Source of the DNA: an uncultured Lachnospiraceae bacterium
GTDB lineage: Bacteria; Bacillota; Clostridia; Lachnospirales; Lachnospiraceae
Length of the DNA: 64,000 bases
Direction: 5' to 3'
Assembly (NCBI GenBank): GCA_947382625.1
Contig: CANDAG010000004.1
Coordinates: 62,001-126,000, forward strand
Shown here piece after piece: positions 1-64,000 of the stretch. Below the pieces are notes generated by a model. It was not told the DNA's origin. It searched no databases and saw only the letters and a program-made list of their open reading frames with translations. How positions within the stretch are numbered: the first letter of the stretch is position 1; the number at the start of each line of letters is the position of its first letter. Both the position numbers and the translations under genes were made by a program.

Positions 1-324
1 ATTTTTATATTTGGCCGCGATATGCCGGATGGTGGTCACGCAAAAGGAAGCCCCGGCACCCAAAAGCGCCAGAAGGATCATTTCCTTTACAGGCTTCCCC
101 TCATAAAGGGCCTCTAAGAGCATGGCGGAGAGATAGATGCTGATAAAAGGATAAAGACTGTCCATGACAATGGTGATCCCCATGACAGCCCAGTCCCGGC
201 TGTAGGAAAAGAGCAGCCTGACGGCGCGGATATGACTGGCCACATCCTTTTGGAATTCTGTTCTGTTTTTCTTTAGCATAAGGATAATTCGCTTCCCGCG
301 GCATTCGCTGTTTGGGATACGCAT
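1..324 (-). CDS. ABC exporter half-transporter, N-terminal part (runs off the window)
   Basis: This is the first 108 codons of a second ABC exporter subunit, read leftwards and cut by the window edge. The visible part is a short basic N-terminus followed by hydrophobic helices with the beginning of an ABC transporter membrane domain (motifs around DWAVMGITIVMDSLYPF). The ATG at 324 follows a strong AAGGAGGAGG ribosome site about 7 nt away. It overlaps the end of the upstream exporter gene by about 50 nt, so the two are translationally coupled and probably form a heterodimeric exporter. A later ATG at 279 would cut the overlap to 7 nt but has a weaker ribosome site. Substrate cannot be told from sequence. 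Confidence 0.8.
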   Translation of the reverse strand, partial: MRIPNSECRGKRIILMLKKNRTEFQKDVASHIRAVRLLFSYSRDWAVMGITIVMDSLYPFISIYLSAMLLEALYEGKPVKEMILLALLGAGASFCVTTIRHIAAKYKN

Positions 325-2147
325 AGGGGTTCCTCCTCCTTCGTGTAGTACTGACTTTGAATATGATACAATCCGGCGTAGGCGCCGCCTTTTTTCAATA
401 ATGCCTGATGGTTTCCCTCCTCCAGGATCTTCCCCTTTTCCATAAAAAAGATCCGGTCACAGAAGCAGGTGCTGGAGAGCCTGTGAGAGATAAACAGGGA
501 GGTGCGTCCGGCGGCCATTTCTTTATATTTTTCGTAGACCTCCTGCTCTGCCAAGGGGTCAAGGGCCGCTGTGGGTTCGTCCAGGATCAGCAGAGGCGCT
601 TCTTTATAAAAAGCTCTTGCCATCCAGAGCTTCTGGGTTTCGCCTCCGGAAAGATCAATGGCCTTAGGATCCACTCTCCGTCCCAGAGAGGTGCGCTCCT
701 TTAAGGGGAGAGAGGCCACCTTTTCCCAGAGCCCGGCCAGCTTAAGGCACTTCCTCACCCGGTCATAGTCGATGGCACCTTCGGGGGCAGAGGCCACATT
801 CTGGGCAATACTTAAAGGAAGCAGCTTTACATTCTGAAAAACGGCGGAGATCATTTGGTAATAGGTTTCCCGGTCATAGTCCCTGATCCTGTGTCCGTTC
901 ACCAGGATCTCTCCTTCGGTGGGATGGTAGAGCCCGCACAGGAGCTTGACCAGTGTGGTCTTCCCGGCGCCATTTAAACCTACAAGGGCAATCTTTTCTC
1001 CGGGATGTATGGTGAAATTAAGGTCTGTAAGGGTAGGGGTGCTGCTTTCCGGATAAGTGTAGGACACGTGGCGGAATTCAATCTCCGCTTCCTTAATATT
1101 GGGGGAATCACCGGTTGAAAAACATCCCGCAAAAGCAGTGCCGTCCCACCCGTCCAGAAAACGGCGGAGCCGACTGTAGTCCACATTCAGTTTCCCAAGC
1201 CGTTCACCTATGGCAAGAAGCTGATCGCAGGCCTGCTGGCAGTTTGCCACAGCTGCCATATACCATACAAAATCGGAGACTGCCATATTTCCCGCCGCGA
1301 TCTGCAGGATAAGAAATACATAAGCGCATCCGTCTCTTAAAAAATTTAAGAAGGCGTCTGTGCAATTGGCAGCCAGATAGGCGTTTTCCCACCGCTTCAC
1401 GTGGCCCTCGCTGGTATTGCGTTCCTTTTTCAGAATCCCCAGAAGCCATCCGGAAAGGTGGAAGAGCCGGATATCCTTTCCTGCCCGAGGATCTGCGCTG
1501 AGCCGGGAGGTATACTCCATCTTTCTGTTGGAGCTTTCCGCCGACAGGCGCATTTTCTGGTCATAGGCTCTGGCCTTTTGCTGCAAAAAGGCGGCTGTCA
1601 GGGCAGGCAGCAGGGCAAGGATCAGGATTACAACGCTCTGGGTAAGTAAAATACCGCCAAAAAGAACCATTGAGACTGCTGCAGTAAGAAATTCCTTCCA
1701 GATCGCATATCCGTTCCCAATCTCAGAGTGGTGCCGGTAGAGGGAATGATAGGCAGCATATGCTTCATCATGAAAGCTTCTGTTTTCCAGAACCTCGTAG
1801 TCCGCAGCCATCCGTTTCTTTACAATACGCAGATTGTAAACATCCGGCATTACATCTGCAGTAGTTTCCATATAAGAGGCAGCCCCTGACTTGACTATCC
1901 CGGTCAGCGCCAGCAGGAAGACCAGAAAAAGTAGCCGTTCAAGAAACAGGGGCAACGCCCAGCTCTCTTCCAATCCCTGCAGCACCAGCCTGGGCAGCCG
2001 GGCGTTCAAAAAGGGAAGGAGGACGCCGCCGATGACGGCAATGAAAAAGCAGATTCCGACCCCGGGGCTTAAAAGGAACAGTTCCCTGAAAAAGTGAAAG
2101 GTATTTTCGGGAAAGCGGTAATTATTTTTATGTTTATGGTTCTTCAT
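273..2147 (-). CDS. ABC exporter, fused permease and ATPase, 624 aa
   Basis: A membrane-embedded ATP-driven exporter half-subunit. The N-terminal half holds about six hydrophobic helices. The C-terminal half is a complete nucleotide-binding domain with Walker A GLNGAGKTT (about residue 387), signature LSGGE (about 499), Walker B LLILDEPTAALD (about 519) and an H-loop in FISHRLSS. I place the start at the ATG at 2147, which follows GGGAGGACTCTCAGA. The open frame extends about 108 codons further upstream, but that stretch runs through a strong hairpin and the divergent promoter and is unlikely to be coded. It overlaps the next leftward exporter gene, as expected for a heterodimeric lipid, peptide or drug exporter. 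The substrate is unknown. Confidence 0.9.
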   Translation of the reverse strand: MKNHKHKNNYRFPENTFHFFRELFLLSPGVGICFFIAVIGGVLLPFLNARLPRLVLQGLEESWALPLFLERLLFLVFLLALTGIVKSGAASYMETTADVMPDVYNLRIVKKRMAADYEVLENRSFHDEAYAAYHSLYRHHSEIGNGYAIWKEFLTAAVSMVLFGGILLTQSVVILILALLPALTAAFLQQKARAYDQKMRLSAESSNRKMEYTSRLSADPRAGKDIRLFHLSGWLLGILKKERNTSEGHVKRWENAYLAANCTDAFLNFLRDGCAYVFLILQIAAGNMAVSDFVWYMAAVANCQQACDQLLAIGERLGKLNVDYSRLRRFLDGWDGTAFAGCFSTGDSPNIKEAEIEFRHVSYTYPESSTPTLTDLNFTIHPGEKIALVGLNGAGKTTLVKLLCGLYHPTEGEILVNGHRIRDYDRETYYQMISAVFQNVKLLPLSIAQNVASAPEGAIDYDRVRKCLKLAGLWEKVASLPLKERTSLGRRVDPKAIDLSGGETQKLWMARAFYKEAPLLILDEPTAALDPLAEQEVYEKYKEMAAGRTSLFISHRLSSTCFCDRIFFMEKGKILEEGNHQALLKKGGAYAGLYHIQSQYYTKEEEPLCVSQTANAAGSELSLC

Positions 2148-2240
2148 TCTGAGAGTCCTCCCTGTTATTTTGTCGCAGGGAGGGACCCCCGGAGCGGGAG
2201 CAGGCCCTGCGATCTGTGCATGTGCTTTATTATAAAGTAT

Positions 2241-2286
2241 GCCCCAAAAAGACGCCATCCTTTTGCACGAATGGCGTCTGTGGGGC
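2241..2286 (-). terminator. Strong hairpin with T-run in the exporter leader
   Basis: Arms AGACGCCAT and ATGGCGTCT, flanked by GCCCCA and TGGGGC, form a long stem. On the minus strand the inner stem is followed at once by TTTTT, the form of an intrinsic terminator. It lies between the divergent promoter region and the exporter start at 2147, so it could stop antisense transcripts or act as an attenuator. A TATAAT-like box on the minus strand lies just downstream, which would let a promoter sit beyond the terminator. Confidence 0.5.
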
Positions 2287-2319
2287 ACGAATTGTATTGC
2301 GTTACTTTTCACACTTTTG

Positions 2320-2348
2320 TTGCCAAGATTTGCGGATGCGGTTATAAT
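2320..2348 (+). promoter_or_regulatory. Sigma-A promoter of the 2431-9404 operon
   Basis: TTGCCA at 2320-2325 and a perfect TATAAT at 2343-2348 are separated by 17 nt. The start point would be near 2355, about 75 nt before the GTG start of the first operon gene. Confidence 0.75.
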
Positions 2349-2430
2349 ACTAGCAGAAAGAAACAGCAGTTTGGCGCGGATATCGCAAAAATAAACCAGC
2401 AAAGAGAAAAGGACCGGAGGAACAAACGCC

Positions 2431-5400
2431 GTGGAGGATGCAGCAGCAAGGATCTTAGAAGGAAAATTCAATGATAATATTTACTCCCTGGAGTTTTCCA
2501 GTCCGGTGATCGAGCTAAGCCTGCATGAGGGTGAGGTCTATGAGGGAAGCTTTACGATCACAGGGCCGGAGAATGAGGTGACGGAGGGGAAGGTCTCCTC
2601 CACAAGGCTCAGGATGCAGTGCCTGACAGATGCGTTTTCCGGCCGGCAGGAAGAGATCGGTTACCGTTTTGATACCTGCGGTATGAGGGAAGGGGACACC
2701 CTGAAGGGAGAGTTTCGGGTGATCTCCAATCACGGGGAATATTTCGTTCCTTATGACGTGAGCATTGTACAGGGAACATTGGATTCAGGGCTTGGGATTA
2801 TCAAGAATCTGTTTCATTTTGCCAATCTTGCACGTTCCGATTGGGACGAGGCGGTGAAGCTTTTTTACTCCAAAGATTTCGAACGGATCTTTGTGGGAGT
2901 GGACAGGCAGTATTACGGGATCTATCGCGGACTTGTGGGAAGCGGCAGGCGGCAGCAGAGCGTGGAGGAGTTCCTTCTGGAGATACGCAAGAAGCAGAAG
3001 GTGGAATTTATTCTGGAGGAGTCTGATATCTGTATTGAGGATCCCGGCAGCAGGACGGAGAACCGTCTGGTGATCACCCGCAGCGGCTGGGGCTATTCGG
3101 AGCTTACGGTAGAGAAGGAGGGAGAGTTCCTTGTTCTTGAAAAGGATGTGATTCGGGAGGAGGATTTCCTTGGAAATTCCTATCGCCTGCCCTTTTATAT
3201 TTCGTCAGAAAAGCTCCACGCAGGCAGAAATTACGGATGTATCCGTTTTGATTACCCTTACGGCTCTCTTACAGCCAATATCACCGTGATCAACAAAACC
3301 GTCACAGCCTCTCAGGTGACGGGGATTGCCAGAAGAAAGAAATATAAGCTTTTAGAGCTGATGCAGTATTATCAGGCTTTCCGGGCCAAAAAGATCAGCG
3401 CCGCCTCATGGCTTAAGGAAACGGAAGAGCTGACGGATGCGCTGATGCAGCTTGATCCCCATGAGATCTCCACCAAATTGTTTAAGGCCCAGCTTCTGAT
3501 CACCCAGGAAAGGTATTTTGAGGCGGAGAATCTTTTAAAGCAGGCGGATGCCAAAATGGAAGAGGATTTTCAGCCCGCCTTATATTGCTATTACCTTTAT
3601 CTGACAACTCTGATGAACCGGGAGGAGGAATACTTAGAGCAGGTATCGGGGGAAGTGGAGCGGATCTTTGCCCAGAACCCTGACAACTGGCGGATCGCCT
3701 GGCTGCTTTTGTATCTCATTGGTGATTACGCCAAAAGTCCTTCCCGTAAGTGGATTTTTTTGGAGGAGCAGTTCCGGCAGGGCTGCAGCAGTCCCATCCT
3801 TTATATAGAAGCCTGGAATCTCATTGCCATGAACCCGGCGCTTTTGATGCGGCTCGATCCCTTTGAAATGCAGATCCTGTCCTATGCTGCCAAAAGGGAG
3901 CTGATCACTCCGGAGGTCATTATACAGATCGTTTACCTGGCGCAGAAGGCGAAGGCCTGGTCCGGCAGGCTTTTTGCAGTCCTGAAGGCCTGTTATCAGG
4001 TCTCTCCCACAGAGGAGGTGCTGCAGGCTATCTGTACCCTGTTGATCAAAGGGAATATCACAGGGAAGACGGCTTTCCCATGGTACGAAAAGGGAATAGA
4101 AAGGGAGCTTCGGATCACCAGGCTTTATGAGCATTATATGATGTCTCTGGATCTGGGGGGAGAGCTGTGGCAGGAGAAGGAGATCCCCAAGATCGTTCTG
4201 ATGTATTTTGCCTTTGACAGCAATCTTGACACTCTGCACAATGCCTTTCTTTATGCCTATGTATACCGGAATCAGGCACAGTTTCCGGAGCTGTATGAGA
4301 ATTATCGGGAGCAGATCGAGCGTTTTGTGGTGTTCCAGATCTTAAGAGGAAAAAGCAATCGATATCTTGCCTATCTGTACAAAAATCTGGTTTCCCCTGT
4401 GATGCTTACGGAGGAAACCGCTGCAGGGCTTTCGGAGGTGCTGTTTATCCACCGGCTGACCACCCATCGGGAGGATATCCGAAAGGTTATCCTGGTGTAC
4501 GAAAAAGAAAAGCAGGAGACTGTGTATCCGGTCACCGGAAAGGAAGCGTTTTTCCCCGTTTACGGCAGCGATTACCGTCTGCTTTTGGAGGATGCAAGGG
4601 GATATCGGTATGGACGTGAAGAGGAGTATGTGTGCGAGAGGCTGCTGGTGCCGGAGGGACTGGCGGATCTGGCGGCTCCTTACGTGACGGGAAATGTGCA
4701 CTTTAATCTCTGGCTCTGCGCAGACAACGGCCACCTGGCAGGGGTTACGGAGCAGAATGCAGAATATATGAAGCGGCTTATGGATTCCGAAGAGGTGACA
4801 GATGAGATCCGGCAGGAAGTAAGGATGCGACTGCTCCAGTATTTTTATGATAACGACAGAATGACGGAGATGGACGCCTTTTTGGATAAGCTCTCTCCGG
4901 ATCAGGTGAAAGAGGAGTGCCATGGAAGGATCGTGCGCTTTATGGTACTTCGGGGCATGTATGAAAAGGCCTTTACCTGGATAAAGCTAAGAGGCGAGGA
5001 GGACATGGAGGCCAAGATCATCATGCGGCTCTGCAGCCGTCTGATCTCCTTAGATGGTCTTATGGAGACGCCGGCCATGACAACGCTGGTGTTCGGAGCC
5101 TTCCGGGCAGGCAAGTACGATGAGAATCTGCTGAATTATCTGTGCCGGTTCTTTCAGGGAACCAGCAAGGAAATGCGGGATGTCTGGAAAGCAGCGGAGG
5201 ATTTCGGGGTGGATACCTATGACCTTTCGGAGAGGATCCTTTTGCAGATGCTCTATACCGGCGCTTATATGGGAGAGCGAGCAGAAATCTTCAGGAAGTA
5301 TGTGTCCGGCGGTGCAAGGACAGAGGTAGAGCTGGCGGTTCTGGCGCAGTGCTCCTACGATTATTTTGTGAGGGATAAGCAATCGGATGCTTTTCTCTGG

Positions 5401-6000
5401 GAGGATCTGCAGAGGGCGGCGGAGCGGCAGGAGGAGATCCCCTTTGTCTGCAAGCTGGCTTATACAAAATATTATGCAGAGCACAAAAAGCTGGTGGATG
5501 AGCGGGTTTCCCATTGTCTGCTTCCTTTTCTGCGGCAGATCCTGGAGCAGAAGAAATATTTTTCCTATTTTAAGGAATACTCGGAGCACATCGTATCCAT
5601 GCGCCAGTTTATGGACAAGACCATGGTGGAGTACCGGGTAGTTCCCGGAAATAAGGCATATATCCATTATCTTCTGGAAAGGGACAGCGGTCCGGAGGAA
5701 TATATTAAGGAAGAGATGCAGGAGATGTTCGGAGGGATCTGTGTCAAACAGTTTATCCTTTTCTTTGGCGAGCATTTGCAGTATTATATTACAGAGGTGG
5801 AGGATGGAAAGGAGCATCTGACGGAAAGCGGCACCTTAAGCCGCAACGATGCCGGCGGAGAGCAGAGGGAGAACAGGTACACTCTGCTCAACGATATTGC
5901 CATCAGCAGGAACCTTCATGATTACGGCACTATGGACAACCTGATGCGGGAGTACTATGAGCAGGAGTTTGTGGTGAAGGAATTATTTCATATAGTATAG
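2431..6000 (+). CDS. DUF5717-like large repeat protein, 1189 aa
   Basis: A very large soluble protein with no signal peptide or membrane segment. I recognise it as resembling the DUF5717 family of Lachnospiraceae; its function is not known. Residues 1-110 look beta-rich, and a second beta-rich stretch lies at about 220-290. From about residue 300 to near the end it is a long run of amphipathic helices with TPR-like spacing (patterns such as LFKAQLLITQERYFEAENLLKQA). The start is GTG at 2431, preceded by GGAGG ten nt upstream; no ATG nearby has a ribosome site. It is the first gene of a four-gene operon and 13 nt from the actin/Hsp70-fold gene. A scaffold role for that partner is inference. 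Confidence 0.8.
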   Translation: MEDAAARILEGKFNDNIYSLEFSSPVIELSLHEGEVYEGSFTITGPENEVTEGKVSSTRLRMQCLTDAFSGRQEEIGYRFDTCGMREGDTLKGEFRVISNHGEYFVPYDVSIVQGTLDSGLGIIKNLFHFANLARSDWDEAVKLFYSKDFERIFVGVDRQYYGIYRGLVGSGRRQQSVEEFLLEIRKKQKVEFILEESDICIEDPGSRTENRLVITRSGWGYSELTVEKEGEFLVLEKDVIREEDFLGNSYRLPFYISSEKLHAGRNYGCIRFDYPYGSLTANITVINKTVTASQVTGIARRKKYKLLELMQYYQAFRAKKISAASWLKETEELTDALMQLDPHEISTKLFKAQLLITQERYFEAENLLKQADAKMEEDFQPALYCYYLYLTTLMNREEEYLEQVSGEVERIFAQNPDNWRIAWLLLYLIGDYAKSPSRKWIFLEEQFRQGCSSPILYIEAWNLIAMNPALLMRLDPFEMQILSYAAKRELITPEVIIQIVYLAQKAKAWSGRLFAVLKACYQVSPTEEVLQAICTLLIKGNITGKTAFPWYEKGIERELRITRLYEHYMMSLDLGGELWQEKEIPKIVLMYFAFDSNLDTLHNAFLYAYVYRNQAQFPELYENYREQIERFVVFQILRGKSNRYLAYLYKNLVSPVMLTEETAAGLSEVLFIHRLTTHREDIRKVILVYEKEKQETVYPVTGKEAFFPVYGSDYRLLLEDARGYRYGREEEYVCERLLVPEGLADLAAPYVTGNVHFNLWLCADNGHLAGVTEQNAEYMKRLMDSEEVTDEIRQEVRMRLLQYFYDNDRMTEMDAFLDKLSPDQVKEECHGRIVRFMVLRGMYEKAFTWIKLRGEEDMEAKIIMRLCSRLISLDGLMETPAMTTLVFGAFRAGKYDENLLNYLCRFFQGTSKEMRDVWKAAEDFGVDTYDLSERILLQMLYTGAYMGERAEIFRKYVSGGARTEVELAVLAQCSYDYFVRDKQSDAFLWEDLQRAAERQEEIPFVCKLAYTKYYAEHKKLVDERVSHCLLPFLRQILEQKKYFSYFKEYSEHIVSMRQFMDKTMVEYRVVPGNKAYIHYLLERDSGPEEYIKEEMQEMFGGICVKQFILFFGEHLQYYITEVEDGKEHLTESGTLSRNDAGGEQRENRYTLLNDIAISRNLHDYGTMDNLMREYYEQEFVVKELFHIV

Positions 6001-6013
6001 AGGGCAGGGATCT

Positions 6014-7324
6014 ATGTTCCAGAACGCAAAGGATACAACAGCAAAAAAGAATATCAAAAAGGTGGCAGTGGGTTACGACCTTGGAAGGAGAGCCGCCCAG
6101 ATCAGCTATTGCGGTCTGGAGGAATCGGAGCCGGAGACCATTTCCGCAGTGGCGGGAGGGGAGCAGTATAATATTCCCTTAGCCCTCTGCAAAAGAAAGG
6201 GCGTAGGACAGTGGTACTACGGGAAGGAAGCCCTTAAGTTTGCAGAGGAGGGAAACGGTATTCTGGTGGAGGATCTTCTGACTCTTGCAGAGCGTGGAGA
6301 GGATGTGCTGGTAGAGGAGGAAGCCTATGACCCGGCGGCGCTGCTTACCCTTTTTGTCAAAAGGAGCCTTGGGCTTTTGAATATCCGTATTTCTTTAAGT
6401 CAGATCGAAGCCTTCATGTTTACGGTGGAGGAGCTTACCCCCCGTATGGTGGATGTGCTGGGCAGAGTGGCGGCGGGCTTACAGCTTAAGGGGGCTCAGG
6501 TAAGCTTCCAGAGCCATCTGGAAAGCTTCTATGCCTATACCCTCCATCAGGGCAGGGAGCTGTGGATGAACGATGTGATGATCTTTGAGTACACAGACCT
6601 TTTGAAGGTACTTTGCCTTACCTGCAACAGAAATACCATGCCTAAGGTGGTTTTTATTGAAGAAATGAGCCACCCGGAGATGGCAAGGCGGATATGGAGA
6701 GAAGAGCCGGAGTTGAAAGAGCAGCAGATGACAGAGCTGGATCTGATGCTCCTTCATATTGCAGGGGAATGTCTGGAGGGAAGAAATGTTTCCAGCATTT
6801 ATCTTCTGGGAGATGGCTTTAAGGAAGACTGGGCAAAGGATTCTCTGAAATTTCTTTGTAAAAACCGGAGAGTGTTCCGGGGAAACAACCTTTACAGCAA
6901 GGGGGCCTGCTACGGCATGATGGAACGTATAAGGCCCGGCAAGGAGTGGAAGGAGTATGTCTACTTAGGGGCGGACAAACTAAAATCCAATATCGGGCTG
7001 AGGGCTCTGCGCTGCGGGGAGGATTCTTATTATGCGGTTCTGGACGCAGGGAACAACTGGTATGAAGCCTCATCGGAATTTGATATTATCCTGGAGGAGG
7101 GAAATACCGTGGAATTTATCATCACTCCTCTTACAGGAGAGAATGTGAGCAGCCGGCTGATCACCCTGGAGGGACTGCCGGAGAGGCCTGCAAGAACTAC
7201 CAGGTTAAATGTGCAGATCGAGATGTCCGCAGTGAACCAGGCAGTGGTGACAGTGACGGATATGGGCTTCGGGGAAATCTTTAAGTCCAGCGGCAAGGCC
7301 TGGAATCAGACGATCACAGTGTAG
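6014..7324 (+). CDS. DUF5716-like actin/Hsp70-fold protein, 436 aa
   Basis: Probable member of the DUF5716 family, with features of the actin/Hsp70/hexokinase ATPase fold. These are an N-terminal phosphate-1-like motif (VAVGYDLGRRAAQISYCG, about residues 17-34) and a second phosphate/adenosine-type segment SIYLLGDGFKEDW followed by RRVFRGNNLYSKGACYG (about 258-300). The C-terminal 110 residues look like a beta-sandwich, by analogy with an Hsp70 substrate domain. Short spacing to both neighbours indicates one transcript. An ATP-driven role working on or with the giant repeat protein upstream and the TPR-like protein downstream is inference. Reaction and substrate are unknown. Confidence 0.75.
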   Translation: MFQNAKDTTAKKNIKKVAVGYDLGRRAAQISYCGLEESEPETISAVAGGEQYNIPLALCKRKGVGQWYYGKEALKFAEEGNGILVEDLLTLAERGEDVLVEEEAYDPAALLTLFVKRSLGLLNIRISLSQIEAFMFTVEELTPRMVDVLGRVAAGLQLKGAQVSFQSHLESFYAYTLHQGRELWMNDVMIFEYTDLLKVLCLTCNRNTMPKVVFIEEMSHPEMARRIWREEPELKEQQMTELDLMLLHIAGECLEGRNVSSIYLLGDGFKEDWAKDSLKFLCKNRRVFRGNNLYSKGACYGMMERIRPGKEWKEYVYLGADKLKSNIGLRALRCGEDSYYAVLDAGNNWYEASSEFDIILEEGNTVEFIITPLTGENVSSRLITLEGLPERPARTTRLNVQIEMSAVNQAVVTVTDMGFGEIFKSSGKAWNQTITV

Positions 7325-7339
7325 AGCAAGGAGAAATTT

Positions 7340-8173
7340 ATGGGCAGGATTTTGCTATGTACAGGCAGATATGCCGAAAATCCATATTATATTGAAAGCC
7401 TGTGCGCCAATGTGTACTGTGTGGAGGAGCTGTGCTATCTTCTGGCCAGCAATCCCTTTATGATCAACCGCAGTATCATGGACAAAAAACTGGCGCAGTG
7501 GCTGGATGAGGAATGCGGCCTGGCGGATTTGGGGCACCAGCTTTTAAAGCTTTTTCACCGGGGCAGCCAGCCGGGGATCTTTGTGAGCCTGATCCTTGAC
7601 TATGTCAATTACTGCACTCCGGAGGAAAAAAAGAAAATAGAGGACGTGATCCAGAATAATGTGGGGCTCAACGATTATGAGCGGAGAAAGAAGCAGGCGG
7701 ATTTTCTTTTGACCAACCGCAGATTCGGACCGGCCCTTGAGGAATATGATAATCTGGCAAGGGAGCTTCCGGAGGCGGAGAGCGGATTAAAGCCCTCGGT
7801 TTATCATAACATGGGAGTGGCCTACGCCAATCTGTTCCACTTTGAACTGGCGGCCAAGTATTTTAAGCGTGCTTATACCATGAGCGGCCTGGAGGAGTCG
7901 GGGATCGAATATCTCTCGGCCAAGCGTCTCCAGCTCCATGAGAATGCTTACATATCCTTCCTGGCTGAGCACGGGGAGTATTACGAGCTCTCCCTTAAGG
8001 TGGAGAAGCTGACTCAGGCGGCGAGAGGAGAATTTGAGACAACCCAGGATAACAGAATGCTCACAGCCCTTAAGATTTATAAGGAAGAGGGCAATGTGGC
8101 TTCTTATTACGAAGAGATCGATAAGATCATTTCCAAAAAGAAGGACGAATACCGGGAGCTTGTGGCAGAGTAA
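7340..8173 (+). CDS. TPR-like hypothetical protein, 277 aa
   Basis: A soluble helical protein of unknown function, third in the operon. The stretch from about residue 110 to 190 has TPR-like helix pairs (YERRKKQADFLLTNRRF, then YHNMGVAYANLFHFELAAKYF). The N-terminal 100 residues are helical and cysteine-containing and match no family I know. The ribosome site AAGGAG is 8 nt before the ATG, and the gene follows the Hsp70-fold gene after 15 nt. TPR proteins often partner chaperone-like ATPases, which fits the neighbour, but that is inference. Confidence 0.7.
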   Translation: MGRILLCTGRYAENPYYIESLCANVYCVEELCYLLASNPFMINRSIMDKKLAQWLDEECGLADLGHQLLKLFHRGSQPGIFVSLILDYVNYCTPEEKKKIEDVIQNNVGLNDYERRKKQADFLLTNRRFGPALEEYDNLARELPEAESGLKPSVYHNMGVAYANLFHFELAAKYFKRAYTMSGLEESGIEYLSAKRLQLHENAYISFLAEHGEYYELSLKVEKLTQAARGEFETTQDNRMLTALKIYKEEGNVASYYEEIDKIISKKKDEYRELVAE

Positions 8174-8216
8174 GAGTGCCAGCTTGCAAGGCAGGAGGAC
8201 AAAAGGACGGAAGGCT

Positions 8217-9404
8217 ATGGGTTTTTTAAAGAAACTGTTTAAACGAAGAGATGAGATGGAAGATCAGGTGCAGGGAATTGAGGATTGGAATGACCTGACA
8301 ACCTGCGAAAAAGAAGAGTTCCAGGTGGAGGACAGAGAGCAGCGGGAGCAGTATGTGCGGGGCTGCCTGGAGCAGATCGCCGAGGCCTCAAAGGAGGTGG
8401 ACAATCTTCAGTTTGAGTACAATATGGTCACCTCTTACCTGAAGGATATGGAAGAGGTGGAGGCGCTGCCCGACAAAGAAAAGCAAAGAACCATGGAGCT
8501 TGCCAAAAAGCTGGATGCATTAGAGAAGCAGCAAAACGGCTACAAGGAGAGGGCCAAAAAATTAAGCGACGACAAATACCGCCAGATGGAGCGTATGGAG
8601 GAGGAGGCCCAGGAGGGCTACGAAAAGCTTACTGAGGCGGAAGAGAGGCAGGATCTGATCAAGCGGGATCTGCGCAGGTTAGACGGGGAAAAGAACGCCT
8701 ATCTTTACAGAAGGGCAGAGCTTCACCGGGTGATCTCCGATACCAGATCCATGACCATTGTCTGTACCATAGCCATGATCGTCTGCTTTCTGCTTTTGTT
8801 TGTGCTGCAGTACGGCTTTCAAATGGATGCAAAGCTGGGATACCTGGCAGTGGCGGCCTTAGGTGCAGTGGCCATTACCCTGATCTTTATCAAGCACAAT
8901 GATGCGGTAAAGGAGCTTTCAAGGGTAGAGAACGGGATCGGCAGGATCATAAAGCTTCATAATGCCGCCAAGATCCGTTATGTGAACAATACCCATCTTT
9001 TGGATTATCTTTATTTAAAATACAATGTCTCAAGCGCCGGTGAATTCGGAAAAACCTGGCAGCAGTATCAGGAAGAGAAGGAGGAGAGACTCAGCTACCA
9101 GCAGGCGGAAAAGGAGCTTGATGAGTACCAGAAGGAGCTGATCCACATCCTCCGCAGACACCACGTGGAGGATCCCATGATCTGGCTGCATCAGACAGGG
9201 GCCCTGCTTGACAAAAGAGAGATGGTGGAGATCCGCCACAACCTGATCATCCGCCGGCAGTCCCTGCGCAGGCGTATGGATTACAACAAAGAGGTAATGG
9301 CAGGAAAGGCCCAGGAAGAGATCAAGGAGCTGGTGGAGAACTATCCGGAATACGCCAGGGAGGTTTTGGGGGCTGTGGAGGAGTTTGAGAAGGAGTTTTC
9401 GTAA
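8217..9404 (+). CDS. Coiled-coil protein with two membrane helices, 395 aa
   Basis: Last gene of the DUF5717/DUF5716-like operon. Residues 20-175 are strongly charged and heptad-like. Two hydrophobic helices follow at about 178-200 and 206-226, joined by a short loop, and then a second coiled-coil region to the C-terminus. This would place two long cytoplasmic coiled coils on a membrane hairpin. I chose the ATG at 8217 (AAGGACGG upstream) rather than a longer frame that would start deep inside the preceding gene. No enzymatic motif is visible. It could anchor the other three products to the membrane; that is inference. Confidence 0.75.
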   Translation: MGFLKKLFKRRDEMEDQVQGIEDWNDLTTCEKEEFQVEDREQREQYVRGCLEQIAEASKEVDNLQFEYNMVTSYLKDMEEVEALPDKEKQRTMELAKKLDALEKQQNGYKERAKKLSDDKYRQMERMEEEAQEGYEKLTEAEERQDLIKRDLRRLDGEKNAYLYRRAELHRVISDTRSMTIVCTIAMIVCFLLLFVLQYGFQMDAKLGYLAVAALGAVAITLIFIKHNDAVKELSRVENGIGRIIKLHNAAKIRYVNNTHLLDYLYLKYNVSSAGEFGKTWQQYQEEKEERLSYQQAEKELDEYQKELIHILRRHHVEDPMIWLHQTGALLDKREMVEIRHNLIIRRQSLRRRMDYNKEVMAGKAQEEIKELVENYPEYAREVLGAVEEFEKEFS

Positions 9405-9415
9405 ACAAAATTCTA

Positions 9416-9444
9416 TTGCGATACCAGCCTGAATGTATTAGTAT
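9416..9444 (+). promoter_or_regulatory. Probable promoter of the pur operon
   Basis: TTGCGA at 9416 and TAGTAT at 9439 with a 17-nt spacer, in the only intergenic gap ahead of purC. I see no purine riboswitch in the remaining 60 nt. Confidence 0.5.
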
Positions 9445-9519
9445 AGGCTTATCATTTTTAGAAAAGTAAGTAAATAATCATTTAAGAGCCGTGGGAAGTG
9501 CGGCGGAATGGAGGAGTTC

Positions 9520-10224
9520 ATGAAGAAAATGGAGCAGCTCTATGAGGGCAAGGCAAAAAAGGTGTTTGCAACGGATGATCCGGATGTGGTGATCGTGGAT
9601 TATAAGGATGATGCCACAGCCTTTAACGGAGAAAAGAAGGGAACCATCGTAGGCAAGGGCGTGATCAATAACCGCATGACCAACCATGTGTTCAAGCTTC
9701 TTGAAAAGGAAGGGGTTCCTACCCATCTGATCGAGGAGTTAAGCGACAGGGAGACTGCCGTAAAGAAGGTGGAGATCGTACCTCTTGAGGTGATCATCCG
9801 TAATGTGGCCGCAGGCAGCTTTTCCAAACGTCTGGGCGTGCCGGAGGGAACTCCCTTTAAAGAGCCCACCATTGAGTTCAGCTACAAAAATGATGAGCTG
9901 GGCGACCCTTTGATCAACAGCTATTTCGCAGTGGCTCTGGGACTTGCTACATGGGAAGAGATCGACACCATCAAGAAATATGCCTTTAAGGTAAATGAGG
10001 TTCTCAAGGCTTACTTCCTCCAGGCAGATATTAAGCTGATTGATTTCAAGATCGAATTCGGCCGTTTCCACGGGGAAATTCTTCTGGCAGACGAGACTTC
10101 ACCTGATACCTGCCGTCTGTGGGATGTACATACCAACGAAAAGCTGGACAAGGATCGTTTCCGCAGGGATCTTGGCAATGTAGAGGAAGCATATAATGAG
10201 GTGTTTAAAAGACTGGGACTGTAA
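9520..10224 (+). CDS. purC: Phosphoribosylaminoimidazole-succinocarboxamide synthase, 234 aa
   Basis: SAICAR synthetase: joins CAIR with aspartate using ATP in de novo purine synthesis, in the cytoplasm. The N-terminus ([10 protein letters not shown]), the central [17 protein letters not shown] motif and [10 protein letters not shown] are typical, and the length matches the compact bacterial type. I prefer the ATG at 9520 because GGAGGAG lies just before it; an in-frame ATG at 9508 would add four residues but overlaps that ribosome site. purB and the purF-like gene follow in the same direction. Confidence 0.95.
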
Positions 10225-10249
10225 AAATCGCAGAAGGTAAGGAGCAGGT

Positions 10250-11701
10250 ATGAGTACAGACAGATATGTGAGCCCTTTGTCGGAGAGGTATGCGAGCAAA
10301 GAGATGCAGTATATTTTTTCTCCGGATATGAAGTTTAAAACCTGGCGGAGGCTGTGGATCGCCCTGGCAGAGACGGAGATGGAGCTGGGGTTGTCCCAGG
10401 ACGGAAAACCGGTGATCAGCAAGGAGCAGATCGAGGAACTGAAGGCCCATGCGGAGGACATCAATTATGAGGTGGCCCTTGCAAGGGAGAAGGAAGTCCG
10501 TCATGATGTGATGAGCCATGTGTATGCTTACGGGCAGCAGTGCCCGAAGGCGGCAGGTATCATCCATTTGGGAGCCACCAGCTGCTATGTGGGTGATAAT
10601 ACGGATATCATTGTGATGCGGGAAGCCCTTCTTCTGGTCCGGAAAAAGCTGGTGAATGTGTTAAGCGAGCTTGCCTCCTTTGCTGAGAAGTATAAGGCTC
10701 AGCCTACCCTTGCCTTTACCCATTTTCAGCCGGCCCAGCCTACCACTGTGGGAAAGAGGGCAACTCTGTGGATGCAGGAGTTTCTGATGGATTTAGAGGA
10801 TCTGGACCATGTGCTTTCGGGGCTTAAGCTTCTTGGATCGAAAGGAACCACGGGAACCCAGGCTTCTTTTCTGGAGCTTTTTGACGGGGATCAGGAAACC
10901 ATTGATAAGATCGACCCTATGATCGCAGAAAAGATGGGCTTTGAGGCGTGTTATCCTGTATCCGGTCAGACCTACTCCCGGAAGGTGGATACCAGAGTGG
11001 CAAATGTGCTGGCCGGGATCGCTGCCAGTGCCCACAAGATGTCCAATGATATCAGGCTTCTGCAACACCTGAAGGAGGTGGAGGAGCCTTTTGAGAAGAA
11101 GCAGATCGGCTCCTCGGCCATGGCTTATAAGAGAAATCCCATGAGAAGCGAGCGGATCGCATCCCTTTCCCGTTATGTGATGATCGATGCGTTAAATCCG
11201 GCTATCACCTCAGCTACCCAGTGGTTTGAGCGGACTCTGGACGATTCGGCCAACAAACGCCTTTCTATTCCGGAGGGCTTCCTTGGAGTGGACGGGATAC
11301 TGGATCTGTGCCTGAATGTGGTGGATGGTCTGGTGGTATACCCTAAGGTAATAGAAAAGCACATGATGAGCGAGCTGCCTTTTATGGCTACCGAAAATAT
11401 CATGATGGATGCGGTGAAGGCTGGCGGCAACCGGCAGGAGCTTCACGAAAGGATCCGGGAGCTGTCCATGGAGGCCGGAAAAAATGTGAAGGAAAAGGGA
11501 CTTGAGAACAACCTTCTGGATCTGATCGCCGAGGATCCGGCATTTCCCATGTCTTTGGAGGAGCTGCAGAAGGCTATGGAGCCTTCAAGGTATGTAGGCA
11601 GGAGCAAAGAGCAGGTGGAGGCCTTTTTGGCAAAGGTGATCGCACCGGTGCTTGAGGAAAACAAAGAATTGCTGGGTGTTAAGGCACAGATCAACGTATA
11701 G
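10250..11701 (+). CDS. purB: Adenylosuccinate lyase, 483 aa
   Basis: Cleaves SAICAR and adenylosuccinate, releasing fumarate: the step directly after PurC and the last step to AMP. The fumarase/aspartase superfamily loop is present as GSSAMAYKRNPMRSE (about residues 283-297), with the conserved catalytic regions HLGATSCYVGDN and FTHFQPAQPTT. It begins 25 nt after purC with an AAGGAGCAGGT ribosome site. A palindromic repeat (11701-11731) begins at its stop codon. Confidence 0.95.
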   Translation: MSTDRYVSPLSERYASKEMQYIFSPDMKFKTWRRLWIALAETEMELGLSQDGKPVISKEQIEELKAHAEDINYEVALAREKEVRHDVMSHVYAYGQQCPKAAGIIHLGATSCYVGDNTDIIVMREALLLVRKKLVNVLSELASFAEKYKAQPTLAFTHFQPAQPTTVGKRATLWMQEFLMDLEDLDHVLSGLKLLGSKGTTGTQASFLELFDGDQETIDKIDPMIAEKMGFEACYPVSGQTYSRKVDTRVANVLAGIAASAHKMSNDIRLLQHLKEVEEPFEKKQIGSSAMAYKRNPMRSERIASLSRYVMIDALNPAITSATQWFERTLDDSANKRLSIPEGFLGVDGILDLCLNVVDGLVVYPKVIEKHMMSELPFMATENIMMDAVKAGGNRQELHERIRELSMEAGKNVKEKGLENNLLDLIAEDPAFPMSLEELQKAMEPSRYVGRSKEQVEAFLAKVIAPVLEENKELLGVKAQINV

Positions 11702-11731
11702 CAACTATGAAGCCGGAGGTTTAATAGTTAC
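11701..11731. repeat. Dispersed palindrome, family A, copy 1
   Basis: Arms AACTATGAAGCC and GGTTTAATAGTT around a GGA loop. Copies with the same layout lie at 14703, 39744 and 40497. This one sits between purB and the purF-like gene, starting at the last base of the purB stop codon. Confidence 0.7.
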
Positions 11732-11753
11732 AATTGCTGGATGGAGGTAAAAG

Positions 11754-13160
11754 ATGGGCGGTTTTTTTGGAGCTGCGTTAAAAAAGGATTGTGTATTTGA
11801 TCTGTTTTTCGGAACGGATTACCATTCCCATTTAGGAACAAGAAGAGCCGGAATGGCGGTTTACGGTGAGGAAAACGGCTTTGACCGGGCAATCCACAAC
11901 ATTGAAAACGCTCCTTTTCGGACAAAGTTTGATAAGGATGTCAATAAGATGGAGGGAAATCTCGGGATCGGATGCATTTCCGATTATGAGCCCCAGCCCC
12001 TTTTGGTGCGTTCCCACCATGGAACCTATGCTATTTCTACGGTAGGGAAGATCAACAACATGGATGAGATCGTGGATGAGATCTTCCACACGGGGCACAC
12101 TCATTTCCTGGAAATGAGCGGCGGAGACATTAACGCCACAGAGCTTGTGGCGGCCATCATCAACCAGAAGGAAAATCTGATCGACGGGATCACTTATGCC
12201 CAGGAGCTGATCAGGGGTTCTATGACCATCATTCTGCTCACGCCCAGAGGGATTTATGCCGCAAGGGATAAGATGGGGAGAACTCCGGTATCTGTGGGAA
12301 AGAAAGAGGATGGGTACTGTATTTCCTTTGAAAGCTTTGCCTACTTAAATCTTGGCTATGTCCAGGAGCGGGAGTTAGGACCGGGAGAGGTGGTTGTTGT
12401 GACGCCGGAGGAGGTGCGTACCCTGGTAAGGCCCGGAAAAGATATGAAGATCTGTACCTTCTTATGGGTATATTATGGCTATCCCTCTTCCTCCTATGAA
12501 GGGATCAGCGTAGAAAAAATGCGTTATAACTGTGGCGCTCTTTTGGCCAGAAGGGATGATGTATCCCCGGATAATGTGGCGGGAGTGCCGGATTCAGGAA
12601 CCGCTCATGCAGTAGGATATTCCAATGAATCAGGGATCCCTTTTTCACGTCCTTTTGTGAAATACACGCCCACCTGGCCCCGTTCCTTTATGCCCACCAT
12701 ACAAAGCAAGAGGAATCTGATCGCCAAGATGAAGCTGATCCCGGTTCATGACCTGATCCAGGACAAGAGCCTGCTTCTGATCGATGACTCCATTGTCCGT
12801 GGGACCCAGCTTCGGGAGACCACAGAGTTCCTTTATCAGAGCGGGGCAAAGGAGGTACATATCAGGCCTGCCTGTCCGCCTCTTTTGTATGGTTGTAAAT
12901 ACCTGAATTTCTCCCGTTCCACATCGGAGATGGATCTGATCACCAGAAGGATCATCAAGGAGATGGAGGGAGAAGGCAAGTACATAAACTTAAGCGCCTA
13001 CTCAGATCCGGAGACGCCGGAATATCAGGAGATGGTAAAGAGGATCGGAGAACAGTTGAATTTTACATCCCTGCGGTACCACAGGCTGGATGACATGATG
13101 GAGTCTGTGGGGATCGATAAGGAAAAGCTCTGTACCTATTGTTGGGATGGAAGAGAGTAA
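11754..13160 (+). CDS. Amidophosphoribosyltransferase-like protein, 468 aa, without the N-terminal cysteine
   Basis: PurF-like enzyme: normally moves ammonia from glutamine to PRPP in the first purine step. The phosphoribosyltransferase part is intact, with the PRPP loop LLLIDDSIVRGTQLR (about residues 342-356). The N-terminal part aligns with the Ntn glutaminase fold (MGGFFG in place of MCGxFG; HLGTRRAG in place of HRGQEGAG), but residue 2 is Gly (codon GGC) where the nucleophile Cys should be. The start is well fixed by GGAGG 6 nt upstream. The C-terminus has Cys residues (CTYCWDGRE) that may be part of an iron-sulfur ligand set. Either it uses free ammonia, uses another Cys such as Cys13, or has a different role. 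It sits last in the pur operon and is followed by a strong terminator. Confidence 0.85.
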   Translation: MGGFFGAALKKDCVFDLFFGTDYHSHLGTRRAGMAVYGEENGFDRAIHNIENAPFRTKFDKDVNKMEGNLGIGCISDYEPQPLLVRSHHGTYAISTVGKINNMDEIVDEIFHTGHTHFLEMSGGDINATELVAAIINQKENLIDGITYAQELIRGSMTIILLTPRGIYAARDKMGRTPVSVGKKEDGYCISFESFAYLNLGYVQERELGPGEVVVVTPEEVRTLVRPGKDMKICTFLWVYYGYPSSSYEGISVEKMRYNCGALLARRDDVSPDNVAGVPDSGTAHAVGYSNESGIPFSRPFVKYTPTWPRSFMPTIQSKRNLIAKMKLIPVHDLIQDKSLLLIDDSIVRGTQLRETTEFLYQSGAKEVHIRPACPPLLYGCKYLNFSRSTSEMDLITRRIIKEMEGEGKYINLSAYSDPETPEYQEMVKRIGEQLNFTSLRYHRLDDMMESVGIDKEKLCTYCWDGRE

Positions 13161-13172
13161 TGTTGAATAATA

Positions 13173-13220
13173 CAGCCCAGGGCTTCGCATTTGCTGCAAA
13201 GTCCTGGGCTGAACTGTTTT
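13173..13220. terminator. Bidirectional terminator between purF-like and MATE genes
   Basis: Nine-base arms CAGCCCAGG and CCTGGGCTG with a 21-nt loop, followed by CTGTTTT on the plus strand. It serves the convergent purF-like and MATE genes. Confidence 0.8.
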
Positions 13221-13221
13221 G

Positions 13222-14595
13222 CTAATCAACAGCAGGTTTATTCCCTGCGAGCATCCTCTCTGTCTTTCTGATCACAATGAAATAGCTACTGACAAGGATC
13301 ACATCCGCCCCGATCCAGGCCATGATCTCCGCATAAAAAATGCCGGACTCCCCGATCAGCATGGGAAGCAAAATGGCAGTGGCCGTCCGCATGATAAACT
13401 CAGCAATGCCGGATACCATAGGAAGGACAGTATTGCCCATGCCCTGGATGGCGGAACGGGTCACATGGAGGACATAAAGAATGGGGAGACATACACTCAT
13501 GATGGTAAGGTAAAAATAAGCGATCTGCAAAGTCAGGTTAAATTCCTCCGGCGTACCCGAAATAAAGCAGCTAAGGATTGCTTTTCCGGCAAGGAGCATG
13601 AAAAGGGCGATCACCACGGAGGTGATCAGAGAAATAAGCAGGGAGGAGCGCATGCCCTTGCGGATCCGGTCAGTCCTGCCTGCACCCAGATTCTGTCCCA
13701 CATAGGTGACCATGGCGTAGCCATAGGAAGTGGCGGCAACCTCCAATAAGCCGTAAAGCTTGTTGGTAGCGGTAAATCCGGCAATAAACAGGACGCCGAA
13801 GCCGTTGACTACAAACTGAACGATCATACCGCCGATGGAGATGATGGCGTTTTGGAATGCCATAGGGAAGCCCAGCATAAACAGGCGCAGGGGCAATCCC
13901 TTTTGAAGGCGGAGATCGGCGGAGGTAAGGGTGATGATATCAATCCTCCGGATATGATAAAAGCAGTAAAAGCTGGAAACTAACTGGGCAATTAAGGTGG
14001 CAGCGGCGGCTCCGCCGATTCCCAGACCAAAGCCCAGCACAAATATCAGATCCAGCACGATATTAACAATAGCAGCCAGGATCATGGCATGGAGAGGCGT
14101 CTGGCTGTCCCCCAAAGAGCGCAGGATGCAGGCCAGAAGGTTATAGGCCATGACAATGGGAATCCCCAGATACATGACGCGCAGATAGAGTAGCGCGTTT
14201 TCCATGATCTCGGAGGGCGTCTGCAAAAGCAAAAGCACCGGGCGTGCAAGAAGCTGTCCGGATATCAGAAGGATCAGTGCGGAAAAAAAGGAGAGGATCA
14301 CGGAGTTGCCGATGACCTTGCGCAGATCCTCCTGCATACCGGCTCCGAACTTCTGGGCCATAAGGATGCCGAAGCCCTGGGTCAGTCCCTGGACAATGCC
14401 AAGCATCATCCAGTTCATCCAGTCTGCGGCGCCTAAGGCGGCAAGAGCATTGACCCCGAGAGCCTTGCCAACTACCATGGTGTCCACCACGGTGTATAAT
14501 TGCTGGAACACATTGCCGATCATAAGCGGCAGTGCAAAAGTTAAGATCAGGGAGGCGGGGCTCCCTTCCGTCATGTTTTTGATACGTGATGCCAT
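13222..14595 (-). CDS. MATE family efflux transporter, 457 aa
   Basis: A twelve-helix membrane protein of the multidrug and toxin extrusion family, exchanging drugs or metabolites for Na+ or H+. The N-terminal signature region (LPLMIGNVFQQLYTVVDTMVVG) and the repeated second half (LGFPMAFQNAIISIGGMIVQ) are both present, so the protein is complete. The ATG at 14595 has AGAGG seven nt upstream; a longer frame to 14637 lacks a ribosome site and overlaps the leader. It is monocistronic with its own promoter. Substrate is not predictable. Confidence 0.93.
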   Translation of the reverse strand: MASRIKNMTEGSPASLILTFALPLMIGNVFQQLYTVVDTMVVGKALGVNALAALGAADWMNWMMLGIVQGLTQGFGILMAQKFGAGMQEDLRKVIGNSVILSFFSALILLISGQLLARPVLLLLQTPSEIMENALLYLRVMYLGIPIVMAYNLLACILRSLGDSQTPLHAMILAAIVNIVLDLIFVLGFGLGIGGAAAATLIAQLVSSFYCFYHIRRIDIITLTSADLRLQKGLPLRLFMLGFPMAFQNAIISIGGMIVQFVVNGFGVLFIAGFTATNKLYGLLEVAATSYGYAMVTYVGQNLGAGRTDRIRKGMRSSLLISLITSVVIALFMLLAGKAILSCFISGTPEEFNLTLQIAYFYLTIMSVCLPILYVLHVTRSAIQGMGNTVLPMVSGIAEFIMRTATAILLPMLIGESGIFYAEIMAWIGADVILVSSYFIVIRKTERMLAGNKPAVD

Positions 14596-14644
14596 AAATA
14601 AACCTCTTGATTTTAAGTAGAAAGTAAGTAAACACACGATGTCT

Positions 14645-14672
14645 ATTATATTCGATTATATTTGTGTGTCAA
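14645..14672 (-). promoter_or_regulatory. Sigma-A promoter of the MATE gene
   Basis: On the minus strand TTGACA (14672-14667) and TATAAT (14650-14645) are both consensus, spaced 16 nt. They lie about 50 nt upstream of the MATE start. Confidence 0.8.
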
Positions 14673-14702
14673 TGTGCTTTCTTGGTTTTCAGAATGGAAA
14701 GC

Positions 14703-14733
14703 GTAACTATTTAGCCTTCGGCTTCATAGTTAC
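14703..14733. repeat. Dispersed palindrome, family A, copy 2
   Basis: Arms GTAACTATTTAGCC and GGCTTCATAGTTAC around TTC, 31 bp in all. It lies between the divergent MATE and csoR promoters. Confidence 0.75.
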
Positions 14734-14775
14734 TAAAAAGCTTCCTTTCCGGTAATACTAGGATCAGAAAAGTAG

Positions 14776-14825
14776 TTGACAAATACCCTGGTAGGGTATA
14801 TTATTAAAATACCCCACCGGGGTAT
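14776..14825 (+). promoter_or_regulatory. csoR-copA promoter with two CsoR-type operators
   Basis: TTGACA (14776-14781) and TATTAT (14799-14804), spaced 17 nt. The spacer itself is the dyad ATACCCTGGTAGGGTAT (14783-14799), and a second dyad ATACCCCACCGGGGTAT follows at 14809-14825, over the expected start point. Both match the known CsoR box style (TACCC-GGGTA). Repressor bound at either would block transcription until copper is bound, so the operon is autoregulated. Confidence 0.85.
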
Positions 14826-14855
14826 CATTCCAAAAAGAACAGAGGGAATCCGAAG

Positions 14856-15227
14856 ATGAATACGCAACAGACAGCGGAGCAACAAGCAACAGAACAACAA
14901 GCAACAGTGGAACAGCAAACATCGGCCTGCTGCTGCGCCGGTGATGAGGAGAAGCTGACCTACCGCACAGAAACGGAGAGGAAGGCTCTTGTCAACCGCT
15001 TAAACCGGATAGAGGGACAGATCCGGGGGCTTAAGGGGCTGCTGGAAAGGGATGCCTATTGTACGGATATTTTGACCCAGTCTGCTGCAGTGACGGCAGC
15101 CATGAACTCCTTTAATAAGGAGTTGCTTGCCAGCCATATCCGGGGATGCGTGGCCCGGGATATACGGGAGGGCAAGGACGAGGTGATCGATGAACTGGTG
15201 GCCTTGCTTCAGAAGATGATGAAATGA
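14856..15227 (+). CDS. csoR: CsoR-family copper-sensing repressor, 123 aa
   Basis: Metal-sensitive repressor of the DUF156/CsoR/RcnR family, which releases DNA on binding Cu(I). The ligand set Cys69, His94 and Cys98 has exactly the CsoR spacing (25 and 4), and RLNRIEGQIRGLKGLLE is the family's helix 1. The N-terminus is unusual: a Gln/Thr/Ala-rich stretch made of near-identical CAACAAGCAACAG units, then a CCC triplet at residues 25-27 that might add metal binding. It lies behind two operator dyads and ahead of copA, the classic autoregulated copper-efflux arrangement. Confidence 0.92.
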   Translation: MNTQQTAEQQATEQQATVEQQTSACCCAGDEEKLTYRTETERKALVNRLNRIEGQIRGLKGLLERDAYCTDILTQSAAVTAAMNSFNKELLASHIRGCVARDIREGKDEVIDELVALLQKMMK

Positions 15228-15244
15228 TTGATAACGATTCGGCC

Positions 15245-15291
15245 GGGACTTATAGTGAACGACAAAATAATTTATCGTTCACTATAGTCCC
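15245..15291. repeat. Dispersed palindrome, family B, copy 1
   Basis: Arms run inward from GGGAC and GTCCC through TATAGTGAACGA and TCGTTCACTATA to a CAAAATAATTT centre. It lies between csoR and copA. A second copy follows at 15356, and a third lies at 22540 with the same centre. Confidence 0.75.
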
Positions 15292-15301
15292 TCCGGGGGA
15301 T

Positions 15302-15355
15302 GCGCACGATTTTGCAAAGGTAAATGCTGCGCTTTGCGCAACGCAAAATCGGCGC
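15302..15355. repeat. Inverted repeat between the two family B copies
   Basis: GCGCACGATTTTGC near the left end pairs with GCAAAATCGGCGC near the right, and GCGCTTTGCGCA forms an inner stem. Together with the flanking family B copies the csoR-copA gap is three consecutive hairpins. Confidence 0.6.
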
Positions 15356-15391
15356 AGTGAACGTCAAAAACAAAAGTTTTTGTCGTTCACT
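15356..15391. repeat. Dispersed palindrome, family B, copy 2
   Basis: Arms AGTGAACGTCAAAAAC and GTTTTTGTCGTTCACT around an AAAA loop, one mismatch. It lies about 55 nt before the copA start. Confidence 0.7.
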
Positions 15392-15447
15392 ATAGCACTT
15401 GCTGCAAAGCCTATGATTGACAGAACAGAAAGGTGGTACTGATTACA

Positions 15448-17997
15448 ATGGAACAATATAACGTAACAGGCATGAGCTGCGCGGCCTGCAGCGCAAGAGT
15501 GGAAAAGGCGGTTTCTGCCGTTCCGGGCGTGACCTCCTGCTCGGTAAGCCTGCTCACTAATTCTATGGGGGTGGAAGGGACGGCAACGCCGGAGGCTGTG
15601 ATCTCTGCGGTGACGCAGGCGGGATACGGCGCCAGCGCCAAGGGAGCGGAGACTAAGGCTCACAGTGCTTCCGCAGATGAGGAAGCACTTGCGGATCACG
15701 AAACTCCGGTGCTGAAAAAGCGTCTTTTGGCCTCTTTGGGCTTCTGGCTGGTGTTGATGTACTTTTCCATGGGAAATATGATGTGGGGTTGGCCACTGCC
15801 CGGATGGCTTGAGGGAAACCATGTGGCAATGGGGCTGGTACAGCTTTTGCTTTCAGCCATTGTGCTGGTCATCAACCAGAAGTTTTTTATCAGCGGCTTC
15901 AAAAGTCTGCTTCACCGTTCACCCAATATGGATACTCTGGTGGCCATGGGGGCCGGCGCTTCCTTTGTGTGGAGCGTATACGCCCTGTTTGCCATGACAG
16001 ACGCCCAGATGGCCGGGGATATGGCAGGCGTCATGATGTACATGGATGAATTTTATTTTGAGTCGGCGGCCACCATACTGACATTGATCACAGTGGGGAA
16101 GATGCTGGAGGCGCGTTCTAAGGGGAAAACCACGGACGCCCTAAAGAGTCTGATGAAGTTGGCGCCAAAGAACGCTGTGGTATTGCGGGATGGCAGGGAA
16201 GTAACCGTTCCCATTGAGCAGGTACGGAAGGATGATATCTTCGTGGTGCGCCCCGGAGAAAACGTGCCGGTGGACGGAGTGATCGTGGAGGGAAGCAGCG
16301 CGGTCAATGAGGCGGCGCTTACGGGGGAGAGCATCCCTGTGGATAAGGAGCCGGGAGATCCGGTTTCCGCCGCTACCGTGAACCAATCCGGCTATATCCG
16401 CTGCCGGGCTACCCGGGTGGGAGAGGATACTACCCTGTCCCAGATCATCAAGATGGTCAGTGATGCCGCGGCTACCAAAGCACCCATTGCCAAGATCGCG
16501 GATCGTGTGTCCGGTGTGTTTGTGCCTGCAGTGATCGCAATTGCAACGGTTACTATCATAGTGTGGCTTTTGGCAGGGGAAGCCTTTGCCTTTGCACTGG
16601 CAAGAGGGATTTCCGTGCTGGTGATCTCCTGTCCCTGCGCTTTGGGTCTGGCAACGCCGGTGGCCATTATGGTGGGCAACGGAATGGGTGCAAGGAACGG
16701 GATCCTTTTTAAAACCGCCGTATCCTTAGAGGAGGCGGGAAGGATACAGATCGCCGCTCTTGATAAGACCGGAACGATTACCAGCGGAGAGCCGAAGGTG
16801 ACGGATTTGATCCCGGCGGCCGGTTATACGGAGAAAGAGCTGCTTTCCATAGCCTATGCCCTGGAAAGCAAAAGTGAGCATCCTCTGGCAAAGGCAGTTG
16901 TGGCCCATGCCAGGGAGGAGCAGCTTTCTCTCCGGGAGGTGACAGAGTTTCAGGCTTTGCCCGGAAACGGACTTTCCGCTCTTTGGGAAGGGAAGAGGCT
17001 GACAGGCGGCAGTATGAAATATATCAGCAGTCTTGTGAGGATTTCTCCGGAGCTGATGATCCGGGCTGAAGGGCTGGCGGATCAGGGCAAGACGCCTCTT
17101 TTGTTCGTGAGGGATCAGGAGCTTGTGGGCATCATTGCCGTGGCGGATACCATGAAGGAGGACAGTCCTCAGGCGATCAAAGAGCTGCAGGGCATGGGGA
17201 TCCGGGTAGTGATGCTGACCGGAGATAATCAGAAGACAGCACAGGCCATCGGCGCACAGGCCGGGGTGGACGCTGTGATCGCCGGGGTTTTGCCGGATGG
17301 CAAGGAGGCTGTGATCCGGACACTGATGGAGCATGGGAAGGTGGCTATGGTGGGAGACGGGATCAACGATGCGCCGGCTCTTACCCGGGCAGATATCGGT
17401 ATTGCCATCGGGGCAGGAACGGATATCGCCATTGACGCTGCCGATGTGGTGCTTATGAAAAGCAGGCTCAGCGATGTGGCGGCTGCCGTACGGCTAAGCC
17501 GGGCCACACTACAGAATATCCATGAAAATCTGTTTTGGGCATTTTTCTATAATGTGATCGGAATCCCTCTGGCAGCAGGGATCTGGATCCCCATCTTCGG
17601 GTGGAAGCTGAATCCCATGTTTGGGGCTGCGGCCATGAGCCTGTCCAGCTTCTGCGTGGTATCCAATGCCTTGCGCCTGAATCTGTTCCGGATCCGGGAG
17701 AGCAGACGGGACCGTAAGATCCGGAGCGTGGATATTACCCCGGCAATTCAGTTAATTACGGCGAAAGCCGATGAAAAGGAGGATATAAACATGAAAACAA
17801 TGAAGATTGAAGGAATGATGTGCGGCCACTGTGAGGCAGCTGTGAAGAAGGCTTTAGAGGCTATTGACGGCGTGGCAAGTGCTGTGGTAAGCCATGAGGC
17901 GGGTACGGCCCAGGTGTCATTTGACCATGAGGTTTCAGACGAGGTGCTGAAGAAGGCGGTAGAGGATAAGGACTACAAGGTTCTTGATATCGCGTAA
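15448..17997 (+). CDS. copA: Copper-exporting P1B-type ATPase with fused C-terminal CopZ domain, 849 aa
   Basis: Membrane pump that exports Cu(I) using ATP. Order of parts: N-terminal heavy-metal-binding domain (GMSCAACSARVEKAV), eight-helix P1B core with the CPC metal motif (SCPCALGLATP, about residue 394), phosphorylation motif DKTGT (Asp about 439), and hinge motif GDGINDAP. The last 68 residues are a second metal-binding domain (GMMCGHCEAAVKKALE) equal in size to the free chaperone CopZ. That part is preceded in frame by AAGGAGG and an ATG, so CopZ may also be made alone. Start: the ATG at 15448 (AGGTGG upstream); a GTG at 15433 is possible. It follows csoR in the same direction across three hairpins. 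Confidence 0.93.
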   Translation: MEQYNVTGMSCAACSARVEKAVSAVPGVTSCSVSLLTNSMGVEGTATPEAVISAVTQAGYGASAKGAETKAHSASADEEALADHETPVLKKRLLASLGFWLVLMYFSMGNMMWGWPLPGWLEGNHVAMGLVQLLLSAIVLVINQKFFISGFKSLLHRSPNMDTLVAMGAGASFVWSVYALFAMTDAQMAGDMAGVMMYMDEFYFESAATILTLITVGKMLEARSKGKTTDALKSLMKLAPKNAVVLRDGREVTVPIEQVRKDDIFVVRPGENVPVDGVIVEGSSAVNEAALTGESIPVDKEPGDPVSAATVNQSGYIRCRATRVGEDTTLSQIIKMVSDAAATKAPIAKIADRVSGVFVPAVIAIATVTIIVWLLAGEAFAFALARGISVLVISCPCALGLATPVAIMVGNGMGARNGILFKTAVSLEEAGRIQIAALDKTGTITSGEPKVTDLIPAAGYTEKELLSIAYALESKSEHPLAKAVVAHAREEQLSLREVTEFQALPGNGLSALWEGKRLTGGSMKYISSLVRISPELMIRAEGLADQGKTPLLFVRDQELVGIIAVADTMKEDSPQAIKELQGMGIRVVMLTGDNQKTAQAIGAQAGVDAVIAGVLPDGKEAVIRTLMEHGKVAMVGDGINDAPALTRADIGIAIGAGTDIAIDAADVVLMKSRLSDVAAAVRLSRATLQNIHENLFWAFFYNVIGIPLAAGIWIPIFGWKLNPMFGAAAMSLSSFCVVSNALRLNLFRIRESRRDRKIRSVDITPAIQLITAKADEKEDINMKTMKIEGMMCGHCEAAVKKALEAIDGVASAVVSHEAGTAQVSFDHEVSDEVLKKAVEDKDYKVLDIA
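17776..17793 (+). promoter_or_regulatory. copZ: Internal ribosome site and start codon for a free CopZ
   Basis: AAGGAGG at 17776-17782 is followed 8 nt later by an in-frame ATG at 17791. Initiation here would give a 68-residue copper chaperone ending at 17997, the usual CopZ length, from the same frame as copA. Confidence 0.6.
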
Positions 17998-18060
17998 CAG
18001 ATTTTTCAGATAAACTTCACAGGTGCCAAAGAGCTTTTGTCTGTCCGGCGTCAAATTTTT

Positions 18061-18109
18061 AAAAATCTCTGAGCGCAGTCTTTAAAATACTGTGGCGCAG
18101 GGATTTTTT
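18061..18109 (+). terminator. Intrinsic terminator after copA
   Basis: An imperfect stem pairs AAAATC-CTG-GCGCAGT with ACTG-GCGCAG-GATTTT and ends in TTTTTTT, about 65 nt after the copA stop. Confidence 0.7.
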
Positions 18110-18206
18110 TCATGCTATAATTTTATATTGCGATTCAATGTGCGGAAAAACATTTCTTCAACGACAACAAGCCAAAAAGCAGCAGGAAAGCGGAGCGGTA
18201 CATAGG

Positions 18207-21200
18207 ATGATCCAGTGGAAAAATAAATTTGACGAGAGCGTTCTCGAAAGGGCAAAAGCTTCTTATTTGAATAAAAAAGTAACCGATCTGGAAGAGGTAA
18301 AGGGCGGATACCGGGCGGCGGTACTTGGAAGAGTGCGCAATGAGGTGTTGGTCAGGGTTCGCGAGGACGGGCACATGCGTCTTACCTGCAGCTGTCCTGT
18401 GGCAAAGGGTGGAAAAAGCTGCGAACATATGGCGGCAGTGCTGTACGCCATTGAGGGAAAGGAAAGCGGAGCGGAAGATCGTCTTGCGAAGGAAAAGCTG
18501 GCAGCGGAGACGGCGCGGAAAGAAGAAATCATAAGGGCTACTCTGGAGGCAAAGAAGGCGGAGGAAACAAGGGCAGCGGAGCTGGAAGCAGCAAGGCAAA
18601 AGGAACAGGAGGAGCATCGCGCTGCCCGTCAGGCCGCCAGGGAGGAACGTAAGGCCAGGCGCGCCAAACAGCAGGAAGAGCAGAAGCGGCTGGCAGAGGA
18701 GGCAAGACGGCAGGAAGCGCAAAAGCGCATGGAAGAGGAAGCCCGACGGGAAAAGATCAGGCAGCAGAAAGCAGAGGAAGCCCGCCGGAAGACGGAGAAG
18801 AAGCAGAAGGAACAGGAAGCCAGAGTCAGGGCGGAACAAAGGCGCCGGGAGGAAGAGGAGATGCACCGCAAAGAAGAGGCAAAACGTATAGCAGAAGAAA
18901 AAAAGCGCCAAAGCCAGGAAGCGGCTCTTCAAAAAGAAATGCGGCAAAGGCAAGAAGCGGCTCTTCAAAAAGAAATGCGGCAAAAGCAAGAAGCAAAGCT
19001 TCAGGAGCAGGCAAAGCGTAAAGAGGAATATACGCTTCTCGGAGAATCCTGGGCGGAGGAATCGGAAGGACAGGCCGGCGAGAGCGAAAATATTGCGTTA
19101 TTAGAAAATTACAGCTATTTTGACGGGGCGAAGATCAGGAAGTCTGTAGAAATATCCAGACAGACGAAAAAGGCCGGGGAGGAGCTGGCCGGAGCCGGAA
19201 GGATCGTGCTTGAGAAGGTGGTCTCCGGTTATGAAAGGAGCAGCCGGGAGATCAAGGGCCAGATGGATGCCTCCGCCCAGGCCGGGAAGGAGCGGTTTGC
19301 CCTGCGGGCCATTTTTTCGAGGACAGGGGTATCCAGCTATGAGTGCGGCTGTCCCAAATGCCGGAGGGACTATTATTACAGCTGGAATGTGCAAAAGACG
19401 GACTGCCCTTACAAGGCAGGCGCCCTGATCCTGTTGGAGGAATATTTAAAGATTCACAATATCGGGGACGCCACAGACCAGGCCGCCCATGAGCTGATGC
19501 GATTTTTTAACCAGAAGAAGTCCAATCTGGTCCTTGCGGACGCCGCGTCCAAAAAAGAAAGCCTGAGACTGATCCCCAGGCTGGTAAAAAAGGATGAGAA
19601 GCTGACGGTATCCTTTAAGATCGGAGAGGGTAAGCTTTTTATCATCAAAAGGCTGGATGTGTTCTGCCGGAATGTGAGGACCTCGGCCACCGATATCTAT
19701 GGATCCAAGACCCAGATCAACCACGATATAGGAAATTTTACGGATGAGGGAAGGGGATGGATCCGCTTCATCAACCGGATCGTCCGGGAGGAAGAGGAGT
19801 TTCAGCAGAGGCTTTTGGATGCCAGGAATTATTACTATTATCGAAATTCCGGCGTGGGAAGCGACTTGAATCTTTTTGGATGGCGGCTGGACGAATTCTT
19901 TGAACAGCTGGGCGTGGGGGCTGTGGAATATGAGGATCGGGACGGCCGTGAAAAGAAGAAGGAAACCATAGTCTGCGCCGAGGCCAATCCCCGAGTGACC
20001 ATGCGTATTTCCGCTGAACTGAGGGAGGATAATGGATCTGTTCCCGAATCCGGGGAATTTCATGGCATCCGGGTGGAGGGAAGCCTACCGGAGCTGTTTT
20101 TCGGTACAGATACCGCCTATTTTATCGGGAAGGAGAAGCTCTGCAAAGTAGAAAAGGGATTTCTTGAAAGGATCGAGCCCCTGACAAACTTAACCGACGG
20201 CTCCTATTTTTCCTTTCAGGTAGGAAGAAACCATATTTCTGAGTTTTATCACCGGATACTGCCCTCTCTTGAGGACATCGTGGATGTGACGGAGACGGAG
20301 CCTGAGAGATTCAGAGCTTATCTGCTGCCGGATGTGCGTTTTGCGTTTTATCTGGATGCGGAGGAGAAGAATGTTACCTGCAGGGCCCTTGCCATGTATG
20401 GGGATAAGGAGGTTTCTCTGCTGGATCACATAAGACAGGTGCCTGGGGGGAGGACGATGGAGCCTTTCCGGGATACGGTCCGGGAGGATCAGGTAATGTT
20501 CCGGGTCATGCAGCTTCTTCCGGAGGTGGACTGGGAGAAGGAGGAGCTGCACTGCGGCGGTGATGAAAATCTGGTATATCAGATGATGGAAAGCGGCACG
20601 GAACGGCTGATGGAGCTGGGAGAGGTGCACTGCACAAAGAAATTCCTGGGCTATCATGCGGTGAAGCCTGTGAAGGTGTCGGTGGGAGTTTCGGTCTCCT
20701 CCGGGCTTCTGGAGCTGGATATCGCCACAGAGGATGTGCCTGGGAGTGAGCTTTTGGATATCCTTAACAGCTACCGGGCCAAAAAGAAATACTACCGGCT
20801 TAAGGACGGTTCCTTTGTAAGTCTTCAGGACTCTTCCCTGGAGCTGCTTTCGGAGCTGATGGATGGGGCCCATTTAAAGCCTAAGGAATTTGTGGAAGGG
20901 AAGATGCATCTTCCCATGTACCGTACCCTTTATCTTGACAAGATGCTGGAGGAAAACGAAGGGGTCTACAGCAGCAGGGACAGCCATTTCCGCAAGGTGG
21001 TGAAGGGATTTAAGACGGTGAAGGATGCGGATTTTGAGGAGCCGAAGAGCCTTTCCAAGGTGATGCGTAAGTATCAGAAGGACGGCTATAAATGGCTGCG
21101 CACTCTGGAAACCTGGCAGTTTGGCGGTATTCTGGCAGACGATATGGGGCTTGGCAAGACCCTGCAGGTGATCTCCGTGCTTCTTGCGGCTAAGCAGGAG

Positions 21201-22451
21201 GGGAAGGAGGGTACTTCTCTGGTGGTGGCGCCTGCCTCTCTGGTCTACAACTGGGGAGAGGAATTTGGCCGTTTTGCCCCGGAGCTTAAGGTATCTCTGA
21301 TCACAGGCACCCAGGAGGAGCGGCAGGAAAAGATCGAGGCCTTCGGGGAAGCCGATGTGTTTATAACCTCCTATGATCTGCTGAAGCGGGACATTCATTT
21401 GTATGAGGAAAAGCAGTTTCAATATCAGATCATCGATGAGGCGCAGTATATCAAAAACCACACGACTGCGGCGGCCAAGGCAGTGAAGGTGATAAGGAGC
21501 CGTACCCGGTATGCCCTGACGGGTACGCCTATTGAGAACCGCTTAAGCGAGCTTTGGAGTATCTTTGATTTCCTTATGCCCGGCTTTTTGTACGGCTATG
21601 ATGTGTTCAAAAGGGAAATGGAGTCCCCTATTGTGAAGAGCAAGGACGAGACGGCCATGAAGCGTCTGCAGAAGATGGTGAGCCCCTTTATCCTGCGCAG
21701 GCTGAAGGAGGATGTACTGAAGGATCTGCCGGAAAAATTAGAGGAATGCCGTTATGTGCGGTTTACGGAGGAGCAGCAGAAGCTTTATGACGGGCAGGTG
21801 GTCCATATGCGGGAGAGTCTTGCCCGGCAGAACGAGGCAGAGTTTAACAAAAATAAGCTGCTGGTTCTGGCGGAGCTTACCAGACTGCGGCAGATCTGCT
21901 GTGACCCTTCTCTTTGCTTTGACAATTACAGAGGAGAGGTGGCCAAGCTGGAGGCCTGCCTGCAGCTGATCCAGAGCGCTATGGACGGCGGTCACAGGAT
22001 GCTGGTGTTTTCCCAGTTTACCTCTATGCTGGAAATTTTGCAGAAGGAGCTGACAAAGACAGAGATCCCCTACTACACTATTACGGGAAGCACCTCCAAA
22101 GAAAAACGTCTGCAGATGGTAAAGGAATTCAACGAGGGAGATGTTCCTGTATTTCTGATCTCGCTGAAGGCCGGAGGCGTGGGCCTGAATCTGACCGGGG
22201 CGGATATGGTCATCCATTACGATCCCTGGTGGAATCTGGCGGTACAGAACCAGGCCACCGACAGAGCCCACCGGATCGGACAGACCAAAAAGGTGACGGT
22301 TTACAAGCTCATTGTAAAAAATACCATTGAAGAAAAGATCCAGAAGCTTCAGGAGACCAAGAAAGACCTTGCCGACCAGGTCATCAGCGGTCAGGCCGGT
22401 CAGCTGGGAAGCCTTGGCAGAGAGGAAATCATGGAGCTGTTGGAGATCTAG
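18207..22451 (+). CDS. SNF2-family helicase with SWIM zinc finger and long charged coiled coil, about 1414 aa
   Basis: A SWI2/SNF2 ATPase that probably remodels DNA- or RNA polymerase-bound complexes. N-terminal SWIM zinc finger (CSCPVAKGGKSCEHMAAVL), then an Ala/Arg/Glu/Lys-rich coiled coil (about residues 95-270), a cysteine cluster (CGCPKCRRDYYY) and a long middle domain. The helicase core follows, with motif I ADDMGLGKT (about 980), motif II DEAQ, and the C-terminal lobe with VLVFSQFTSMLEIL-type and QATDRAHRIGQ motifs. The start is uncertain: ATG 18207 (MIQWKNKF) fits the usual domain start, while an upstream ATG at 18138 would add 23 residues without a ribosome site. A 36-bp tandem duplication lies in the coiled coil. 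Two small genes and a LysR gene follow. Confidence 0.88.
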   Translation: MIQWKNKFDESVLERAKASYLNKKVTDLEEVKGGYRAAVLGRVRNEVLVRVREDGHMRLTCSCPVAKGGKSCEHMAAVLYAIEGKESGAEDRLAKEKLAAETARKEEIIRATLEAKKAEETRAAELEAARQKEQEEHRAARQAAREERKARRAKQQEEQKRLAEEARRQEAQKRMEEEARREKIRQQKAEEARRKTEKKQKEQEARVRAEQRRREEEEMHRKEEAKRIAEEKKRQSQEAALQKEMRQRQEAALQKEMRQKQEAKLQEQAKRKEEYTLLGESWAEESEGQAGESENIALLENYSYFDGAKIRKSVEISRQTKKAGEELAGAGRIVLEKVVSGYERSSREIKGQMDASAQAGKERFALRAIFSRTGVSSYECGCPKCRRDYYYSWNVQKTDCPYKAGALILLEEYLKIHNIGDATDQAAHELMRFFNQKKSNLVLADAASKKESLRLIPRLVKKDEKLTVSFKIGEGKLFIIKRLDVFCRNVRTSATDIYGSKTQINHDIGNFTDEGRGWIRFINRIVREEEEFQQRLLDARNYYYYRNSGVGSDLNLFGWRLDEFFEQLGVGAVEYEDRDGREKKKETIVCAEANPRVTMRISAELREDNGSVPESGEFHGIRVEGSLPELFFGTDTAYFIGKEKLCKVEKGFLERIEPLTNLTDGSYFSFQVGRNHISEFYHRILPSLEDIVDVTETEPERFRAYLLPDVRFAFYLDAEEKNVTCRALAMYGDKEVSLLDHIRQVPGGRTMEPFRDTVREDQVMFRVMQLLPEVDWEKEELHCGGDENLVYQMMESGTERLMELGEVHCTKKFLGYHAVKPVKVSVGVSVSSGLLELDIATEDVPGSELLDILNSYRAKKKYYRLKDGSFVSLQDSSLELLSELMDGAHLKPKEFVEGKMHLPMYRTLYLDKMLEENEGVYSSRDSHFRKVVKGFKTVKDADFEEPKSLSKVMRKYQKDGYKWLRTLETWQFGGILADDMGLGKTLQVISVLLAAKQEGKEGTSLVVAPASLVYNWGEEFGRFAPELKVSLITGTQEERQEKIEAFGEADVFITSYDLLKRDIHLYEEKQFQYQIIDEAQYIKNHTTAAAKAVKVIRSRTRYALTGTPIENRLSELWSIFDFLMPGFLYGYDVFKREMESPIVKSKDETAMKRLQKMVSPFILRRLKEDVLKDLPEKLEECRYVRFTEEQQKLYDGQVVHMRESLARQNEAEFNKNKLLVLAELTRLRQICCDPSLCFDNYRGEVAKLEACLQLIQSAMDGGHRMLVFSQFTSMLEILQKELTKTEIPYYTITGSTSKEKRLQMVKEFNEGDVPVFLISLKAGGVGLNLTGADMVIHYDPWWNLAVQNQATDRAHRIGQTKKVTVYKLIVKNTIEEKIQKLQETKKDLADQVISGQAGQLGSLGREEIMELLEI
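18918..18989 (+). repeat. 36-bp tandem duplication inside the helicase coiled coil
   Basis: Two adjacent 36-bp units (18918-18953, 18954-18989) that differ at one base encode EAALQKEMRQRQ and EAALQKEMRQKQ. A third, decayed unit follows (EAKLQEQAKRKE). Being 12 codons it keeps frame. Confidence 0.9.
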
Positions 22452-22498
22452 TACCAGGCAGCCGGTCTGTTCGTTCCATCAAATGGCCAATTGGTGCG

Positions 22499-22527
22499 GA
22501 AGGGCTTAAAGAATCCCTCTTTTTTCC
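22499..22527 (+). terminator. Weak terminator after the SNF2 gene
   Basis: AAGGG and CCCTCTT arms around a short A-rich loop are followed by TTTTTT. The stem is short, so partial read-through to the next genes is likely. Confidence 0.35.
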
Positions 22528-22539
22528 GATATATGATAC

Positions 22540-22575
22540 ATAGAGTGGGCGGCAAAATAATTTGCCGTTCACTAT
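22540..22575. repeat. Dispersed palindrome, family B, copy 3
   Basis: Arms around the CAAAATAATTT centre seen in copy 1, here CGGC/GCCG instead of CGAC/ATCG, ending CGTTCACTAT. It sits just before the ribosome site of the 22599 gene. Confidence 0.75.
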
Positions 22576-22598
22576 AAAAACAGGAAGGAGAGGGGAAA

Positions 22599-22910
22599 AT
22601 GCAGATCGGTGATCTAAGGGAATTTAAGCAGCAGCAGCTTACCAAGGTAGAAAAAAGAAAAAAGGAAGATGAAAGGATCCGGAAGGGAGTTTCCCAGATG
22701 CATTCCATGATACAGAGCAGTTGCATGGAAACATTGGATGAGGAAGCCAAAAGGAGCAGAGAGCGGACCTCTCCTGAGAAGGCTGAAAATGACAGCGCCG
22801 GTGAGGACGGATCAAAGTCCGGCAGGGACAAAAAGTCGGACAGCAGGACGGAAATGGAGAAGATGATGTCCATGGGGCTTCGCAATGCAAGCAGGATCCT
22901 GGAAGGGTAG
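22599..22910 (+). CDS. Small charged hypothetical protein, 103 aa
   Basis: A small hydrophilic protein rich in Lys, Glu, Arg and Ser, with no domain I recognise and no signal or membrane segment. The first 45 residues look helical (FKQQQLTKVEKRKKEDERIRKG); the middle is low-complexity and likely disordered. A strong AGGAAGGAGAGGGG ribosome site supports the start. It lies between the SNF2 helicase gene and the 22918 gene, with 7 nt to the latter, so the pair is probably cotranscribed. Confidence 0.65.
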   Translation: MQIGDLREFKQQQLTKVEKRKKEDERIRKGVSQMHSMIQSSCMETLDEEAKRSRERTSPEKAENDSAGEDGSKSGRDKKSDSRTEMEKMMSMGLRNASRILEG

Positions 22911-22917
22911 ACCATAA

Positions 22918-23439
22918 ATGAATGTGGTAGCAAAAATGAATTTGAACAACGCTGTGGAGCGGGTACTGCATGTGCCGGGAAACTACACGGGAGGGATTCT
23001 GGAGATGACCTTCGTAGTAGACTGCTCTCTTGCTCCGGAGTATGTGAAGGAGATGGCGGCTGATATTGCCGGGACCTTGCGGGCTCACAGCGAGGTGTTT
23101 CGGAACGTGCGGCTGAACCTTCTATATTTTAAGAGCGATGAGGAGGTGGAAAACCGGGTGGTTCCCATTTCCTTTCTGCAGATGAGCAACTGCTTTGAGG
23201 GGTATGTGAGGCGGGAGGAGGAGAAGTCCTTAGAGAGCCTGGCAGGGAATCTGAAGCTGTTCCACGCCCGGTCAAAGCTGATCCTGGTGCTTGCAGGAGA
23301 GGATCTGAAGATCCGGGATAAGGAGGCTCTGCAGCGGAATATGCAGCCCTTTCTTGGAAAGAAGAGCCTTTTTCTGAAGAATAACGGGGAAATGAAGTGG
23401 ATCAGAGGGGCAGAGCTTTACAGGGAGTGGGAGCAGTGA
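22918..23439 (+). CDS. Hypothetical protein with a possible degenerate vWA-like fold, 173 aa
   Basis: Unrecognised soluble protein. Alternating hydrophobic strands and helices and a DCS motif after TFVV (about residues 29-36) are reminiscent of a von Willebrand A domain with an incomplete metal site; later strands read KLILVLAG. This is a visual resemblance only. There is no clear ribosome site, which fits coupling to the gene just upstream. Its stop codon overlaps the GTG start of the LysR gene (GTGA), so translation of both is coupled. Confidence 0.6.
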   Translation: MNVVAKMNLNNAVERVLHVPGNYTGGILEMTFVVDCSLAPEYVKEMAADIAGTLRAHSEVFRNVRLNLLYFKSDEEVENRVVPISFLQMSNCFEGYVRREEEKSLESLAGNLKLFHARSKLILVLAGEDLKIRDKEALQRNMQPFLGKKSLFLKNNGEMKWIRGAELYREWEQ

Positions 23440-24323
23440 CAGGAAATCTTGAGTATTATAAGGTATTTTATCATGCTGCCAAAAACGGCAGCCTGACCAT
23501 GGCGGCGGCAGAGCTTTCCATTTCACAGCCGGCAGTAAGCCAGGCCCTAAAGCAGCTGGAGCTTTCCCTTAAGGTAAAGCTCTTTGTGCGCTCTGCCAAA
23601 GGGATCCGGCTGACACCGGAGGGGCAGATGCTCTATGAGCATGTAAAGGCAGGATATGAGCAGATCCTCCTGGGAGAAAAACGGCTTTCCTCCATGCTGC
23701 AGCTGGAGTTTGGAGAGCTGAAGATCGGCGCCAGCGATATGACTCTTAAGTATTATCTGCTTCCTCTTCTGGAGGAATATCATGAGCGGTTTCCCGGTAT
23801 TAAGGTTACGGTTACCAACGGGCCTACACCGCGCACTACCCGGCTTTTAAAGCGGGGAGAGATCGACTTCGGCGTGGTCAGCACTCCGGTAGTAGGGGGG
23901 CAGGACTTCCATGTGCTGCCGGTTCGGGAGATTGAGGATGTGTTTGTGGCAGGACTGCGGTTTATGCAGTACAAAAATCACATGCTTGACCTGCAGGAGC
24001 TTGAAAGCCTGCCGATCATCTTATTGGAGGGAGATACCAGCACCAAAAACTATATGACGCAGTTCCTGGCTGCAAACGGCGTGGAGCTTCACCCTGAGTT
24101 TGAGCTTGCCACCAGCGATATGATCGTACAGTTCGCCTTAAGGAGTCTTGGAGTGGGAAGCGTGGTGCGGGATTTTGCACAGGAGTATTTAGAGGATGGC
24201 CGGCTGTTTGAGCTGCGCTTCAACAAGATCATCCCCAAAAGGCAGATCTGTGTCATAAGGGATGAGAAGGGAAGTATCTCAAGGGCGGCTTTGGAATTTC
24301 TTCAGATGATAAAAGAAACATAA
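23436..24323 (+). CDS. LysR-family transcriptional regulator, 295 aa
   Basis: DNA-binding regulator with an N-terminal winged helix (YYKVFYHAAKNGSLTMAAAELSISQPAVSQALKQLE split over residues 5-40) and a periplasmic-binding-like effector domain from about residue 90 (GELKIGASD). The start is GTG at 23436, overlapping the stop of the previous gene and preceded by GGGAG. This is unusual for LysR genes, which are commonly divergent from a target. Here it is coupled to a protein of unknown function, so its target is not obvious. A hairpin at 24326 ends the unit. Confidence 0.85.
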   Translation: MTGNLEYYKVFYHAAKNGSLTMAAAELSISQPAVSQALKQLELSLKVKLFVRSAKGIRLTPEGQMLYEHVKAGYEQILLGEKRLSSMLQLEFGELKIGASDMTLKYYLLPLLEEYHERFPGIKVTVTNGPTPRTTRLLKRGEIDFGVVSTPVVGGQDFHVLPVREIEDVFVAGLRFMQYKNHMLDLQELESLPIILLEGDTSTKNYMTQFLAANGVELHPEFELATSDMIVQFALRSLGVGSVVRDFAQEYLEDGRLFELRFNKIIPKRQICVIRDEKGSISRAALEFLQMIKET

Positions 24324-24325
24324 TA

Positions 24326-24362
24326 TTACCCGGACCATAGATCTGTTCATGGTCCGGGTAAA
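24326..24362. terminator. Hairpin between LysR and GH3 genes
   Basis: Perfect 13-bp arms TTACCCGGACCAT and ATGGTCCGGGTAA around a 10-nt loop, between convergent genes. It lacks a long T-run, but its position fits a shared terminator. Confidence 0.7.
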
Positions 24363-24376
24363 TTGTTATCCGTTGC

Positions 24377-26152
24377 TTAGATCCGGGTATCCCACATACC
24401 GCAGAAGCTGTCGACAGGATCCTTTCCGGTAAAGGCATCAGGTCCTGCAAGGAGCTTTTCCACCAGCGCTTCCATGGTGTAGGGTCTGGAATCGTAGGCG
24501 TTGATATAGGTTCTCAGGGTAGGTACATCCGCCAGCATGGTAGGTGCATTAACGCTGATACCCACTACAGGAAGCTCATGGACATACCAGGGAATCTCTC
24601 CGCCGCCCTTGGACATACCAAAGGAGGGGCGTCCTTCTGCCACGTCGAACAGGGTGATGACCAGATCCTGTCCCTTCTTGAATTCCGCCAGGGAAGACTT
24701 CCCTGCATGATACATATCCATAAAGCCCATCTGTTTCCCGTCTGCAGCAGCCTTTTTGGCCTTGTCAATGGGACTTTCGTAGATAAAGGCGTCAAAGCCT
24801 TTTTCTTTCAGCTTTTCGCACAAAACCTCTGCAGGGGTCTTAGCGCTTCCGCCGCCGAAGGCAAATTTCATCAGGGCGGTCATGGCAGTTTCGTGCCCCT
24901 TGACATAGACGATCATGATCCGCTTATATTTTCCGGGAGTCAGAGGAAGAATGTCTGCATCCTTATATTTCACAAGGGTGATGGCATCCCGGCTGATAGC
25001 TGCGGCGGTATCCTTATATTCCTGCTTGCCCAGAACGGCAGTCAGTGCATCGGGACCCGGCACGATCTCTTCCTTAGGCTTCTTGTTCAGCCCCATATGA
25101 GCCTTCAGTCCCAGGATCCTGGTGAGAGCCTCTCTCATCCTCTCTTCGCTGATGGTTCCGTTTTGGTAGGCCTCCAGCATCCAGCCGAAATCCTCGGGAA
25201 CATCATTAAAGAACAGGAACATATCGCAGCCTGCGTTGATGCTGGCAGCTACCATATCCTTCCGGGTCATGCGGTTAGTCATGCCCACCATATGAGTGGC
25301 GTCGGAGATCACTACGCCGTTGAAGCCCAGCTCATCCCGCAGAAGCCCGGTCATGATCTCAGGACAGAGAGTGGCGGGAAGCATTTCGTCATCGGTGATG
25401 CCCGGCTTCACTTCACGCATATATTTGGGCAGCATGATGTGTCCGCCCATGATGCCGTCCAGGCCTCCGTCGATCAGGGTCTTGTATACCTTGCCGTAGG
25501 TTGCCATCCATTCTTCTTTGGTGAATTCGTTGATATTAGAGGACAGGTGAGCGTCTCTGAAATCCTGTCCGTTACCCGGAAAATGCTTTGCCACACTGGC
25601 ATAGCCGGGATTAGCGTGGACACCGTCCATATAGGCCTTGCTCATAAGGGCTACCCGGTCCACGTCATTGCCGAAGGCACGGGTCATGATCTCGGTGTTC
25701 TGCCAGCTGTAATGAATGTCGCAGACCGGAGCAAAAGCCACATTGTTACCCATGGCTGCCGCTTCCTCATTGGACATCCGGCCAAGGTCATAGGCATACT
25801 GTACGTTTCCGGTTGCGCCGATCTTGATGCCGCTTCCGATGTAGGTGCCGTCAGTGCCGGAACCATTCCCTCCTGATTCCGTGTTGCAGGCAACAAGGAG
25901 CGGGATCCGGGCGCTGGTCTGCAGGATCCGCACCTGAGACTGTACCCGGTCTGACTTGATTCCGTTATATCGATACCCCCCGATATGATACTTCGTCGCA
26001 AGCTCCACCAGCTCCTCTTCGGTGGCTGTTCCACGGTTCTCAAAAAAGAGCTGCCCTACCTTTTCCTCGTCGGTCATGCTGTCGATGGTCTCGTTTACCC
26101 ATGCAATGTCCTCGTCGGAGAGACAGTAGGGCTTCGCCTTCAGATCTACCAT
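24377..26152 (-). CDS. Glycoside hydrolase family 3 (NagZ-like), 591 aa
   Basis: Cytoplasmic GH3 enzyme, probably a beta-N-acetylhexosaminidase or beta-glycosidase acting on imported sugars; there is no signal peptide. The NagZ-type loop appears as KHFPGNGQDFRDAH (Asp-His dyad), and the nucleophile Asp lies in GVVISDATHMVG (about residue 274). The C-terminal 200 residues form a second alpha/beta domain. The ATG at 26152 follows AAGGAGAAGG, so the longer upstream frame is not used. The divergent neighbour is a GH43 gene. Confidence 0.88.
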   Translation of the reverse strand: MVDLKAKPYCLSDEDIAWVNETIDSMTDEEKVGQLFFENRGTATEEELVELATKYHIGGYRYNGIKSDRVQSQVRILQTSARIPLLVACNTESGGNGSGTDGTYIGSGIKIGATGNVQYAYDLGRMSNEEAAAMGNNVAFAPVCDIHYSWQNTEIMTRAFGNDVDRVALMSKAYMDGVHANPGYASVAKHFPGNGQDFRDAHLSSNINEFTKEEWMATYGKVYKTLIDGGLDGIMGGHIMLPKYMREVKPGITDDEMLPATLCPEIMTGLLRDELGFNGVVISDATHMVGMTNRMTRKDMVAASINAGCDMFLFFNDVPEDFGWMLEAYQNGTISEERMREALTRILGLKAHMGLNKKPKEEIVPGPDALTAVLGKQEYKDTAAAISRDAITLVKYKDADILPLTPGKYKRIMIVYVKGHETAMTALMKFAFGGGSAKTPAEVLCEKLKEKGFDAFIYESPIDKAKKAAADGKQMGFMDMYHAGKSSLAEFKKGQDLVITLFDVAEGRPSFGMSKGGGEIPWYVHELPVVGISVNAPTMLADVPTLRTYINAYDSRPYTMEALVEKLLAGPDAFTGKDPVDSFCGMWDTRI

Positions 26153-26259
26153 AAATACCTTCTCCTTTCTTATTTTCGCACATTTACTGTGAGATATATC
26201 TATTATTGTAAAGGAAACGGGTGGGGTTGGCAAGCAAAACGAATAGGATTATATACAAG

Positions 26260-26288
26260 TTGACAATGATATTATACAAATGTATTAT
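26260..26288 (+). promoter_or_regulatory. Sigma-A promoter of the GH43-TauE genes
   Basis: Consensus TTGACA (26260-26265) and TATTAT (26283-26288), spacer 17 nt, about 45 nt before the GH43 start. Confidence 0.8.
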
Positions 26289-26333
26289 AACAGGAGAAGA
26301 GATTACTGGTTTGGAAAGTGAAAGGAGCCAATT

Positions 26334-27245
26334 ATGGCAGGCTATTTATTTGCACATTTTACAGGGGAAGAAAAGGACGGGGAGCAGGTCTACTTTTCCA
26401 TAAGCAGGGATGGACTTCACTGGACGGATTTAAACCGGGGGAAGCCGGTGCTGTATTCCCGGACGGGGACCTGCGGCGTGAGGGATCCGTTTCTGGTAAG
26501 GAGTCCCCTGGACGATAAGATCTATCTGATCGCCACAGATCTTCGGATCGAGGCGGGCCTTGGCTGGAAAGTTGCAGAGGAGCAGGGAAGCAGAGATCTG
26601 ATCATATGGGAAAGTGAGGATCTGGTGCATTGGAGCGAGGAACGGAGCTGTGAAGTGGGAGTTTCAGGGGCCGGATGCGTGTGGGCGCCTGAAGCAGTGT
26701 TTGATAAGGAAAAAGAAGCCTTTCTGGTATTTTTTGCCTCTAAGACAAAAGGAGAGGGAGAGGCAGAAGGGAAGCAGAGGATCTATGGGACGTGGACAAA
26801 GGATTTTACCGATTTTTCGGAGACCTTTCTGTATATGGAAAGAGAGAACCATGTGATCGATACCACCATACTGGAAAGCGGGGGGCGGTATTACCGCGTA
26901 TCCAAGGATGAAACAGAAAAACGGCTGATCCTGGAAGCGGCAGATTCCCTTATGGGAGAATTTGGGAAGATTGATTCTTCCACGCTGGCAGGCTTAAAGG
27001 GGGTGGAGGGGCCGGAAGGCTATCTTCTTCCCGATGGAAGGACATGGTGTCTGATCGCTGATCAGTTTGCGGAAGGAAAGGGGTATCTGCCCATGCTCAC
27101 CGAAGATCTTTCATCCGGGGATTTTAGGATCCTGGAGCCCCATGAATATGATATGGGAAGGATGAAAAAGCGTCACGGAGGGATTCTGCAGATCACGGAT
27201 GAGGAATATGAGAGACTGGCCGTCTTTTTCCGGGAGGTGAAGTGA
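26334..27245 (+). CDS. Glycoside hydrolase family 43-like protein, 303 aa
   Basis: Five-bladed beta-propeller glycosidase, probably an arabinofuranosidase or xylosidase-type enzyme. Recognisable blades are VRDPFLVRSPLDDKIYLIATD, WAPEAVFD and DTTILESGGRYYRVSKDE. The acidic residues in VRDP and EGPEG correspond to catalytic positions of the family. There is no signal peptide, so it is cytoplasmic. The ribosome site AGGAG is 6 nt before the ATG. The TauE-like gene starts 2 nt after its stop, so the two form an operon. Confidence 0.82.
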   Translation: MAGYLFAHFTGEEKDGEQVYFSISRDGLHWTDLNRGKPVLYSRTGTCGVRDPFLVRSPLDDKIYLIATDLRIEAGLGWKVAEEQGSRDLIIWESEDLVHWSEERSCEVGVSGAGCVWAPEAVFDKEKEAFLVFFASKTKGEGEAEGKQRIYGTWTKDFTDFSETFLYMERENHVIDTTILESGGRYYRVSKDETEKRLILEAADSLMGEFGKIDSSTLAGLKGVEGPEGYLLPDGRTWCLIADQFAEGKGYLPMLTEDLSSGDFRILEPHEYDMGRMKKRHGGILQITDEEYERLAVFFREVK

Positions 27246-27246
27246 A

Positions 27247-28032
27247 ATGATCTATCTGATCTTTTTTGTCATAAGCTTTGGAGCATCCATTGTGGGAGCC
27301 ATCTGCGGAATAGGAGGCGGCGTGATCATCAAGCCGGTGCTGGATGCTTTCGGACTTTTAGATGTGAAAACCATCAATTTCCTCTCAGGCACCACAGTGC
27401 TGGCAATGAGCGTCTGTTCCTTTGTGACCGCCAGATTAAAAAAGGAATCCCTGGTGGACATGCGGATAGGAACGTTCCTTGCCCTTGGGGCGGCAGTGGG
27501 AGGCGTTATGGGCAAGAGCCTGTTCCAGCTCCTTACAGGCGCCTATGACCAGCGGTATGTGGGAGGTGTGCAGGCCATCTGTCTTTTGATCGTCACACTT
27601 GGCACACTGATCTATACCCTTGTAAAGGAAAGGCTTCCATCCCTTCATGTGACCAGCGCGCCGGTCTGCCTGCTGGTGGGGTTGGTGCTGGGGATCTTGT
27701 CCTCCTTTTTGGGGATCGGCGGTGGGCCCATCAATTTAGGGGTGCTGTTTTTCTTCTTTTCCATGCCGGTGAAGACCGCAGCCCAGAATTCCCTGTACAT
27801 CATTTTGTTTTCCCAGATCACCAGCCTGGTCCAGACGATTGCCACCGCTTCGGTACCGAAGGTCTCTGTATTTCTGCTGGCACTGATGGTGATCGGAGGG
27901 ATTGGCGGCGGAGTCTGCGGAAGAAAGATCAGCCGCAAAATAGATGCTGAGAAGACAAACCGATTGTTCATAGTCCTGATGGCAGTGATCATTTTTATCA
28001 ATATTTATAATACATACAAATATCTGGCCTAG
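27247..28032 (+). CDS. TauE/SafE-family membrane permease, 261 aa
   Basis: Probable anion exporter of the sulfite/organosulfur TauE/SafE family, with about eight membrane helices. Both half-repeats carry the glycine-rich signature (GAICGIGGGVIIKP at about 18-31; SSFLGIGGGPINLG at about 154-167). It is translationally coupled to the GH43 gene (stop and start 1 nt apart). A role in sulfite or sulfonate export would fit the sulfatase locus downstream, but that locus has its own promoter, so the link is inference. Confidence 0.85.
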   Translation: MIYLIFFVISFGASIVGAICGIGGGVIIKPVLDAFGLLDVKTINFLSGTTVLAMSVCSFVTARLKKESLVDMRIGTFLALGAAVGGVMGKSLFQLLTGAYDQRYVGGVQAICLLIVTLGTLIYTLVKERLPSLHVTSAPVCLLVGLVLGILSSFLGIGGGPINLGVLFFFFSMPVKTAAQNSLYIILFSQITSLVQTIATASVPKVSVFLLALMVIGGIGGGVCGRKISRKIDAEKTNRLFIVLMAVIIFINIYNTYKYLA

Positions 28033-28112
28033 GAAGCGGTAGATCCGGGGCTGTCCGGGAAGCGGCAGATCTGCAGTATGTGGGAAATGTTCCCTGAATT
28101 GTTCCCTGAAGT

Positions 28113-28140
28113 CCGCCCCTGTTTATCAGGGGCGGCTTTT
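28113..28140. terminator. Terminator between TauE-like and AraC-type genes
   Basis: Arms CCGCCCCTG and CAGGGGCGG around TTTAT, followed by CTTTT on the plus strand. It ends the TauE transcript and overlaps the end of the convergent regulator gene. Confidence 0.8.
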
Positions 28141-30369
28141 GCGGTATTCGCCGGGGGTCATGCCGTAGAATTTCTTAAAAAACCGGATATAGCTGCGTAC
28201 ATCGCTGTAGCCCACGGCCTCGCTGATACGGCCAATGGTCTCGGAGGAGTCGGCAAGCATGGGAAGGGATCTGGCGATGCGGTAGTCGTTTAAGTAATCG
28301 GATAAGGTCTTTCCGGTGGAAAGCTTAAAGATCCGGTTCAGGTAAATGGCGCTGACGCCGGTATGGCTTGCGATGACAGGAATGGAAAGGGATTCCGCAT
28401 AATGGGCTTCCAGATATCGGATGGCCTTGTGGACATAAATATGTGCATCATCCGAAATTTTGGCCGTATCGCCGGTCATGCTGTGGAGGCACCCGAAAAT
28501 GGCCCGGACACATTCCGCTCCCGTCTGGGCATCCTCCAGCCTGGACAATGCCCCTGTCAGAAGATTTTCTTTGATTTCTATATTTAATTCCATCAAATTC
28601 ACAAAAACAGAACAGAGCAGCATTGCGCTTAAGCGCCGGGCTTCGGAAAGGCCGGTGCCGGAGGGCAGATACTGCCGCTCAAAACGGTCGGTAAGGTCGT
28701 TTAAGGATGAGGCGTCCTTATCCATGATACACTGCGTAAAGAGCTGCAGAAAATCCGGGTCAAGGGCAGGGGTATAATCCTGCTGTGTGCTGAAATACAC
28801 AAAGTCGCTCATCTCCCCTGAGGAAAAAAACAGGATCCGCTGTGCCTGGGTCAGGGCCTGACGCAGATTGGGAGCGCCCGGGGAACACAGGGAAACAGAA
28901 AAGAGAGGGCACAGGGAAAGGGTTTCCTGCAGGCTGGTCTTGATGACCACACAGATCTTGAGAAGTTCTGTGCGCAGATGCTCCTGCTGGTCGGTGTTGA
29001 CAATGAGGGCAATCTGCTTATTTCCCATGTATATGCTGTAGCATACGCCCAGATTGGAGAGGGCCATCACTGCGTTGTTGCGGGCAAGCAGGCGGGACTG
29101 TTCCAGCCGTGCCAGATCAGTGATCTCATCCAGCTCTGGCAATACCATAAGGATCAGACAGAAGTGGGAATGAGGGAAGGTGATTCCGTATTCCGCATAT
29201 TGGGTGGAAAGACGTCCCACATCCACATAGCCGTACAAGAGATTGTGCAGGAGCTGATCCTGGATCAGCTGACGGTTTTCCAGCATAAGGGAATCGATAT
29301 TTTTGAGCTGTGCCGACATACTGTCCAGGGCGTTGTTGAGCAGAGAATATTCGTCAAGCCCGGCATCGGGAACCTCTATATAAGAAGGAAGCCCCATTTT
29401 GCGCATCATAGCATCCATAGGGCGCAGCATCACCAGAGAAAAAAGGAAAGAAAGCGCCAGCATCAGCAGCAGGGAAAGAGCCCATGCACAAAAAAGCGGC
29501 CGAAGCACAGACAGATGGCAGTGAAATAACTGAGAGGTGGAGACATAATATGTAACCTCTGTACCCCCGTCTGTGGTAAATGCAAAGCTTTTGGCGTGGG
29601 GAAACAATACCGCTGCATTATCGGCAGAAGCTTTTGTGTTGTCCCATTTTTCCTCGACGCCGGATCGTGTACTCCAGAGGAGCCGGTCCTGGAAACAGAC
29701 GGTGGCAGGGTAAGGAACCTTGTTCATATCGGAAATGTGTCCCTTCAGAGTGGGAATGGACAGGGAAAAGGTAAGGAACCCTTTTCCTCTGGTTTCGTGA
29801 AGAGGCAGCCTGTGGACATAGGTAAGGGAGGCGGAGGCCTCCGGTTGTTTTTGGGTGTCTAAGGCGGGCAAAAGGATCCAGCGCTCATAAGGGGATTCCT
29901 CGCAGACAGCGCTCAGAAATTCCGGGTACAGATAATCCTCATAGCTGTAAATACCATGGTCGGAATCGTAAATACGCTCGGACAGCTGGAAAAAGATCAC
30001 CATATTATCGTAATCGTACATAGTGCTGAAGGAAGAGACGTCCTTTATCACAGAATAGAGCATATCGGTGGTAGGTCCGGGGTTGTTTAGGACCGCACTG
30101 ACAGAAGGTAGGGAGCCGGCAAGAGCCGCATTGTTGCGGGCTGAATTTAGAATATCCTGTACGGAAATAGCGGCATGGCCTGCCTCTGCTTCCATTTCAT
30201 CCTGTATATTGTGGTTGCTTTGCTGGATCAGGAGAATACCCACAAAAAGAAAAATAACAGTGACGGAGGAGAAAAGGAAGAAAAAGCAGGAGGAAAAATG
30301 CTTCGATTTGAAGATGTTTTTCCATTTGGGCAGATTTGAGCGTATAAATTTTGATATTGCGCCTGTCAC
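28126..30369 (-). CDS. Membrane-anchored AraC-family regulator, about 747 aa
   Basis: One-component membrane regulator common beside YtcP/LplB-type sugar transporters. Helix 1 lies at about residues 31-55, an extracytoplasmic sensor domain to about 285, then a second helix (CAWALSLLLMLALSFLFSLVML), a HAMP-like linker and a middle domain. The C-terminal 100 residues are a double helix-turn-helix AraC domain (SIPVIASHTGVSAIYLNRIF, then GRISEAVGYSDVRSYIRFFKKFYGMTP). I favour the GTG start at 30369 because GGAAGGAG lies 9 nt upstream; an ATG at 30390 has no ribosome site. It is divergent from the permease genes and probably activates them when the sugar is sensed. Confidence 0.88.
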   Translation of the reverse strand: MTGAISKFIRSNLPKWKNIFKSKHFSSCFFFLFSSVTVIFLFVGILLIQQSNHNIQDEMEAEAGHAAISVQDILNSARNNAALAGSLPSVSAVLNNPGPTTDMLYSVIKDVSSFSTMYDYDNMVIFFQLSERIYDSDHGIYSYEDYLYPEFLSAVCEESPYERWILLPALDTQKQPEASASLTYVHRLPLHETRGKGFLTFSLSIPTLKGHISDMNKVPYPATVCFQDRLLWSTRSGVEEKWDNTKASADNAAVLFPHAKSFAFTTDGGTEVTYYVSTSQLFHCHLSVLRPLFCAWALSLLLMLALSFLFSLVMLRPMDAMMRKMGLPSYIEVPDAGLDEYSLLNNALDSMSAQLKNIDSLMLENRQLIQDQLLHNLLYGYVDVGRLSTQYAEYGITFPHSHFCLILMVLPELDEITDLARLEQSRLLARNNAVMALSNLGVCYSIYMGNKQIALIVNTDQQEHLRTELLKICVVIKTSLQETLSLCPLFSVSLCSPGAPNLRQALTQAQRILFFSSGEMSDFVYFSTQQDYTPALDPDFLQLFTQCIMDKDASSLNDLTDRFERQYLPSGTGLSEARRLSAMLLCSVFVNLMELNIEIKENLLTGALSRLEDAQTGAECVRAIFGCLHSMTGDTAKISDDAHIYVHKAIRYLEAHYAESLSIPVIASHTGVSAIYLNRIFKLSTGKTLSDYLNDYRIARSLPMLADSSETIGRISEAVGYSDVRSYIRFFKKFYGMTPGEYRKSRP

Positions 30370-30415
30370 TGGTAGTACTCCTTCCGTCATAAGTGTATCT
30401 CAAATTTATAACTTT

Positions 30416-30443
30416 ATTATACAAATTCGGTGGGAAAAGTCAA
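30416..30443 (-). promoter_or_regulatory. Promoter of the membrane AraC gene
   Basis: On the minus strand TTGACT (30443-30438) and TATAAT (30421-30416), spacer 16 nt, with the start point about 40 nt before the GTG start. Confidence 0.8.
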
Positions 30444-30574
30444 ATTTTCTGTCAGTTTTTATGACAAAAATCAAACTTATCCGCTTGAAATCAGGTTGAA
30501 AAATGGATAAACAGGGCTTTAAGAGCCTGCAAAAACGACGAAGTGTAAAAGGTGAATGGAAATTGGTTTGAATT

Positions 30575-30602
30575 TTGCATTTTATATAGCGCATTGTACA
30601 AT
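30575..30602 (+). promoter_or_regulatory. Candidate promoter of the transporter operon
   Basis: TTGCAT (30575-30580) and TACAAT (30597-30602), spacer 16 nt. It is imperfect, as expected for an activator-dependent promoter, and is the best candidate in the 320-nt divergent gap. The leader of about 125 nt after it holds no clear structure. Confidence 0.45.
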
Positions 30603-30733
30603 TAAAATATATATACACAAGCTGATATGCGAAAAATGACTCATAACAAGCCAGATACAGAGGGATGGAAATTTGAAATGCACAACAAAGGCCGCTTTGC
30701 TTCGTACAGGGTTTGTTAAAAAGAAAAGGAGGG

Positions 30734-31687
30734 ATGTCGTTGAAAGCAAATCAAAAGAGGAAGGTATCGGCGGAAAAAAAGAAAGGCACACTGCTTCCGT
30801 ATTTATGGAAGCATAAATATCTGTACCTGATGCTGGTACCTGCTCTGGTCTATTACATCATTTTCTGCTACATACCAATGTACGGGGCCAGCATTGCATT
30901 TAAGGATTTTAACCCGATGCTGGGAATCATGAAGAGCCCCTGGGTGGGATTTGATACGTTTAAGGAGCTGTTCGGACTAAAGAAGTTTTATTCTGTTTTC
31001 TGGAACACCCTGCGGATCAGTCTGATCCGTCTGGTTTTCGGATTCCCGTTCCCCATCATTGTAGCACTTATGCTCAATGAATTAAGAGAGGGAAGGCTCA
31101 AAAAAGGGATCCAGACCGCCATTTATGTACCCAATTTTATTTCCTGGGTAGTGGTAGGCGGTATTCTGACAAACATACTGTCCATGGATTCAGGGATCGT
31201 CAATGCAGTGATCAAGGCCCTGGGATTTGCACCCATCGGATTCCTCACCGACGAAAAATACTTTGTATCCACCATGGTAGTTTCCATGATATGGAAAACC
31301 TTTGGATGGAATACCATTATTTACCTGGCGGCCATGACAGGGATCGATCCCCAGTTATATGAGGCTGCCACGGTGGACGGAGCCAACAGATGGCATAAGC
31401 TGATCCATGTAACCATGCCCTGTATCCGTTCCACTATCGTGATCGTACTCATAACCCGTATCGGCGGGCTGATGCAGGCAGGCTTTGAGCAGATCTTTGT
31501 GCTGTATCATCCGGGGGTTTACAAGACGGCGGATATTATCGATACCTATGTATACAGGGTCGGCCTCCAGGAAGGTAAATTTGAGATGGCGGCGGCAGTA
31601 GGGTTGTTTAAGTCTATTGTCAACTTTATTTTGCTGGTGATCGCGAATAAGGCGGCCAGAATGGCAGGAGAGGAGGGAATCTACTGA
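30734..31687 (+). CDS. Sugar ABC permease, LplB type, about 317 aa
   Basis: First membrane subunit of an oligosaccharide importer of the CUT1 group. Six helices are visible, with the permease EAA-type loop YEAATVDGANRWHKLIHVTMP (about residues 215-235) that contacts the ATPase. No ATPase gene is present here, so it must use a shared MsmK-type ATPase encoded elsewhere. The start is either the ATG at 30734, which is very close to AAGGAGG, or a TTG at 30740 with ideal spacing; the two differ by two residues. Its stop overlaps the next start (TGATG). Confidence 0.9.
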   Translation: MSLKANQKRKVSAEKKKGTLLPYLWKHKYLYLMLVPALVYYIIFCYIPMYGASIAFKDFNPMLGIMKSPWVGFDTFKELFGLKKFYSVFWNTLRISLIRLVFGFPFPIIVALMLNELREGRLKKGIQTAIYVPNFISWVVVGGILTNILSMDSGIVNAVIKALGFAPIGFLTDEKYFVSTMVVSMIWKTFGWNTIIYLAAMTGIDPQLYEAATVDGANRWHKLIHVTMPCIRSTIVIVLITRIGGLMQAGFEQIFVLYHPGVYKTADIIDTYVYRVGLQEGKFEMAAAVGLFKSIVNFILLVIANKAARMAGEEGIY

Positions 31688-32580
31688 TGCGTACAAAAAC
31701 AGTGAAAAGTCATCCTGTAAAGCATTCGGCGGGAAGCCGCATCTTCGATGTCATCAATATTACACTGCTGATCCTGCTGGCGCTTGTTGCGTTTTATCCC
31801 TTCTGGGACTGCCTGGTGGTGTCGGTTTCCTCCTTAAAAAGCTATCTGTCCACAGGCGTGCATCTGTGGCCGTCTGAATGGTCCTTCGAGGGCTATTCCT
31901 ACATGATAAAAAATATCGATTTATGGATATCCTATGCCAACAGCCTTTTTATCACTGTAGTGGGAACACTGGTCAATATGCTGATCACCATCATGGCGGC
32001 TTACGTGCTCTCCAAGAAGGATCTGAAGGGACACCGTGTGCTGATGTTTCTGGCAGTATTTACCATGATGTTTTCGGGAGGTATCATCCCTACCTATATC
32101 GTGGTGAAGGATCTCCATCTCATGAACAGCCTGTGGTCCATGATCCTGCCAAGTGCGGTGAATACCTATAACCTGATCGTACTGCGGAATTTCTTTGCAG
32201 ATCTTCCGGCGGAATTGGAGGAAGCGGCGCTTCTGGACGGCTGTACGGATGTGGGAGTATTGTTCAGGATCATGCTGCCTATTTCCAAGCCGGCGGTTAC
32301 CACGGTTACCCTTTTTTATGCGGTAGACCACTGGAACGATTTCTTCTCCGCGATCATGTATATCAACAGCAGAGCCAAATGGCCGTTGCAGCTGTTTTTG
32401 CGCTCCATGCTGTTTGAAAACGACGCAGCCTATTCCGGCAGCGGGGAAAGCCTGTTCCTTTTGGGACAGCCTATGAAGATGGCTGCAGTCATGATGGCCA
32501 TCATACCGATCATGTGTGCTTATCCGTTCTTCCAGAAATACTTTTCCAAGGGTATTACATCAGGAGCGGTGAAAGGATAA
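31687..32580 (+). CDS. Sugar ABC permease, YtcP type, 297 aa
   Basis: Second membrane subunit of the importer. Six helices and the EAA-type loop EEAALLDGCTDVGVLFRIMLP (about residues 177-197) are present, and the C-terminus FQKYFSKGITSGAVKG is typical. It overlaps the upstream permease stop by one base and lies 29 nt before the binding-protein start, so all three are one operon. Confidence 0.92.
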   Translation: MRTKTVKSHPVKHSAGSRIFDVINITLLILLALVAFYPFWDCLVVSVSSLKSYLSTGVHLWPSEWSFEGYSYMIKNIDLWISYANSLFITVVGTLVNMLITIMAAYVLSKKDLKGHRVLMFLAVFTMMFSGGIIPTYIVVKDLHLMNSLWSMILPSAVNTYNLIVLRNFFADLPAELEEAALLDGCTDVGVLFRIMLPISKPAVTTVTLFYAVDHWNDFFSAIMYINSRAKWPLQLFLRSMLFENDAAYSGSGESLFLLGQPMKMAAVMMAIIPIMCAYPFFQKYFSKGITSGAVKG

Positions 32581-32609
32581 ACAATCATCTAAGAAAGAGA
32601 GGTTTCATT

Positions 32610-34193
32610 ATGAAAAAGAAAAAAATGTTAAGTCTGCTTCTGGCAGCAGCCCTTACGGCATCTGTTGTGGGCTGTGGTTCCGGCAAGGATTCGGCTCCGG
32701 CACAGGATAGTGGATCTGCCGCGACACAGGAGTCATCCTCCGGCAGCGACGGGAGCAGTGCGGCTGCAGACACATCCTCCGGTGAGAGAGTGCCGCTGCG
32801 CTGGCTGACCACCGGCGATACTGCCGCCGAGGTTATCAAAAGCGATGACCGTATTGTGGAGGAGATCAATAACAGGTTAGGGATCGATCTGACCGTAGAG
32901 ATCGTGCCGGAGGGCAATACGGAAAAAGTAAATGTGGCTATGGCTTCCGGTGATTTCCCGGATATTGTGACCGGTGGTTATGGAACCAGCGCTACCCAGC
33001 AGTGGATCGACGACGGTATGGTCATTTCCATGAACGATTATATGGACGCCAATCCGTCCCTGAAGGAAAGACTGGAGACCTATGAATGGTCCGCCATAGA
33101 CGGCAGCTATTACGGGATTCCTTTTATCACGCAGTATAATGCTTCCAACGCACTGATCATCATGCGTCAGGACTGGCTGGATAATCTGGGACTTTCTTAT
33201 CCCGAAACATTGGATGACATGAAGGCTGTACTGGAGGCCTTTACCTTTGATGATCCGGATGGGAACGGGCAGAATGACACCTATGGATTTACCTCGGATA
33301 AGATTTCCAGCGCCAACTCCACTCCTTTTGACTGGGTATTCTTTGCAAACGGATTGAAGTATGCGGATTATGCACTGGATGAAAACGATAACGTGATCCC
33401 CTGGTTTGAGGATCCTGCTTTTATCCCCAGTATGGAATATATCAAGGGACTCTGGGACAGCGGTGTGGTGGGTCCTGAGCTGATGCTCAATGATTCTGCA
33501 AAGAAGGAAGAAAAGTTTTATCAGGGAAAGGTAGGCTCTTTTATAGGAACCGTGTACAGGCATGTGACCCGTCATGAAAACAGCCTTCGGGAACTGAACC
33601 CTGACGGAGCCATCGCTTACGGGCCGGCGCCTAAAGGAGAGAGCGGCACATTCGGCCTGAGCAAGCAGGGGAAGGGCGGCATGATGACCTGTATCACAGC
33701 GGCATGCAAGAACCCCGACAAGGCGGCAGCATTTCTGGATCTTATGGTTTCTGAAGAGGGAAATAACCTGCTCCGTTTAGGTATCGAGGGCATCCACTAT
33801 ACAATGGATGGCGATGAGATCGTCTTTAATGAAGAAGAAAGAGCAAAGGATGCATTTTCACCGGATGGCTGGGCACATGCACTGGCATGGGGCTCCTTCT
33901 ACTGGCCGCTGGAGAGCAATTACATTCCTCCCACAGACCCTAACAGAGAGCGGATGCAGAAATCCGTTGAGATCGCCACAGGCAGCCAGGTAAAGAATCT
34001 GATCAACAGCAGGACAGCCATAGAGATCGAGAAGGCTTCGGTAGTGGACGATGTATTCGTACAGTATTTCAACGATATGCTGCAGGGTAAGATCGGTATT
34101 GAGGAAGGCGCCCAGAAGCTCAGCGCAGACTGGCGTTCCCAGGGCGGCGAGGAAATTCTGGAAGCAGTAAATGCAGTTTATCATGGAAATTGA
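32610..34193 (+). CDS. Extracellular solute-binding lipoprotein, 527 aa
   Basis: Substrate-capturing lipoprotein of the YtcQ/LipO type for the permeases upstream. It has a lipoprotein signal (MKKKKMLSLLLAAALTASVVGCG, lipobox VVGC with Cys23), a Ser/Asp-rich linker, then a large periplasmic-binding fold with a DPDGNGQNDTYG calcium-loop-like motif (about residues 214-225). The ATG at 32610 follows AGAGAGG; the longer frame overlapping the permease gene lacks a signal peptide. A sulfatase gene follows after 58 nt, so the ligand may be a sulfated glycan; that is inference. Confidence 0.9.
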   Translation: MKKKKMLSLLLAAALTASVVGCGSGKDSAPAQDSGSAATQESSSGSDGSSAAADTSSGERVPLRWLTTGDTAAEVIKSDDRIVEEINNRLGIDLTVEIVPEGNTEKVNVAMASGDFPDIVTGGYGTSATQQWIDDGMVISMNDYMDANPSLKERLETYEWSAIDGSYYGIPFITQYNASNALIIMRQDWLDNLGLSYPETLDDMKAVLEAFTFDDPDGNGQNDTYGFTSDKISSANSTPFDWVFFANGLKYADYALDENDNVIPWFEDPAFIPSMEYIKGLWDSGVVGPELMLNDSAKKEEKFYQGKVGSFIGTVYRHVTRHENSLRELNPDGAIAYGPAPKGESGTFGLSKQGKGGMMTCITAACKNPDKAAAFLDLMVSEEGNNLLRLGIEGIHYTMDGDEIVFNEEERAKDAFSPDGWAHALAWGSFYWPLESNYIPPTDPNRERMQKSVEIATGSQVKNLINSRTAIEIEKASVVDDVFVQYFNDMLQGKIGIEEGAQKLSADWRSQGGEEILEAVNAVYHGN

Positions 34194-34214
34194 GTGAAAT
34201 ATCATGTAAAATGA

Positions 34215-34235
34215 GGGGTGGACTATGTCCGCCCC
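34215..34235 (+). promoter_or_regulatory. Short hairpin between binding-protein and sulfatase genes
   Basis: Nine-base arms GGGGTGGAC and GTCCGCCCC around TAT, ending two bases before the sulfatase ribosome site TTGGAGG. With no T-run it may protect or partly attenuate the transcript, setting the ratio between the abundant binding protein and the enzyme. Confidence 0.5.
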
Positions 34236-34251
34236 TTGGAGGTAAGAGAAA

Positions 34252-35778
34252 ATGAGCAAAAAGCCTAACATTATTTTTATATTGACAGACGATCAGGGCG
34301 CCTGGGCAATGCATTGTGCGGGAACGCCGGAATTATACACGCCGAATCTGGACAGGATCGCTGAGTCCGGCATGCGCTTTGACGATTTCTTCTGCGCATC
34401 CCCGGTCTGCTCCCCGGCAAGGGCTTCCCTGCTGACAGGGACGATTCCCTCGGCCCATGGGGTTCATGACTGGCTGCGCAGCGGCAATGTGGATGGGGAA
34501 AAGTTTGCGGCTCAGGGAAAAGAGAATCCTTATGGAGGATATGTGGATGAAAGAAAGCCCATTTCTTATCTGGAAGGGCAGATCACTTACACGGATGTGC
34601 TTGCCCGGAACGGGTACCGCTGTGCGCTTGCGGGAAAATGGCATTTAGGCAACAGCGTGGAGATGCAGCACGGTTTTTCCAAATGGTATACCATCGGCAA
34701 GGGCGGAGCCTTCTATTATCACGGGGATATGGTGGAGGACGGAAATATTACGGTGGAGCACGGCAAATATATAACCGAGACGATCACGGATAAGGCTCTT
34801 GCTTATCTGGAGGAAATGAAGGATGAGCAGTTTTATTTATCGGTACACTATACGGCGCCCCACTCGCCCTGGGAGCCGGAGCAGCACCCGAAGAAATGGA
34901 TCGACTATTATAAGGACTGCAGCTTTGACAGCATCCCGGATATCCCGGATCATCCCAACATGACCACCGGGCCGGTTTACGGCACCGATAAGCGCAGGGA
35001 AAACCTGACCGGCTACTTTGCCGCCATCAGCGCCATGGATGAGCAGGTGGGCAGGATCTTAGACCGGGTGGAGGAATTATCCCTTGCAGAGGATACGCTG
35101 ATCATTTTTACGGCGGACAACGGCATGAGCATGGGACAGCACGGCATCTGGGGCAAGGGAAACGGCACCTTTCCCATGAATATGTATGACACCGCAGTGA
35201 AGGTTCCCTTCCTGGCGACCTGGAAGGGGCATATTCCGGTAGGAAAAGTTTCGGAGGATATGGTGAGCGCTTACGACCTGTTCCCAACCCTTTTGGAGCT
35301 GGCAGGCTGCTCTTATGAGGGATTTAACCTGGAAGGAGCTTCTGGGGAAGGGGCTTCCCTGAAAGGGGATTTGCCTGAGGGGGATTCTCCGAAAGAAAAC
35401 CGGGCTCTTCCCGGAAAAAGCTTTGCAGGGATTCTGCTGGATGAAGAGGCCGACAGGGGAGAAAACGCTGTGGTGGTATTCGATGAATACGGCCCGGTCA
35501 GGATGATCCGTACCAGGGAGTGGAAATATGTCCACAGATATCCCTACGGGGAAAACGAGCTCTATGACCTTGTGGCAGATCCCGGTGAGGAACACAACCT
35601 TTATGGGGAAGAGCAATGGGAAAGTAAAGCGGTAGAGATGAAAAAGCAGATGGAGGGGTGGTTCATCCATTATGTGAATCCTGAAATCGACGGGACGAAG
35701 GAGGGCGTGACAGGCCTTGGGCAGCTTGACAGGGCCGGGATCCATGCGAACAGGAAGGATGTGTACGCACAGCCATAG
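34252..35778 (+). CDS. Type I sulfatase, 508 aa
   Basis: Alkaline-phosphatase-superfamily sulfatase that hydrolyses a sulfate ester. The metal site LTDDQG (about residues 11-16) and the sulfatase signature CSPARASLLTG with Cys53 are present. Cys53 must be turned into formylglycine by an anaerobic maturase, and none is encoded in this window. The GKWHLG and TADNGMSMGQHG motifs complete the active site. There is no signal peptide, so it acts on imported substrate. An insertion at about 357-385 is Gly/Glu/Ser-rich with repeated EGAS/EGDS units. It ends the transporter operon and is followed by a perfect terminator. Confidence 0.92.
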   Translation: MSKKPNIIFILTDDQGAWAMHCAGTPELYTPNLDRIAESGMRFDDFFCASPVCSPARASLLTGTIPSAHGVHDWLRSGNVDGEKFAAQGKENPYGGYVDERKPISYLEGQITYTDVLARNGYRCALAGKWHLGNSVEMQHGFSKWYTIGKGGAFYYHGDMVEDGNITVEHGKYITETITDKALAYLEEMKDEQFYLSVHYTAPHSPWEPEQHPKKWIDYYKDCSFDSIPDIPDHPNMTTGPVYGTDKRRENLTGYFAAISAMDEQVGRILDRVEELSLAEDTLIIFTADNGMSMGQHGIWGKGNGTFPMNMYDTAVKVPFLATWKGHIPVGKVSEDMVSAYDLFPTLLELAGCSYEGFNLEGASGEGASLKGDLPEGDSPKENRALPGKSFAGILLDEEADRGENAVVVFDEYGPVRMIRTREWKYVHRYPYGENELYDLVADPGEEHNLYGEEQWESKAVEMKKQMEGWFIHYVNPEIDGTKEGVTGLGQLDRAGIHANRKDVYAQP

Positions 35779-35783
35779 AGAGT

Positions 35784-35811
35784 AAAAAAGACCGGTTTAC
35801 CGGTCTTTTTT
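35784..35811. terminator. Bidirectional terminator after the sulfatase
   Basis: AAAAAAGACCGG and CCGGTCTTTTTT around TTTA form a perfect stem with T-runs on both strands. Confidence 0.9.
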
Positions 35812-36168
35812 ATCAATCAATAAGCTGTCTCGCGAAGCGTGACAGCGTTTGATGTTTTGAGATGCTGCGCGGAAGGCCGTCGGGGTGGCGCCAATCTCTT
35901 TACGAAAGACCATGGAAAAATACTGAACGGTATCGAAGCCTACCCGGGCAGAGATCTCCTGAACAGGCAAATCCGTGGATTTCAGAAGAGTTTCAGCCTG
36001 CTTTAAGCGGGCGTTTTTGATATACTGCGAAAGGGTCTCCCCGCGAATCTGCTTAAAAAGCCGGGAGATGTAGGATTGATTATAATTGAACAGCTCTGCC
36101 AGACGGGTCACACTCAGATCATCCGCCAGATGGTTCCGGATATAGTCACACATAGTCTGAACCGTGCC
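35797..36168 (-). pseudogene. AraC-type regulator, C-terminal fragment
   Basis: About 120 residues of a double helix-turn-helix AraC domain (DDLSVTRLAELFNYNQSYIS, then VQEISARVGFDTVQYFSMVF), as found at the end of YesN-type response regulators. Everything N-terminal is missing: homology stops at about 36168, where a permease fragment on the other strand begins. No ribosome site or receiver domain remains, so it is probably a dead remnant, although the DNA-binding part is still open. Its last codons run through family C repeat copy 1. Confidence 0.75.
35819..35851. repeat. Dispersed palindrome, family C, copy 1
   Basis: 33 bp: AATAA, then arms GCTGTCTCGC and GCGTGACAGC around GAA, then GTTTG. 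Copies lie at 37275 and, inverted, at 63611. Confidence 0.75.
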
Positions 36169-36502
36169 TGCCATTGCGCCCACCATTATCCTGATGTCCC
36201 TGTTGTCCCTGGGAAATCTTTTGAATGCGGGATTTGAACAGATCTACAATCCGTACAACCCTTCCGTCTACCAGATCGGAGATATTATCGATACCTATAT
36301 GTACCGCCTGGGAATGGAAGAAGCCCAATATTCCTTCGGTACGGCGGTGGGTCTGTTTAAATCCGTGATATCCTGTTTCCTGATTTCCGTTTCCTACTGG
36401 GCTGCCCAAGTCTTTCTGGCGGCAATCCCGCTGCTTGCGATCTATCCCTTCCTGCAGAAATATTTTACGAAAGGGTTGACGCTGGGCAGTGTGAAGGGTT
36501 AA
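36167..36502 (+). pseudogene. Chimeric remnant of two sugar permeases
   Basis: The first 80 or so codons are the C-terminal part of an LplB-type permease (PTIILMSLLSLGNLLNAGFE, then IIDTYMYRLGMEEAQYSFGT). From about 36408 the frame continues as the C-terminus of a YtcP-type permease (LLAIYPFLQKYFTKGLTLGS). In intact operons these are two adjacent genes, so an in-frame deletion of roughly 0.9 kb joined them. It has no start of its own and cannot make a functional permease. Confidence 0.8.
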
Positions 36503-36525
36503 CGGTTTTTTATAAAAAACTGTTA
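36498..36525 (+). terminator. Palindrome with T-run after the permease remnant
   Basis: TTAACGGTTTTTT and AAAAAACTGTTAA around ATA, starting at the stop codon of the remnant. It is probably the old operon terminator. Confidence 0.5.
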
Positions 36526-36612
36526 AGGAAATGTGCCATTTACAAGGGATCCGTATGGCAGACACCGCTGACATATCCAGCTGAACCCATTTATAAAATT
36601 CTGGAAAGACCG

Positions 36613-36641
36613 TTGAGGAAAATTGTTTTTAAGTGTATACT
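36613..36641 (+). promoter_or_regulatory. Promoter-like site upstream of the Rpn remnant
   Basis: TTGAGG (36613-36618) and TATACT (36636-36641), spacer 17 nt. It lies 30 nt before the truncated nuclease frame, so it may be the original promoter left after the gene lost its N-terminus. Confidence 0.4.
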
Positions 36642-36670
36642 ATTAACAGCAACAGAAAGGGAGCGCATAA

Positions 36671-37222
36671 ATCGAAAACCAGACAGAGATCCATTACGCC
36701 CTTCCTGTCAGAAACGGTGTTTATGACTTCCTTCAATTGTCCCGCCAGGTCAGCAAAGCTGCCAATTCCCATAAGCAGACCATGAAAGAAAAAGCGGCAG
36801 AACAGACAGATAAAGAGAAACCAACCGATGGTGAATTCCTGAGTGGCTTCTGGAAAACAGATCGCCTGATACCTGTCATCACCCTTGTAATCTATTTTGG
36901 AGCAGATGATTGGGATGCACCTCTTTCTCTAAAAGAAATGTATTCCAACACTAACGGCGTAATCCTTGCACATGTACCGAATTACCATGTAAATCTAATT
37001 ACGGGATCCAAGTTAAAATATCCTGAAGGGAAAGGAGACGTGAATATGTGTTTGGCGATTCAACAAATGCGGGAAGAAAGCGAATTAGTCGGTCAGATTA
37101 AAGGAGCAGTGGAAACATACAAAGATTTAGAGGTTTCATTGGCTGACACAGTAAAACGTATAGCAGAGAGGTTTCATTTGTCTGAAAGTGAATCCAGTGA
37201 AACAGTAAAGCAATATTGGTAA
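36671..37222 (+). pseudogene. Rpn/PD-(D/E)XK nuclease-transposase family, truncated
   Basis: Remnant of a recombination-promoting nuclease (Rpn, transposase_31 type). Two family segments are recognisable: ENQTEIHYALPVRNGVYDFL with LIPVITLVIYFGADDWDAPL, and the C-terminal KGDVNMCLAIQQMREESEL to the end. The N-terminal 100 or so residues with the catalytic start, and a middle segment, are missing. The frame has no ribosome-supported start at its left end. A good terminator follows. Such genes are selfish or genome-rearranging elements, consistent with the debris around it. Confidence 0.72.
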
Positions 37223-37230
37223 AAAAGACA

Positions 37231-37269
37231 GTGGATGTACCCTTTTACGGGAACTGCATCCACTTTTTT
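37231..37269 (+). terminator. Terminator after the Rpn remnant
   Basis: GTGGATG pairs with CATCCAC, ACCC pairs with GGG inside, and TTTTTT follows. Confidence 0.85.
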
Positions 37270-37274
37270 ATTAC

Positions 37275-37323
37275 AATAAGCTGGCCCGCGAAGCGCGACA
37301 GCGTTTGATATACTGCGAAAGAG
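37275..37323. repeat. Family C palindrome copy 2 joined to an AraC gene scrap
   Basis: The first 33 bp (37275-37307) match family C, arms GCTGGCCCGC and GCGCGACAGC. The following bases GATATACTGCGAAAG are also found inside the AraC remnant (36021-36036), about 170 bp from its own family C copy. The junction falls at a shared TTTGAT, as a deletion between two parts of an AraC paralogue would leave. Confidence 0.6.
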
Positions 37324-37346
37324 ATGTTTTGATGTTTTCCGGGACT

Positions 37347-37375
37347 TTGCTGTTCCCAGAAGAGTGTGCTACAAT
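37347..37375 (+). promoter_or_regulatory. Promoter of the AAA/PD-(D/E)XK gene
   Basis: TTGCTG (37347-37352) and TACAAT (37370-37375), spacer 17 nt, about 65 nt before the start codon. Confidence 0.55.
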
Positions 37376-37439
37376 AAGAAAGTACACGCTGGTGTGCACA
37401 GGATCGGATCAAAGGGCATTGGCAGTAAAGGGGGATGGC

Positions 37440-39137
37440 ATGACAGAGAAGGCGAAGCTTCCTATAGGCATTGAGGATTATGGACGGATCCGTAAAGAGG
37501 GGTTTTATTATGTTGATAAGACGAGGCTAATCAAAGAGCTTCTGGAGCATATGGCATATGTGAATCTGTTTACGCGTCCGAGAAGGTTCGGAAAAACCTT
37601 AAATATGAGTATGTTAAAATACTTTTTTGAGGCGGGTGGCGACGGCTCGCTTTTTGACGGGCTTGAGATTTCAAAAGAAAGGGAACTCTGTGACAGATAC
37701 ATGGGGAAATTTCCTGTCATTTCCATCAGTTTAAAGGAGGTGGGAGGAGAGAGCTTTGAGAGGGCAAAAGGGATACTGCGCTCTGTGATAGGCGATGAGG
37801 CTGTCAGATTTTCTTTTCTTTCAGAGAGCGGGAAGCTGACGGCGGTAGAAAGGCAGCAGTATGAAAAGCTGATCGCGCTGGATGACAAAGGCGAATATGC
37901 CATGTCAGATGAGCTTTTATCCAAGAGCCTTCTGACTTTGTCCCGCTTTCTTCAGAAGCATTACGGGCAAAATACCATCATACTGATCGATGAATACGAT
38001 GTGCCTTTGGATAAGGCATACCAGTCAGGGTATTATGACGCTATGGTGGAGCTGATCAGAGGCTTGTTCGGAAGGGCACTCAAAACGAACAGCAGCCTGA
38101 ATTTTGCAGTCCTTACCGGGTGTATGCGGATCTCTAAGGAAAGCATTTTTACAGGCTTTAACAACTTTAATGTTTATACGATAAAGGATGTACAGTACAA
38201 CGAATATTTTGGCTTTTCCGACGGGGAGGTCAGGGAAATCCTGGGCTACTATGGCTTTTCGGAGAAATATGATGCGGTCAGGGAATGGTATGACGGCTAC
38301 CGCTTTGGGGAACTGGAGATTTATTGTCCATGGGATGTGGTAAGCTATTGTCATGCTTTAAAAATGAATCCGTCCGTGCCTCCACAGAATTATTGGGTCA
38401 ATACCAGCAGCAACAATATCATCAGAAAATTTATTGACAGAGCGGATACCACAGCCAGGGACGAGCTTGAACAGCTGATCGGCGGCGGAAGTATCCGGAA
38501 AAAGATAAAGCAGGAATTAACCTACAGGGATCTGGATTCTACCATCGATAATCTGTGGAGTATTCTGTTCACCACAGGATACCTGACCAGGCGGGGAGAA
38601 TGCGGGGAAGGGCTCACCGGCCTTGCGATACCGAACAGAGAAATTCAGTGGATATTTGAGGAACAGATCCGGGAATGGTTTGATGCGGAAGCAAAAAGGG
38701 ACGTACAAAGGTTGGAGGGCTTCTGCCGGGCGTTTGAAGAAAATGACGCGGCAGCCATAGAGAAGGGATTTACGGCATATCTGCGCAAAACCATTAGTAT
38801 TCGAGATACCAACAGCAGAAAGGAAATGAAAGAAAACTTCTACCACGGGATCATGCTGGGACTGTTTGCAGGCATGGACGGATGGAAGGTAAGATCCAAT
38901 GCTGAATCCGGTGAGGGTTACAGCGATATCAGCGTTGAGGTGGAGGATAAGGAGATCGGCATTCTCATAGAATTTAAATACGCTGAGAAAGGGGCCTTTG
39001 ATGAGGGATGCAGGAAAGCCCTCAAACAGATGGAAGAGAGGAATTATGAGGAGATTCTCATTGATGATGGCATGACTACGATCCATAAATATGGAATTGC
39101 CTGCTACAAAAAGCGCTGCAGGGTAATTTCCGGATGA
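37440..39137 (+). CDS. AAA-ATPase-like protein with C-terminal PD-(D/E)XK nuclease domain, 565 aa
   Basis: Member of the family with an AAA-ATPase-like domain and DUF1703. The N-terminal motif IGIEDYGRIRKEGFYYVDKT and the P-loop TRPRRFGKTLN (about residues 44-54) open the ATPase domain; TIILIDEYDVPLD (about 180-192) is Walker B. The last 100 residues hold a nuclease-type core (SDISVEVEDKEIGILIEFKY). Function is unknown; such proteins occur in many variable copies in gut bacteria. The ATG at 37440 follows AAGGGGG and starts at the family's usual position; upstream codons overlap the promoter. Confidence 0.85.
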   Translation: MTEKAKLPIGIEDYGRIRKEGFYYVDKTRLIKELLEHMAYVNLFTRPRRFGKTLNMSMLKYFFEAGGDGSLFDGLEISKERELCDRYMGKFPVISISLKEVGGESFERAKGILRSVIGDEAVRFSFLSESGKLTAVERQQYEKLIALDDKGEYAMSDELLSKSLLTLSRFLQKHYGQNTIILIDEYDVPLDKAYQSGYYDAMVELIRGLFGRALKTNSSLNFAVLTGCMRISKESIFTGFNNFNVYTIKDVQYNEYFGFSDGEVREILGYYGFSEKYDAVREWYDGYRFGELEIYCPWDVVSYCHALKMNPSVPPQNYWVNTSSNNIIRKFIDRADTTARDELEQLIGGGSIRKKIKQELTYRDLDSTIDNLWSILFTTGYLTRRGECGEGLTGLAIPNREIQWIFEEQIREWFDAEAKRDVQRLEGFCRAFEENDAAAIEKGFTAYLRKTISIRDTNSRKEMKENFYHGIMLGLFAGMDGWKVRSNAESGEGYSDISVEVEDKEIGILIEFKYAEKGAFDEGCRKALKQMEERNYEEILIDDGMTTIHKYGIACYKKRCRVISG

Positions 39138-39191
39138 TCCGGGCAGCGGAGATTGCTGGCAGGCTGTTGATGAAAGTGGGGAGAAAGAATA

Positions 39192-39770
39192 ATGAAGTGG
39201 ATGATCGCATCGGATATTCACGGTTCGGAATATTATTGCAGGCAGCTGCTGGAGGCCTATGACAGGGAAAAAGCCGGGCGGCTGCTGCTATTGGGAGACA
39301 TTCTTTATCATGGGCCGAGGAATGATCTGCCCAGAGGCTATGCGCCCAGGGAAGTAACAGGGCTGCTCAATGCACGCAGACAGGATATTCTGTGTGTGCG
39401 AGGAAACTGTGATACGGAGGTGGACCAGATGGTGCTGGAATTCCCGCTTCTGGCGGACTACTGTGTGATCGCGGAAGGGGAAAGTCTGATCTATGCCACC
39501 CACGGGCACATTTATAATGAGCAGAAGCTCCCGCCTTTACATCGGGGTGACATTTTGCTGCATGGGCATACGCATATCCCCAAATGTACCAGGCATGGCA
39601 GCTATACCTGTTTAAATCCCGGTTCCGTTTCCATCCCAAAGGAGGAGAGCTGGCATGGATACATGATCCTTGAAAAGGGAGTGTTTGTGTGGAAAGAATT
39701 GAGTGGACGGGAGAGGATGCGTTATACGGTGGGGGCAGATTCAGTAACTATGAAGCCGAAGGCTGAATAG
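39192..39770 (+). CDS. yfcE: YfcE-type metallophosphodiesterase, 192 aa
   Basis: Calcineurin-like phosphoesterase cleaving phosphodiesters with bound metal. Motifs are SDIHGS (7-12), GDILYHGPRND (35-45), RGNCDTEVD (70-78), THGH (103-106) and LLHGHTHIPK (122-131). The family usually ends near residue 184. Here the last residues (VTMKPKAE) and the stop codon are supplied by the family A palindrome at 39744, so the repeat has replaced or extended the natural C-terminus. The gene follows the AAA protein by 54 nt with a GGGGAG ribosome site. Confidence 0.9.
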   Translation: MKWMIASDIHGSEYYCRQLLEAYDREKAGRLLLLGDILYHGPRNDLPRGYAPREVTGLLNARRQDILCVRGNCDTEVDQMVLEFPLLADYCVIAEGESLIYATHGHIYNEQKLPPLHRGDILLHGHTHIPKCTRHGSYTCLNPGSVSIPKEESWHGYMILEKGVFVWKELSGRERMRYTVGADSVTMKPKAE

Positions 39771-39774
39771 TTAT
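39744..39774. repeat. Dispersed palindrome, family A, copy 3
   Basis: Arms GTAACTATGAAGCC and GGCTGAATAGTTAT around GAA. It overlaps the end of the yfcE gene and provides its stop codon. Confidence 0.8.
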
Positions 39775-39802
39775 CGATATTTTGAAAAACCCAAATTGGG
39801 GA

Positions 39803-39895
39803 TTGACAGGACAGAAAAAATGGCTTATTCTTAACAGTAAGAAATGGGTTTTCACCGTACATCCTGCTACGGCTTGCTCGTTTCTTTTTTTATTG
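39803..39895 (+). ncRNA. Possible short RNA with its own promoter and terminator
   Basis: TTGACA (39803-39808) and TATTCT (39826-39831), spacer 17 nt, would start a transcript near 39838 with no gene ahead on that strand. About 50 nt later come a CCGTA/TACGG stem nested in AAGAAA/TTTCTT and a TTTTTTT run. The result would be an RNA of about 55 nt, antisense to the last codons of the 39867 gene. The hairpin could also simply be the terminator of the convergent gene. Confidence 0.4.
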
Positions 39896-40385
39896 CCAAA
39901 ATGTCATACAGATATTTTTTGCCATTTTCGGCGTAGTTAATCAAAAGTCGCGCATGGAAAATATTATATCTGACAAGCGTATTTTCCTCATAAACCGGGA
40001 GGGCAAAACGGACATCATACCTGTACCAGCCATATCTGGCGCTTTTATTGTGTTTTTCCTTGCGGTTTTCCTCATAAGCCGGATTTGAGGCGATTTGTAT
40101 TAACTCCGGTATTGCGGTGGCAGCATTTGCTTTAGCTTTCGCATTTGCACCCATAAGGTTTTTCCGGCTTTCTGATTCCGTATATTCTTCGGGCAGTTCA
40201 TTTCCGATAAAGATACGCTCGGCATTTTCCTCTATTTCATAATAGTCTCCGATATATCCTTCAAGATACTGCTTTACATCGTTCCAATCAATCTGGCGCT
40301 TTCCTTTAAAACGGATATCGTTGATTAAGACCAGTTTTTTGCCATCGGCGTCGGTTATGATGTTTACATTCCTGTTTTTGATCAT
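39867..40385 (-). CDS. Hypothetical protein, 172 aa
   Basis: Not assigned to a family with certainty. The last 45 residues (VRYNIFHARLLINYAENGKK, then YLYDILAIKKETS) resemble the strand-rich end found in large polyvalent proteins of phages and conjugative elements, where it stands beside nuclease or toxin domains. Residues 1-40 look like a small beta domain (NIITDADGKKLVLINDIRFK), and the middle is Ala/Asn-rich. There is no signal or membrane segment. It lies alone between two palindromic repeats, suggesting an acquired or leftover mobile-element gene. Confidence 0.6.
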   Translation of the reverse strand: MIKNRNVNIITDADGKKLVLINDIRFKGKRQIDWNDVKQYLEGYIGDYYEIEENAERIFIGNELPEEYTESESRKNLMGANAKAKANAATAIPELIQIASNPAYEENRKEKHNKSARYGWYRYDVRFALPVYEENTLVRYNIFHARLLINYAENGKKYLYDILAIKKETSKP

Positions 40386-40496
40386 CTCATTTGTTCCCTT
40401 TCTTCTCTTGCTTTGTAGATATTATACAAGCTCCTATACATTATAAGTACTTACCCATTAGCATGCAAGCTGTTTGCTGTTCCTTTTTCAGGAATT

Positions 40497-40527
40497 GTAA
40501 TTATTCAGCCTTTGGCTTTAGAGTTAT
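40497..40527. repeat. Dispersed palindrome, family A, copy 4
   Basis: Arms GTAATTATTCAGCC and GGCTTTAGAGTTAT around TTT. It lies in the 306-nt gap between the 39867 gene and the hybrid kinase; otherwise that gap holds only promoter-like sites. Confidence 0.75.
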
Positions 40528-40628
40528 TGAATCTGTCCAATTTTTGTCGCACTGCCAAATGAACAGTATTAGCAGGAGTTTATATTGTCAGGTTACGTTG
40601 GTAATGCAGGGCTGAAAATGGAAATTCC

Positions 40629-40657
40629 TTGAAAGCAGACTGTGGATAGATTAAAAT
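40629..40657 (+). promoter_or_regulatory. Promoter of the hybrid kinase gene
   Basis: TTGAAA (40629-40634) and TAAAAT (40652-40657), spacer 17 nt, about 35 nt before the ATG. A weaker pair TTGTCG/TATTAG lies at 40544-40572. Confidence 0.55.
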
Positions 40658-40691
40658 AGAGATATAAGTCATTTTCCGGGAGAAAAGCAGC

Positions 40692-43271
40692 ATGGAAAAA
40701 AGAACAACACGTTTTTTGAATATAAGTCTTGTTCTGGTGTCACTGTTTATTGTATTCATATTTATCAGCCAGACAGTCTGTATGAACCTTATGGGAGAGG
40801 ATGCGATCCGGCAGCTGGGGATTTTTTATATGTCAGGGATGAGCGAGCAGGTGTCATCCCATTTTGGGACCACCATTGAGCTTCGGCTTTCCCAGGTGGA
40901 GGCAATTGTAAATTCAGTCCCGCCTGAACGCTTTGGCAGTGAAACAGCCATGCGGATAGGGCTGACATATAACGCCCGCTCAACAGGATTTGAATATCTT
41001 GCATTTTATACGGATGACGGAAGCTTTCATATGCTTTACGGCTCTCAGGTGAAAGCAGATGACCCGGAGTCATTGCGCCGTTCCGTCCAGGGAGGCAAAT
41101 ATAATGTCTGCTCAGGAGCGGATGATAAAGGAAGGCCGGTGGTACTGATAGGTGTGCCGGCAAATTATCTTATGGAAGACGGAAACACAAGCGTCGCACT
41201 GGTGGCAGGGCTGCCCACCAGCTATCTTGGAGATACTCTGAAAAACAATATCCAGAGCAATATCATGGAATATTCGATCATCTGTGATGATGGAAGCTAT
41301 GTTTTAAACAACGGTTCAATTGAAGAAAAAAATTATTTTGAACGGGTGGAAAAGCTCTATGAACCCTACAATGGAAAAGAACCGGCTCAGTATGCGGAAG
41401 AGATCCGCAGTGCGCTCCAGGCAGATAAAGATTACACCAGCGAGATCATGATGCGGGGGGAACGCTGGAATGTCTACTGCACGAACCTTCCGAATTCAGA
41501 GTGGCATCTGTTTCTGAAGATTTCCCATAATACACTGGATGAGACGGTGAACCTTCTTCAGAAGAGATGGTCCGGTATTTCAATTGGCGGCTGCAGTCTG
41601 ATCATCTGCGCGCTGCTTCTTATTTTTGTGGGCTATTACCGTCTTACCGGAAGACAGATGCGTGCCTTGGAGGAAGCCAGGGAAACCGCCGAGCAGGCCA
41701 TGCTTTCGGCAGAGCGGTCCAACAGGGCCAAAAATGAATTTCTTTCTAACATGAGCCATGATATCCGCACGCCCATGAACGGCATTATGGGAATGACCTC
41801 TATTGCCATCGGGAGTCTGGACGATCCGCCCCGGGTGCGTTCCTGCCTGAAACGGATACATGTATCAAGCCGGCATCTGCTGGGGCTGATCAATGATATG
41901 CTGGACATGTCCAAGATTGAAAGCGGGAAGCTCACATTAAATATAGAGCCGCTTTCTCTGCGGGATATCATGCGGAATATCATGACGATCATCCAGCCTC
42001 AGATCCAGGAGAAAAAGCAAAGCTTCCATATTTATATCCATGATATTTACCATGAAAACGTATGCGCGGACAGAGTACGCCTGAGCCAGATCCTTTTAAA
42101 TATTTTGGGAAATGCAGTTAAGTTCACGCCGGAGGGCGGAACCATCGAGATTGATCTGTATGAAGAGCCGTCTCCTAAGGGAGACGGGTATGTCCGTTCC
42201 CGGTTGCATATCGGTGACAACGGAATAGGCATGTCCAAAGAATTTCAGGCCATAATATTTGATGCATTCGCCAGGGAAGACAACGCCCGTGTGGATCAAG
42301 TCGCCGGCGCAGGGATGGGGATGGCGATCACCAAGTATATTGTAGATGCAATGGGCGGTACGATCACAGTGGACAGCGAGCAGGGAAAAGGCAGCCATTT
42401 TTATATTACTGTGGATATGGAAAAAGCAATACATCAGGAGAAGGAACTGAAGCTGCCAGAGCAGAATGTGCTGGTGATAGATGATGATGAAAGGGCGGCT
42501 TCTCTTGCGGTTTCATCTTTGAAATCTATCGGACTGCGGGCAGAGTATGCGGCAGATATGAAGCAGGCGCTTTTGATGATGGAGGAGTATTTCAGCCAAA
42601 AGGAACCCGGCTGTATCATCCTTCTGGATTGGGATATACAGGGGCAGGATGGGGTTCAGGTCGCCGGAGCGCTGAAAGAACGTTTCGGAGAGAAGCTGCA
42701 GATCTTTCTTCTCACCGACGGTGAAGAGGATGAGCTGGAGGCAGAAGCCCGGGAATATGTCTGTGGATTTATTTCAAAGCCCTTGTTCCGTTCCGGGCTT
42801 TATTATGGCCTGCGCCAGTTCACAGAGGTGAGGGCGGTGCAGCAGCCGGAAGAGCCAGAGCCGGAAAAGCAGGAAGAGGCAAACGGACTGAAAGGGAAAC
42901 GTATCTTGATAGCAGAAGATAATGAACTGAATTGGATCATAGCCAGTGAGATCCTGAATGAACTTGAACTGGAGACGGAGTGGGCGGAAAATGGACAGAT
43001 CTGTGTGGAAAAATTTGAGCAGTCGGCTCCGGGATGGTATGACGCCATATTGATGGATCTTCGGATGCCGGTTATGACGGGGTATGAGGCGGCGGAAGCG
43101 ATCCGAAAGCTGGGGCATGAGGATGCGCAGAGGATTCCCATCATTGCAGTCAGTGCGGATGCCTTTGAGGAGGACATCCAAAAATGCCTTGACAGTGGTA
43201 TGAACGCCCATACGGCAAAGCCTTTTGATGTAGTTAAAGTTCTCTCCTTATTGGAGCAGTACCTGAATTAG
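40692..43271 (+). CDS. Hybrid sensor histidine kinase with two receiver domains, 859 aa
   Basis: Membrane sensor kinase. One helix at about residues 11-33, an extracytoplasmic Cache-like domain to about 295, a second helix at about 300-320, a HisKA domain with His356 in NMSHDIRTPMNGIMGM, and an ATP-binding domain (GNAVKFTPEGG, GAGMGMAITKYIVDAMGG). The first receiver (NVLVIDDDERAA, LLDWDIQGQDG) and second receiver (RILIAEDNELN, AILMDLRMPVMTGYEA) both keep phosphorylatable Asp. No DNA-binding output is attached and no partner regulator is adjacent. The next gene is an orphan binding lipoprotein, which may present its ligand to the sensor domain (inference). Confidence 0.9.
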   Translation: MEKRTTRFLNISLVLVSLFIVFIFISQTVCMNLMGEDAIRQLGIFYMSGMSEQVSSHFGTTIELRLSQVEAIVNSVPPERFGSETAMRIGLTYNARSTGFEYLAFYTDDGSFHMLYGSQVKADDPESLRRSVQGGKYNVCSGADDKGRPVVLIGVPANYLMEDGNTSVALVAGLPTSYLGDTLKNNIQSNIMEYSIICDDGSYVLNNGSIEEKNYFERVEKLYEPYNGKEPAQYAEEIRSALQADKDYTSEIMMRGERWNVYCTNLPNSEWHLFLKISHNTLDETVNLLQKRWSGISIGGCSLIICALLLIFVGYYRLTGRQMRALEEARETAEQAMLSAERSNRAKNEFLSNMSHDIRTPMNGIMGMTSIAIGSLDDPPRVRSCLKRIHVSSRHLLGLINDMLDMSKIESGKLTLNIEPLSLRDIMRNIMTIIQPQIQEKKQSFHIYIHDIYHENVCADRVRLSQILLNILGNAVKFTPEGGTIEIDLYEEPSPKGDGYVRSRLHIGDNGIGMSKEFQAIIFDAFAREDNARVDQVAGAGMGMAITKYIVDAMGGTITVDSEQGKGSHFYITVDMEKAIHQEKELKLPEQNVLVIDDDERAASLAVSSLKSIGLRAEYAADMKQALLMMEEYFSQKEPGCIILLDWDIQGQDGVQVAGALKERFGEKLQIFLLTDGEEDELEAEAREYVCGFISKPLFRSGLYYGLRQFTEVRAVQQPEEPEPEKQEEANGLKGKRILIAEDNELNWIIASEILNELELETEWAENGQICVEKFEQSAPGWYDAILMDLRMPVMTGYEAAEAIRKLGHEDAQRIPIIAVSADAFEEDIQKCLDSGMNAHTAKPFDVVKVLSLLEQYLN

Positions 43272-43281
43272 AGGAATAAAT

Positions 43282-43309
43282 GTAACTGTTTAAGTACCTT
43301 CACTGTTAC
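43282..43309. repeat. GTAAC/GTTAC palindrome, possibly a decayed family A copy
   Basis: Ends GTAACTGTT and CACTGTTAC with a different centre. It lies just after the kinase stop. Similarity to family A is limited to the outer arms. Confidence 0.35.
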
Positions 43310-43354
43310 AAATAAATAGCTATATAAGTAAAAAAGAAAAGGAAGATTCCCGTC

Positions 43355-44650
43355 ATGAAGAAAATATTGATATTGATCAGCTTACTGACTTCTGTTTTTA
43401 TGTTGTCTTCCTGCGGTGATAAGACACGGAGTACTGAAACCGAAGAGGATGACGCAAGTATTCAGGATACGGAACTGACTTTATGGACTTTTCCGGTGGG
43501 AAACTGGGGGAATCCTACTGCGGTAGCAAATATACTCACCAGCTTTCACAAGGAATATCCCAATATTCATGTCTCTGTAGAGTTTTTAAATTACGATAGC
43601 GGGGATGAAAGGATCAATCAGGCTGTTGCGGAGGGCAGCGCTCCGGATCTGATACTGGAAGGACCGGAACGTCTTGTGGCAAACTGGGGAGAAAAGGGAT
43701 GGATGGTGGATATTTCCGATCTTTGGGGATCCGATAAGGCCGGTGAAATATACGAAAATATAAGGGAGGCCTGCCGGGACAGAAATGGAGTTTATTATGA
43801 ATATCCCATCTGTATGTCCGCGCACTGTATGGCCATCAACTATGATATGTTCAGGGAAGCGGGAGCCCTTCAGTATATTAATGAAGAAACTCATACCTGG
43901 ACTACGGAGGATTTCATAGAGGTTGTTCGTGTACTGAATGACTATGGAGCCGTCCGGGGGTCGGAGATCAGCGCAGGTATCCTGTATTGCAAAAATCAAA
44001 GCGGAGATCAGGGGACGCGGGCGCTGGTTAACAATCTGTATGGCGGATCCTTTACCGATGCTTCCCATACTTATTATACGATAGACAGCGAAGAAAACAA
44101 AAAGGCATTGCAGCTTCTTTATGATCTGGAGGGAATTACCTTTGAACCGTCCCTTACGGCAGCGGATGCCATTGAGCTGTTCTGCAAAAAGGAAACCGCC
44201 ATGTGCTTTTGCTGGAATGCGTCTATTGAGGTTCAGCAGACCATCAACAATTCTGATCTGGATTTTGAGGTGTTTCCGATTGCGTTTCCCACTGACGGGG
44301 AGATGCCAAAGCTTCAGGGCGGAATCTGGGGGCTGGGTATTTTCGACAATGACAGCGAGGAGCGGATAGAAGCGGCGAAAACATTTATCCGTTATCTTAC
44401 CGAAAATGATGACCTGTACACAAGGGCGGTGCTGGCTACCTCCTACTGGCCGGTTCGGGATATGGATGATATCTATGAAAATGACAGACTCATGACAGAA
44501 TACAGCATTTTTATGCCATATATGGGCGATTATTACCAGATCACCGCGGAGTGGACGAAGGCACGTACGGCATGGTGGCAGATGCTGACAAAGATCGGGG
44601 AGGGAACGGAGGTTTCGGAGGCGGTGAAGGGATTCCCTTCTCCGGAGTAG
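43355..44650 (+). CDS. Extracellular solute-binding lipoprotein without permeases, 431 aa
   Basis: Sugar-type (family 1) binding protein tethered to the membrane: signal MKKILILISLLTSVFMLSSCG with lipobox LSSC (Cys20). The fold shows the typical TLWTFPVGNWGN start and APDLILEG motif. No permease or ATPase gene is nearby on either side. Upstream, 83 nt away, is a hybrid kinase with an extracytoplasmic sensor, so the protein probably works as a ligand-presenting sensor component rather than an importer; that is inference from context. Confidence 0.85.
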   Translation: MKKILILISLLTSVFMLSSCGDKTRSTETEEDDASIQDTELTLWTFPVGNWGNPTAVANILTSFHKEYPNIHVSVEFLNYDSGDERINQAVAEGSAPDLILEGPERLVANWGEKGWMVDISDLWGSDKAGEIYENIREACRDRNGVYYEYPICMSAHCMAINYDMFREAGALQYINEETHTWTTEDFIEVVRVLNDYGAVRGSEISAGILYCKNQSGDQGTRALVNNLYGGSFTDASHTYYTIDSEENKKALQLLYDLEGITFEPSLTAADAIELFCKKETAMCFCWNASIEVQQTINNSDLDFEVFPIAFPTDGEMPKLQGGIWGLGIFDNDSEERIEAAKTFIRYLTENDDLYTRAVLATSYWPVRDMDDIYENDRLMTEYSIFMPYMGDYYQITAEWTKARTAWWQMLTKIGEGTEVSEAVKGFPSPE

Positions 44651-44696
44651 ATGGTTACACCGTAACAGTTATAGAACATTTAAGGAGGCATGAGAT

Positions 44697-45473
44697 ATGG
44701 GCTTTATTTTTAAACGCAAAAAGAAGGTTTCCAAAGACGGGACCAGGGTAGATATTATCGGCTACAGCAATGATGATGACCGGGCCTGGGAGCCGGTGGC
44801 AGAATCGGGGAAGTATCTGGAGGAAATGACAGAATACATTGATAAAGTATTTCCCTGCGGGGAGGGGAAGTCCTTTGTTTTTCACGAGATATTATCGGAT
44901 ATTGTACATATTGATGTTAATATCATTCCGCCTGAGGGCAGCAGGGATTACTATATACTCTGGACAAGCGGCATGAGTGACCTGCCGATGACGCTTCCTG
45001 ATGGAGATTATGATAAGAAGGATTATGAGAGAGCAGAGCTTTTTATGTTCCTGCCAAAGGACTGGAAATTCGGAGAGATTGGTGAAAGTGCCGAAGGAGT
45101 GGGGGAAGAGTATTATTGGCCTGTCAGATGGATAAAATATCTTGCCAGATTTCCTCATGAATACAAGACCTGGCTTGGAACAGGCCATACTTTGCCAAAC
45201 GGTGAGGATTACAGCCCCCTTGGAGCAGGGACTGAAATGGGAGGCTTTTTCTTTTTGCCGGTTATCTCGCTGGGAGAAGACAATCCGGGAATCGATGCTC
45301 TTGTCTGCAAGGATGGCACCAGGATCAATTTTTTGTGGGCCATCCCTATGTATAAAGAAGAGATCGAGTATAAGCTTGAGGAAGGGTTTGAAGCAATGAT
45401 GGATTTATTTTCAGATGTAAGCTTTCCGAGAGTGCTGGATCCGAAGCGCAAAAATTACAGGGAGAATTTATAA
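44697..45473 (+). CDS. Suppressor-of-fused (SUFU) domain protein, 258 aa
   Basis: SUFU-fold protein; in bacteria this fold is often an immunity protein of contact-dependent or polymorphic toxins. Visible family features are FHEILSDIVHIDVNIIPPEG, a central WTSGMSDLPM segment, FMFLPKDWKF and the late FLWAIPMYKEEIEY segment. It is soluble, with no signal. No toxin gene is adjacent, so it is an orphan copy. The ribosome site AAGGAGG precedes the start, and the AgrC-like kinase gene starts 4 nt after its stop, so they share a transcript. Confidence 0.82.
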   Translation: MGFIFKRKKKVSKDGTRVDIIGYSNDDDRAWEPVAESGKYLEEMTEYIDKVFPCGEGKSFVFHEILSDIVHIDVNIIPPEGSRDYYILWTSGMSDLPMTLPDGDYDKKDYERAELFMFLPKDWKFGEIGESAEGVGEEYYWPVRWIKYLARFPHEYKTWLGTGHTLPNGEDYSPLGAGTEMGGFFFLPVISLGEDNPGIDALVCKDGTRINFLWAIPMYKEEIEYKLEEGFEAMMDLFSDVSFPRVLDPKRKNYRENL

Positions 45474-45477
45474 CATC

Positions 45478-46833
45478 ATGCCTTCATTCAATGATCTTTT
45501 GGCTTCTTTTTCAGACAGCCTGACAGGGCATATGGCTCTGGTGGTTTATCTGATGGCTGTAACAGACGAACGGGCGGTGTGGAGGCGGCTGAAAAAACTG
45601 CCTCCTCTTCTTTTGTCCCCGCTTATTGCTGTGTTTCTTTCGGTCGTACTATATGCTGTTCCGGAATTAAGGATGCTGCAATATTTTATGATCTCCTTTG
45701 CCGTTCTGTTCATGTGTACCATTTGGGTGCGATGGGCGTGGCAGCTTAGCCTCTGGCAGGCCTTTGCCGCCGTCTGCATGGCAGGTATTTTTCAGGTGGC
45801 CGATGCCTCCCTGTCCTGGATGCTGTACTGGGTAGCTCCGGTGAATGGAGGCTTGTTATTTGTGGCAGCCATAGGTCTGCATTTGGGCATCAGTATCGCT
45901 GCTGTTCTTCTGCTTTACAGGCTGCGGTTCGGAATGTGGTTCTGTCTGCTTTTGGATAATGAACCTGCGCCGTGGAGGATTGCATTTTTTCTGTTTGTCC
46001 TGGAAGTAGTGATGGAAATGGTTCTCCAGCTGTTAAACGGTGTTGAGATCAAATTTCTGATGTTATACTATCTGTTGGTAGTGACCATGGTAGTCCTGAT
46101 GGCAGTGCTGGTGGTCTACCTGTCCCAGCGGTTTGACGCCGCACGAAAAATACAAGCCCAGCAGGATGTGATCGCCCAACAGAGGCTCTATGAGCAGGAC
46201 CTGGAGCTCATCCGCCGTGAGGTGCGGGCATTCCGCCACGACTACAAAAATCTGCTGGCAGGCCTGGCCTTGCAGGCAGGAGAAGGGGAACTGGAGGGAT
46301 TGCGCCATACCCTTTCCGAATTGGACGCCGGGTTTGATCTGCGGCTGGGAAAGAAAATCCATGCATCCGTCCAGATCGGAAATTTGCAGATCCCGGAGGT
46401 CAGGAGCCTTCTGTTAAGCAAGCTCACGGTTATGCGGGAGAAGGGAGTGGAGTGCCGTCTGGAGGTGCTTTATCCTGTGGCATCTGTGGATATGAATGTA
46501 TGGGATTTGGTCCGCTGCATGGGAATTCTGATCGATAATGCCGGGGAGGCTGCGCTGGAGGCAGAGAAGCCCTGGGTGGAGATCATATTGCTGGCGCAGG
46601 GCGGAGGGGTATTTCTTCGGATATCCAATTCTTTCGCGAATATCATAGAACCGGATAAAATGTGGAACGATGGCTGGTCCACCAAGGGACCGGGCCGGGG
46701 ACTGGGACTGCCCGGCTACCAGCGTATTTTGGAGGGCTATCCCAACATATCCTCTTATACCGGCTGGGATAACGGGGTGTTTGTTCAGGAACTGACGGTT
46801 GAGGGCAAAGCCCGCGGCAGGCAGGGGGAATAA
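45478..46833 (+). CDS. AgrC-like sensor histidine kinase (GHKL), 451 aa
   Basis: Membrane sensor kinase of the peptide-quorum type. The N-terminal 210 residues hold about six hydrophobic helices. A short coiled linker leads to the phosphoacceptor region VRAFRHDYKNLLAGLALQA (His about 259), and a GHKL ATP-binding domain follows with DNAGEAALEAE (N-box) and GRGLGLPGYQRI (G-box). The paired response regulator starts 2 nt downstream. No pro-peptide or AgrB-type protease gene is visible nearby, so the signal is unknown. Confidence 0.88.
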   Translation: MPSFNDLLASFSDSLTGHMALVVYLMAVTDERAVWRRLKKLPPLLLSPLIAVFLSVVLYAVPELRMLQYFMISFAVLFMCTIWVRWAWQLSLWQAFAAVCMAGIFQVADASLSWMLYWVAPVNGGLLFVAAIGLHLGISIAAVLLLYRLRFGMWFCLLLDNEPAPWRIAFFLFVLEVVMEMVLQLLNGVEIKFLMLYYLLVVTMVVLMAVLVVYLSQRFDAARKIQAQQDVIAQQRLYEQDLELIRREVRAFRHDYKNLLAGLALQAGEGELEGLRHTLSELDAGFDLRLGKKIHASVQIGNLQIPEVRSLLLSKLTVMREKGVECRLEVLYPVASVDMNVWDLVRCMGILIDNAGEAALEAEKPWVEIILLAQGGGVFLRISNSFANIIEPDKMWNDGWSTKGPGRGLGLPGYQRILEGYPNISSYTGWDNGVFVQELTVEGKARGRQGE

Positions 46834-46835
46834 GG

Positions 46836-47618
46836 ATGATCGAAATTTATCTTTGCGATGATGAGGACGCTGTCCGCCGCCAGATCCGGACTGCTCTGGA
46901 GGGGAAGATTTTTGCGGAAAATTACGATATGAAGGTGGTTTGCAGTGCCGCCGGCGCCCGGGAGCTGCTGGATGCGGCGAAAAAAAGTAAACAGGCTGTT
47001 TACTTTTTGGACGTGGAGCTGAAGGATGAGGAATGGGACGGTTTCCGGCTGGGGTGTGAGCTCCGGCGGCGGGATCCTCGGGGGACATTGGTTTATATTA
47101 CCAGCTATGGAGATCTGGCCTGGCGCACCTTTCAATATCATCTGGAGGCATTTGATTACATTGTGAAAGGATCGGGGACGATCGGACCGTCAGCGGCACA
47201 GTGTCTGGATGAGATACACGCGCGTCTGCTGGAAGAACGTCAGGCTCCCACAGAAATGTTTACCCTGCGAACGGGAGAAATGGTGCGCCATGTCCCTTTG
47301 TGCGATATACTCTTTTTTGAGACCGCCCCCGCGTCTCACCACGTTTTTATCCATACGTCCGGCAGCCGGATGGATTTTTTGGGCAGTCTCAATGAATTGG
47401 AGATCCAGCTGGGGGATCACTTTATCCGCACACATCGGGCCTATCTGGTAGCGGCGGATAAGATTGAAGCGGTAGATCTGAAGCATAATAAATTATGGGT
47501 GGGCGGTCATGAGTGCCTGCTTTCCCGCACCGGAAAAGCAAAGCTGCGCAAAAAGACGGAAGAACTGAAGAACGGGGAATCAAAAATCAGAGGATCAAAA
47601 ATCGGAGGAGGCCAGTGA
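46836..47618 (+). CDS. LytTR-family response regulator, 260 aa
   Basis: Response regulator partner of the AgrC-like kinase. Receiver domain with acidic pocket YLCDDEDAV (5-13) and phosphoacceptor Asp in YFLDVELKDEEWDG (about 69). A LytTR DNA-binding domain occupies about 140-245 (FTLRTGEMVRHVPLCDILFF, FIRTHRAYLVAADKI). The C-terminal tail NGESKIRGSKIGGGQ comes from a short tandem duplication (TCAAAAATC twice). It is directly followed by the DUF6440 gene after a 115-nt gap. Confidence 0.9.
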   Translation: MIEIYLCDDEDAVRRQIRTALEGKIFAENYDMKVVCSAAGARELLDAAKKSKQAVYFLDVELKDEEWDGFRLGCELRRRDPRGTLVYITSYGDLAWRTFQYHLEAFDYIVKGSGTIGPSAAQCLDEIHARLLEERQAPTEMFTLRTGEMVRHVPLCDILFFETAPASHHVFIHTSGSRMDFLGSLNELEIQLGDHFIRTHRAYLVAADKIEAVDLKHNKLWVGGHECLLSRTGKAKLRKKTEELKNGESKIRGSKIGGGQ

Positions 47619-47733
47619 GGTTCCCTCCCGTTTGGGAAATTTTGACGTTCATTCGGGAAATTTAATCCACGGTGCCTCTTTTCTATGGTATGTTTGCAGT
47701 GGTAAGCGACAGAGCAAAGAAGGAGGTGAGGAT

Positions 47734-47928
47734 ATGGCGAAGGAACGTAAGGAACGTTTTGTGGAAGTCTACTCCCAGGGTGTCGTTAATGTGGCAAAGG
47801 TCATTGTTGATACGGAGACAGGCGTGAATTATCTGTTGGGTTCCCATGATCTGAGAGTGGGTACCGGACTGACCGTTTTGGTCGATCAGGAGGGTAAGCC
47901 CGTAGTCACCCCCATAGACCAGGACTAA
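47734..47928 (+). CDS. DUF6440-like small protein, 64 aa
   Basis: Small protein of unknown function resembling DUF6440 (motif VAKVIVDTETGVNYLL followed by LTVLVDQEGKPVV). The ATG at 47734 follows a strong AAGGAGGTGAGGAT site; the frame is open further upstream but without a ribosome site. It is soluble, with no signal. The leader between it and the LytTR gene holds an imperfect direct repeat (47629-47663), a possible binding site for the regulator. Confidence 0.7.
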   Translation: MAKERKERFVEVYSQGVVNVAKVIVDTETGVNYLLGSHDLRVGTGLTVLVDQEGKPVVTPIDQD

Positions 47929-47978
47929 GGGGGTGGCCGGGCAGTGGTTCATCAGCAGATCCGGGAGTATTTCCGGAT

Positions 47979-48563
47979 TTATTGATCCACAGGAAAACTG
48001 CAGGCGTTAATGCTGACAGAAATAAAATGCGGCAGCTTCGTCTGCAATTCCATTTCGCCCTTCTCGAACAGGGTTTTTACCTGACTTCTGGTCAGGCCCG
48101 AAATTTCAGCAATTTGTTTTTCGGGGCGGATTTTCAGTTGGTAAGGATTATTGATTGCAATTATGATCTGCCCCTTGAGATCACTATATTCTGTAGTTTC
48201 ATGAAGTTTTACAAAGGCATAGTTTACTTTTTCAGGGTCAATGGCGGCTTTGTTCTTGCGAAATAGCTGTATATTTTTACCATACATTTCTGCAAGCTGT
48301 TCATCGTTGCCCAGAAAACGCTGATATTCTTCCCTGCTTATGGAAGAAACCTTTTGGCGTTCATAAATTGAAAGGTTAAGGGTATGCTTACATTCCTCGC
48401 ATTGGTAGATGAGCCAAATATCCAGTTTGCTGCCATTGGCATTGACACGGAATTTTCCGGTGTTTTTATAATAGGTCTTCCTGTTGCATTTAGGACAGTT
48501 CCGAATGATCCAAAATGAATCTTTCAGGATAATTTCATATTCAATTTTCTTTAAATAGCTCAT
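47979..48563 (-). CDS. DUF1062 protein, 194 aa
   Basis: Probable DUF1062 family member, function unknown. An N-terminal zinc ribbon is clear (CPKCNRKTYY at 25-34 and CEECKHTLNL at about 55), and a helical C-terminal half carries a helix-turn-helix-like stretch (IAEISGLTRSQVKTLFEKGE at about 158-177), so it may bind nucleic acid. I choose the ATG at 48563, 6 nt after GGAG; one at 48569 is too close. That ribosome site lies inside a predicted sequestering hairpin, and an 8-codon leader peptide ends 115 nt upstream, so expression is probably under translational attenuation. Confidence 0.8.
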   Translation of the reverse strand: MSYLKKIEYEIILKDSFWIIRNCPKCNRKTYYKNTGKFRVNANGSKLDIWLIYQCEECKHTLNLSIYERQKVSSISREEYQRFLGNDEQLAEMYGKNIQLFRKNKAAIDPEKVNYAFVKLHETTEYSDLKGQIIIAINNPYQLKIRPEKQIAEISGLTRSQVKTLFEKGEMELQTKLPHFISVSINACSFPVDQ

Positions 48564-48565
48564 TT

Positions 48566-48704
48566 GCATCTCCTGCTTATTTCGCAGTAGGATGCGCAGG
48601 CTATTACATTATTAACATAAGGACAGTTAGCAGAGCGTGCTGTCCGTTGGTTATTTATCGTATTTGCAATAGCCGCGCTATGCAAAGTAAACGGGTGTAG
48701 TCAT
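48566..48704 (-). promoter_or_regulatory. erm-like translational attenuator of the DUF1062 gene
   Basis: Order on the minus strand: leader peptide ORF (48704-48678); arm 1 TTTGCATAGC, which contains the leader stop; arm 2 GGCTATTGCAAA (48674-48663), pairing with arm 1; arm 3 AATAGCCTGCGC (48605-48594); arm 4, the ribosome site GCAGGAG. GCATC-CTGC (48595-48584) pairs with GCAG-GATGC (48576-48566) and hides the ribosome site. Arm 3 can instead pair with GCGCGGCTATT of arm 2 over 11 bp with one bulge, which would free it. This is the logic of erm/cat leaders, where a stalled ribosome covers arm 1. Confidence 0.65.
48678..48704 (-). CDS. Leader peptide MTTPVYFA
   Basis: Eight codons and TAG. AAAGGAGG lies 10 nt before the ATG, a better ribosome site than that of most genes here. 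It ends GCA TAG inside arm 1 of the attenuator, as does the leader at 49895. The probable role is as a sensor of ribosome stalling. Confidence 0.65.
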   Translation of the reverse strand: MTTPVYFA

Positions 48705-48732
48705 AAAATATAATCCTCCTTTCCCTGATATT

Positions 48733-49431
48733 TTAGGACGAGGCTATAATGATCGTTGCATTGTCAGGGTTATTCCGGACTTTTTTAATGATAAATCCGG
48801 CATCCTGCAATAATCTGCTCTCGTGCTCTAAGGTCAGCGGAATGTCAAAATGGACAAAATGGTTATCCGGTATGGGAGATTGCTTCCGCTTTTTCAGGTA
48901 TACGCTGCGCAAAAGTTCTTCTTCCTCATCACAGCAGGCAATGTAATCGCCCAAAAGAAACACGCCGCCCTTTTTCAGTCCATGATAGATTTTCCGGTAC
49001 AATTCTCTTTTGCCCTCCGGCAGAAAATGATGCAGGCTTTCAAAAGAAACGACGGCATCCCAGACGCCATAGCCAAAATCATACTGGAAATAATCCTGAC
49101 ATACGGTAGTGAGATGCTTATCGGAATGTTTTTCCAGAAGCTTGTCCAACATGCTCTGACACAGGTCTACGCCTGTTACCTTTATATCAGGATCTTTTTG
49201 CCAGATATGATCCAATTCCAAGCCGGTTCCGCATCCCAGATCCAAAATTTCCTGACATCCGGAAGGCAATGCCTGGGCAAATAGCCGGTATGATTTTTCC
49301 CAGACAGACATATGTTCTTCATAGCCATCCAGTCGTTTTGTAAAAAAGTCAGACATCTCCTCCAATGGGGAATCCGATGTCTCATGAAGCCATTGCTTTA
49401 AGTCCTGTAAATATTTTTGTTGTGAGTTCAT
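48733..49431 (-). CDS. Class I SAM-dependent methyltransferase, 232 aa
   Basis: Rossmann-fold methyltransferase. Motif I is EILDLGCGTGLELD (about residues 61-74), the acidic loop is VTGVDLCQSML, and motif IV/post-I is WDAVVSFESLHHF. The substrate is not evident; it is of the UbiE/MenG-like general type and could methylate small molecules, RNA or protein. The ATG at 49431 follows GGGAGGAAG. It lies between the CD3324-family and DUF1062 genes, all leftward; CD3324 has its own terminator, so this gene needs a promoter in the 70-nt gap, which I could not identify. Confidence 0.88.
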   Translation of the reverse strand: MNSQQKYLQDLKQWLHETSDSPLEEMSDFFTKRLDGYEEHMSVWEKSYRLFAQALPSGCQEILDLGCGTGLELDHIWQKDPDIKVTGVDLCQSMLDKLLEKHSDKHLTTVCQDYFQYDFGYGVWDAVVSFESLHHFLPEGKRELYRKIYHGLKKGGVFLLGDYIACCDEEEELLRSVYLKKRKQSPIPDNHFVHFDIPLTLEHESRLLQDAGFIIKKVRNNPDNATIIIASS

Positions 49432-49498
49432 GCTTGTCTTCCTCCCTGCGACATAGAATATCATATTTAAATGCGATATAACACCTCGCACATTTTTA

Positions 49499-49534
49499 GA
49501 AAAAAATATGAGCCGATACCAAGTATCAGCTCAT
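49499..49534 (-). terminator. Intrinsic terminator of the CD3324-family gene
   Basis: On the minus strand ATGAGCTGATAC and GTATCGGCTCAT around two Ts, followed by ATTTTTTT, starting 5 nt after the stop codon. Confidence 0.85.
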
Positions 49535-49538
49535 AGTA

Positions 49539-49808
49539 TCATCTGTTCATTTTTCTCAGGATACGTTGTATGCTCTTTTCTGAAAGGAAATATTTGCAGG
49601 CCAGTTCTGAGGTTTTGTATCCGGAAAGATAATCCCTGTAAATTTGCCGGTTGCGTGTCAGAAGCTCCTGCTTAATCTGTGTGCCTGCGCCCCATGCCTG
49701 TCGGTTTGCCGGTTTGCGCGGGATATAAATATTTTCCCCGTCAACATACTGCTGTATCAACTCAATCACTTCAATGGGCAGAATTTCTTCTGCTCTTATA
49801 TAGCCCAT
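49539..49808 (-). CDS. CD3324-family helix-turn-helix protein, 89 aa
   Basis: Small putative DNA-binding protein of the CD3324 family, related to Mor-type activators. The N-terminal AEEILPIEVIELIQQYVDGE and IYIPRK motifs are typical, and a helix-turn-helix fills the C-terminus (YKTSELACKYFLSEKSIQRIL). The ribosome site AGGAGG is 5 nt before the ATG but is fully covered by a predicted stem (49812-49844). Upstream lie an 8-codon leader peptide and a hairpin arranged as in the DUF1062 gene. Promoter at 49957-49985. Confidence 0.8.
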   Translation of the reverse strand: MGYIRAEEILPIEVIELIQQYVDGENIYIPRKPANRQAWGAGTQIKQELLTRNRQIYRDYLSGYKTSELACKYFLSEKSIQRILRKMNR

Positions 49809-49811
49809 GTC

Positions 49812-49921
49812 TGCCTCCTAAACAAATATTTTTCAGGAATGGCATCGGCTATAACAATCTAAGAAACCCTTATCTTTTATTGCAATAGCCGGTGCTATGC
49901 AGACATAACATATCGTTTCAT
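49812..49921 (-). promoter_or_regulatory. erm-like translational attenuator of the CD3324-family gene
   Basis: Minus strand: leader ORF (49921-49895); arm 1 TGCATAGC including the leader stop; arm 2 GGCTATTGCA (49890-49881); arm 3 ATAGCCGATGC (49852-49842); arm 4 AGGAGGCA (49819-49812). TGCC-TCCT (49844-49835) pairs with AGGAGGCA and hides the ribosome site. Arm 3 pairs alternatively with GCACCGGCTAT of arm 2, 10 of 11 positions. It is the same architecture as at 48566-48704 with different bases, which argues that the pairing is selected. Confidence 0.68.
49895..49921 (-). CDS. Leader peptide MKRYVMSA
   Basis: Eight codons and TAG, with AAAGGGG 9 nt before the ATG. Like the leader at 48678 it ends GCA TAG inside the first hairpin arm. 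The peptide sequence is otherwise unrelated. Confidence 0.68.
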   Translation of the reverse strand: MKRYVMSA

Positions 49922-49956
49922 ATACAAATCCCCTTTCTCTTTGAAATCTATTTTAC

Positions 49957-49985
49957 ATAATACCAGTATTCTTATCAGAAATCAA
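49957..49985 (-). promoter_or_regulatory. Promoter of the CD3324 leader transcript
   Basis: Minus strand TTGATT (49985-49980) and TATTAT (49962-49957), spacer 17 nt. The start point would be near 49950, giving a leader of about 140 nt. Confidence 0.7.
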
Positions 49986-49990
49986 TTGTA

Positions 49991-50019
49991 TTGAAAATCA
50001 GGTGGACAGGAAGTAAAAT
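49991..50019 (+). promoter_or_regulatory. Promoter of the GH36 gene
   Basis: TTGAAA (49991-49996) and TAAAAT (50014-50019), spacer 17 nt. Its -35 box is only 5 nt from the -35 box of the divergent CD3324 promoter. The leader of about 115 nt to the start codon holds an AGGAGG at 50039 without a clear gene. Confidence 0.65.
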
Positions 50020-50142
50020 AGCGATAAGATAAAAAACAGGAGGAAGACCTGATCAAAGAAACCGTAGATGCAGGCGGCACATGTATTCTGTTGGTGAAAC
50101 GCAGATCATGATGTGACAGTGAAAAGGGAGAGAGGATTAGAG

Positions 50143-52185
50143 ATGATGAAAAATAAAAATCTGAAAATTGAGATCAATTGCCAAAAAGGAAAAAGAATAG
50201 ATGCTGAGTTTTCCGCAGATCCCGGCATATATGAAACAGAGAGTATCCGGATTGAAATGGCAGAAACAATAACGGATGGATGCCGGCTGGGGAAAATACA
50301 GTTGAAAATGAAAAATGAGTCATGCAGGGAAAACTTTAATCTGAGGATGGAAAAGCCGATCAGGGTATATCTTCCGACTGCAGAACGTCCGGAAAAGATC
50401 ACCGCAATGTATATGTATAATGAATGGTGGACCAGACCGGCTTTTGTCACAAGCTTTCAGGAGATCCCTGACCTCACGCAGGTGGCATATTTCAAATATA
50501 ATGACCGTTTTGTCTGTTTTATACCAATGGTGGGCAGAGAGTTCAAAACTTATATGGCAGGTGGGACAGAGACAGAAATCTGTCTGGAAATGACTGCATG
50601 GCTGGGTGGCCAGAAGGAAATAGACGAGCCGTTATATTTGTTGACAGAGGCGCCTACTCTGACAGAGGCAGTGCATAAGGCCTTTGTATGGTTAGCTGAG
50701 TATAAAGGAATCCGGATGAGGGAAGAGCGGAGAATACCGGAAATGTTTAAGTTCCTGGGATGGTGTAGCTGGGACGCGTTTTATACGGAGGTTTCAGAAG
50801 AAAAAATCCGTCAGAAGGCAGATGAACTGATGGAAAAAAATGTTCCGGTAAGGTGGATGATCATTGACGACGGGTGGCTTTCGGTACAGGATGAAAAGAT
50901 TTATGATTTTGTTCCGGATAAAAAGAAATTCCCTGATGGATTCAAAAATATGATAGAGGAGATCAGGGAAAAAGGGGATATCAGATGGTTTGGTGTCTGG
51001 CATGCTCTTGGAGGATATTGGGGAGGCATTTTGCAGGGCAGTGATCTGGCCCTTAAAGAGAGCTCCTATCTTTATAAAACAGTAAATGGGAAGCTTATTC
51101 CGAGCCCTCAAAGCGGGGCAGGATTTTACAGGGACTGGTATGAAGGGTTAAGCCAGGAAGGGATTGACTTTGTGAAGGTGGATGGACAAAGCGCGGTTCC
51201 TTACTATTTTGAAAACAGTCTGCCGGTAAGTGAGGCGGCAAGAGGAATGGACCAGGCCCTGGAAAGCGGTGGGTTTTACATGGATGGAGCAATCCTGAAC
51301 TGTATGGGAATGGCAATGGAGAGTATTCTGGCAAGACCTGTTTCGGCTATCTCAAGAAATAGCGACGACTTTATGCCCAAAAAAGAAAATGGCTTTGCAG
51401 AGCATCTCCTGCAGAATGCATATAATGCAATCTACCACAATGAATTGTATTGCTGTGACTGGGATATGTTTTGGACAAAGCATGAAGATAGTGTGAAACA
51501 CAGTCTGCTGCGGGCGATCAGCGGAGGGCCGGTATACTTCAGCGATAAGATCGGAGATACCATTCCGGAAGTATTAAAGCCATTGACGTATTTAGATGGC
51601 AGGATACTTATGATGGAACGTTCGGCAAGACCTACGGAAGACTGCATTTTTTCTGATCCAATGGAAAATGGAGTATTGAAACTGCATAATGTTGCAGCAT
51701 GGGGCCAGACCGGCAGAGGCGGTGGAATTGCGGCATATAATCTGACCGGGCAGAGGCAGAAATACACGTTCAAACCTGTGGATATATCGGATATGGATGT
51801 GGCCGATACCTATTGGGTTTATGACTTTTTTGAGAAAAAGAGTTTTGTTTTAGGCCGAAATGAATGTTATGAGGGGATTTTGGATGCGGACGGGTTTGCG
51901 TGGTTCGTGATGCTCCCGAAGAACCAAACAGGAACCTGCCTGGGGCTTTTGGATAAATATGCAGGATTTATGGCTGTTGAAAGTATTCTGGAAAGTGATA
52001 ATATGCAGACTGTAGTTGTCAGGGAATCAGGGTTACTGGGATGGTTTTCTGAAAGAGAGCCTCAAAAGGTGATGGTTAATTCCGAAGATGTTACAGGGAA
52101 GGTACAAAAACAGGGTGACCTATATTCCATATCCCTTCCGGAGGCTTATTCAAAAACAGTGCTTTCTATTGTATGGTTGAGTTAA
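50143..52185 (+). CDS. GH36 family glycosidase, Sip1/raffinose-synthase type, 680 aa
   Basis: Retaining alpha-galactosidase-type enzyme related to plant Sip1 and raffinose synthase. A beta-rich N-terminal domain precedes a (beta/alpha)8 barrel with GWCSWDAFY (about residue 205), MIIDDGW (about 242), the nucleophile Asp in FVKVDGQ (about 345), and the acid/base region SRNSDDFMP (about 404-412). There is no signal peptide, so it acts in the cytoplasm on alpha-galactosides. The ATG at 50143 lies after GGGAGAGAGG. It has its own promoter and no transporter beside it. Base composition is more AT-rich than the central operons, as are neighbours from 48 to 53 kb. Confidence 0.88.
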   Translation: MMKNKNLKIEINCQKGKRIDAEFSADPGIYETESIRIEMAETITDGCRLGKIQLKMKNESCRENFNLRMEKPIRVYLPTAERPEKITAMYMYNEWWTRPAFVTSFQEIPDLTQVAYFKYNDRFVCFIPMVGREFKTYMAGGTETEICLEMTAWLGGQKEIDEPLYLLTEAPTLTEAVHKAFVWLAEYKGIRMREERRIPEMFKFLGWCSWDAFYTEVSEEKIRQKADELMEKNVPVRWMIIDDGWLSVQDEKIYDFVPDKKKFPDGFKNMIEEIREKGDIRWFGVWHALGGYWGGILQGSDLALKESSYLYKTVNGKLIPSPQSGAGFYRDWYEGLSQEGIDFVKVDGQSAVPYYFENSLPVSEAARGMDQALESGGFYMDGAILNCMGMAMESILARPVSAISRNSDDFMPKKENGFAEHLLQNAYNAIYHNELYCCDWDMFWTKHEDSVKHSLLRAISGGPVYFSDKIGDTIPEVLKPLTYLDGRILMMERSARPTEDCIFSDPMENGVLKLHNVAAWGQTGRGGGIAAYNLTGQRQKYTFKPVDISDMDVADTYWVYDFFEKKSFVLGRNECYEGILDADGFAWFVMLPKNQTGTCLGLLDKYAGFMAVESILESDNMQTVVVRESGLLGWFSEREPQKVMVNSEDVTGKVQKQGDLYSISLPEAYSKTVLSIVWLS

Positions 52186-52189
52186 ATTA

Positions 52190-52207
52190 TCTCAACCACA
52201 GGTTGAG
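52190..52207 (+). terminator. Small hairpin after the GH36 gene
   Basis: CTCAACC and GGTTGAG around ACA. There is no T-run, so it is weak as a terminator. Confidence 0.3.
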
Positions 52208-52228
52208 CTGATATCAACCAATGATCAC

Positions 52229-52257
52229 TTCACAATCCGGAAAAGGTAAGATATGAT
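52229..52257 (+). promoter_or_regulatory. Promoter of the HTH/beta-helix gene
   Basis: TTCACA (52229-52234) and TATGAT (52252-52257), spacer 17 nt, 42 nt before the ATG. Confidence 0.6.
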
Positions 52258-52299
52258 TTTATCAGAAACAGCGAGACTACAGAGAAACGGGGATACAAT

Positions 52300-53010
52300 A
52301 TGAGTGAAATCAAAATAAGTGAAATGATCAGAAAATTGAGAGCAGAAAAGGGAATCAGCCAGGAAACGCTTGCCAGTGTATGTGATGTAAGTATGCAGGC
52401 AGTTTCAAAATGGGAAAACGAACAATCCTGCCCGGATATTACCTTTTTGCCGTTGCTGGCGGAGTACTTTGGAGTGTCTGTTGATCTCCTTTTAACAGGT
52501 GAGAGGAAGGAACCGGAGAATCCGGAGGAGGATTTGATCAGCCATCTGGAAAAAGAATGCAAAGAGGACGTTCTCTATATCATTCAATATCGTAATGGTA
52601 AAATTCTTGATAAGCAGCAATGGAGTAAAGCGTGTCTGGAGAACAAAAACGATGCCATTCGGATTCGATTTGAAGACGAATTCCAACGCCAGAATGCAGA
52701 GCTTCATATCGAGATATGGGGAGATGCAAATATAGAAGCACCAGATACCGGGATGGATGTGAGCGTGGGAGGAAACGTAAACTGCGGAACAGTACAAGGC
52801 AATATCAGTGCAAATGCCAACGTGGAATGTACTCACATAGAAGGTAGTGTGTCTGCAGGATGTGATGTAAATTGCTCCGATATTGAAGGGAGTGTTGCCG
52901 CCGGATGTGACGTGAACTGCAGTATGATTGGCGGGAATGCCGTTGCCGGCTGCTCCATCTCATGTGAAACGATTGGAGGCAATGCGAAAGCCGGTGGGAG
53001 TATTGAATAG
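52300..53010 (+). CDS. XRE-type regulator with C-terminal beta-helix repeats, 236 aa
   Basis: N-terminal helix-turn-helix of the Cro/C1 type (IRKLRAEKGISQETLASVCD, then MQAVSKWENEQSCPDITFLP; residues 7-55). A middle alpha/beta segment follows. The last 80 residues are short Gly/Cys/Asn-rich units such as GGNVNCGTVQG, AGCDVNCSDIEG and AGCDVNCSMIGG, spaced 18-20 residues, as in right-handed beta-helices of bactofilin-like proteins. The eleven or so cysteines in the repeats could stack or bind metal. DNA binding is likely; the role of the repeats is unknown. Next downstream is a two-component system with its own promoter. Confidence 0.82.
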   Translation: MSEIKISEMIRKLRAEKGISQETLASVCDVSMQAVSKWENEQSCPDITFLPLLAEYFGVSVDLLLTGERKEPENPEEDLISHLEKECKEDVLYIIQYRNGKILDKQQWSKACLENKNDAIRIRFEDEFQRQNAELHIEIWGDANIEAPDTGMDVSVGGNVNCGTVQGNISANANVECTHIEGSVSAGCDVNCSDIEGSVAAGCDVNCSMIGGNAVAGCSISCETIGGNAKAGGSIE

Positions 53011-53012
53011 CA

Positions 53013-53050
53013 ATTCCTGTGAGATTTTTGTGACATTTCTCTGATATAAT
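53013..53050 (+). promoter_or_regulatory. Extended -10 promoter and candidate operator of the two-component genes
   Basis: TGATATAAT (53042-53050) is an extended -10 without a good -35. Upstream are ATTCCTGTGAGA (53013-53024) and GTGACATT (53030-53037). The same two words occur ahead of the ABC genes at 54874-54890, so they are probably half-sites for the response regulator. Confidence 0.5.
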
Positions 53051-53078
53051 AAAGCGTGCTGATGCACGTACTGGTCAT

Positions 53079-53111
53079 AAGGAGGATCCCGCCTGCGGCG
53101 GGACCCTCCTT
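53079..53111 (+). promoter_or_regulatory. Very stable leader hairpin
   Basis: AAGGAGG-TCCCGCC and GGCGGGA-CCTCCTT around TGC, 14 pairs with one internal mismatch, in the 5' leader of the response-regulator gene. No T-run follows. It buries an AAGGAGG that could otherwise bind ribosomes. Confidence 0.6.
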
Positions 53112-53146
53112 GCGACATATGATATATATGAGAAGGAAGTGATCGC

Positions 53147-53830
53147 ATGAGACTTCTTGTGGTTGAAGATGACCGTCTTTTGAACAATACGCTATGCTAT
53201 AATCTTTCTGCGGCCGGTTATACCGTAGACGCCGCCGTGACAAGGGCGGCGGCAGTTCGTTTATCTGAAGCACAGGACTACGATCTTGTGGTGTTGGATG
53301 TCAACCTGCCTGATGGAAACGGCTTTGATTTTTGCAAGCAGATCAAAGAACGCCGCCCTGATACTGCGATAATCTTCCTGACGGCTAACGACATGGAGAG
53401 CGATATGCTCAAAGGGTTTGAGCTGGGGGCGGATGATTATGTGACAAAGCCCTTTCCGATCAGTGTATTCCGCAAAAAGGTGTCGGCGCTTCTTGGCCGC
53501 ATCCAAAAACAGACGGGTGGCGACTGCTACACGGATGGTACTCTGTCTGTCAACTTTTCGGAAATGACCGCTTTCTTTGAGGGGAAACCAATCGCTTTCA
53601 CGCCGTTGGAATATCGTCTGTTGAAAGTGCTGGTGAGAAATCCGCAGATCGTCCTGACACGTCAGACACTCCTGGAAAAGCTGTGGGATGCAGATGAGAA
53701 CTTTGTGGACGAACACGCCCTGACTGTTGCCATCAGCCGCATCCGTGGCAAAATCGAAGCGGGCGGCCTGCAATATATCAAAACAGTTTATGGCATGGGA
53801 TATATGTGGATAGGAGGGCTGAAAAAGTGA
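53147..53830 (+). CDS. OmpR-family response regulator, 227 aa
   Basis: DNA-binding response regulator. Receiver domain with LLVVEDDRLL, phosphoacceptor Asp in LVVLDVNLPDGNG (about 51) and Lys in DDYVTKPFPISV. A winged-helix output domain occupies about 130-225 (FTPLEYRLLKVLVRNPQIVL, YGMGYMWIG). It overlaps the kinase gene by the TGA/GTG pair and precedes an ABC transporter with shared upstream motifs, so it very likely activates that transporter, in the manner of BceR-type systems. Confidence 0.92.
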   Translation: MRLLVVEDDRLLNNTLCYNLSAAGYTVDAAVTRAAAVRLSEAQDYDLVVLDVNLPDGNGFDFCKQIKERRPDTAIIFLTANDMESDMLKGFELGADDYVTKPFPISVFRKKVSALLGRIQKQTGGDCYTDGTLSVNFSEMTAFFEGKPIAFTPLEYRLLKVLVRNPQIVLTRQTLLEKLWDADENFVDEHALTVAISRIRGKIEAGGLQYIKTVYGMGYMWIGGLKK

Positions 53831-54852
53831 GAGATTTTTCCATCAATCAGGTCTGTGTGACAGGAGCCGCTTTTTTGGGGAGTGTTTCATTTATCGTTAT
53901 TACTGTAGAGTTTCTGCTTACCGGGAACCCGGCCATTGTCTGGCTGGGTCTTCTTTTCGTAACACTGGTGCTTACCGGTGTTATCCTTTTTGTGGCGTAT
54001 CTTCGCCACAAGATGGTTCTGTTCTCGGACAGTCTTTGCCGGACGATCGATGATATGCTGAATGGGACAGCCCCGCCGCCGCAGATCTATGAGGAAGAAA
54101 ATCTGTTGAGCAAGATTGATCACCGGTTGTCACGCCTGTATGAAGTCATGCGGGAGAACCGGGAGAGTGTGGCAAAAGACCGGACTGATCTGCAGGAATT
54201 GATCTCTGATATATCCCATCAGGTGAAGACGCCTATTGCAAACCTTCAGATGGTAAACGCCACTCTGCTTGAACAGTCTATGACAGAAGAAAAGCGGAAG
54301 GAGTTTTTGCGCGCATCCGAAGGACAGCTGGATAAGCTGGATTTTCTCATGCAGGCCATGATAAAGACTTCCCGGCTGGAAACCGGTGTGATTTCCCTGG
54401 ACAAAAAGGTGCAGCCACTCTATGATACGCTGGCGGCGGCATTGGGCGGTATTCTTCTGAATGCCGAAAAGAAAAATATCCATGTCAGTGTAGACTGTCC
54501 GGCGGATATAACGCTGGCTCATGACAGAAAATGGACCGGCGAGGCCCTGTTCAATATTCTGGACAATGCGGTGAAGTACACGCCGGAGGATGGCACGATC
54601 CGGGTTTTGGTTCAAAGCTGGGAGTTGTACGTGAAAATCGACATCGCAGACAGCGGAAAAGGAATTGCGGAGAACCGGCAGGGTATGATTTTCAAACGCT
54701 TCTACCGGGAGGAAGAAGTACACGATGCCCCGGGGATCGGCATAGGGCTGCACCTTGCCCGCGAGATCGTCACCATGCAGGGCGGTTATATCAGGGTCAC
54801 CTCTGCGCCGGGATCCGGCTCAACGTTTTCTGTATTTCTGCCTCACGGGTAA
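53827..54852 (+). CDS. Sensor histidine kinase with short two-helix sensor, 341 aa
   Basis: Two N-terminal membrane helices are joined by only about 10 residues (EFLLTGNPAIVW), so ligand cannot be bound outside; this matches the intramembrane-sensing BceS type that is switched by its ABC transporter. Phosphoacceptor His lies in ISDISHQVKTPIANLQM (about residue 131); ATP-binding motifs are ILDNAVKYTPEDG, DSGKGIAE and GIGIGLHLAREIV. The start is GTG at 53827, overlapping the regulator's stop, with GGAGG upstream; the frame further upstream lies inside the regulator gene. Confidence 0.92.
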   Translation: MRDFSINQVCVTGAAFLGSVSFIVITVEFLLTGNPAIVWLGLLFVTLVLTGVILFVAYLRHKMVLFSDSLCRTIDDMLNGTAPPPQIYEEENLLSKIDHRLSRLYEVMRENRESVAKDRTDLQELISDISHQVKTPIANLQMVNATLLEQSMTEEKRKEFLRASEGQLDKLDFLMQAMIKTSRLETGVISLDKKVQPLYDTLAAALGGILLNAEKKNIHVSVDCPADITLAHDRKWTGEALFNILDNAVKYTPEDGTIRVLVQSWELYVKIDIADSGKGIAENRQGMIFKRFYREEEVHDAPGIGIGLHLAREIVTMQGGYIRVTSAPGSGSTFSVFLPHG

Positions 54853-54873
54853 ATGTTGAAAAAATTAACAGCC

Positions 54874-54905
54874 GTGACATTCCTGTGAGAATTGGTTGTT
54901 ATGAT
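54874..54905 (+). promoter_or_regulatory. Promoter and operator of the ABC transporter genes
   Basis: GTGACATTCCTGTGAGA (54874-54890), then an extended -10 TGTTATGAT (54897-54905). Both words recur at 53013-53037 before the regulator gene. Confidence 0.55.
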
Positions 54906-54935
54906 AGCAGCATCACAGAAAGGATGGTACTGACT

Positions 54936-55601
54936 ATGAGCATTTTAGAAACAACCGATCTCAAAAAATACTATGGCATGGCGCCAAATATCACAAGGGC
55001 GCTGGACGGCGTGACTCTTTCCATTGAGCAGGGGGAATTTGTTGCCATCGTGGGAACCTCCGGCAGCGGCAAGTCTACTCTGCTTAACGTGATGGGCGGG
55101 CTGGATGTGCCGACCTCTGGCAGCGTCAGGGTAAAGGGCAGGGAGCTGGACGGGCTGACGGATGAACAGCTTACCATTTTCCGCAGACGCAACATCGGAT
55201 TTATCTTCCAGAATTATAACCTGGTTCCGGTCTTGAATGTCTATGAAAATATCGTTCTGCCCGTAGAACTGGACGGCGGCAGGGTAGATCAGAAATTTAT
55301 GGACGAGGTAGTGCAGATGCTGGTTTTGGGCGATAAGCTGAATAGTATGCCGGGGAACCTCTCCGGTGGTCAGCAGCAGCGTGTGGCGATTGCCCGTGCC
55401 CTTGTTTCCAAGCCTGCGATCGTTTTGGCTGATGAGCCTACCGGGAACCTGGACAGCCGGACCGGTGGCGATGTACTGGGACTTTTGAAGGCCACCAGCG
55501 GCAAGTTCCACCAAACCCTGGTGATGATAACCCATAACAACGAAGTGGCCCAGCTTGCTGACCGCATTATCCGCATTGAAGACGGCAGGATTTTCGAGTA
55601 A
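54936..55601 (+). CDS. ABC transporter ATPase, 221 aa
   Basis: Cytoplasmic ATPase of the LolD/MacB/BceA class. Walker A GTSGSGKST (39-47), Q-loop FIFQNYNLVP, signature LSGGQQQRVAIARAL, Walker B IVLADEPTGNLDS, and H-loop MITHNNEVA. The ATG at 54936 is the natural start; the frame continues backwards into the kinase gene in another reading frame and is not coding there. The permease gene starts 13 nt after its stop. Confidence 0.93.
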   Translation: MSILETTDLKKYYGMAPNITRALDGVTLSIEQGEFVAIVGTSGSGKSTLLNVMGGLDVPTSGSVRVKGRELDGLTDEQLTIFRRRNIGFIFQNYNLVPVLNVYENIVLPVELDGGRVDQKFMDEVVQMLVLGDKLNSMPGNLSGGQQQRVAIARALVSKPAIVLADEPTGNLDSRTGGDVLGLLKATSGKFHQTLVMITHNNEVAQLADRIIRIEDGRIFE

Positions 55602-55614
55602 GGAGGGCACGGCA

Positions 55615-58185
55615 ATGAATGACATTTTATTCGGAAACAATAACAACGCAGTCATTAAGAAACTGTCGGGCCGCTATTTCAGGGCCGGCAAAAGCAGGAA
55701 CATTATTGCGATCATCGCGATCATCCTGACCACGATCCTCTTTACTACGATTTTTACCCTGGGCTCCGGCCTGATTGACACGGTTCACGACCAGAATATC
55801 CGAAAGGCAGGCGGGGACGGGCAGGCGGCCTTAAGCTATATCAGTGATGAGGTTTATCGCGATGTGGCGGGAAATCCTATGGTGAGCCGCATCGCCTACA
55901 CAAAGTCAGTTGCCTACCGGCTGAAGAATCCGGGGCTGGAACGCTGGCGGTCCGACCTGTGGTATATGGATGATACTGCTCTGGAATTTGCACGCTACAC
56001 GCCCACAACAGGGCATCGGCCGGAAGCAGAAAATGAGCTCATGGCAGACACAAGGACGCTGGAGGCCCTGGGCGTACCGGCACAGGTTGGAGAAACGGTT
56101 TCGCTGACCTATGAAGTCAAAGGCACCACGTACACCACCGATTTTACCCTCTGCGGCTTCTGGGAAACCGACAGCCTGAGCAACATCGGACGGCTGATCG
56201 TATCGAAAGCATTTATCGACGCCCACTCGGACATCCTGACCTATACCTATCCCGAGGACAACGATTATTCCGGTGTGGTCTGCGCCTATATTATGTTTCA
56301 GGGGAGCAGCGATGTGGAAAGCCGTCTGCACCGGCTTCTTTCTGAAACGGGCTATACCTGTGATACTATGGGTGGCAGACCAGAGGATGGCAACTATATC
56401 ATTGCGGGTATCAGCCCGGCTTATCAGAGCGGCGCGTTATGGGACAATCCGGCTATGCTGATTTCCGGCATCTCAGGGGTCCTGCTGATCATCATAACGG
56501 GCTATCTGATCATCTACAACATTTTTCAGATCTCCGTCATTCAGGATATTCAATCCTATGGACAGCTCAAGACCCTGGGCACCACAAAGCGGCAGATCAG
56601 GCGTCTTATTAACCGGCAGGCGCTCCGGCTCTCCCTCATTGGTATTCCCATCGGTTTGCTGATTGGTTTTTTGATAGGGCGTGCCCTGGTGCCGTTTCTG
56701 ATGAATGGTACCAGCTATACCGCCGATGCCGGTGTCAGAGTGACGGTCAATCCGCTGATCTTCATCGGCTCAGCTGCCTTTGCCCTGCTAACCGTCTTTG
56801 TCAGCGTCCGTAAGCCCGCCCAAATTGCCGGTACGGTTTCGGCAATCGAGGCGATCCGCTATACGGAAAACGACACAGCTGCATTTGGGAAGCGCAAAGC
56901 CGGGGATAAAAAGTCCACCTACGGCGCAAAGCTCCACTTCATGGCGCTGGCCAATCTGGGCCGTAACCGCAGGCGCACGTTGCTGGTGATCGTGTCCATG
57001 ACATTGAGCCTTGTCCTGTTCAATACGGTATTTACCCTGTCCGGCGGATTTGATATTGACAAGTATATCGCAAAATTTCTGAGCACCGACTTTGTAATCT
57101 CCACCGCGGACTATTTCCAGTACCAATTTGAAAAAAGTAAAGGTGATCTGTCGGAGAGCTTTATCGAAGCCGTTCGGAAGAACGAAAATTTTGAGGATGG
57201 CGGCAGGCTTTATACCTCCCGCCTTTTGGAGGAAAATTTTTCAACGGACCATGCCGCGTTTACAAATTACAATAAAGACCAGAACGGCAATCCTTATGTA
57301 GATGTGTACGGCGCGGATGATTTTGTGCTGAATGGCATGGAGGCGGTGGAGGGAACTATCGACCTGGATAAGCTGAAAACGGGAAAATATATCCTGCTAA
57401 GTGTGGAGTGTATGGACGATGGGACAGTGATTGACAATCCGAGTATCCACGTCGGAGATACCGTTCGGCTAAATCATATCAGAAAGGATGGTCTTTTCGG
57501 CAGTATCGGGGAAAGCTATGAATTTATCATCATGGCGAAGGTCCGGAACAACGAAAATACAAACACTACCCGCAATACCGGCGCTTCACGGCTTTATCTG
57601 CCAACAGAAATTTTCCTGCCGATGTGTGACCAGCCGCACCTTGTTAATTTCTCGTTCAATGTAAAAGAGGAAACGGAGCCTTTGATGGAAGAATTCCTGA
57701 ACAGCTATATCGACAGCATGGAGCCGAGTATGGACTTCGAATCCAGGGCAACGTATGTCAGCTCCTTTGATGACCTGACTTCCCTTATCATTACCATTGG
57801 CGGAGCGCTTAGCATCATCATAGGCATTATTGGGATTACAAACTTTGTCAACTCGGTTTTGACAAGTGTTATTACCCGCAAAAAGGAATTTGCCATGCTG
57901 CAAAGCATCGGTATGACCGGAAAGCAGCTGAAGCGTATGCTTTCATTTGAGGGGCTGTACTATGCAGTGGGGACGATCATCACATCCGCCATCCTGGGCG
58001 TCCTGTTTTCGGCAGTGATCGTAAAGGGCATTTCCAACGGAATCTGGTTCTTTACTTATCAATTTGTTATATGGCCCATGGTGGTGATCTATCCGTTCCT
58101 GATCCTCTTAACAGCTGCGATACCGGCGCTTCTGTATCGGCAGATCGCAAGGGTCAGCATCATTGAGAGGCTGCGGCAAAATTGA
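55615..58185 (+). CDS. FtsX-type ABC permease, 856 aa
   Basis: Large permease with two FtsX domains. One helix at about residues 30-52, an extracytoplasmic domain to about 270, three helices to about 400, a second anchor helix near 450 (RRTLLVIVSMTLSLVLFNTV), a second extracytoplasmic domain to about 715, and three final helices. This duplicated layout is of the MacB-like/peptide-resistance type rather than classic BceB with one external domain. With its ATPase, the kinase and the regulator it forms a detoxification or sensing module, probably for antimicrobial peptides; the ligand is inferred from the family only. Confidence 0.9.
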   Translation: MNDILFGNNNNAVIKKLSGRYFRAGKSRNIIAIIAIILTTILFTTIFTLGSGLIDTVHDQNIRKAGGDGQAALSYISDEVYRDVAGNPMVSRIAYTKSVAYRLKNPGLERWRSDLWYMDDTALEFARYTPTTGHRPEAENELMADTRTLEALGVPAQVGETVSLTYEVKGTTYTTDFTLCGFWETDSLSNIGRLIVSKAFIDAHSDILTYTYPEDNDYSGVVCAYIMFQGSSDVESRLHRLLSETGYTCDTMGGRPEDGNYIIAGISPAYQSGALWDNPAMLISGISGVLLIIITGYLIIYNIFQISVIQDIQSYGQLKTLGTTKRQIRRLINRQALRLSLIGIPIGLLIGFLIGRALVPFLMNGTSYTADAGVRVTVNPLIFIGSAAFALLTVFVSVRKPAQIAGTVSAIEAIRYTENDTAAFGKRKAGDKKSTYGAKLHFMALANLGRNRRRTLLVIVSMTLSLVLFNTVFTLSGGFDIDKYIAKFLSTDFVISTADYFQYQFEKSKGDLSESFIEAVRKNENFEDGGRLYTSRLLEENFSTDHAAFTNYNKDQNGNPYVDVYGADDFVLNGMEAVEGTIDLDKLKTGKYILLSVECMDDGTVIDNPSIHVGDTVRLNHIRKDGLFGSIGESYEFIIMAKVRNNENTNTTRNTGASRLYLPTEIFLPMCDQPHLVNFSFNVKEETEPLMEEFLNSYIDSMEPSMDFESRATYVSSFDDLTSLIITIGGALSIIIGIIGITNFVNSVLTSVITRKKEFAMLQSIGMTGKQLKRMLSFEGLYYAVGTIITSAILGVLFSAVIVKGISNGIWFFTYQFVIWPMVVIYPFLILLTAAIPALLYRQIARVSIIERLRQN

Positions 58186-58241
58186 ATATTTATTTGAAGG
58201 GGCTGTCGGTTAATACTGATTTTCCTCCTGATATCTGAAAG

Positions 58242-58270
58242 TTGAAAATAACATATCTCTATGGTAGAAT
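58242..58270 (+). promoter_or_regulatory. Promoter of the zinc-ribbon gene
   Basis: TTGAAA (58242-58247) and TAGAAT (58265-58270), spacer 17 nt. Transcription would start near 58277, downstream of the ATG at 58261, which therefore cannot be the start codon of the gene. Confidence 0.7.
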
Positions 58271-58299
58271 TCAGAAACATAAGAAAGGAGAAGGAGAAA

Positions 58300-58875
58300 T
58301 TGGGTACCTATTATAAACATACAAAAACAGAAACTATCGAAGTACCATATTCTTTTCGTTGCGAACAGTGTATGAAAGACAGCGGGTCGCTGCAAGCGAC
58401 TATTTCCGGCATGGAGGCTGAAATTAACAGTAATTTTAAAAAGCTGGACGATAAAAAACAACGGAAATTAGAGGATATGGCTCACGCAAATCTGGTAAAA
58501 GCAGTAAAGGGCATATACAAAGACGCCACCGAAAAGCAAATCTATTCCAAAGCTTTCAGGGACAAATGCCCGTACTGCGATCAACCCCAATCATGGGCGG
58601 TTAGCGGCATCAAAAAGGAGCGTTACAGCACCCCGGTGGTTTGCCTGATTCTCGGCGTTATCTTAGGGATAGGATGTTACTTCTGTATCGAAACGGAAAG
58701 CAACTTAACCATTGCCCTTGCAGCAACAGGAATTTGTCTGGTATTGTCGATCGGAAGCTTCATATTAAACAGCATAAAGATTGCCAGTAAGCAGCGAAAA
58801 ACCTCCGATCCACTTCAGAAGAACCTGCCGGTCATTGAATGGAACGCTGTGCGGGACATCCTGAATGAACAATAA
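58300..58875 (+). CDS. Zinc-ribbon membrane protein, 191 aa
   Basis: Unknown function. The N-terminal half has two CxxC pairs (CEQCMKDS near residue 20; CPYCDQPQ near 90) forming a likely zinc ribbon separated by a helical insert. Two membrane helices follow (TPVVCLILGVILGIGCYFC and LTIALAATGICLVLSIGSF, about 112-160) and a short cytoplasmic tail. The start is TTG at 58300, preceded by AAAGGAG and AAGGAG; the promoter position excludes the earlier ATG at 58261. Confidence 0.75.
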   Translation: MGTYYKHTKTETIEVPYSFRCEQCMKDSGSLQATISGMEAEINSNFKKLDDKKQRKLEDMAHANLVKAVKGIYKDATEKQIYSKAFRDKCPYCDQPQSWAVSGIKKERYSTPVVCLILGVILGIGCYFCIETESNLTIALAATGICLVLSIGSFILNSIKIASKQRKTSDPLQKNLPVIEWNAVRDILNEQ

Positions 58876-58952
58876 GTGTCTATGATAAGGAGATATTCGT
58901 AAAGGCACATCTATTACATTGCAGGGAAATTGTATTGCAAAAGTATTTCAGG

Positions 58953-58988
58953 GAGGCTGACCTTGGCGAGGATGTCATTGTCAGCCTC
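58953..58988. terminator. Hairpin between convergent zinc-ribbon and LysR genes
   Basis: GAGGCTGAC and GTCAGCCTC around an 18-nt loop, followed by ATTCT. It ends at the stop codon of the LysR gene. Confidence 0.6.
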
Positions 58989-59865
58989 ATTCTGACAGTT
59001 TCTTCAGTTCCTGCATAAATGTTTCTGATGCCTTGGAAAATATTTGATATTTTTTCCAGACAATGAAAAGCTCTGCTTCCAGTGTGGGGGAAAAAGGTTT
59101 AAAGCATAAATTGCTATTTCCTGTAGTGTTGATCAGTTTATCTAATCCAATGACATACCCAAACCCTTTTTTAACAAATTGCGCTGCGTTGTAGATCAGA
59201 TCGTAGGTTGCAACGATATTGAGCCTGGAAAGATCCGCTTTCAGCCAGTGGAGCATTTCGGTATTGGTTGAGGCCTGATGTGACAGGATCAAAGGCTTAT
59301 CCCATAAATCTTCTGCCAATATCACATCTTTTTTGGCTAAGGGGCTGTCCTTACGCATCAGGACGCCCCAGAAATCTTTTTGCGGAAGCTTGATATGATC
59401 GTATTTGGCTATATCTGCCGACCCGACCAACAGGCCAAAATCGATCAGGCCTTTATCCAGTTTTTCCATAACACGTTCCGCATCGCCGCTGTAAATATGG
59501 TAATGGATGAGAGGATATGTTTTTTGTAAATGTTGGGCTGCACGGGCCAAAAAGGAAATGCTTTCGGTTTCGCCGCAGCCAATGTAGACATCTCCACTGA
59601 TATTCTCACTGGAGGATGTCAGCTCTGCCTTTGTCTTTTCCATTAAATCAACTAATTCTTCCGCACGTTTACGGAGCAGCATTCCATCCTCGGTCAGTGT
59701 GACCTTTTTGCTTCCGCGGATGAGCAACTGCTTTCCTAATTCTTCTTCCAGATCCTTTAACTGTCTTGACAGTGGCGGCTGTGTCATGCGGAGCGACTCC
59801 GCCGCTTTTGTTATGCTTTCTTCCCTTGCAACTGCAAGAAAATATTGTAATACTCGAATATCCAA
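58987..59865 (-). CDS. LysR-family transcriptional regulator, 292 aa
   Basis: N-terminal winged helix (LQYFLAVAREESITKAAESL, then MTQPPLSRQLKDLEEELGKQ) and a substrate-binding domain from about residue 85 (GDVYIGCGETE). I choose TTG at 59865 because GGGAGG is 8 nt upstream and DIRVLQYF is the usual beginning of this subgroup; an ATG at 59886 has no site. It is divergent from the acetyltransferase/aldo-keto reductase genes and probably controls them through the T-N11-A box at 59938. Confidence 0.9.
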   Translation of the reverse strand: MDIRVLQYFLAVAREESITKAAESLRMTQPPLSRQLKDLEEELGKQLLIRGSKKVTLTEDGMLLRKRAEELVDLMEKTKAELTSSSENISGDVYIGCGETESISFLARAAQHLQKTYPLIHYHIYSGDAERVMEKLDKGLIDFGLLVGSADIAKYDHIKLPQKDFWGVLMRKDSPLAKKDVILAEDLWDKPLILSHQASTNTEMLHWLKADLSRLNIVATYDLIYNAAQFVKKGFGYVIGLDKLINTTGNSNLCFKPFSPTLEAELFIVWKKYQIFSKASETFMQELKKLSE

Positions 59866-59919
59866 GTAAAAAACCTCCCTGATCACGTCTTTGCTTAAAC
59901 CCCGCTTATACTGACTTAA

Positions 59920-59954
59920 ACAATAACAAAAGATCCCATACTTTTCAAGTATGG
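59920..59954 (-). promoter_or_regulatory. LysR-type operator overlapping the lysR promoter
   Basis: The dyad ATACTTTTCAAGTAT (59938-59952) inside CCATACTT/AAGTATGG fits the LysR T-N11-A rule. On the minus strand TTGAAA (59948-59943) and TATTGT (59925-59920), spacer 17 nt, form the lysR promoter, so the -35 lies in the box, as in autorepression. Confidence 0.65.
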
Positions 59955-60070
59955 AAAAGCATTCAATATATGTATTTGATATTTTTGAAGAAGGAAATTA
60001 ATATGAAACAGGAGAGAAGAAAAGGAAAAGCAAAGCAAGAGAGGCTGCTTTGAAAACAAGGAGGAAGAAG

Positions 60071-60649
60071 ATGGTGACAATACAGGATGTAATAGATGGT
60101 TTCCGGGATGATGTGGAAGAGAATGAGGAGCGGAACGCCTTTGCAGACATACTTTTTCAGGAAGCAGTCAGAACAGGGATAGAGCTAAACAGCCAATATC
60201 ATACACCGGAGGAGGTCAGGGAGCTCATGGAGAAGCTGACCGGAAAGAAGATTGACGATTCGTTCCGCATGTTTCCGCCATTTTATACGGATTTTGGGAA
60301 GAATATCACGATTGGAAAAGATGTATTTATCAATTCCGGCTGTCATTTTCAGGATCAGGGAGGGATCATGATCGGTGACGGCTCGCTCATTGGGCATAAC
60401 GTGGTGCTGGCAACAATTAACCATGATCTGAACCCGGAGAATAACCGGAAGAACCATTACGCGTCGATCAAAATCGGAAGTCATGTATGGATCGGATCCA
60501 ATGCAACCGTCCTTCCGGGGGTTACGATTGGGGATTGGGCTGTTGTGGCGGCCGGTGCTGTAGTGACGAAAGACATTCCGCCATATACCGTAGCGGGAGG
60601 AGTTCCGGCAAGAGTATTAAAAACGGTGTCTAAAGAAACGGAGGTCTGA
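60071..60649 (+). CDS. Sugar O-acetyltransferase, LbH hexapeptide type, 192 aa
   Basis: Maltose/galactoside acetyltransferase-like enzyme using acetyl-CoA. A helical N-terminal cap is followed by left-handed beta-helix hexapeptides ([37 protein letters not shown]) and the catalytic His in [12 protein letters not shown]. The ATG at 60071 follows AAGGAGG; the upstream TTG frame is less likely. It opens a cluster that continues with aldo/keto reductase and flavin proteins, divergent from a LysR regulator. The acceptor is unknown. Confidence 0.9.
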
Positions 60650-60650
60650 A

Positions 60651-61685
60651 ATGAGAAAACTATTTTGCAGTGTTCTTTGTGTTTTTGTGTCAATAGCTGT
60701 AATTGCCTGCGGAAATGTTCGGAAGAATGATACTTTGGAAGACATGGAATCAGACGGACAGACAGGGAATGATGCGGTGGATGGCATGATGACAGATGCA
60801 GAAGATACTGGCGATGCGAATGAGGAAACAGAAGCGATACAGGGAGGTGAAGGTGATATGGCAGATATAGGAATTTTTAACCTTGAAACAAGGACAGTGA
60901 GGCTAAACAGCGGTTATGAAATGCCTGTTTACGGGATCGGCACATACAGCCTGACAGGAGAGGTCTGTGTGGCGTCTGTATCAGCGGCGCTTGAGAGGGG
61001 CGTCCGGTTGATCGATACTGCCTATATGTACCATAATGAGGAAAGAGTTGGTGAGGCGGTGCGTAATTCCGGCATACCGAGGGAAGAAATATTTGTCATC
61101 ACAAAGCTATATCCCAGCCAGTTTTCTAATGCGGAGGCAGCCATTGACGAGGCACTTAACAAACTGGATATTCAATATATCGACATGATGCTGCTCCATC
61201 ATCCGGGGACGGGGGATGTGGATGCTTATCTTGCAATGGAGCAGGCTGTTGCGGATGGCAAAATCCGTTCCATCGGGCTGTCCAACTGGTATGTGGAGGA
61301 ACTGGAGGAATTCTTACCCCAGATAAATATTACTCCGGCGCTGGTTCAGAATGAGATTCATCCCTATTATCAGGAGAATGATGTGATCCCTTATATCCAG
61401 GATCTTGGCACTGTGGTACAGGGGTGGTATCCGCTTGGCGGCAGAGGGCATACAGCAGAGTTATTAGGGGATGAAGTTATTTCAGAAATCGCTGATTCTC
61501 ATGGAAAATCATCCGCGCAGGTGATTCTCCGGTGGAATTTACAGAAAGGCGTGGTTGTAATACCGGGCTCTGGCAATCCTGACCATATTCAGGAGAATAC
61601 AGAGTTGTTTGATTTTGAACTGACGGAGGATGAAATGCAACGGATGGGTGCCCTTGACAGGGATGAAAAGCATGATTGGTATTAA
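60651..61685 (+). CDS. Aldo/keto reductase with lipoprotein signal, 344 aa
   Basis: NADPH-dependent carbonyl reductase fold. The tetrad is present: Asp in LIDTAYMY, Tyr in the same motif, Lys in VITKLYP, His in MMLLHHPG; the GxG coenzyme end is VVIPGSGNPDHI. Unusually the first 20 residues are a lipoprotein signal (MRKLFCSVLCVFVSIAVIAC) followed by a 50-residue Asp/Glu-rich linker. An internal GGGAGG precedes an in-frame ATG at 60858 where a normal cytosolic enzyme (275 aa) would start. So two forms, exported and cytoplasmic, could be made. The ribosome site of the long form lies in the end of the acetyltransferase gene. Confidence 0.88.
   Translation: MRKLFCSVLCVFVSIAVIACGNVRKNDTLEDMESDGQTGNDAVDGMMTDAEDTGDANEETEAIQGGEGDMADIGIFNLETRTVRLNSGYEMPVYGIGTYSLTGEVCVASVSAALERGVRLIDTAYMYHNEERVGEAVRNSGIPREEIFVITKLYPSQFSNAEAAIDEALNKLDIQYIDMMLLHHPGTGDVDAYLAMEQAVADGKIRSIGLSNWYVEELEEFLPQINITPALVQNEIHPYYQENDVIPYIQDLGTVVQGWYPLGGRGHTAELLGDEVISEIADSHGKSSAQVILRWNLQKGVVVIPGSGNPDHIQENTELFDFELTEDEMQRMGALDRDEKHDWY
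60841..60860 (+). promoter_or_regulatory. Internal ribosome site and start in the aldo/keto reductase gene
   Basis: GGGAGG at 60842-60847, then an in-frame ATG at 60858. The enzyme domain begins a dozen codons later. Confidence 0.5.
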
Positions 61686-61717
61686 CGGAAAAAGCAATCA
61701 AATTTTGGAGGTAAGGG

Positions 61718-62299
61718 ATGAAAGTATTAGGAATTAACGGAAGCGCCAGAGAAGATGGTAACACAGCCATACTGATCAGGAAGGTGTTTGAGGAACTGGA
61801 GGCGGCAGGCATTGAGACGGAACTGGTGCAGTTTTCCGGGCAGGTCATTGAACCTTGTAAGGCGTGCTGGGCTTGTGGCGGACAGAAAAACTGTGTCCAT
61901 CGGAAGGATATTTTCCGCGATGTTTTTGAAAAGATGGCTGGAGCAGACGGCATCCTGCTGGGTTCTCCTGTATATTCTGCAAATGTTTCTTCAAATATGC
62001 AGGCATTTTTGGAACGGGCGGCAGTGGTGGGTGACATGAATCCCGGGCTGTTCATGCATAAAGTGGGAGCGTCGGTTGCAGCAGCCCGGCGTGGCGGCGC
62101 ATTGCAGGCGGTTGATGCCATGAACCATTTTTTCCTGAACCATGAGATGTATGTTGTGGGCTCTGTCTATTGGAATATGGTATACGGACAGATGCCGGGG
62201 GATGTCTTGAAAGATGAAGAGGGCATTGCCAATATGAAAAACCTTGGGCGGAATATGGCGTTTCTTTTGAAGGCGCTAAAACAGGAGGAGACGGCATGA
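61718..62299 (+). CDS. NADPH-dependent FMN reductase / iron-sulfur flavoprotein-like, 193 aa
   Basis: Flavodoxin-fold reductase. The FMN phosphate loop is INGSAREDGNTAIL (6-19), a cysteine set CKACWACGGQKNC (about 47-59) is of the kind that binds a cluster in iron-sulfur flavoproteins, and GSPVYSANVSSNMQAFLER is the second flavin loop. It is soluble. The ribosome site GGAGGTAAGG precedes the ATG. Its stop overlaps the ATG of the next flavodoxin-like frame (ATGA). It probably supplies or stores electrons for the redox cluster. Confidence 0.9.
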   Translation: MKVLGINGSAREDGNTAILIRKVFEELEAAGIETELVQFSGQVIEPCKACWACGGQKNCVHRKDIFRDVFEKMAGADGILLGSPVYSANVSSNMQAFLERAAVVGDMNPGLFMHKVGASVAAARRGGALQAVDAMNHFFLNHEMYVVGSVYWNMVYGQMPGDVLKDEEGIANMKNLGRNMAFLLKALKQEETA

Positions 62300-62815
62300 T
62301 AAGGAGGCTTACGGTTATTGTTTTATCCATATTTTTCTTGTACAGGTACAATGGAAGCTCTGGCGGGATATGCCGCGGATATTCTTGGGGCAGATGTTTA
62401 TGAAATAGTACCGGAGGAGCCGTATACAGATGCGGACCTGGCTTATTATACCGGTGGACGTGCTGATCAGGAGCAGGATGATCCGGATGCCCGTCCCGCT
62501 ATTTCGGGTAGCGTGGAGAATATGGAGGAATACGATACGGTTCTTTTGGGCTATCCGATCTGGCATGGGCAGGCTCCGCGCATCATTAGTACATTTCTGG
62601 AAAGCTATGATTTTGCAGGAAAGACAATTGTTCCGTTTTGTACTTCTCATAGTAGCGGAGTGGGGTCAAGTGCGGATAACCTTCATTCGCTCTGTGCTGA
62701 CAGCACGGAATGGAAAGATGGGACGAGGTTTGGGGGAGGAACCGAAAAAGATATGATAGAAGAAAAATGCTGTTGGAATTTGTTATATGCATTACTTTTC
62801 AATAGCATCAAATGA
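62296..62815 (+). pseudogene. Flavodoxin-like gene with a probable early frameshift
   Basis: The main frame (62318-62815) encodes a flavodoxin-4 type protein (YFSCTGT phosphate loop, LLGYPIWHGQAPRIISTFLE, FCTSHSSGVGSSADNL). The natural start appears to be the ATG at 62296, overlapping the previous stop and preceded by AGGAGG, but that frame (MIRRLTVIVLS) shifts out. Removing one T from the run 62321-62324 would join MIRRLTVIV to YPYFSCTGT exactly. Either the gene is broken, a sequencing slip is present, or a TTG at 62318 (AAGGAGG 10 nt upstream) rescues it. The C-terminus also departs from the family after about residue 150. Confidence 0.7.
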
Positions 62816-62860
62816 TATGTGACAAAAATAACAATGATCAAATGGATAATTAGGGGCGCG

Positions 62861-63451
62861 CTAATCATTTTTCTTACTATATCCCACTGTAATCATCGTG
62901 ATGTAATCCTCCTGTCCGTTTAAGGCCATTTCGTTCAGTCCTTCTTCATATGCATATCCATGCAGTTCCGGGCGGTGTTCTTCCGCATAAGCACAGACAG
63001 TGCGGTATATTTCTTCCAACTTGTGCCATTTCCTAATACAAAAAGTTCGCAGATAAGTGCCAGCGGGCATTACTGCATTGTATATTTCTACATCTTGCCT
63101 GCTGTAAGCAAAAAAGCAGTCATAACAGTCAAAATCACCGTTTTGGATATGTTCTGTCGTAATGTGGCTTCCCAAATTATCGTAAAAACCGAAAGCTGAT
63201 TTCGGCCGCAGGGAAAAGTCCCCGGCAACTGCGAAATCACCATCATCATAGGCGCCTGTGATAGGGACACTGAGCAGGACACGTTGCTCAGGCAGCGTAA
63301 CGGTTTCTATTTTTCCGTGTTCTGCGGTAAGACCCAGCGACAGCTTTTCTGATTTTTTCTCCAAAAAAGATTTTGTGCTTAACAGCTCTTGGATTGACCC
63401 CGGTGAGTTTCGCAAATTGCCCGGTGGTATATAAATATTTTTCATTTTCAT
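62861..63451 (-). pseudogene. MerR-type regulator, broken
   Basis: The C-terminal 150 residues are a good effector-binding domain of MerR/BmrR style (SLGLTAEHGKIETVTLPEQR to the end). The N-terminal helix-turn-helix is out of frame: one frame over, the DNA after codon 7 encodes YTTGQFAKLTGVNPRAV, the usual MerR start. The stretch between the helix-turn-helix and the effector domain (about 80 residues) is missing. So one frameshift and one deletion have removed DNA binding. The gene is preceded by a MerR-type promoter on the opposite strand. Confidence 0.75.
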
Positions 63452-63461
63452 AAGAAACCTC

Positions 63462-63492
63462 TTGACTTTACAGTTACTGTATAGATTATGCT
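63462..63492 (+). promoter_or_regulatory. MerR-type promoter with 19-bp spacer
   Basis: TTGACT (63462-63467) and TATGCT (63487-63492) are 19 nt apart, the stretched spacing that MerR activators untwist, with the dyad TACAGTTACTGTA in the spacer. It points rightwards, away from the broken regulator, towards the acetyltransferase at 63676. Confidence 0.6.
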
Positions 63493-63610
63493 TCCATATG
63501 TAAAAGGAAATTGCAACTAGAAAAAGAAAAACGAAAGGCAACCCTTTCACAAAAAAGTTTGTGGCAGCACTGTATCCACAAACTCTACAGGCATTCATGC
63601 CTGTGCACAA

Positions 63611-63643
63611 CAAACGCTGTCACGCTTTGCGTGCCGGCTTATT
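63611..63643. repeat. Dispersed palindrome, family C, copy 3 (inverted)
   Basis: Reverse of the unit at 35819 and 37275: CAAAC, then arms GCTGTCACGC and GCGTGCCGGC, then TTATT. A TTGTAAC next to it matches the TTACAA that precedes copy 2. Confidence 0.75.
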
Positions 63644-63675
63644 GTAACAAACACAGTGCAGAAATGAGGGAAATT

Positions 63676-64000
63676 ATGGAAATCAGGAATGCAGAGGAAG
63701 AACAGTGGGGGAAAATCAGAGAGATTTATTTTGAGGCTTTTCCAAAGTCAGAACGGAAACCTTTTTTTACAGTCAGGCGGTCAGTGAAGAAAGGAAAAGC
63801 ACAGGTTTTAACAGCTTTGGAGGAAGATGCTTTGTTGGGGTTTGCCATGGCAATCCCATATCACGATATGGTGATGGTAGATTATCTGGCTGTTTCCGGG
63901 AAAATACGCAGCCAGGGTACCGGGAGCAGGATCATGCAGGAGGTGTGCCGGAAATTCCCTGACAAAAGGATTGTCCTTCTGATCGAGCGGCCCGATGAGA
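63676..64000 (+). CDS. GNAT-family N-acetyltransferase, N-terminal part (runs off the window)
   Basis: First 108 codons of an acetyl-CoA-dependent acyltransferase. Strands and motif order fit the GNAT fold: helix 1 (WGKIREIYFEAFPKSERKPF), strand 4 (MVMVDYLAVSGKIRSQGTGS) with the acetyl-CoA loop R/Q-x-x-G-x-G as RSQGTGS, and strand 5 (RIVLLIERPDE). The ATG at 63676 follows GAGGG. The substrate is unknown. It lies downstream of the MerR-type promoter. Confidence 0.82.
   Translation, partial: MEIRNAEEEQWGKIREIYFEAFPKSERKPFFTVRRSVKKGKAQVLTALEEDALLGFAMAIPYHDMVMVDYLAVSGKIRSQGTGSRIMQEVCRKFPDKRIVLLIERPDE

Follow-up and report, generated by a model that had tools for sequence, protein, structure and literature searches.

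Two leader-gene units on the minus strand

The window, by which we mean the whole stretch of 64,000 nt from an uncultured gut bacterium of the Lachnospiraceae that was analysed, contains on its minus strand a gene cluster in which two genes are each preceded by a short leader ORF (Table 1). Read along that strand, the order is leader 2, a CD3324-family gene, a terminator-like hairpin, a methyltransferase gene, leader 1 and a DUF1062 gene. Both leaders end in GCA TAG. The initial annotation had described two eight-codon leaders, MTTPVYFA and MKRYVMSA, each with a ribosome site and the GCA TAG end, and all of this is present in the sequence. The pairing of arm 1 with arm 2 (1:2) and of arm 2 with arm 3 (2:3), as well as the hairpin over each gene's ribosome site, were also found as it had described them. 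For the DUF1062 gene, a start at 48563 (ATGAGC, 6 nt after AGGAG) is more likely than one at 48569.

Table 1. Features of the two leader-gene units, in window coordinates
Feature	Position	Strand	Remarks
Leader ORF 1, MTTPVYFA + TAG	48678..48704	(-)	ATG at 48704, stop TAG 48680-48678; AGGAGG before ATG; upstream of DUF1062
Copy 1 arm 1 (TTTGCATAGC), leader stop inside	48677..48686	(-)	
Copy 1 arm 2 (GCGCGGCTATTGC)	48666..48678	(-)	
Copy 1 arm 3 (GTAATAGCCTGCGC)	48594..48607	(-)	
Copy 1 ribosome-site hairpin (GCATC...GCAGGAGATGC) + spacer + start codon	48561..48595	(-)	spacer can also pair with arm 1
Copy 1 gene codons 2-4 (AGCTATT), possible arm 3 partner	48554..48560	(-)	weakly supported
DUF1062 gene	47979..48563	(-)	PF06353 cut-off passed
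Class I methyltransferase gene, between both attenuated genes	48733..49431	(-)	
Leader ORF 2, MKRYVMSA + TAG	49895..49921	(-)	ATG at 49921, TAG 49897-49895; AAAGGGG before ATG; upstream of CD3324-family gene
Copy 2 arm 1 (GTCTGCATAGC), leader stop inside	49894..49904	(-)	
Copy 2 arm 2 (GCACCGGCTATTGC)	49882..49895	(-)	
Copy 2 arm 3 (GTTATAGCCGATGC)	49842..49855	(-)	
Copy 2 ribosome-site hairpin (TTCCTGAAA...TTTAGGA) + spacer GCAGAC pairing with arm 1	49809..49839	(-)	
CD3324-family (Mor-type HTH) gene	49539..49808	(-)	PF08765 (Mor) and NF040785 cut-offs both passed
Intrinsic-terminator-like hairpin, 3' of CD3324 gene	49507..49535	(-)	simple consensus scan

The motif GCATAGC-N(0-6)-GGCTATTGCA occurs twice in the window and was absent from 100 shuffles, and the near-identical TGCATAGC-N(0-8)-GGCTATTGCA has two occurrences in the whole 4.18-Mb assembly, which are these two leaders. 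The fold of both leader regions beats 200 of 200 shuffles (z -3.39 and -3.44). Arm 1 comprises the final codons of the leader; in the minimum-energy fold it is paired, alongside 2:3, with the spacer that separates the ribosome site of the gene from its start codon (1:4). A simple consensus scan of the window found no terminator-like site on the minus strand in either leader (48564-48677 and 49809-49894). At the Rfam gathering score no match was obtained for the leaders, and a permissive Rfam search gave one match (E 0.72), located inside the CD3324 gene on the opposite strand.

Occurrence of the leader element in other genomes

A covariance model of the element (R1) was built from 42 sequences and includes the first codons of the gene. 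In the window, it detects no attenuator before the methyltransferase gene. Across 397 genomes of the family, R1 gave 103 matches (summed over genomes) in 68 genomes. We examined 88 of these, the remainder being weak or from genomes already sampled, and 87 of the 88 directly precede a CD3324 or DUF1062 gene, a restriction to two families that is partly built in because the model includes the first gene codons. The exception is a relic-like copy in L101 (1183-1348), which lies before an unrelated ORF. Among 398 genomes of the phylum, matches were found in five, own genome included, and the other four precede CD3324 genes. An order-wide search detected CD3324 in 84 of 295 genomes, with the R1 element before the gene in 21 of the best 30 loci. 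At least four of these 21 (L246, L247, L252, L256) are from genomes out of which other loci had been taken before.

DUF1062 is present in 32 of 98 genomes (own genome included) and CD3324 in 44 of 98. A pattern search recovered the leader at 51 of 60 loci, i.e., 22 of 30 for DUF1062 and 29 of 30 for CD3324; the CD3324 locus L062 was also matched by R1. At four of the eight DUF1062 loci without a leader by pattern (L028, L029, L031 and L032, the others being L006, L007, L018 and L027) the element is found at a greater distance upstream, where it precedes a CD3324 gene.

Homologues lacking the leader had been named in the initial annotation as evidence that would speak against an attenuator. In a collection of named genomes we found 276 DUF1062 relatives and kept the best 80; the leader is present at 76 of these 80 loci, and at 74 it lies within 230 nt. 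The loci L161 and L162 retain the leader, and their loop joining arms 2 and 3 contains an insert considerably longer than 100 nt. At L157 and L160 the leader is gone and DUF1062 directly abuts the methyltransferase gene, whereas L206 is interrupted upstream of arm 3 and L207 has no leader. The hosts of the named loci are mostly Lachnospiraceae, and also include Tissierella, Acetoanaerobium and Lutispora.

Covariation of the RNA arms

Aligned 2:3 columns can pair in 97.5% of cells for DUF1062 (80 rows) and 83.8% for CD3324 (78 rows), above maxima of 93.6% and 71.8%, respectively, in shuffles and of 48.8% and 46.6% in slid controls. Own arms pair better than swapped arms (z -12.9 for DUF1062 and -15.0 for CD3324). 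Compensatory changes counted on protein trees numbered 15 for DUF1062, against 0-5 in slid controls, and 41 for CD3324, against 3-8. Allowing that none of the arm-pairing tests corrects fully for relatedness, conservation of the alternative 2:3 helix by compensatory change is strongly supported.

The remaining pairings gave smaller signals. For arm 1 and the gene spacer (1:4), the comparison of own with swapped arms yielded z -8.5 in CD3324 and z -3.2 in DUF1062, and the tree counts were modestly above slid controls (12 against 3-8, and 3 against 0-2). The 1:2 helix is nearly invariant in DUF1062 and hence says little there about selected pairing; in CD3324 it has moderate support (z -9.5, own against swapped). 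The ribosome-site region also pairs better than swapped regions (z -3.1 in DUF1062, -6.3 in CD3324), with the CD3324 hairpin not exceeding column shuffles (74.6% against a mean of 72.4% and a maximum of 75.4%). A possible contact of arm 3 with gene codons 2-4 (3:5) is weakly supported, with z -2.3 and -3.4 for own against swapped segments and tree counts of 2 against 0 in DUF1062 and 5 against 0-6 in CD3324. Judged by the refuting conditions of the initial annotation, homologues without the leader or without compensatory changes, the finding stands for the leader and for 2:3. Compensatory changes give weak or uneven support to 1:2, 1:4 and the ribosome-site hairpin.

In a distant copy of the element, L237, arm 2, arm 3 and codons 2-3 are altered together.

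Conservation of the leader peptides

We collected 182 unique leaders, 96 of DUF1062 and 86 of CD3324, with a finder that favours an A/Q-stop end. The DUF1062 leaders mostly follow M(T/G/C)TPxx(F/I)A, and those of CD3324 fall into (K/R)RYV(M/I)xA, xxRYVIAQ, TP, LNPI, KKETV and other types. Among 89 eight-codon DUF1062 leaders, 88 have Pro at codon 4, and all four Pro codons are used (CCC, CCT, CCA and CCG). In these eight-codon leaders pN/pS is 0.42 at codons 2-4 and 0.67 at codons 5-7, calculated pairwise with relatedness ignored. When 34 eight-codon CD3324 leaders were selected with a protein identity cut-off of 60% or more, codons 2-4 gave pN 0.313 and pS 0.488, and codons 5-7 gave pN 0.278 and pS 0.190. 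A stronger pN/pS figure for RYV leaders is circular, since those leaders were chosen for containing RYV. By these measures the early part of the DUF1062 leaders is conserved as peptide, and the peptide constraint in CD3324 leaders appears modest.

Modelled opening of the ribosome site

The energy required to open the gene's ribosome site was computed with a ribosome footprint on each leader codon. For 46 eight-codon leaders, the mean opening energy was 10.2 kcal/mol for the free leader and 9.8, 8.5, 7.2, 7.3, 8.8, 9.7, 12.4 and 12.4 kcal/mol with the footprint at codons 1-8. Shuffling the spacers (138 cases) left a profile that declines slightly from 8.5 to 7.2; here the value at codons 3-4 minus that at codons 7-8 is +0.43 (sd 1.27), compared with about -5 in native leaders. 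When 177 leaders were modelled with three footprints, the class mean reached its minimum at codons 2-6, mostly 3-5, varying with the footprint and the class, and its maximum at the last codons; individual leaders are more widely dispersed than these class means. Of the 177, 165 were tabulated in the 8- and 9-codon classes, and the 12 of other lengths fall outside them.

The two window copies behave differently in the model. The CD3324 copy has opening energies of 14.4 when free, 9.7 at codon 4 and 19.1 at codon 8. In the DUF1062 copy (L003) the values are 13.9 when free, 11.7-12.2 at codons 1-5, 10.5 at codon 6 and 12.8 at codon 8; they change little, so the modelled switch is weak there, and the last codons do not close the ribosome site beyond the free state. 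Start-codon occupancy partly opens the DUF1062 site (7.8-8.6 against 10.1 free) and hardly opens CD3324 leaders (10.5-11.9 against 11.3 free, 8-codon set). Since the 2:3 helix can for the most part coexist with the core of that hairpin over the ribosome site, the switch would be a weakening, with no strict exclusion. Across the DUF1062 leaders taken together, two separate lines, the conserved Pro4 and the RNA model, point to about codon 4.

The two proteins and their gene neighbourhood

The DUF1062 protein has four invariant cysteines and is by prediction zinc-ribbon-like, with a possibly S4-like (PF01479) C-terminal part. CD3324 did not prove to be a WhiB-family protein, PF08765 (Mor) being its sole Pfam match at E up to 0.01. 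A literature search of open-licence PMC articles returned no functional study of either family.

Among the best 80 of the 276 named DUF1062 loci, some of them on short contigs, CD3324 lies within 5 kb in 36 and a methyltransferase like that of the window in 15. For 116 CD3324 genes, some with overlapping loci, the next downstream ORF within 900 nt is DUF1062 in 42 cases, a window-type methyltransferase in 7 and another ORF in 44, with none called in 23. After eight of 43 distinct downstream neighbour ORFs were dropped (two near-duplicates, the rest short or doubtful), Pfam analysis of the other 35 identified the GNAT model Acetyltransf_1 in 10 and RNHCP in 9. In the control set of 63 upstream ORFs, Acetyltransf_1 was found in 6, and RNHCP was absent among the 25 listed of 52 families. 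Fisher tests gave p 0.02 for GNAT (10/35 downstream against 6/63 upstream) and p 3e-4 for RNHCP (9/35 against an assumed 1/63).

At L106, an ABC-F protein is encoded between an attenuated CD3324 and an attenuated DUF1062 gene; it scores 435.6 bits with the ribosome-protection-like model NF000355 (cut-off 380). The gene that follows CD3324 on a plasmid of Pseudalkalibacillus belongs to the EF-G-binding FusB/FusC family. The ABC-F ribosome-protection-like, FusB-type, RNHCP and GNAT neighbours of CD3324 fit a ribosome-stress response. Inspection by eye shows a leader-like ORF upstream of the Pseudalkalibacillus CD3324 gene; at this plasmid locus the ORF filter lists no leader and R1 has no match.

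Proposed mechanism and alternative explanations

Each leader is probably a translational attenuator that is switched on by arrest during early elongation. The four-arm translational-attenuator layout is well supported by the conserved leader, the covarying 2:3 helix, the modelled opening and the lack of a terminator-like site in the window leaders. The erm/cat-type layout that was suggested at the outset holds in its conserved leader, its covarying 2:3 helix and the erm-like way in which it would work; it holds less clearly in 1:2, 1:4 and the ribosome-site hairpin, where compensatory changes are weak or mixed. During normal translation of the leader, the ribosome would run on to the stop codon, covering arms 1 and 2 together, and arm 3 and the following segment would close over the gene's ribosome site. 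With no ribosome on the leader, 2:3 would form and arm 1 would pair with the spacer before the gene start, and the site would still be closed. A ribosome held around codons 3-5 is predicted to cover arm 1 and leave arm 2 free, whereby 2:3 forms, arm 4 loses its partners and the gene becomes translatable. The hold site would be Pro4 in the DUF1062 leader and Arg3-Tyr4-Val5 in the CD3324 leader, and early elongation would be arrested there by an inhibitor or a stress as the trigger, probably in a peptide-dependent manner.

Other readings place the signal elsewhere. The switch might sense slow or failed termination at the leader stop, caused by release-factor limitation or by a drug trapping ribosomes at stop codons. 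The Ala-TAG end is indeed the most conserved part of the leader, 157 of the 182 unique leaders having GCA TAG as their stop context, and erythromycin is reported to stall ribosomes at the end of msrDL, with release-factor binding prevented (PMC12121999). We nevertheless consider this distinctly unlikely, as in the model the ribosome site is on average hardest to open when the last codon occupies the P site (12.4 kcal/mol, compared with 7.2 for codon 3), the GCATAG sequence is accounted for by its pairing with arms 2 and 4, and the leader finder itself favoured the A/Q-stop context. Alternatively, no specific arrest is sensed and any slowing on the leader alters expression, which would make it a general translation-rate sensor for many stresses. 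Such a sensor would agree with the wide variation of leader peptides between copies (TP, RYV, NPI and KKETV types) while the arms stay, with the modest peptide constraint in CD3324 leaders and with the partial opening of the DUF1062 site by start-codon occupancy alone in the model. It appears unlikely in view of the near-invariant Pro4 of DUF1062 leaders (88/89), which is encoded by varied codons, and of the CD3324 leaders, which start-codon occupancy hardly opens in the model.

A conserved RNA with alternative pairings could also be a ligand-binding riboswitch or a leader bound by a protein, with the short ORF as a bystander. This is highly improbable: both the length and the sequence of the loop joining arms 2 and 3 are variable, up to the large inserts of L161 and L162, no conserved block is visible by eye beyond the ORF, arms, ribosome sites and gene start, Rfam gives no match at gathering score, and Pro4 is conserved.

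Under the reading that we prefer, attenuation by early-elongation arrest, CD3324 would be a transcription regulator induced by stalling, and DUF1062 an effector that binds the ribosome or RNA. The neighbouring genes and the peptide conservation lend only indirect support to a response of both genes to an antibiotic. The recurrence of the switch in many related bacteria suggests an undescribed response to ribosome-blocking drugs or stress, and the search of open-licence PMC articles found no published description of these leaders. A more tentative reading, which we consider rather less likely than not, is a Clostridia-wide chromosomal stall-sensing switch dedicated to CD3324 (HTH) and DUF1062 (zinc-ribbon/S4-like), a Firmicute counterpart of the actinobacterial WhiB7 response. 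Its signal would be early arrest around codons 3-5, and different peptides within one genome (TPV and RYV types) would let regulator and effector answer different inhibitors.

If correct, these proposals would define a broadly conserved family of attenuators, so far undescribed, in Clostridia of the gut and the environment and provide a first functional handle on two uncharacterised protein families, CD3324 and DUF1062. They would imply a WhiB7-like stress regulator in Firmicutes and make DUF1062 a candidate ribosome-interacting protein. A direct prediction would be arrest with the P site around codons 3-5 of the eight-codon peptide.

Comparison with known attenuators

A four-arm layout is typical of erm-type attenuators. 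In ermC and ermB, a short leader ORF and alternative hairpins keep the gene's ribosome site hidden until a ribosome is held on the leader (PMC8274638, PMC13410324). The present leaders share the short ORF, the alternative hairpins and the hidden ribosome site. Unlike in erm, they have 8-9 codons and a productive stall is predicted around codons 3-5, the leader stop lies within arm 1, which additionally pairs with the spacer of the gene, and the genes are no rRNA methylases of the erm kind.

The uORF of Escherichia coli toiL-topAI offers another parallel, since there too leader sequence pairs with the gene's ribosome site; ribosome-stalling antibiotics relieve this pairing, and toiL is reported as a general sensor answering many stresses (PMC12121999). 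Unlike toiL-topAI, the present system has an additional 2:3 helix that covaries and a peptide that is conserved in the leaders of DUF1062, and it serves two unrelated genes in one cluster across Clostridia. In Gram-positives, the uORF attenuators of the ABC-F genes cplR and vmlR are described as freeing a hidden ribosome site upon uORF stalling, with induction by ribosome-targeting drugs; cplR adds an intrinsic terminator, and stalling on its uORF MR[I/M] is thought to occur at the start (PMC10201436). The window leaders differ from cplR in having no intrinsic terminator by the simple consensus scan and are therefore not of the cplR/vmlR mixed type.

Attenuation by alternative mRNA structure when ribosomes stall on the leader is also described for staphylococcal fusB (PMC3352095). 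The present leaders resemble fusB in this mode of attenuation, and a FusB/FusC family gene follows CD3324 in Pseudalkalibacillus; they differ in gene and leader, and R1 finds no match at that plasmid locus. Finally, the actinobacterial whiB7/wblC leader is a uORF that controls a transcription activator of the response to translation inhibitors, by transcription attenuation in wblC (PMC7157823). CD3324 is a Mor-type HTH protein and no WhiB protein; the likeness to whiB7 lies in the circuit logic, with a uORF placed before a transcription regulator, the role that CD3324 would play (PMC7157823, PMC12121999).

Sequence variation upstream of DUF1062

At loci L006 and L007, and also at L157 and L160, the methyltransferase gene immediately adjoins DUF1062 and the attenuator preceding DUF1062 is gone. 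At L161 and L162, the loop between arms 2 and 3 of the attenuator 5' of DUF1062 holds a long insert with many inverted repeats; the leader and both of these arms are undamaged. Inspection by eye also revealed a recurrent promoter-like element, GAGGT(G/A) or AAGGT(G/A), located about 65-125 nt 5' of leader 1, the reading frame that encodes MTTPVYFA in the window (L154, L156, L163, L165, L175, L227 and others). As judged in the same way, this element lies about 20 nt ahead of a -10-like box and often has a terminator immediately on its 5' side. It may be a site for CD3324 or for a special sigma factor.

Leaders and neighboring genes of CD3324

Leader-like ORFs of about 17-36 codons, with different arms, were present at more distant CD3324 genes (L233, L234, L240, L266, L267 and L272), those of L234 and L240 being identified by eye. 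When these loci were searched with R1, the covariance model of the attenuator element, they were unmatched, L233 appearing only at an E-value of 0.25. The longer ORFs and their different arms possibly constitute a second attenuator layout for the CD3324 family.

Coordinates of a distant CD3324 gene and of genes near the window cluster
Feature	Location	Strand	Remark
Distant CD3324 gene with longer leader-like ORF	L272, C1:252400-253400		Window's own genome
Sensor-kinase-like and response-regulator-like genes	Window 45478-47618	+	Adjoining the CD3324/DUF1062 cluster; from reading of translations only
Raffinose-synthase/Sip1-like glycosidase gene	Window 50113-52185	+	Divergent from leader 2 (MKRYVMSA)

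The gene next after CD3324 encodes a small RNHCP-type protein at L055, L059, L062, L108, L116, L122, L139, L146 and L258, and this protein is a candidate member of the same putative response as CD3324.
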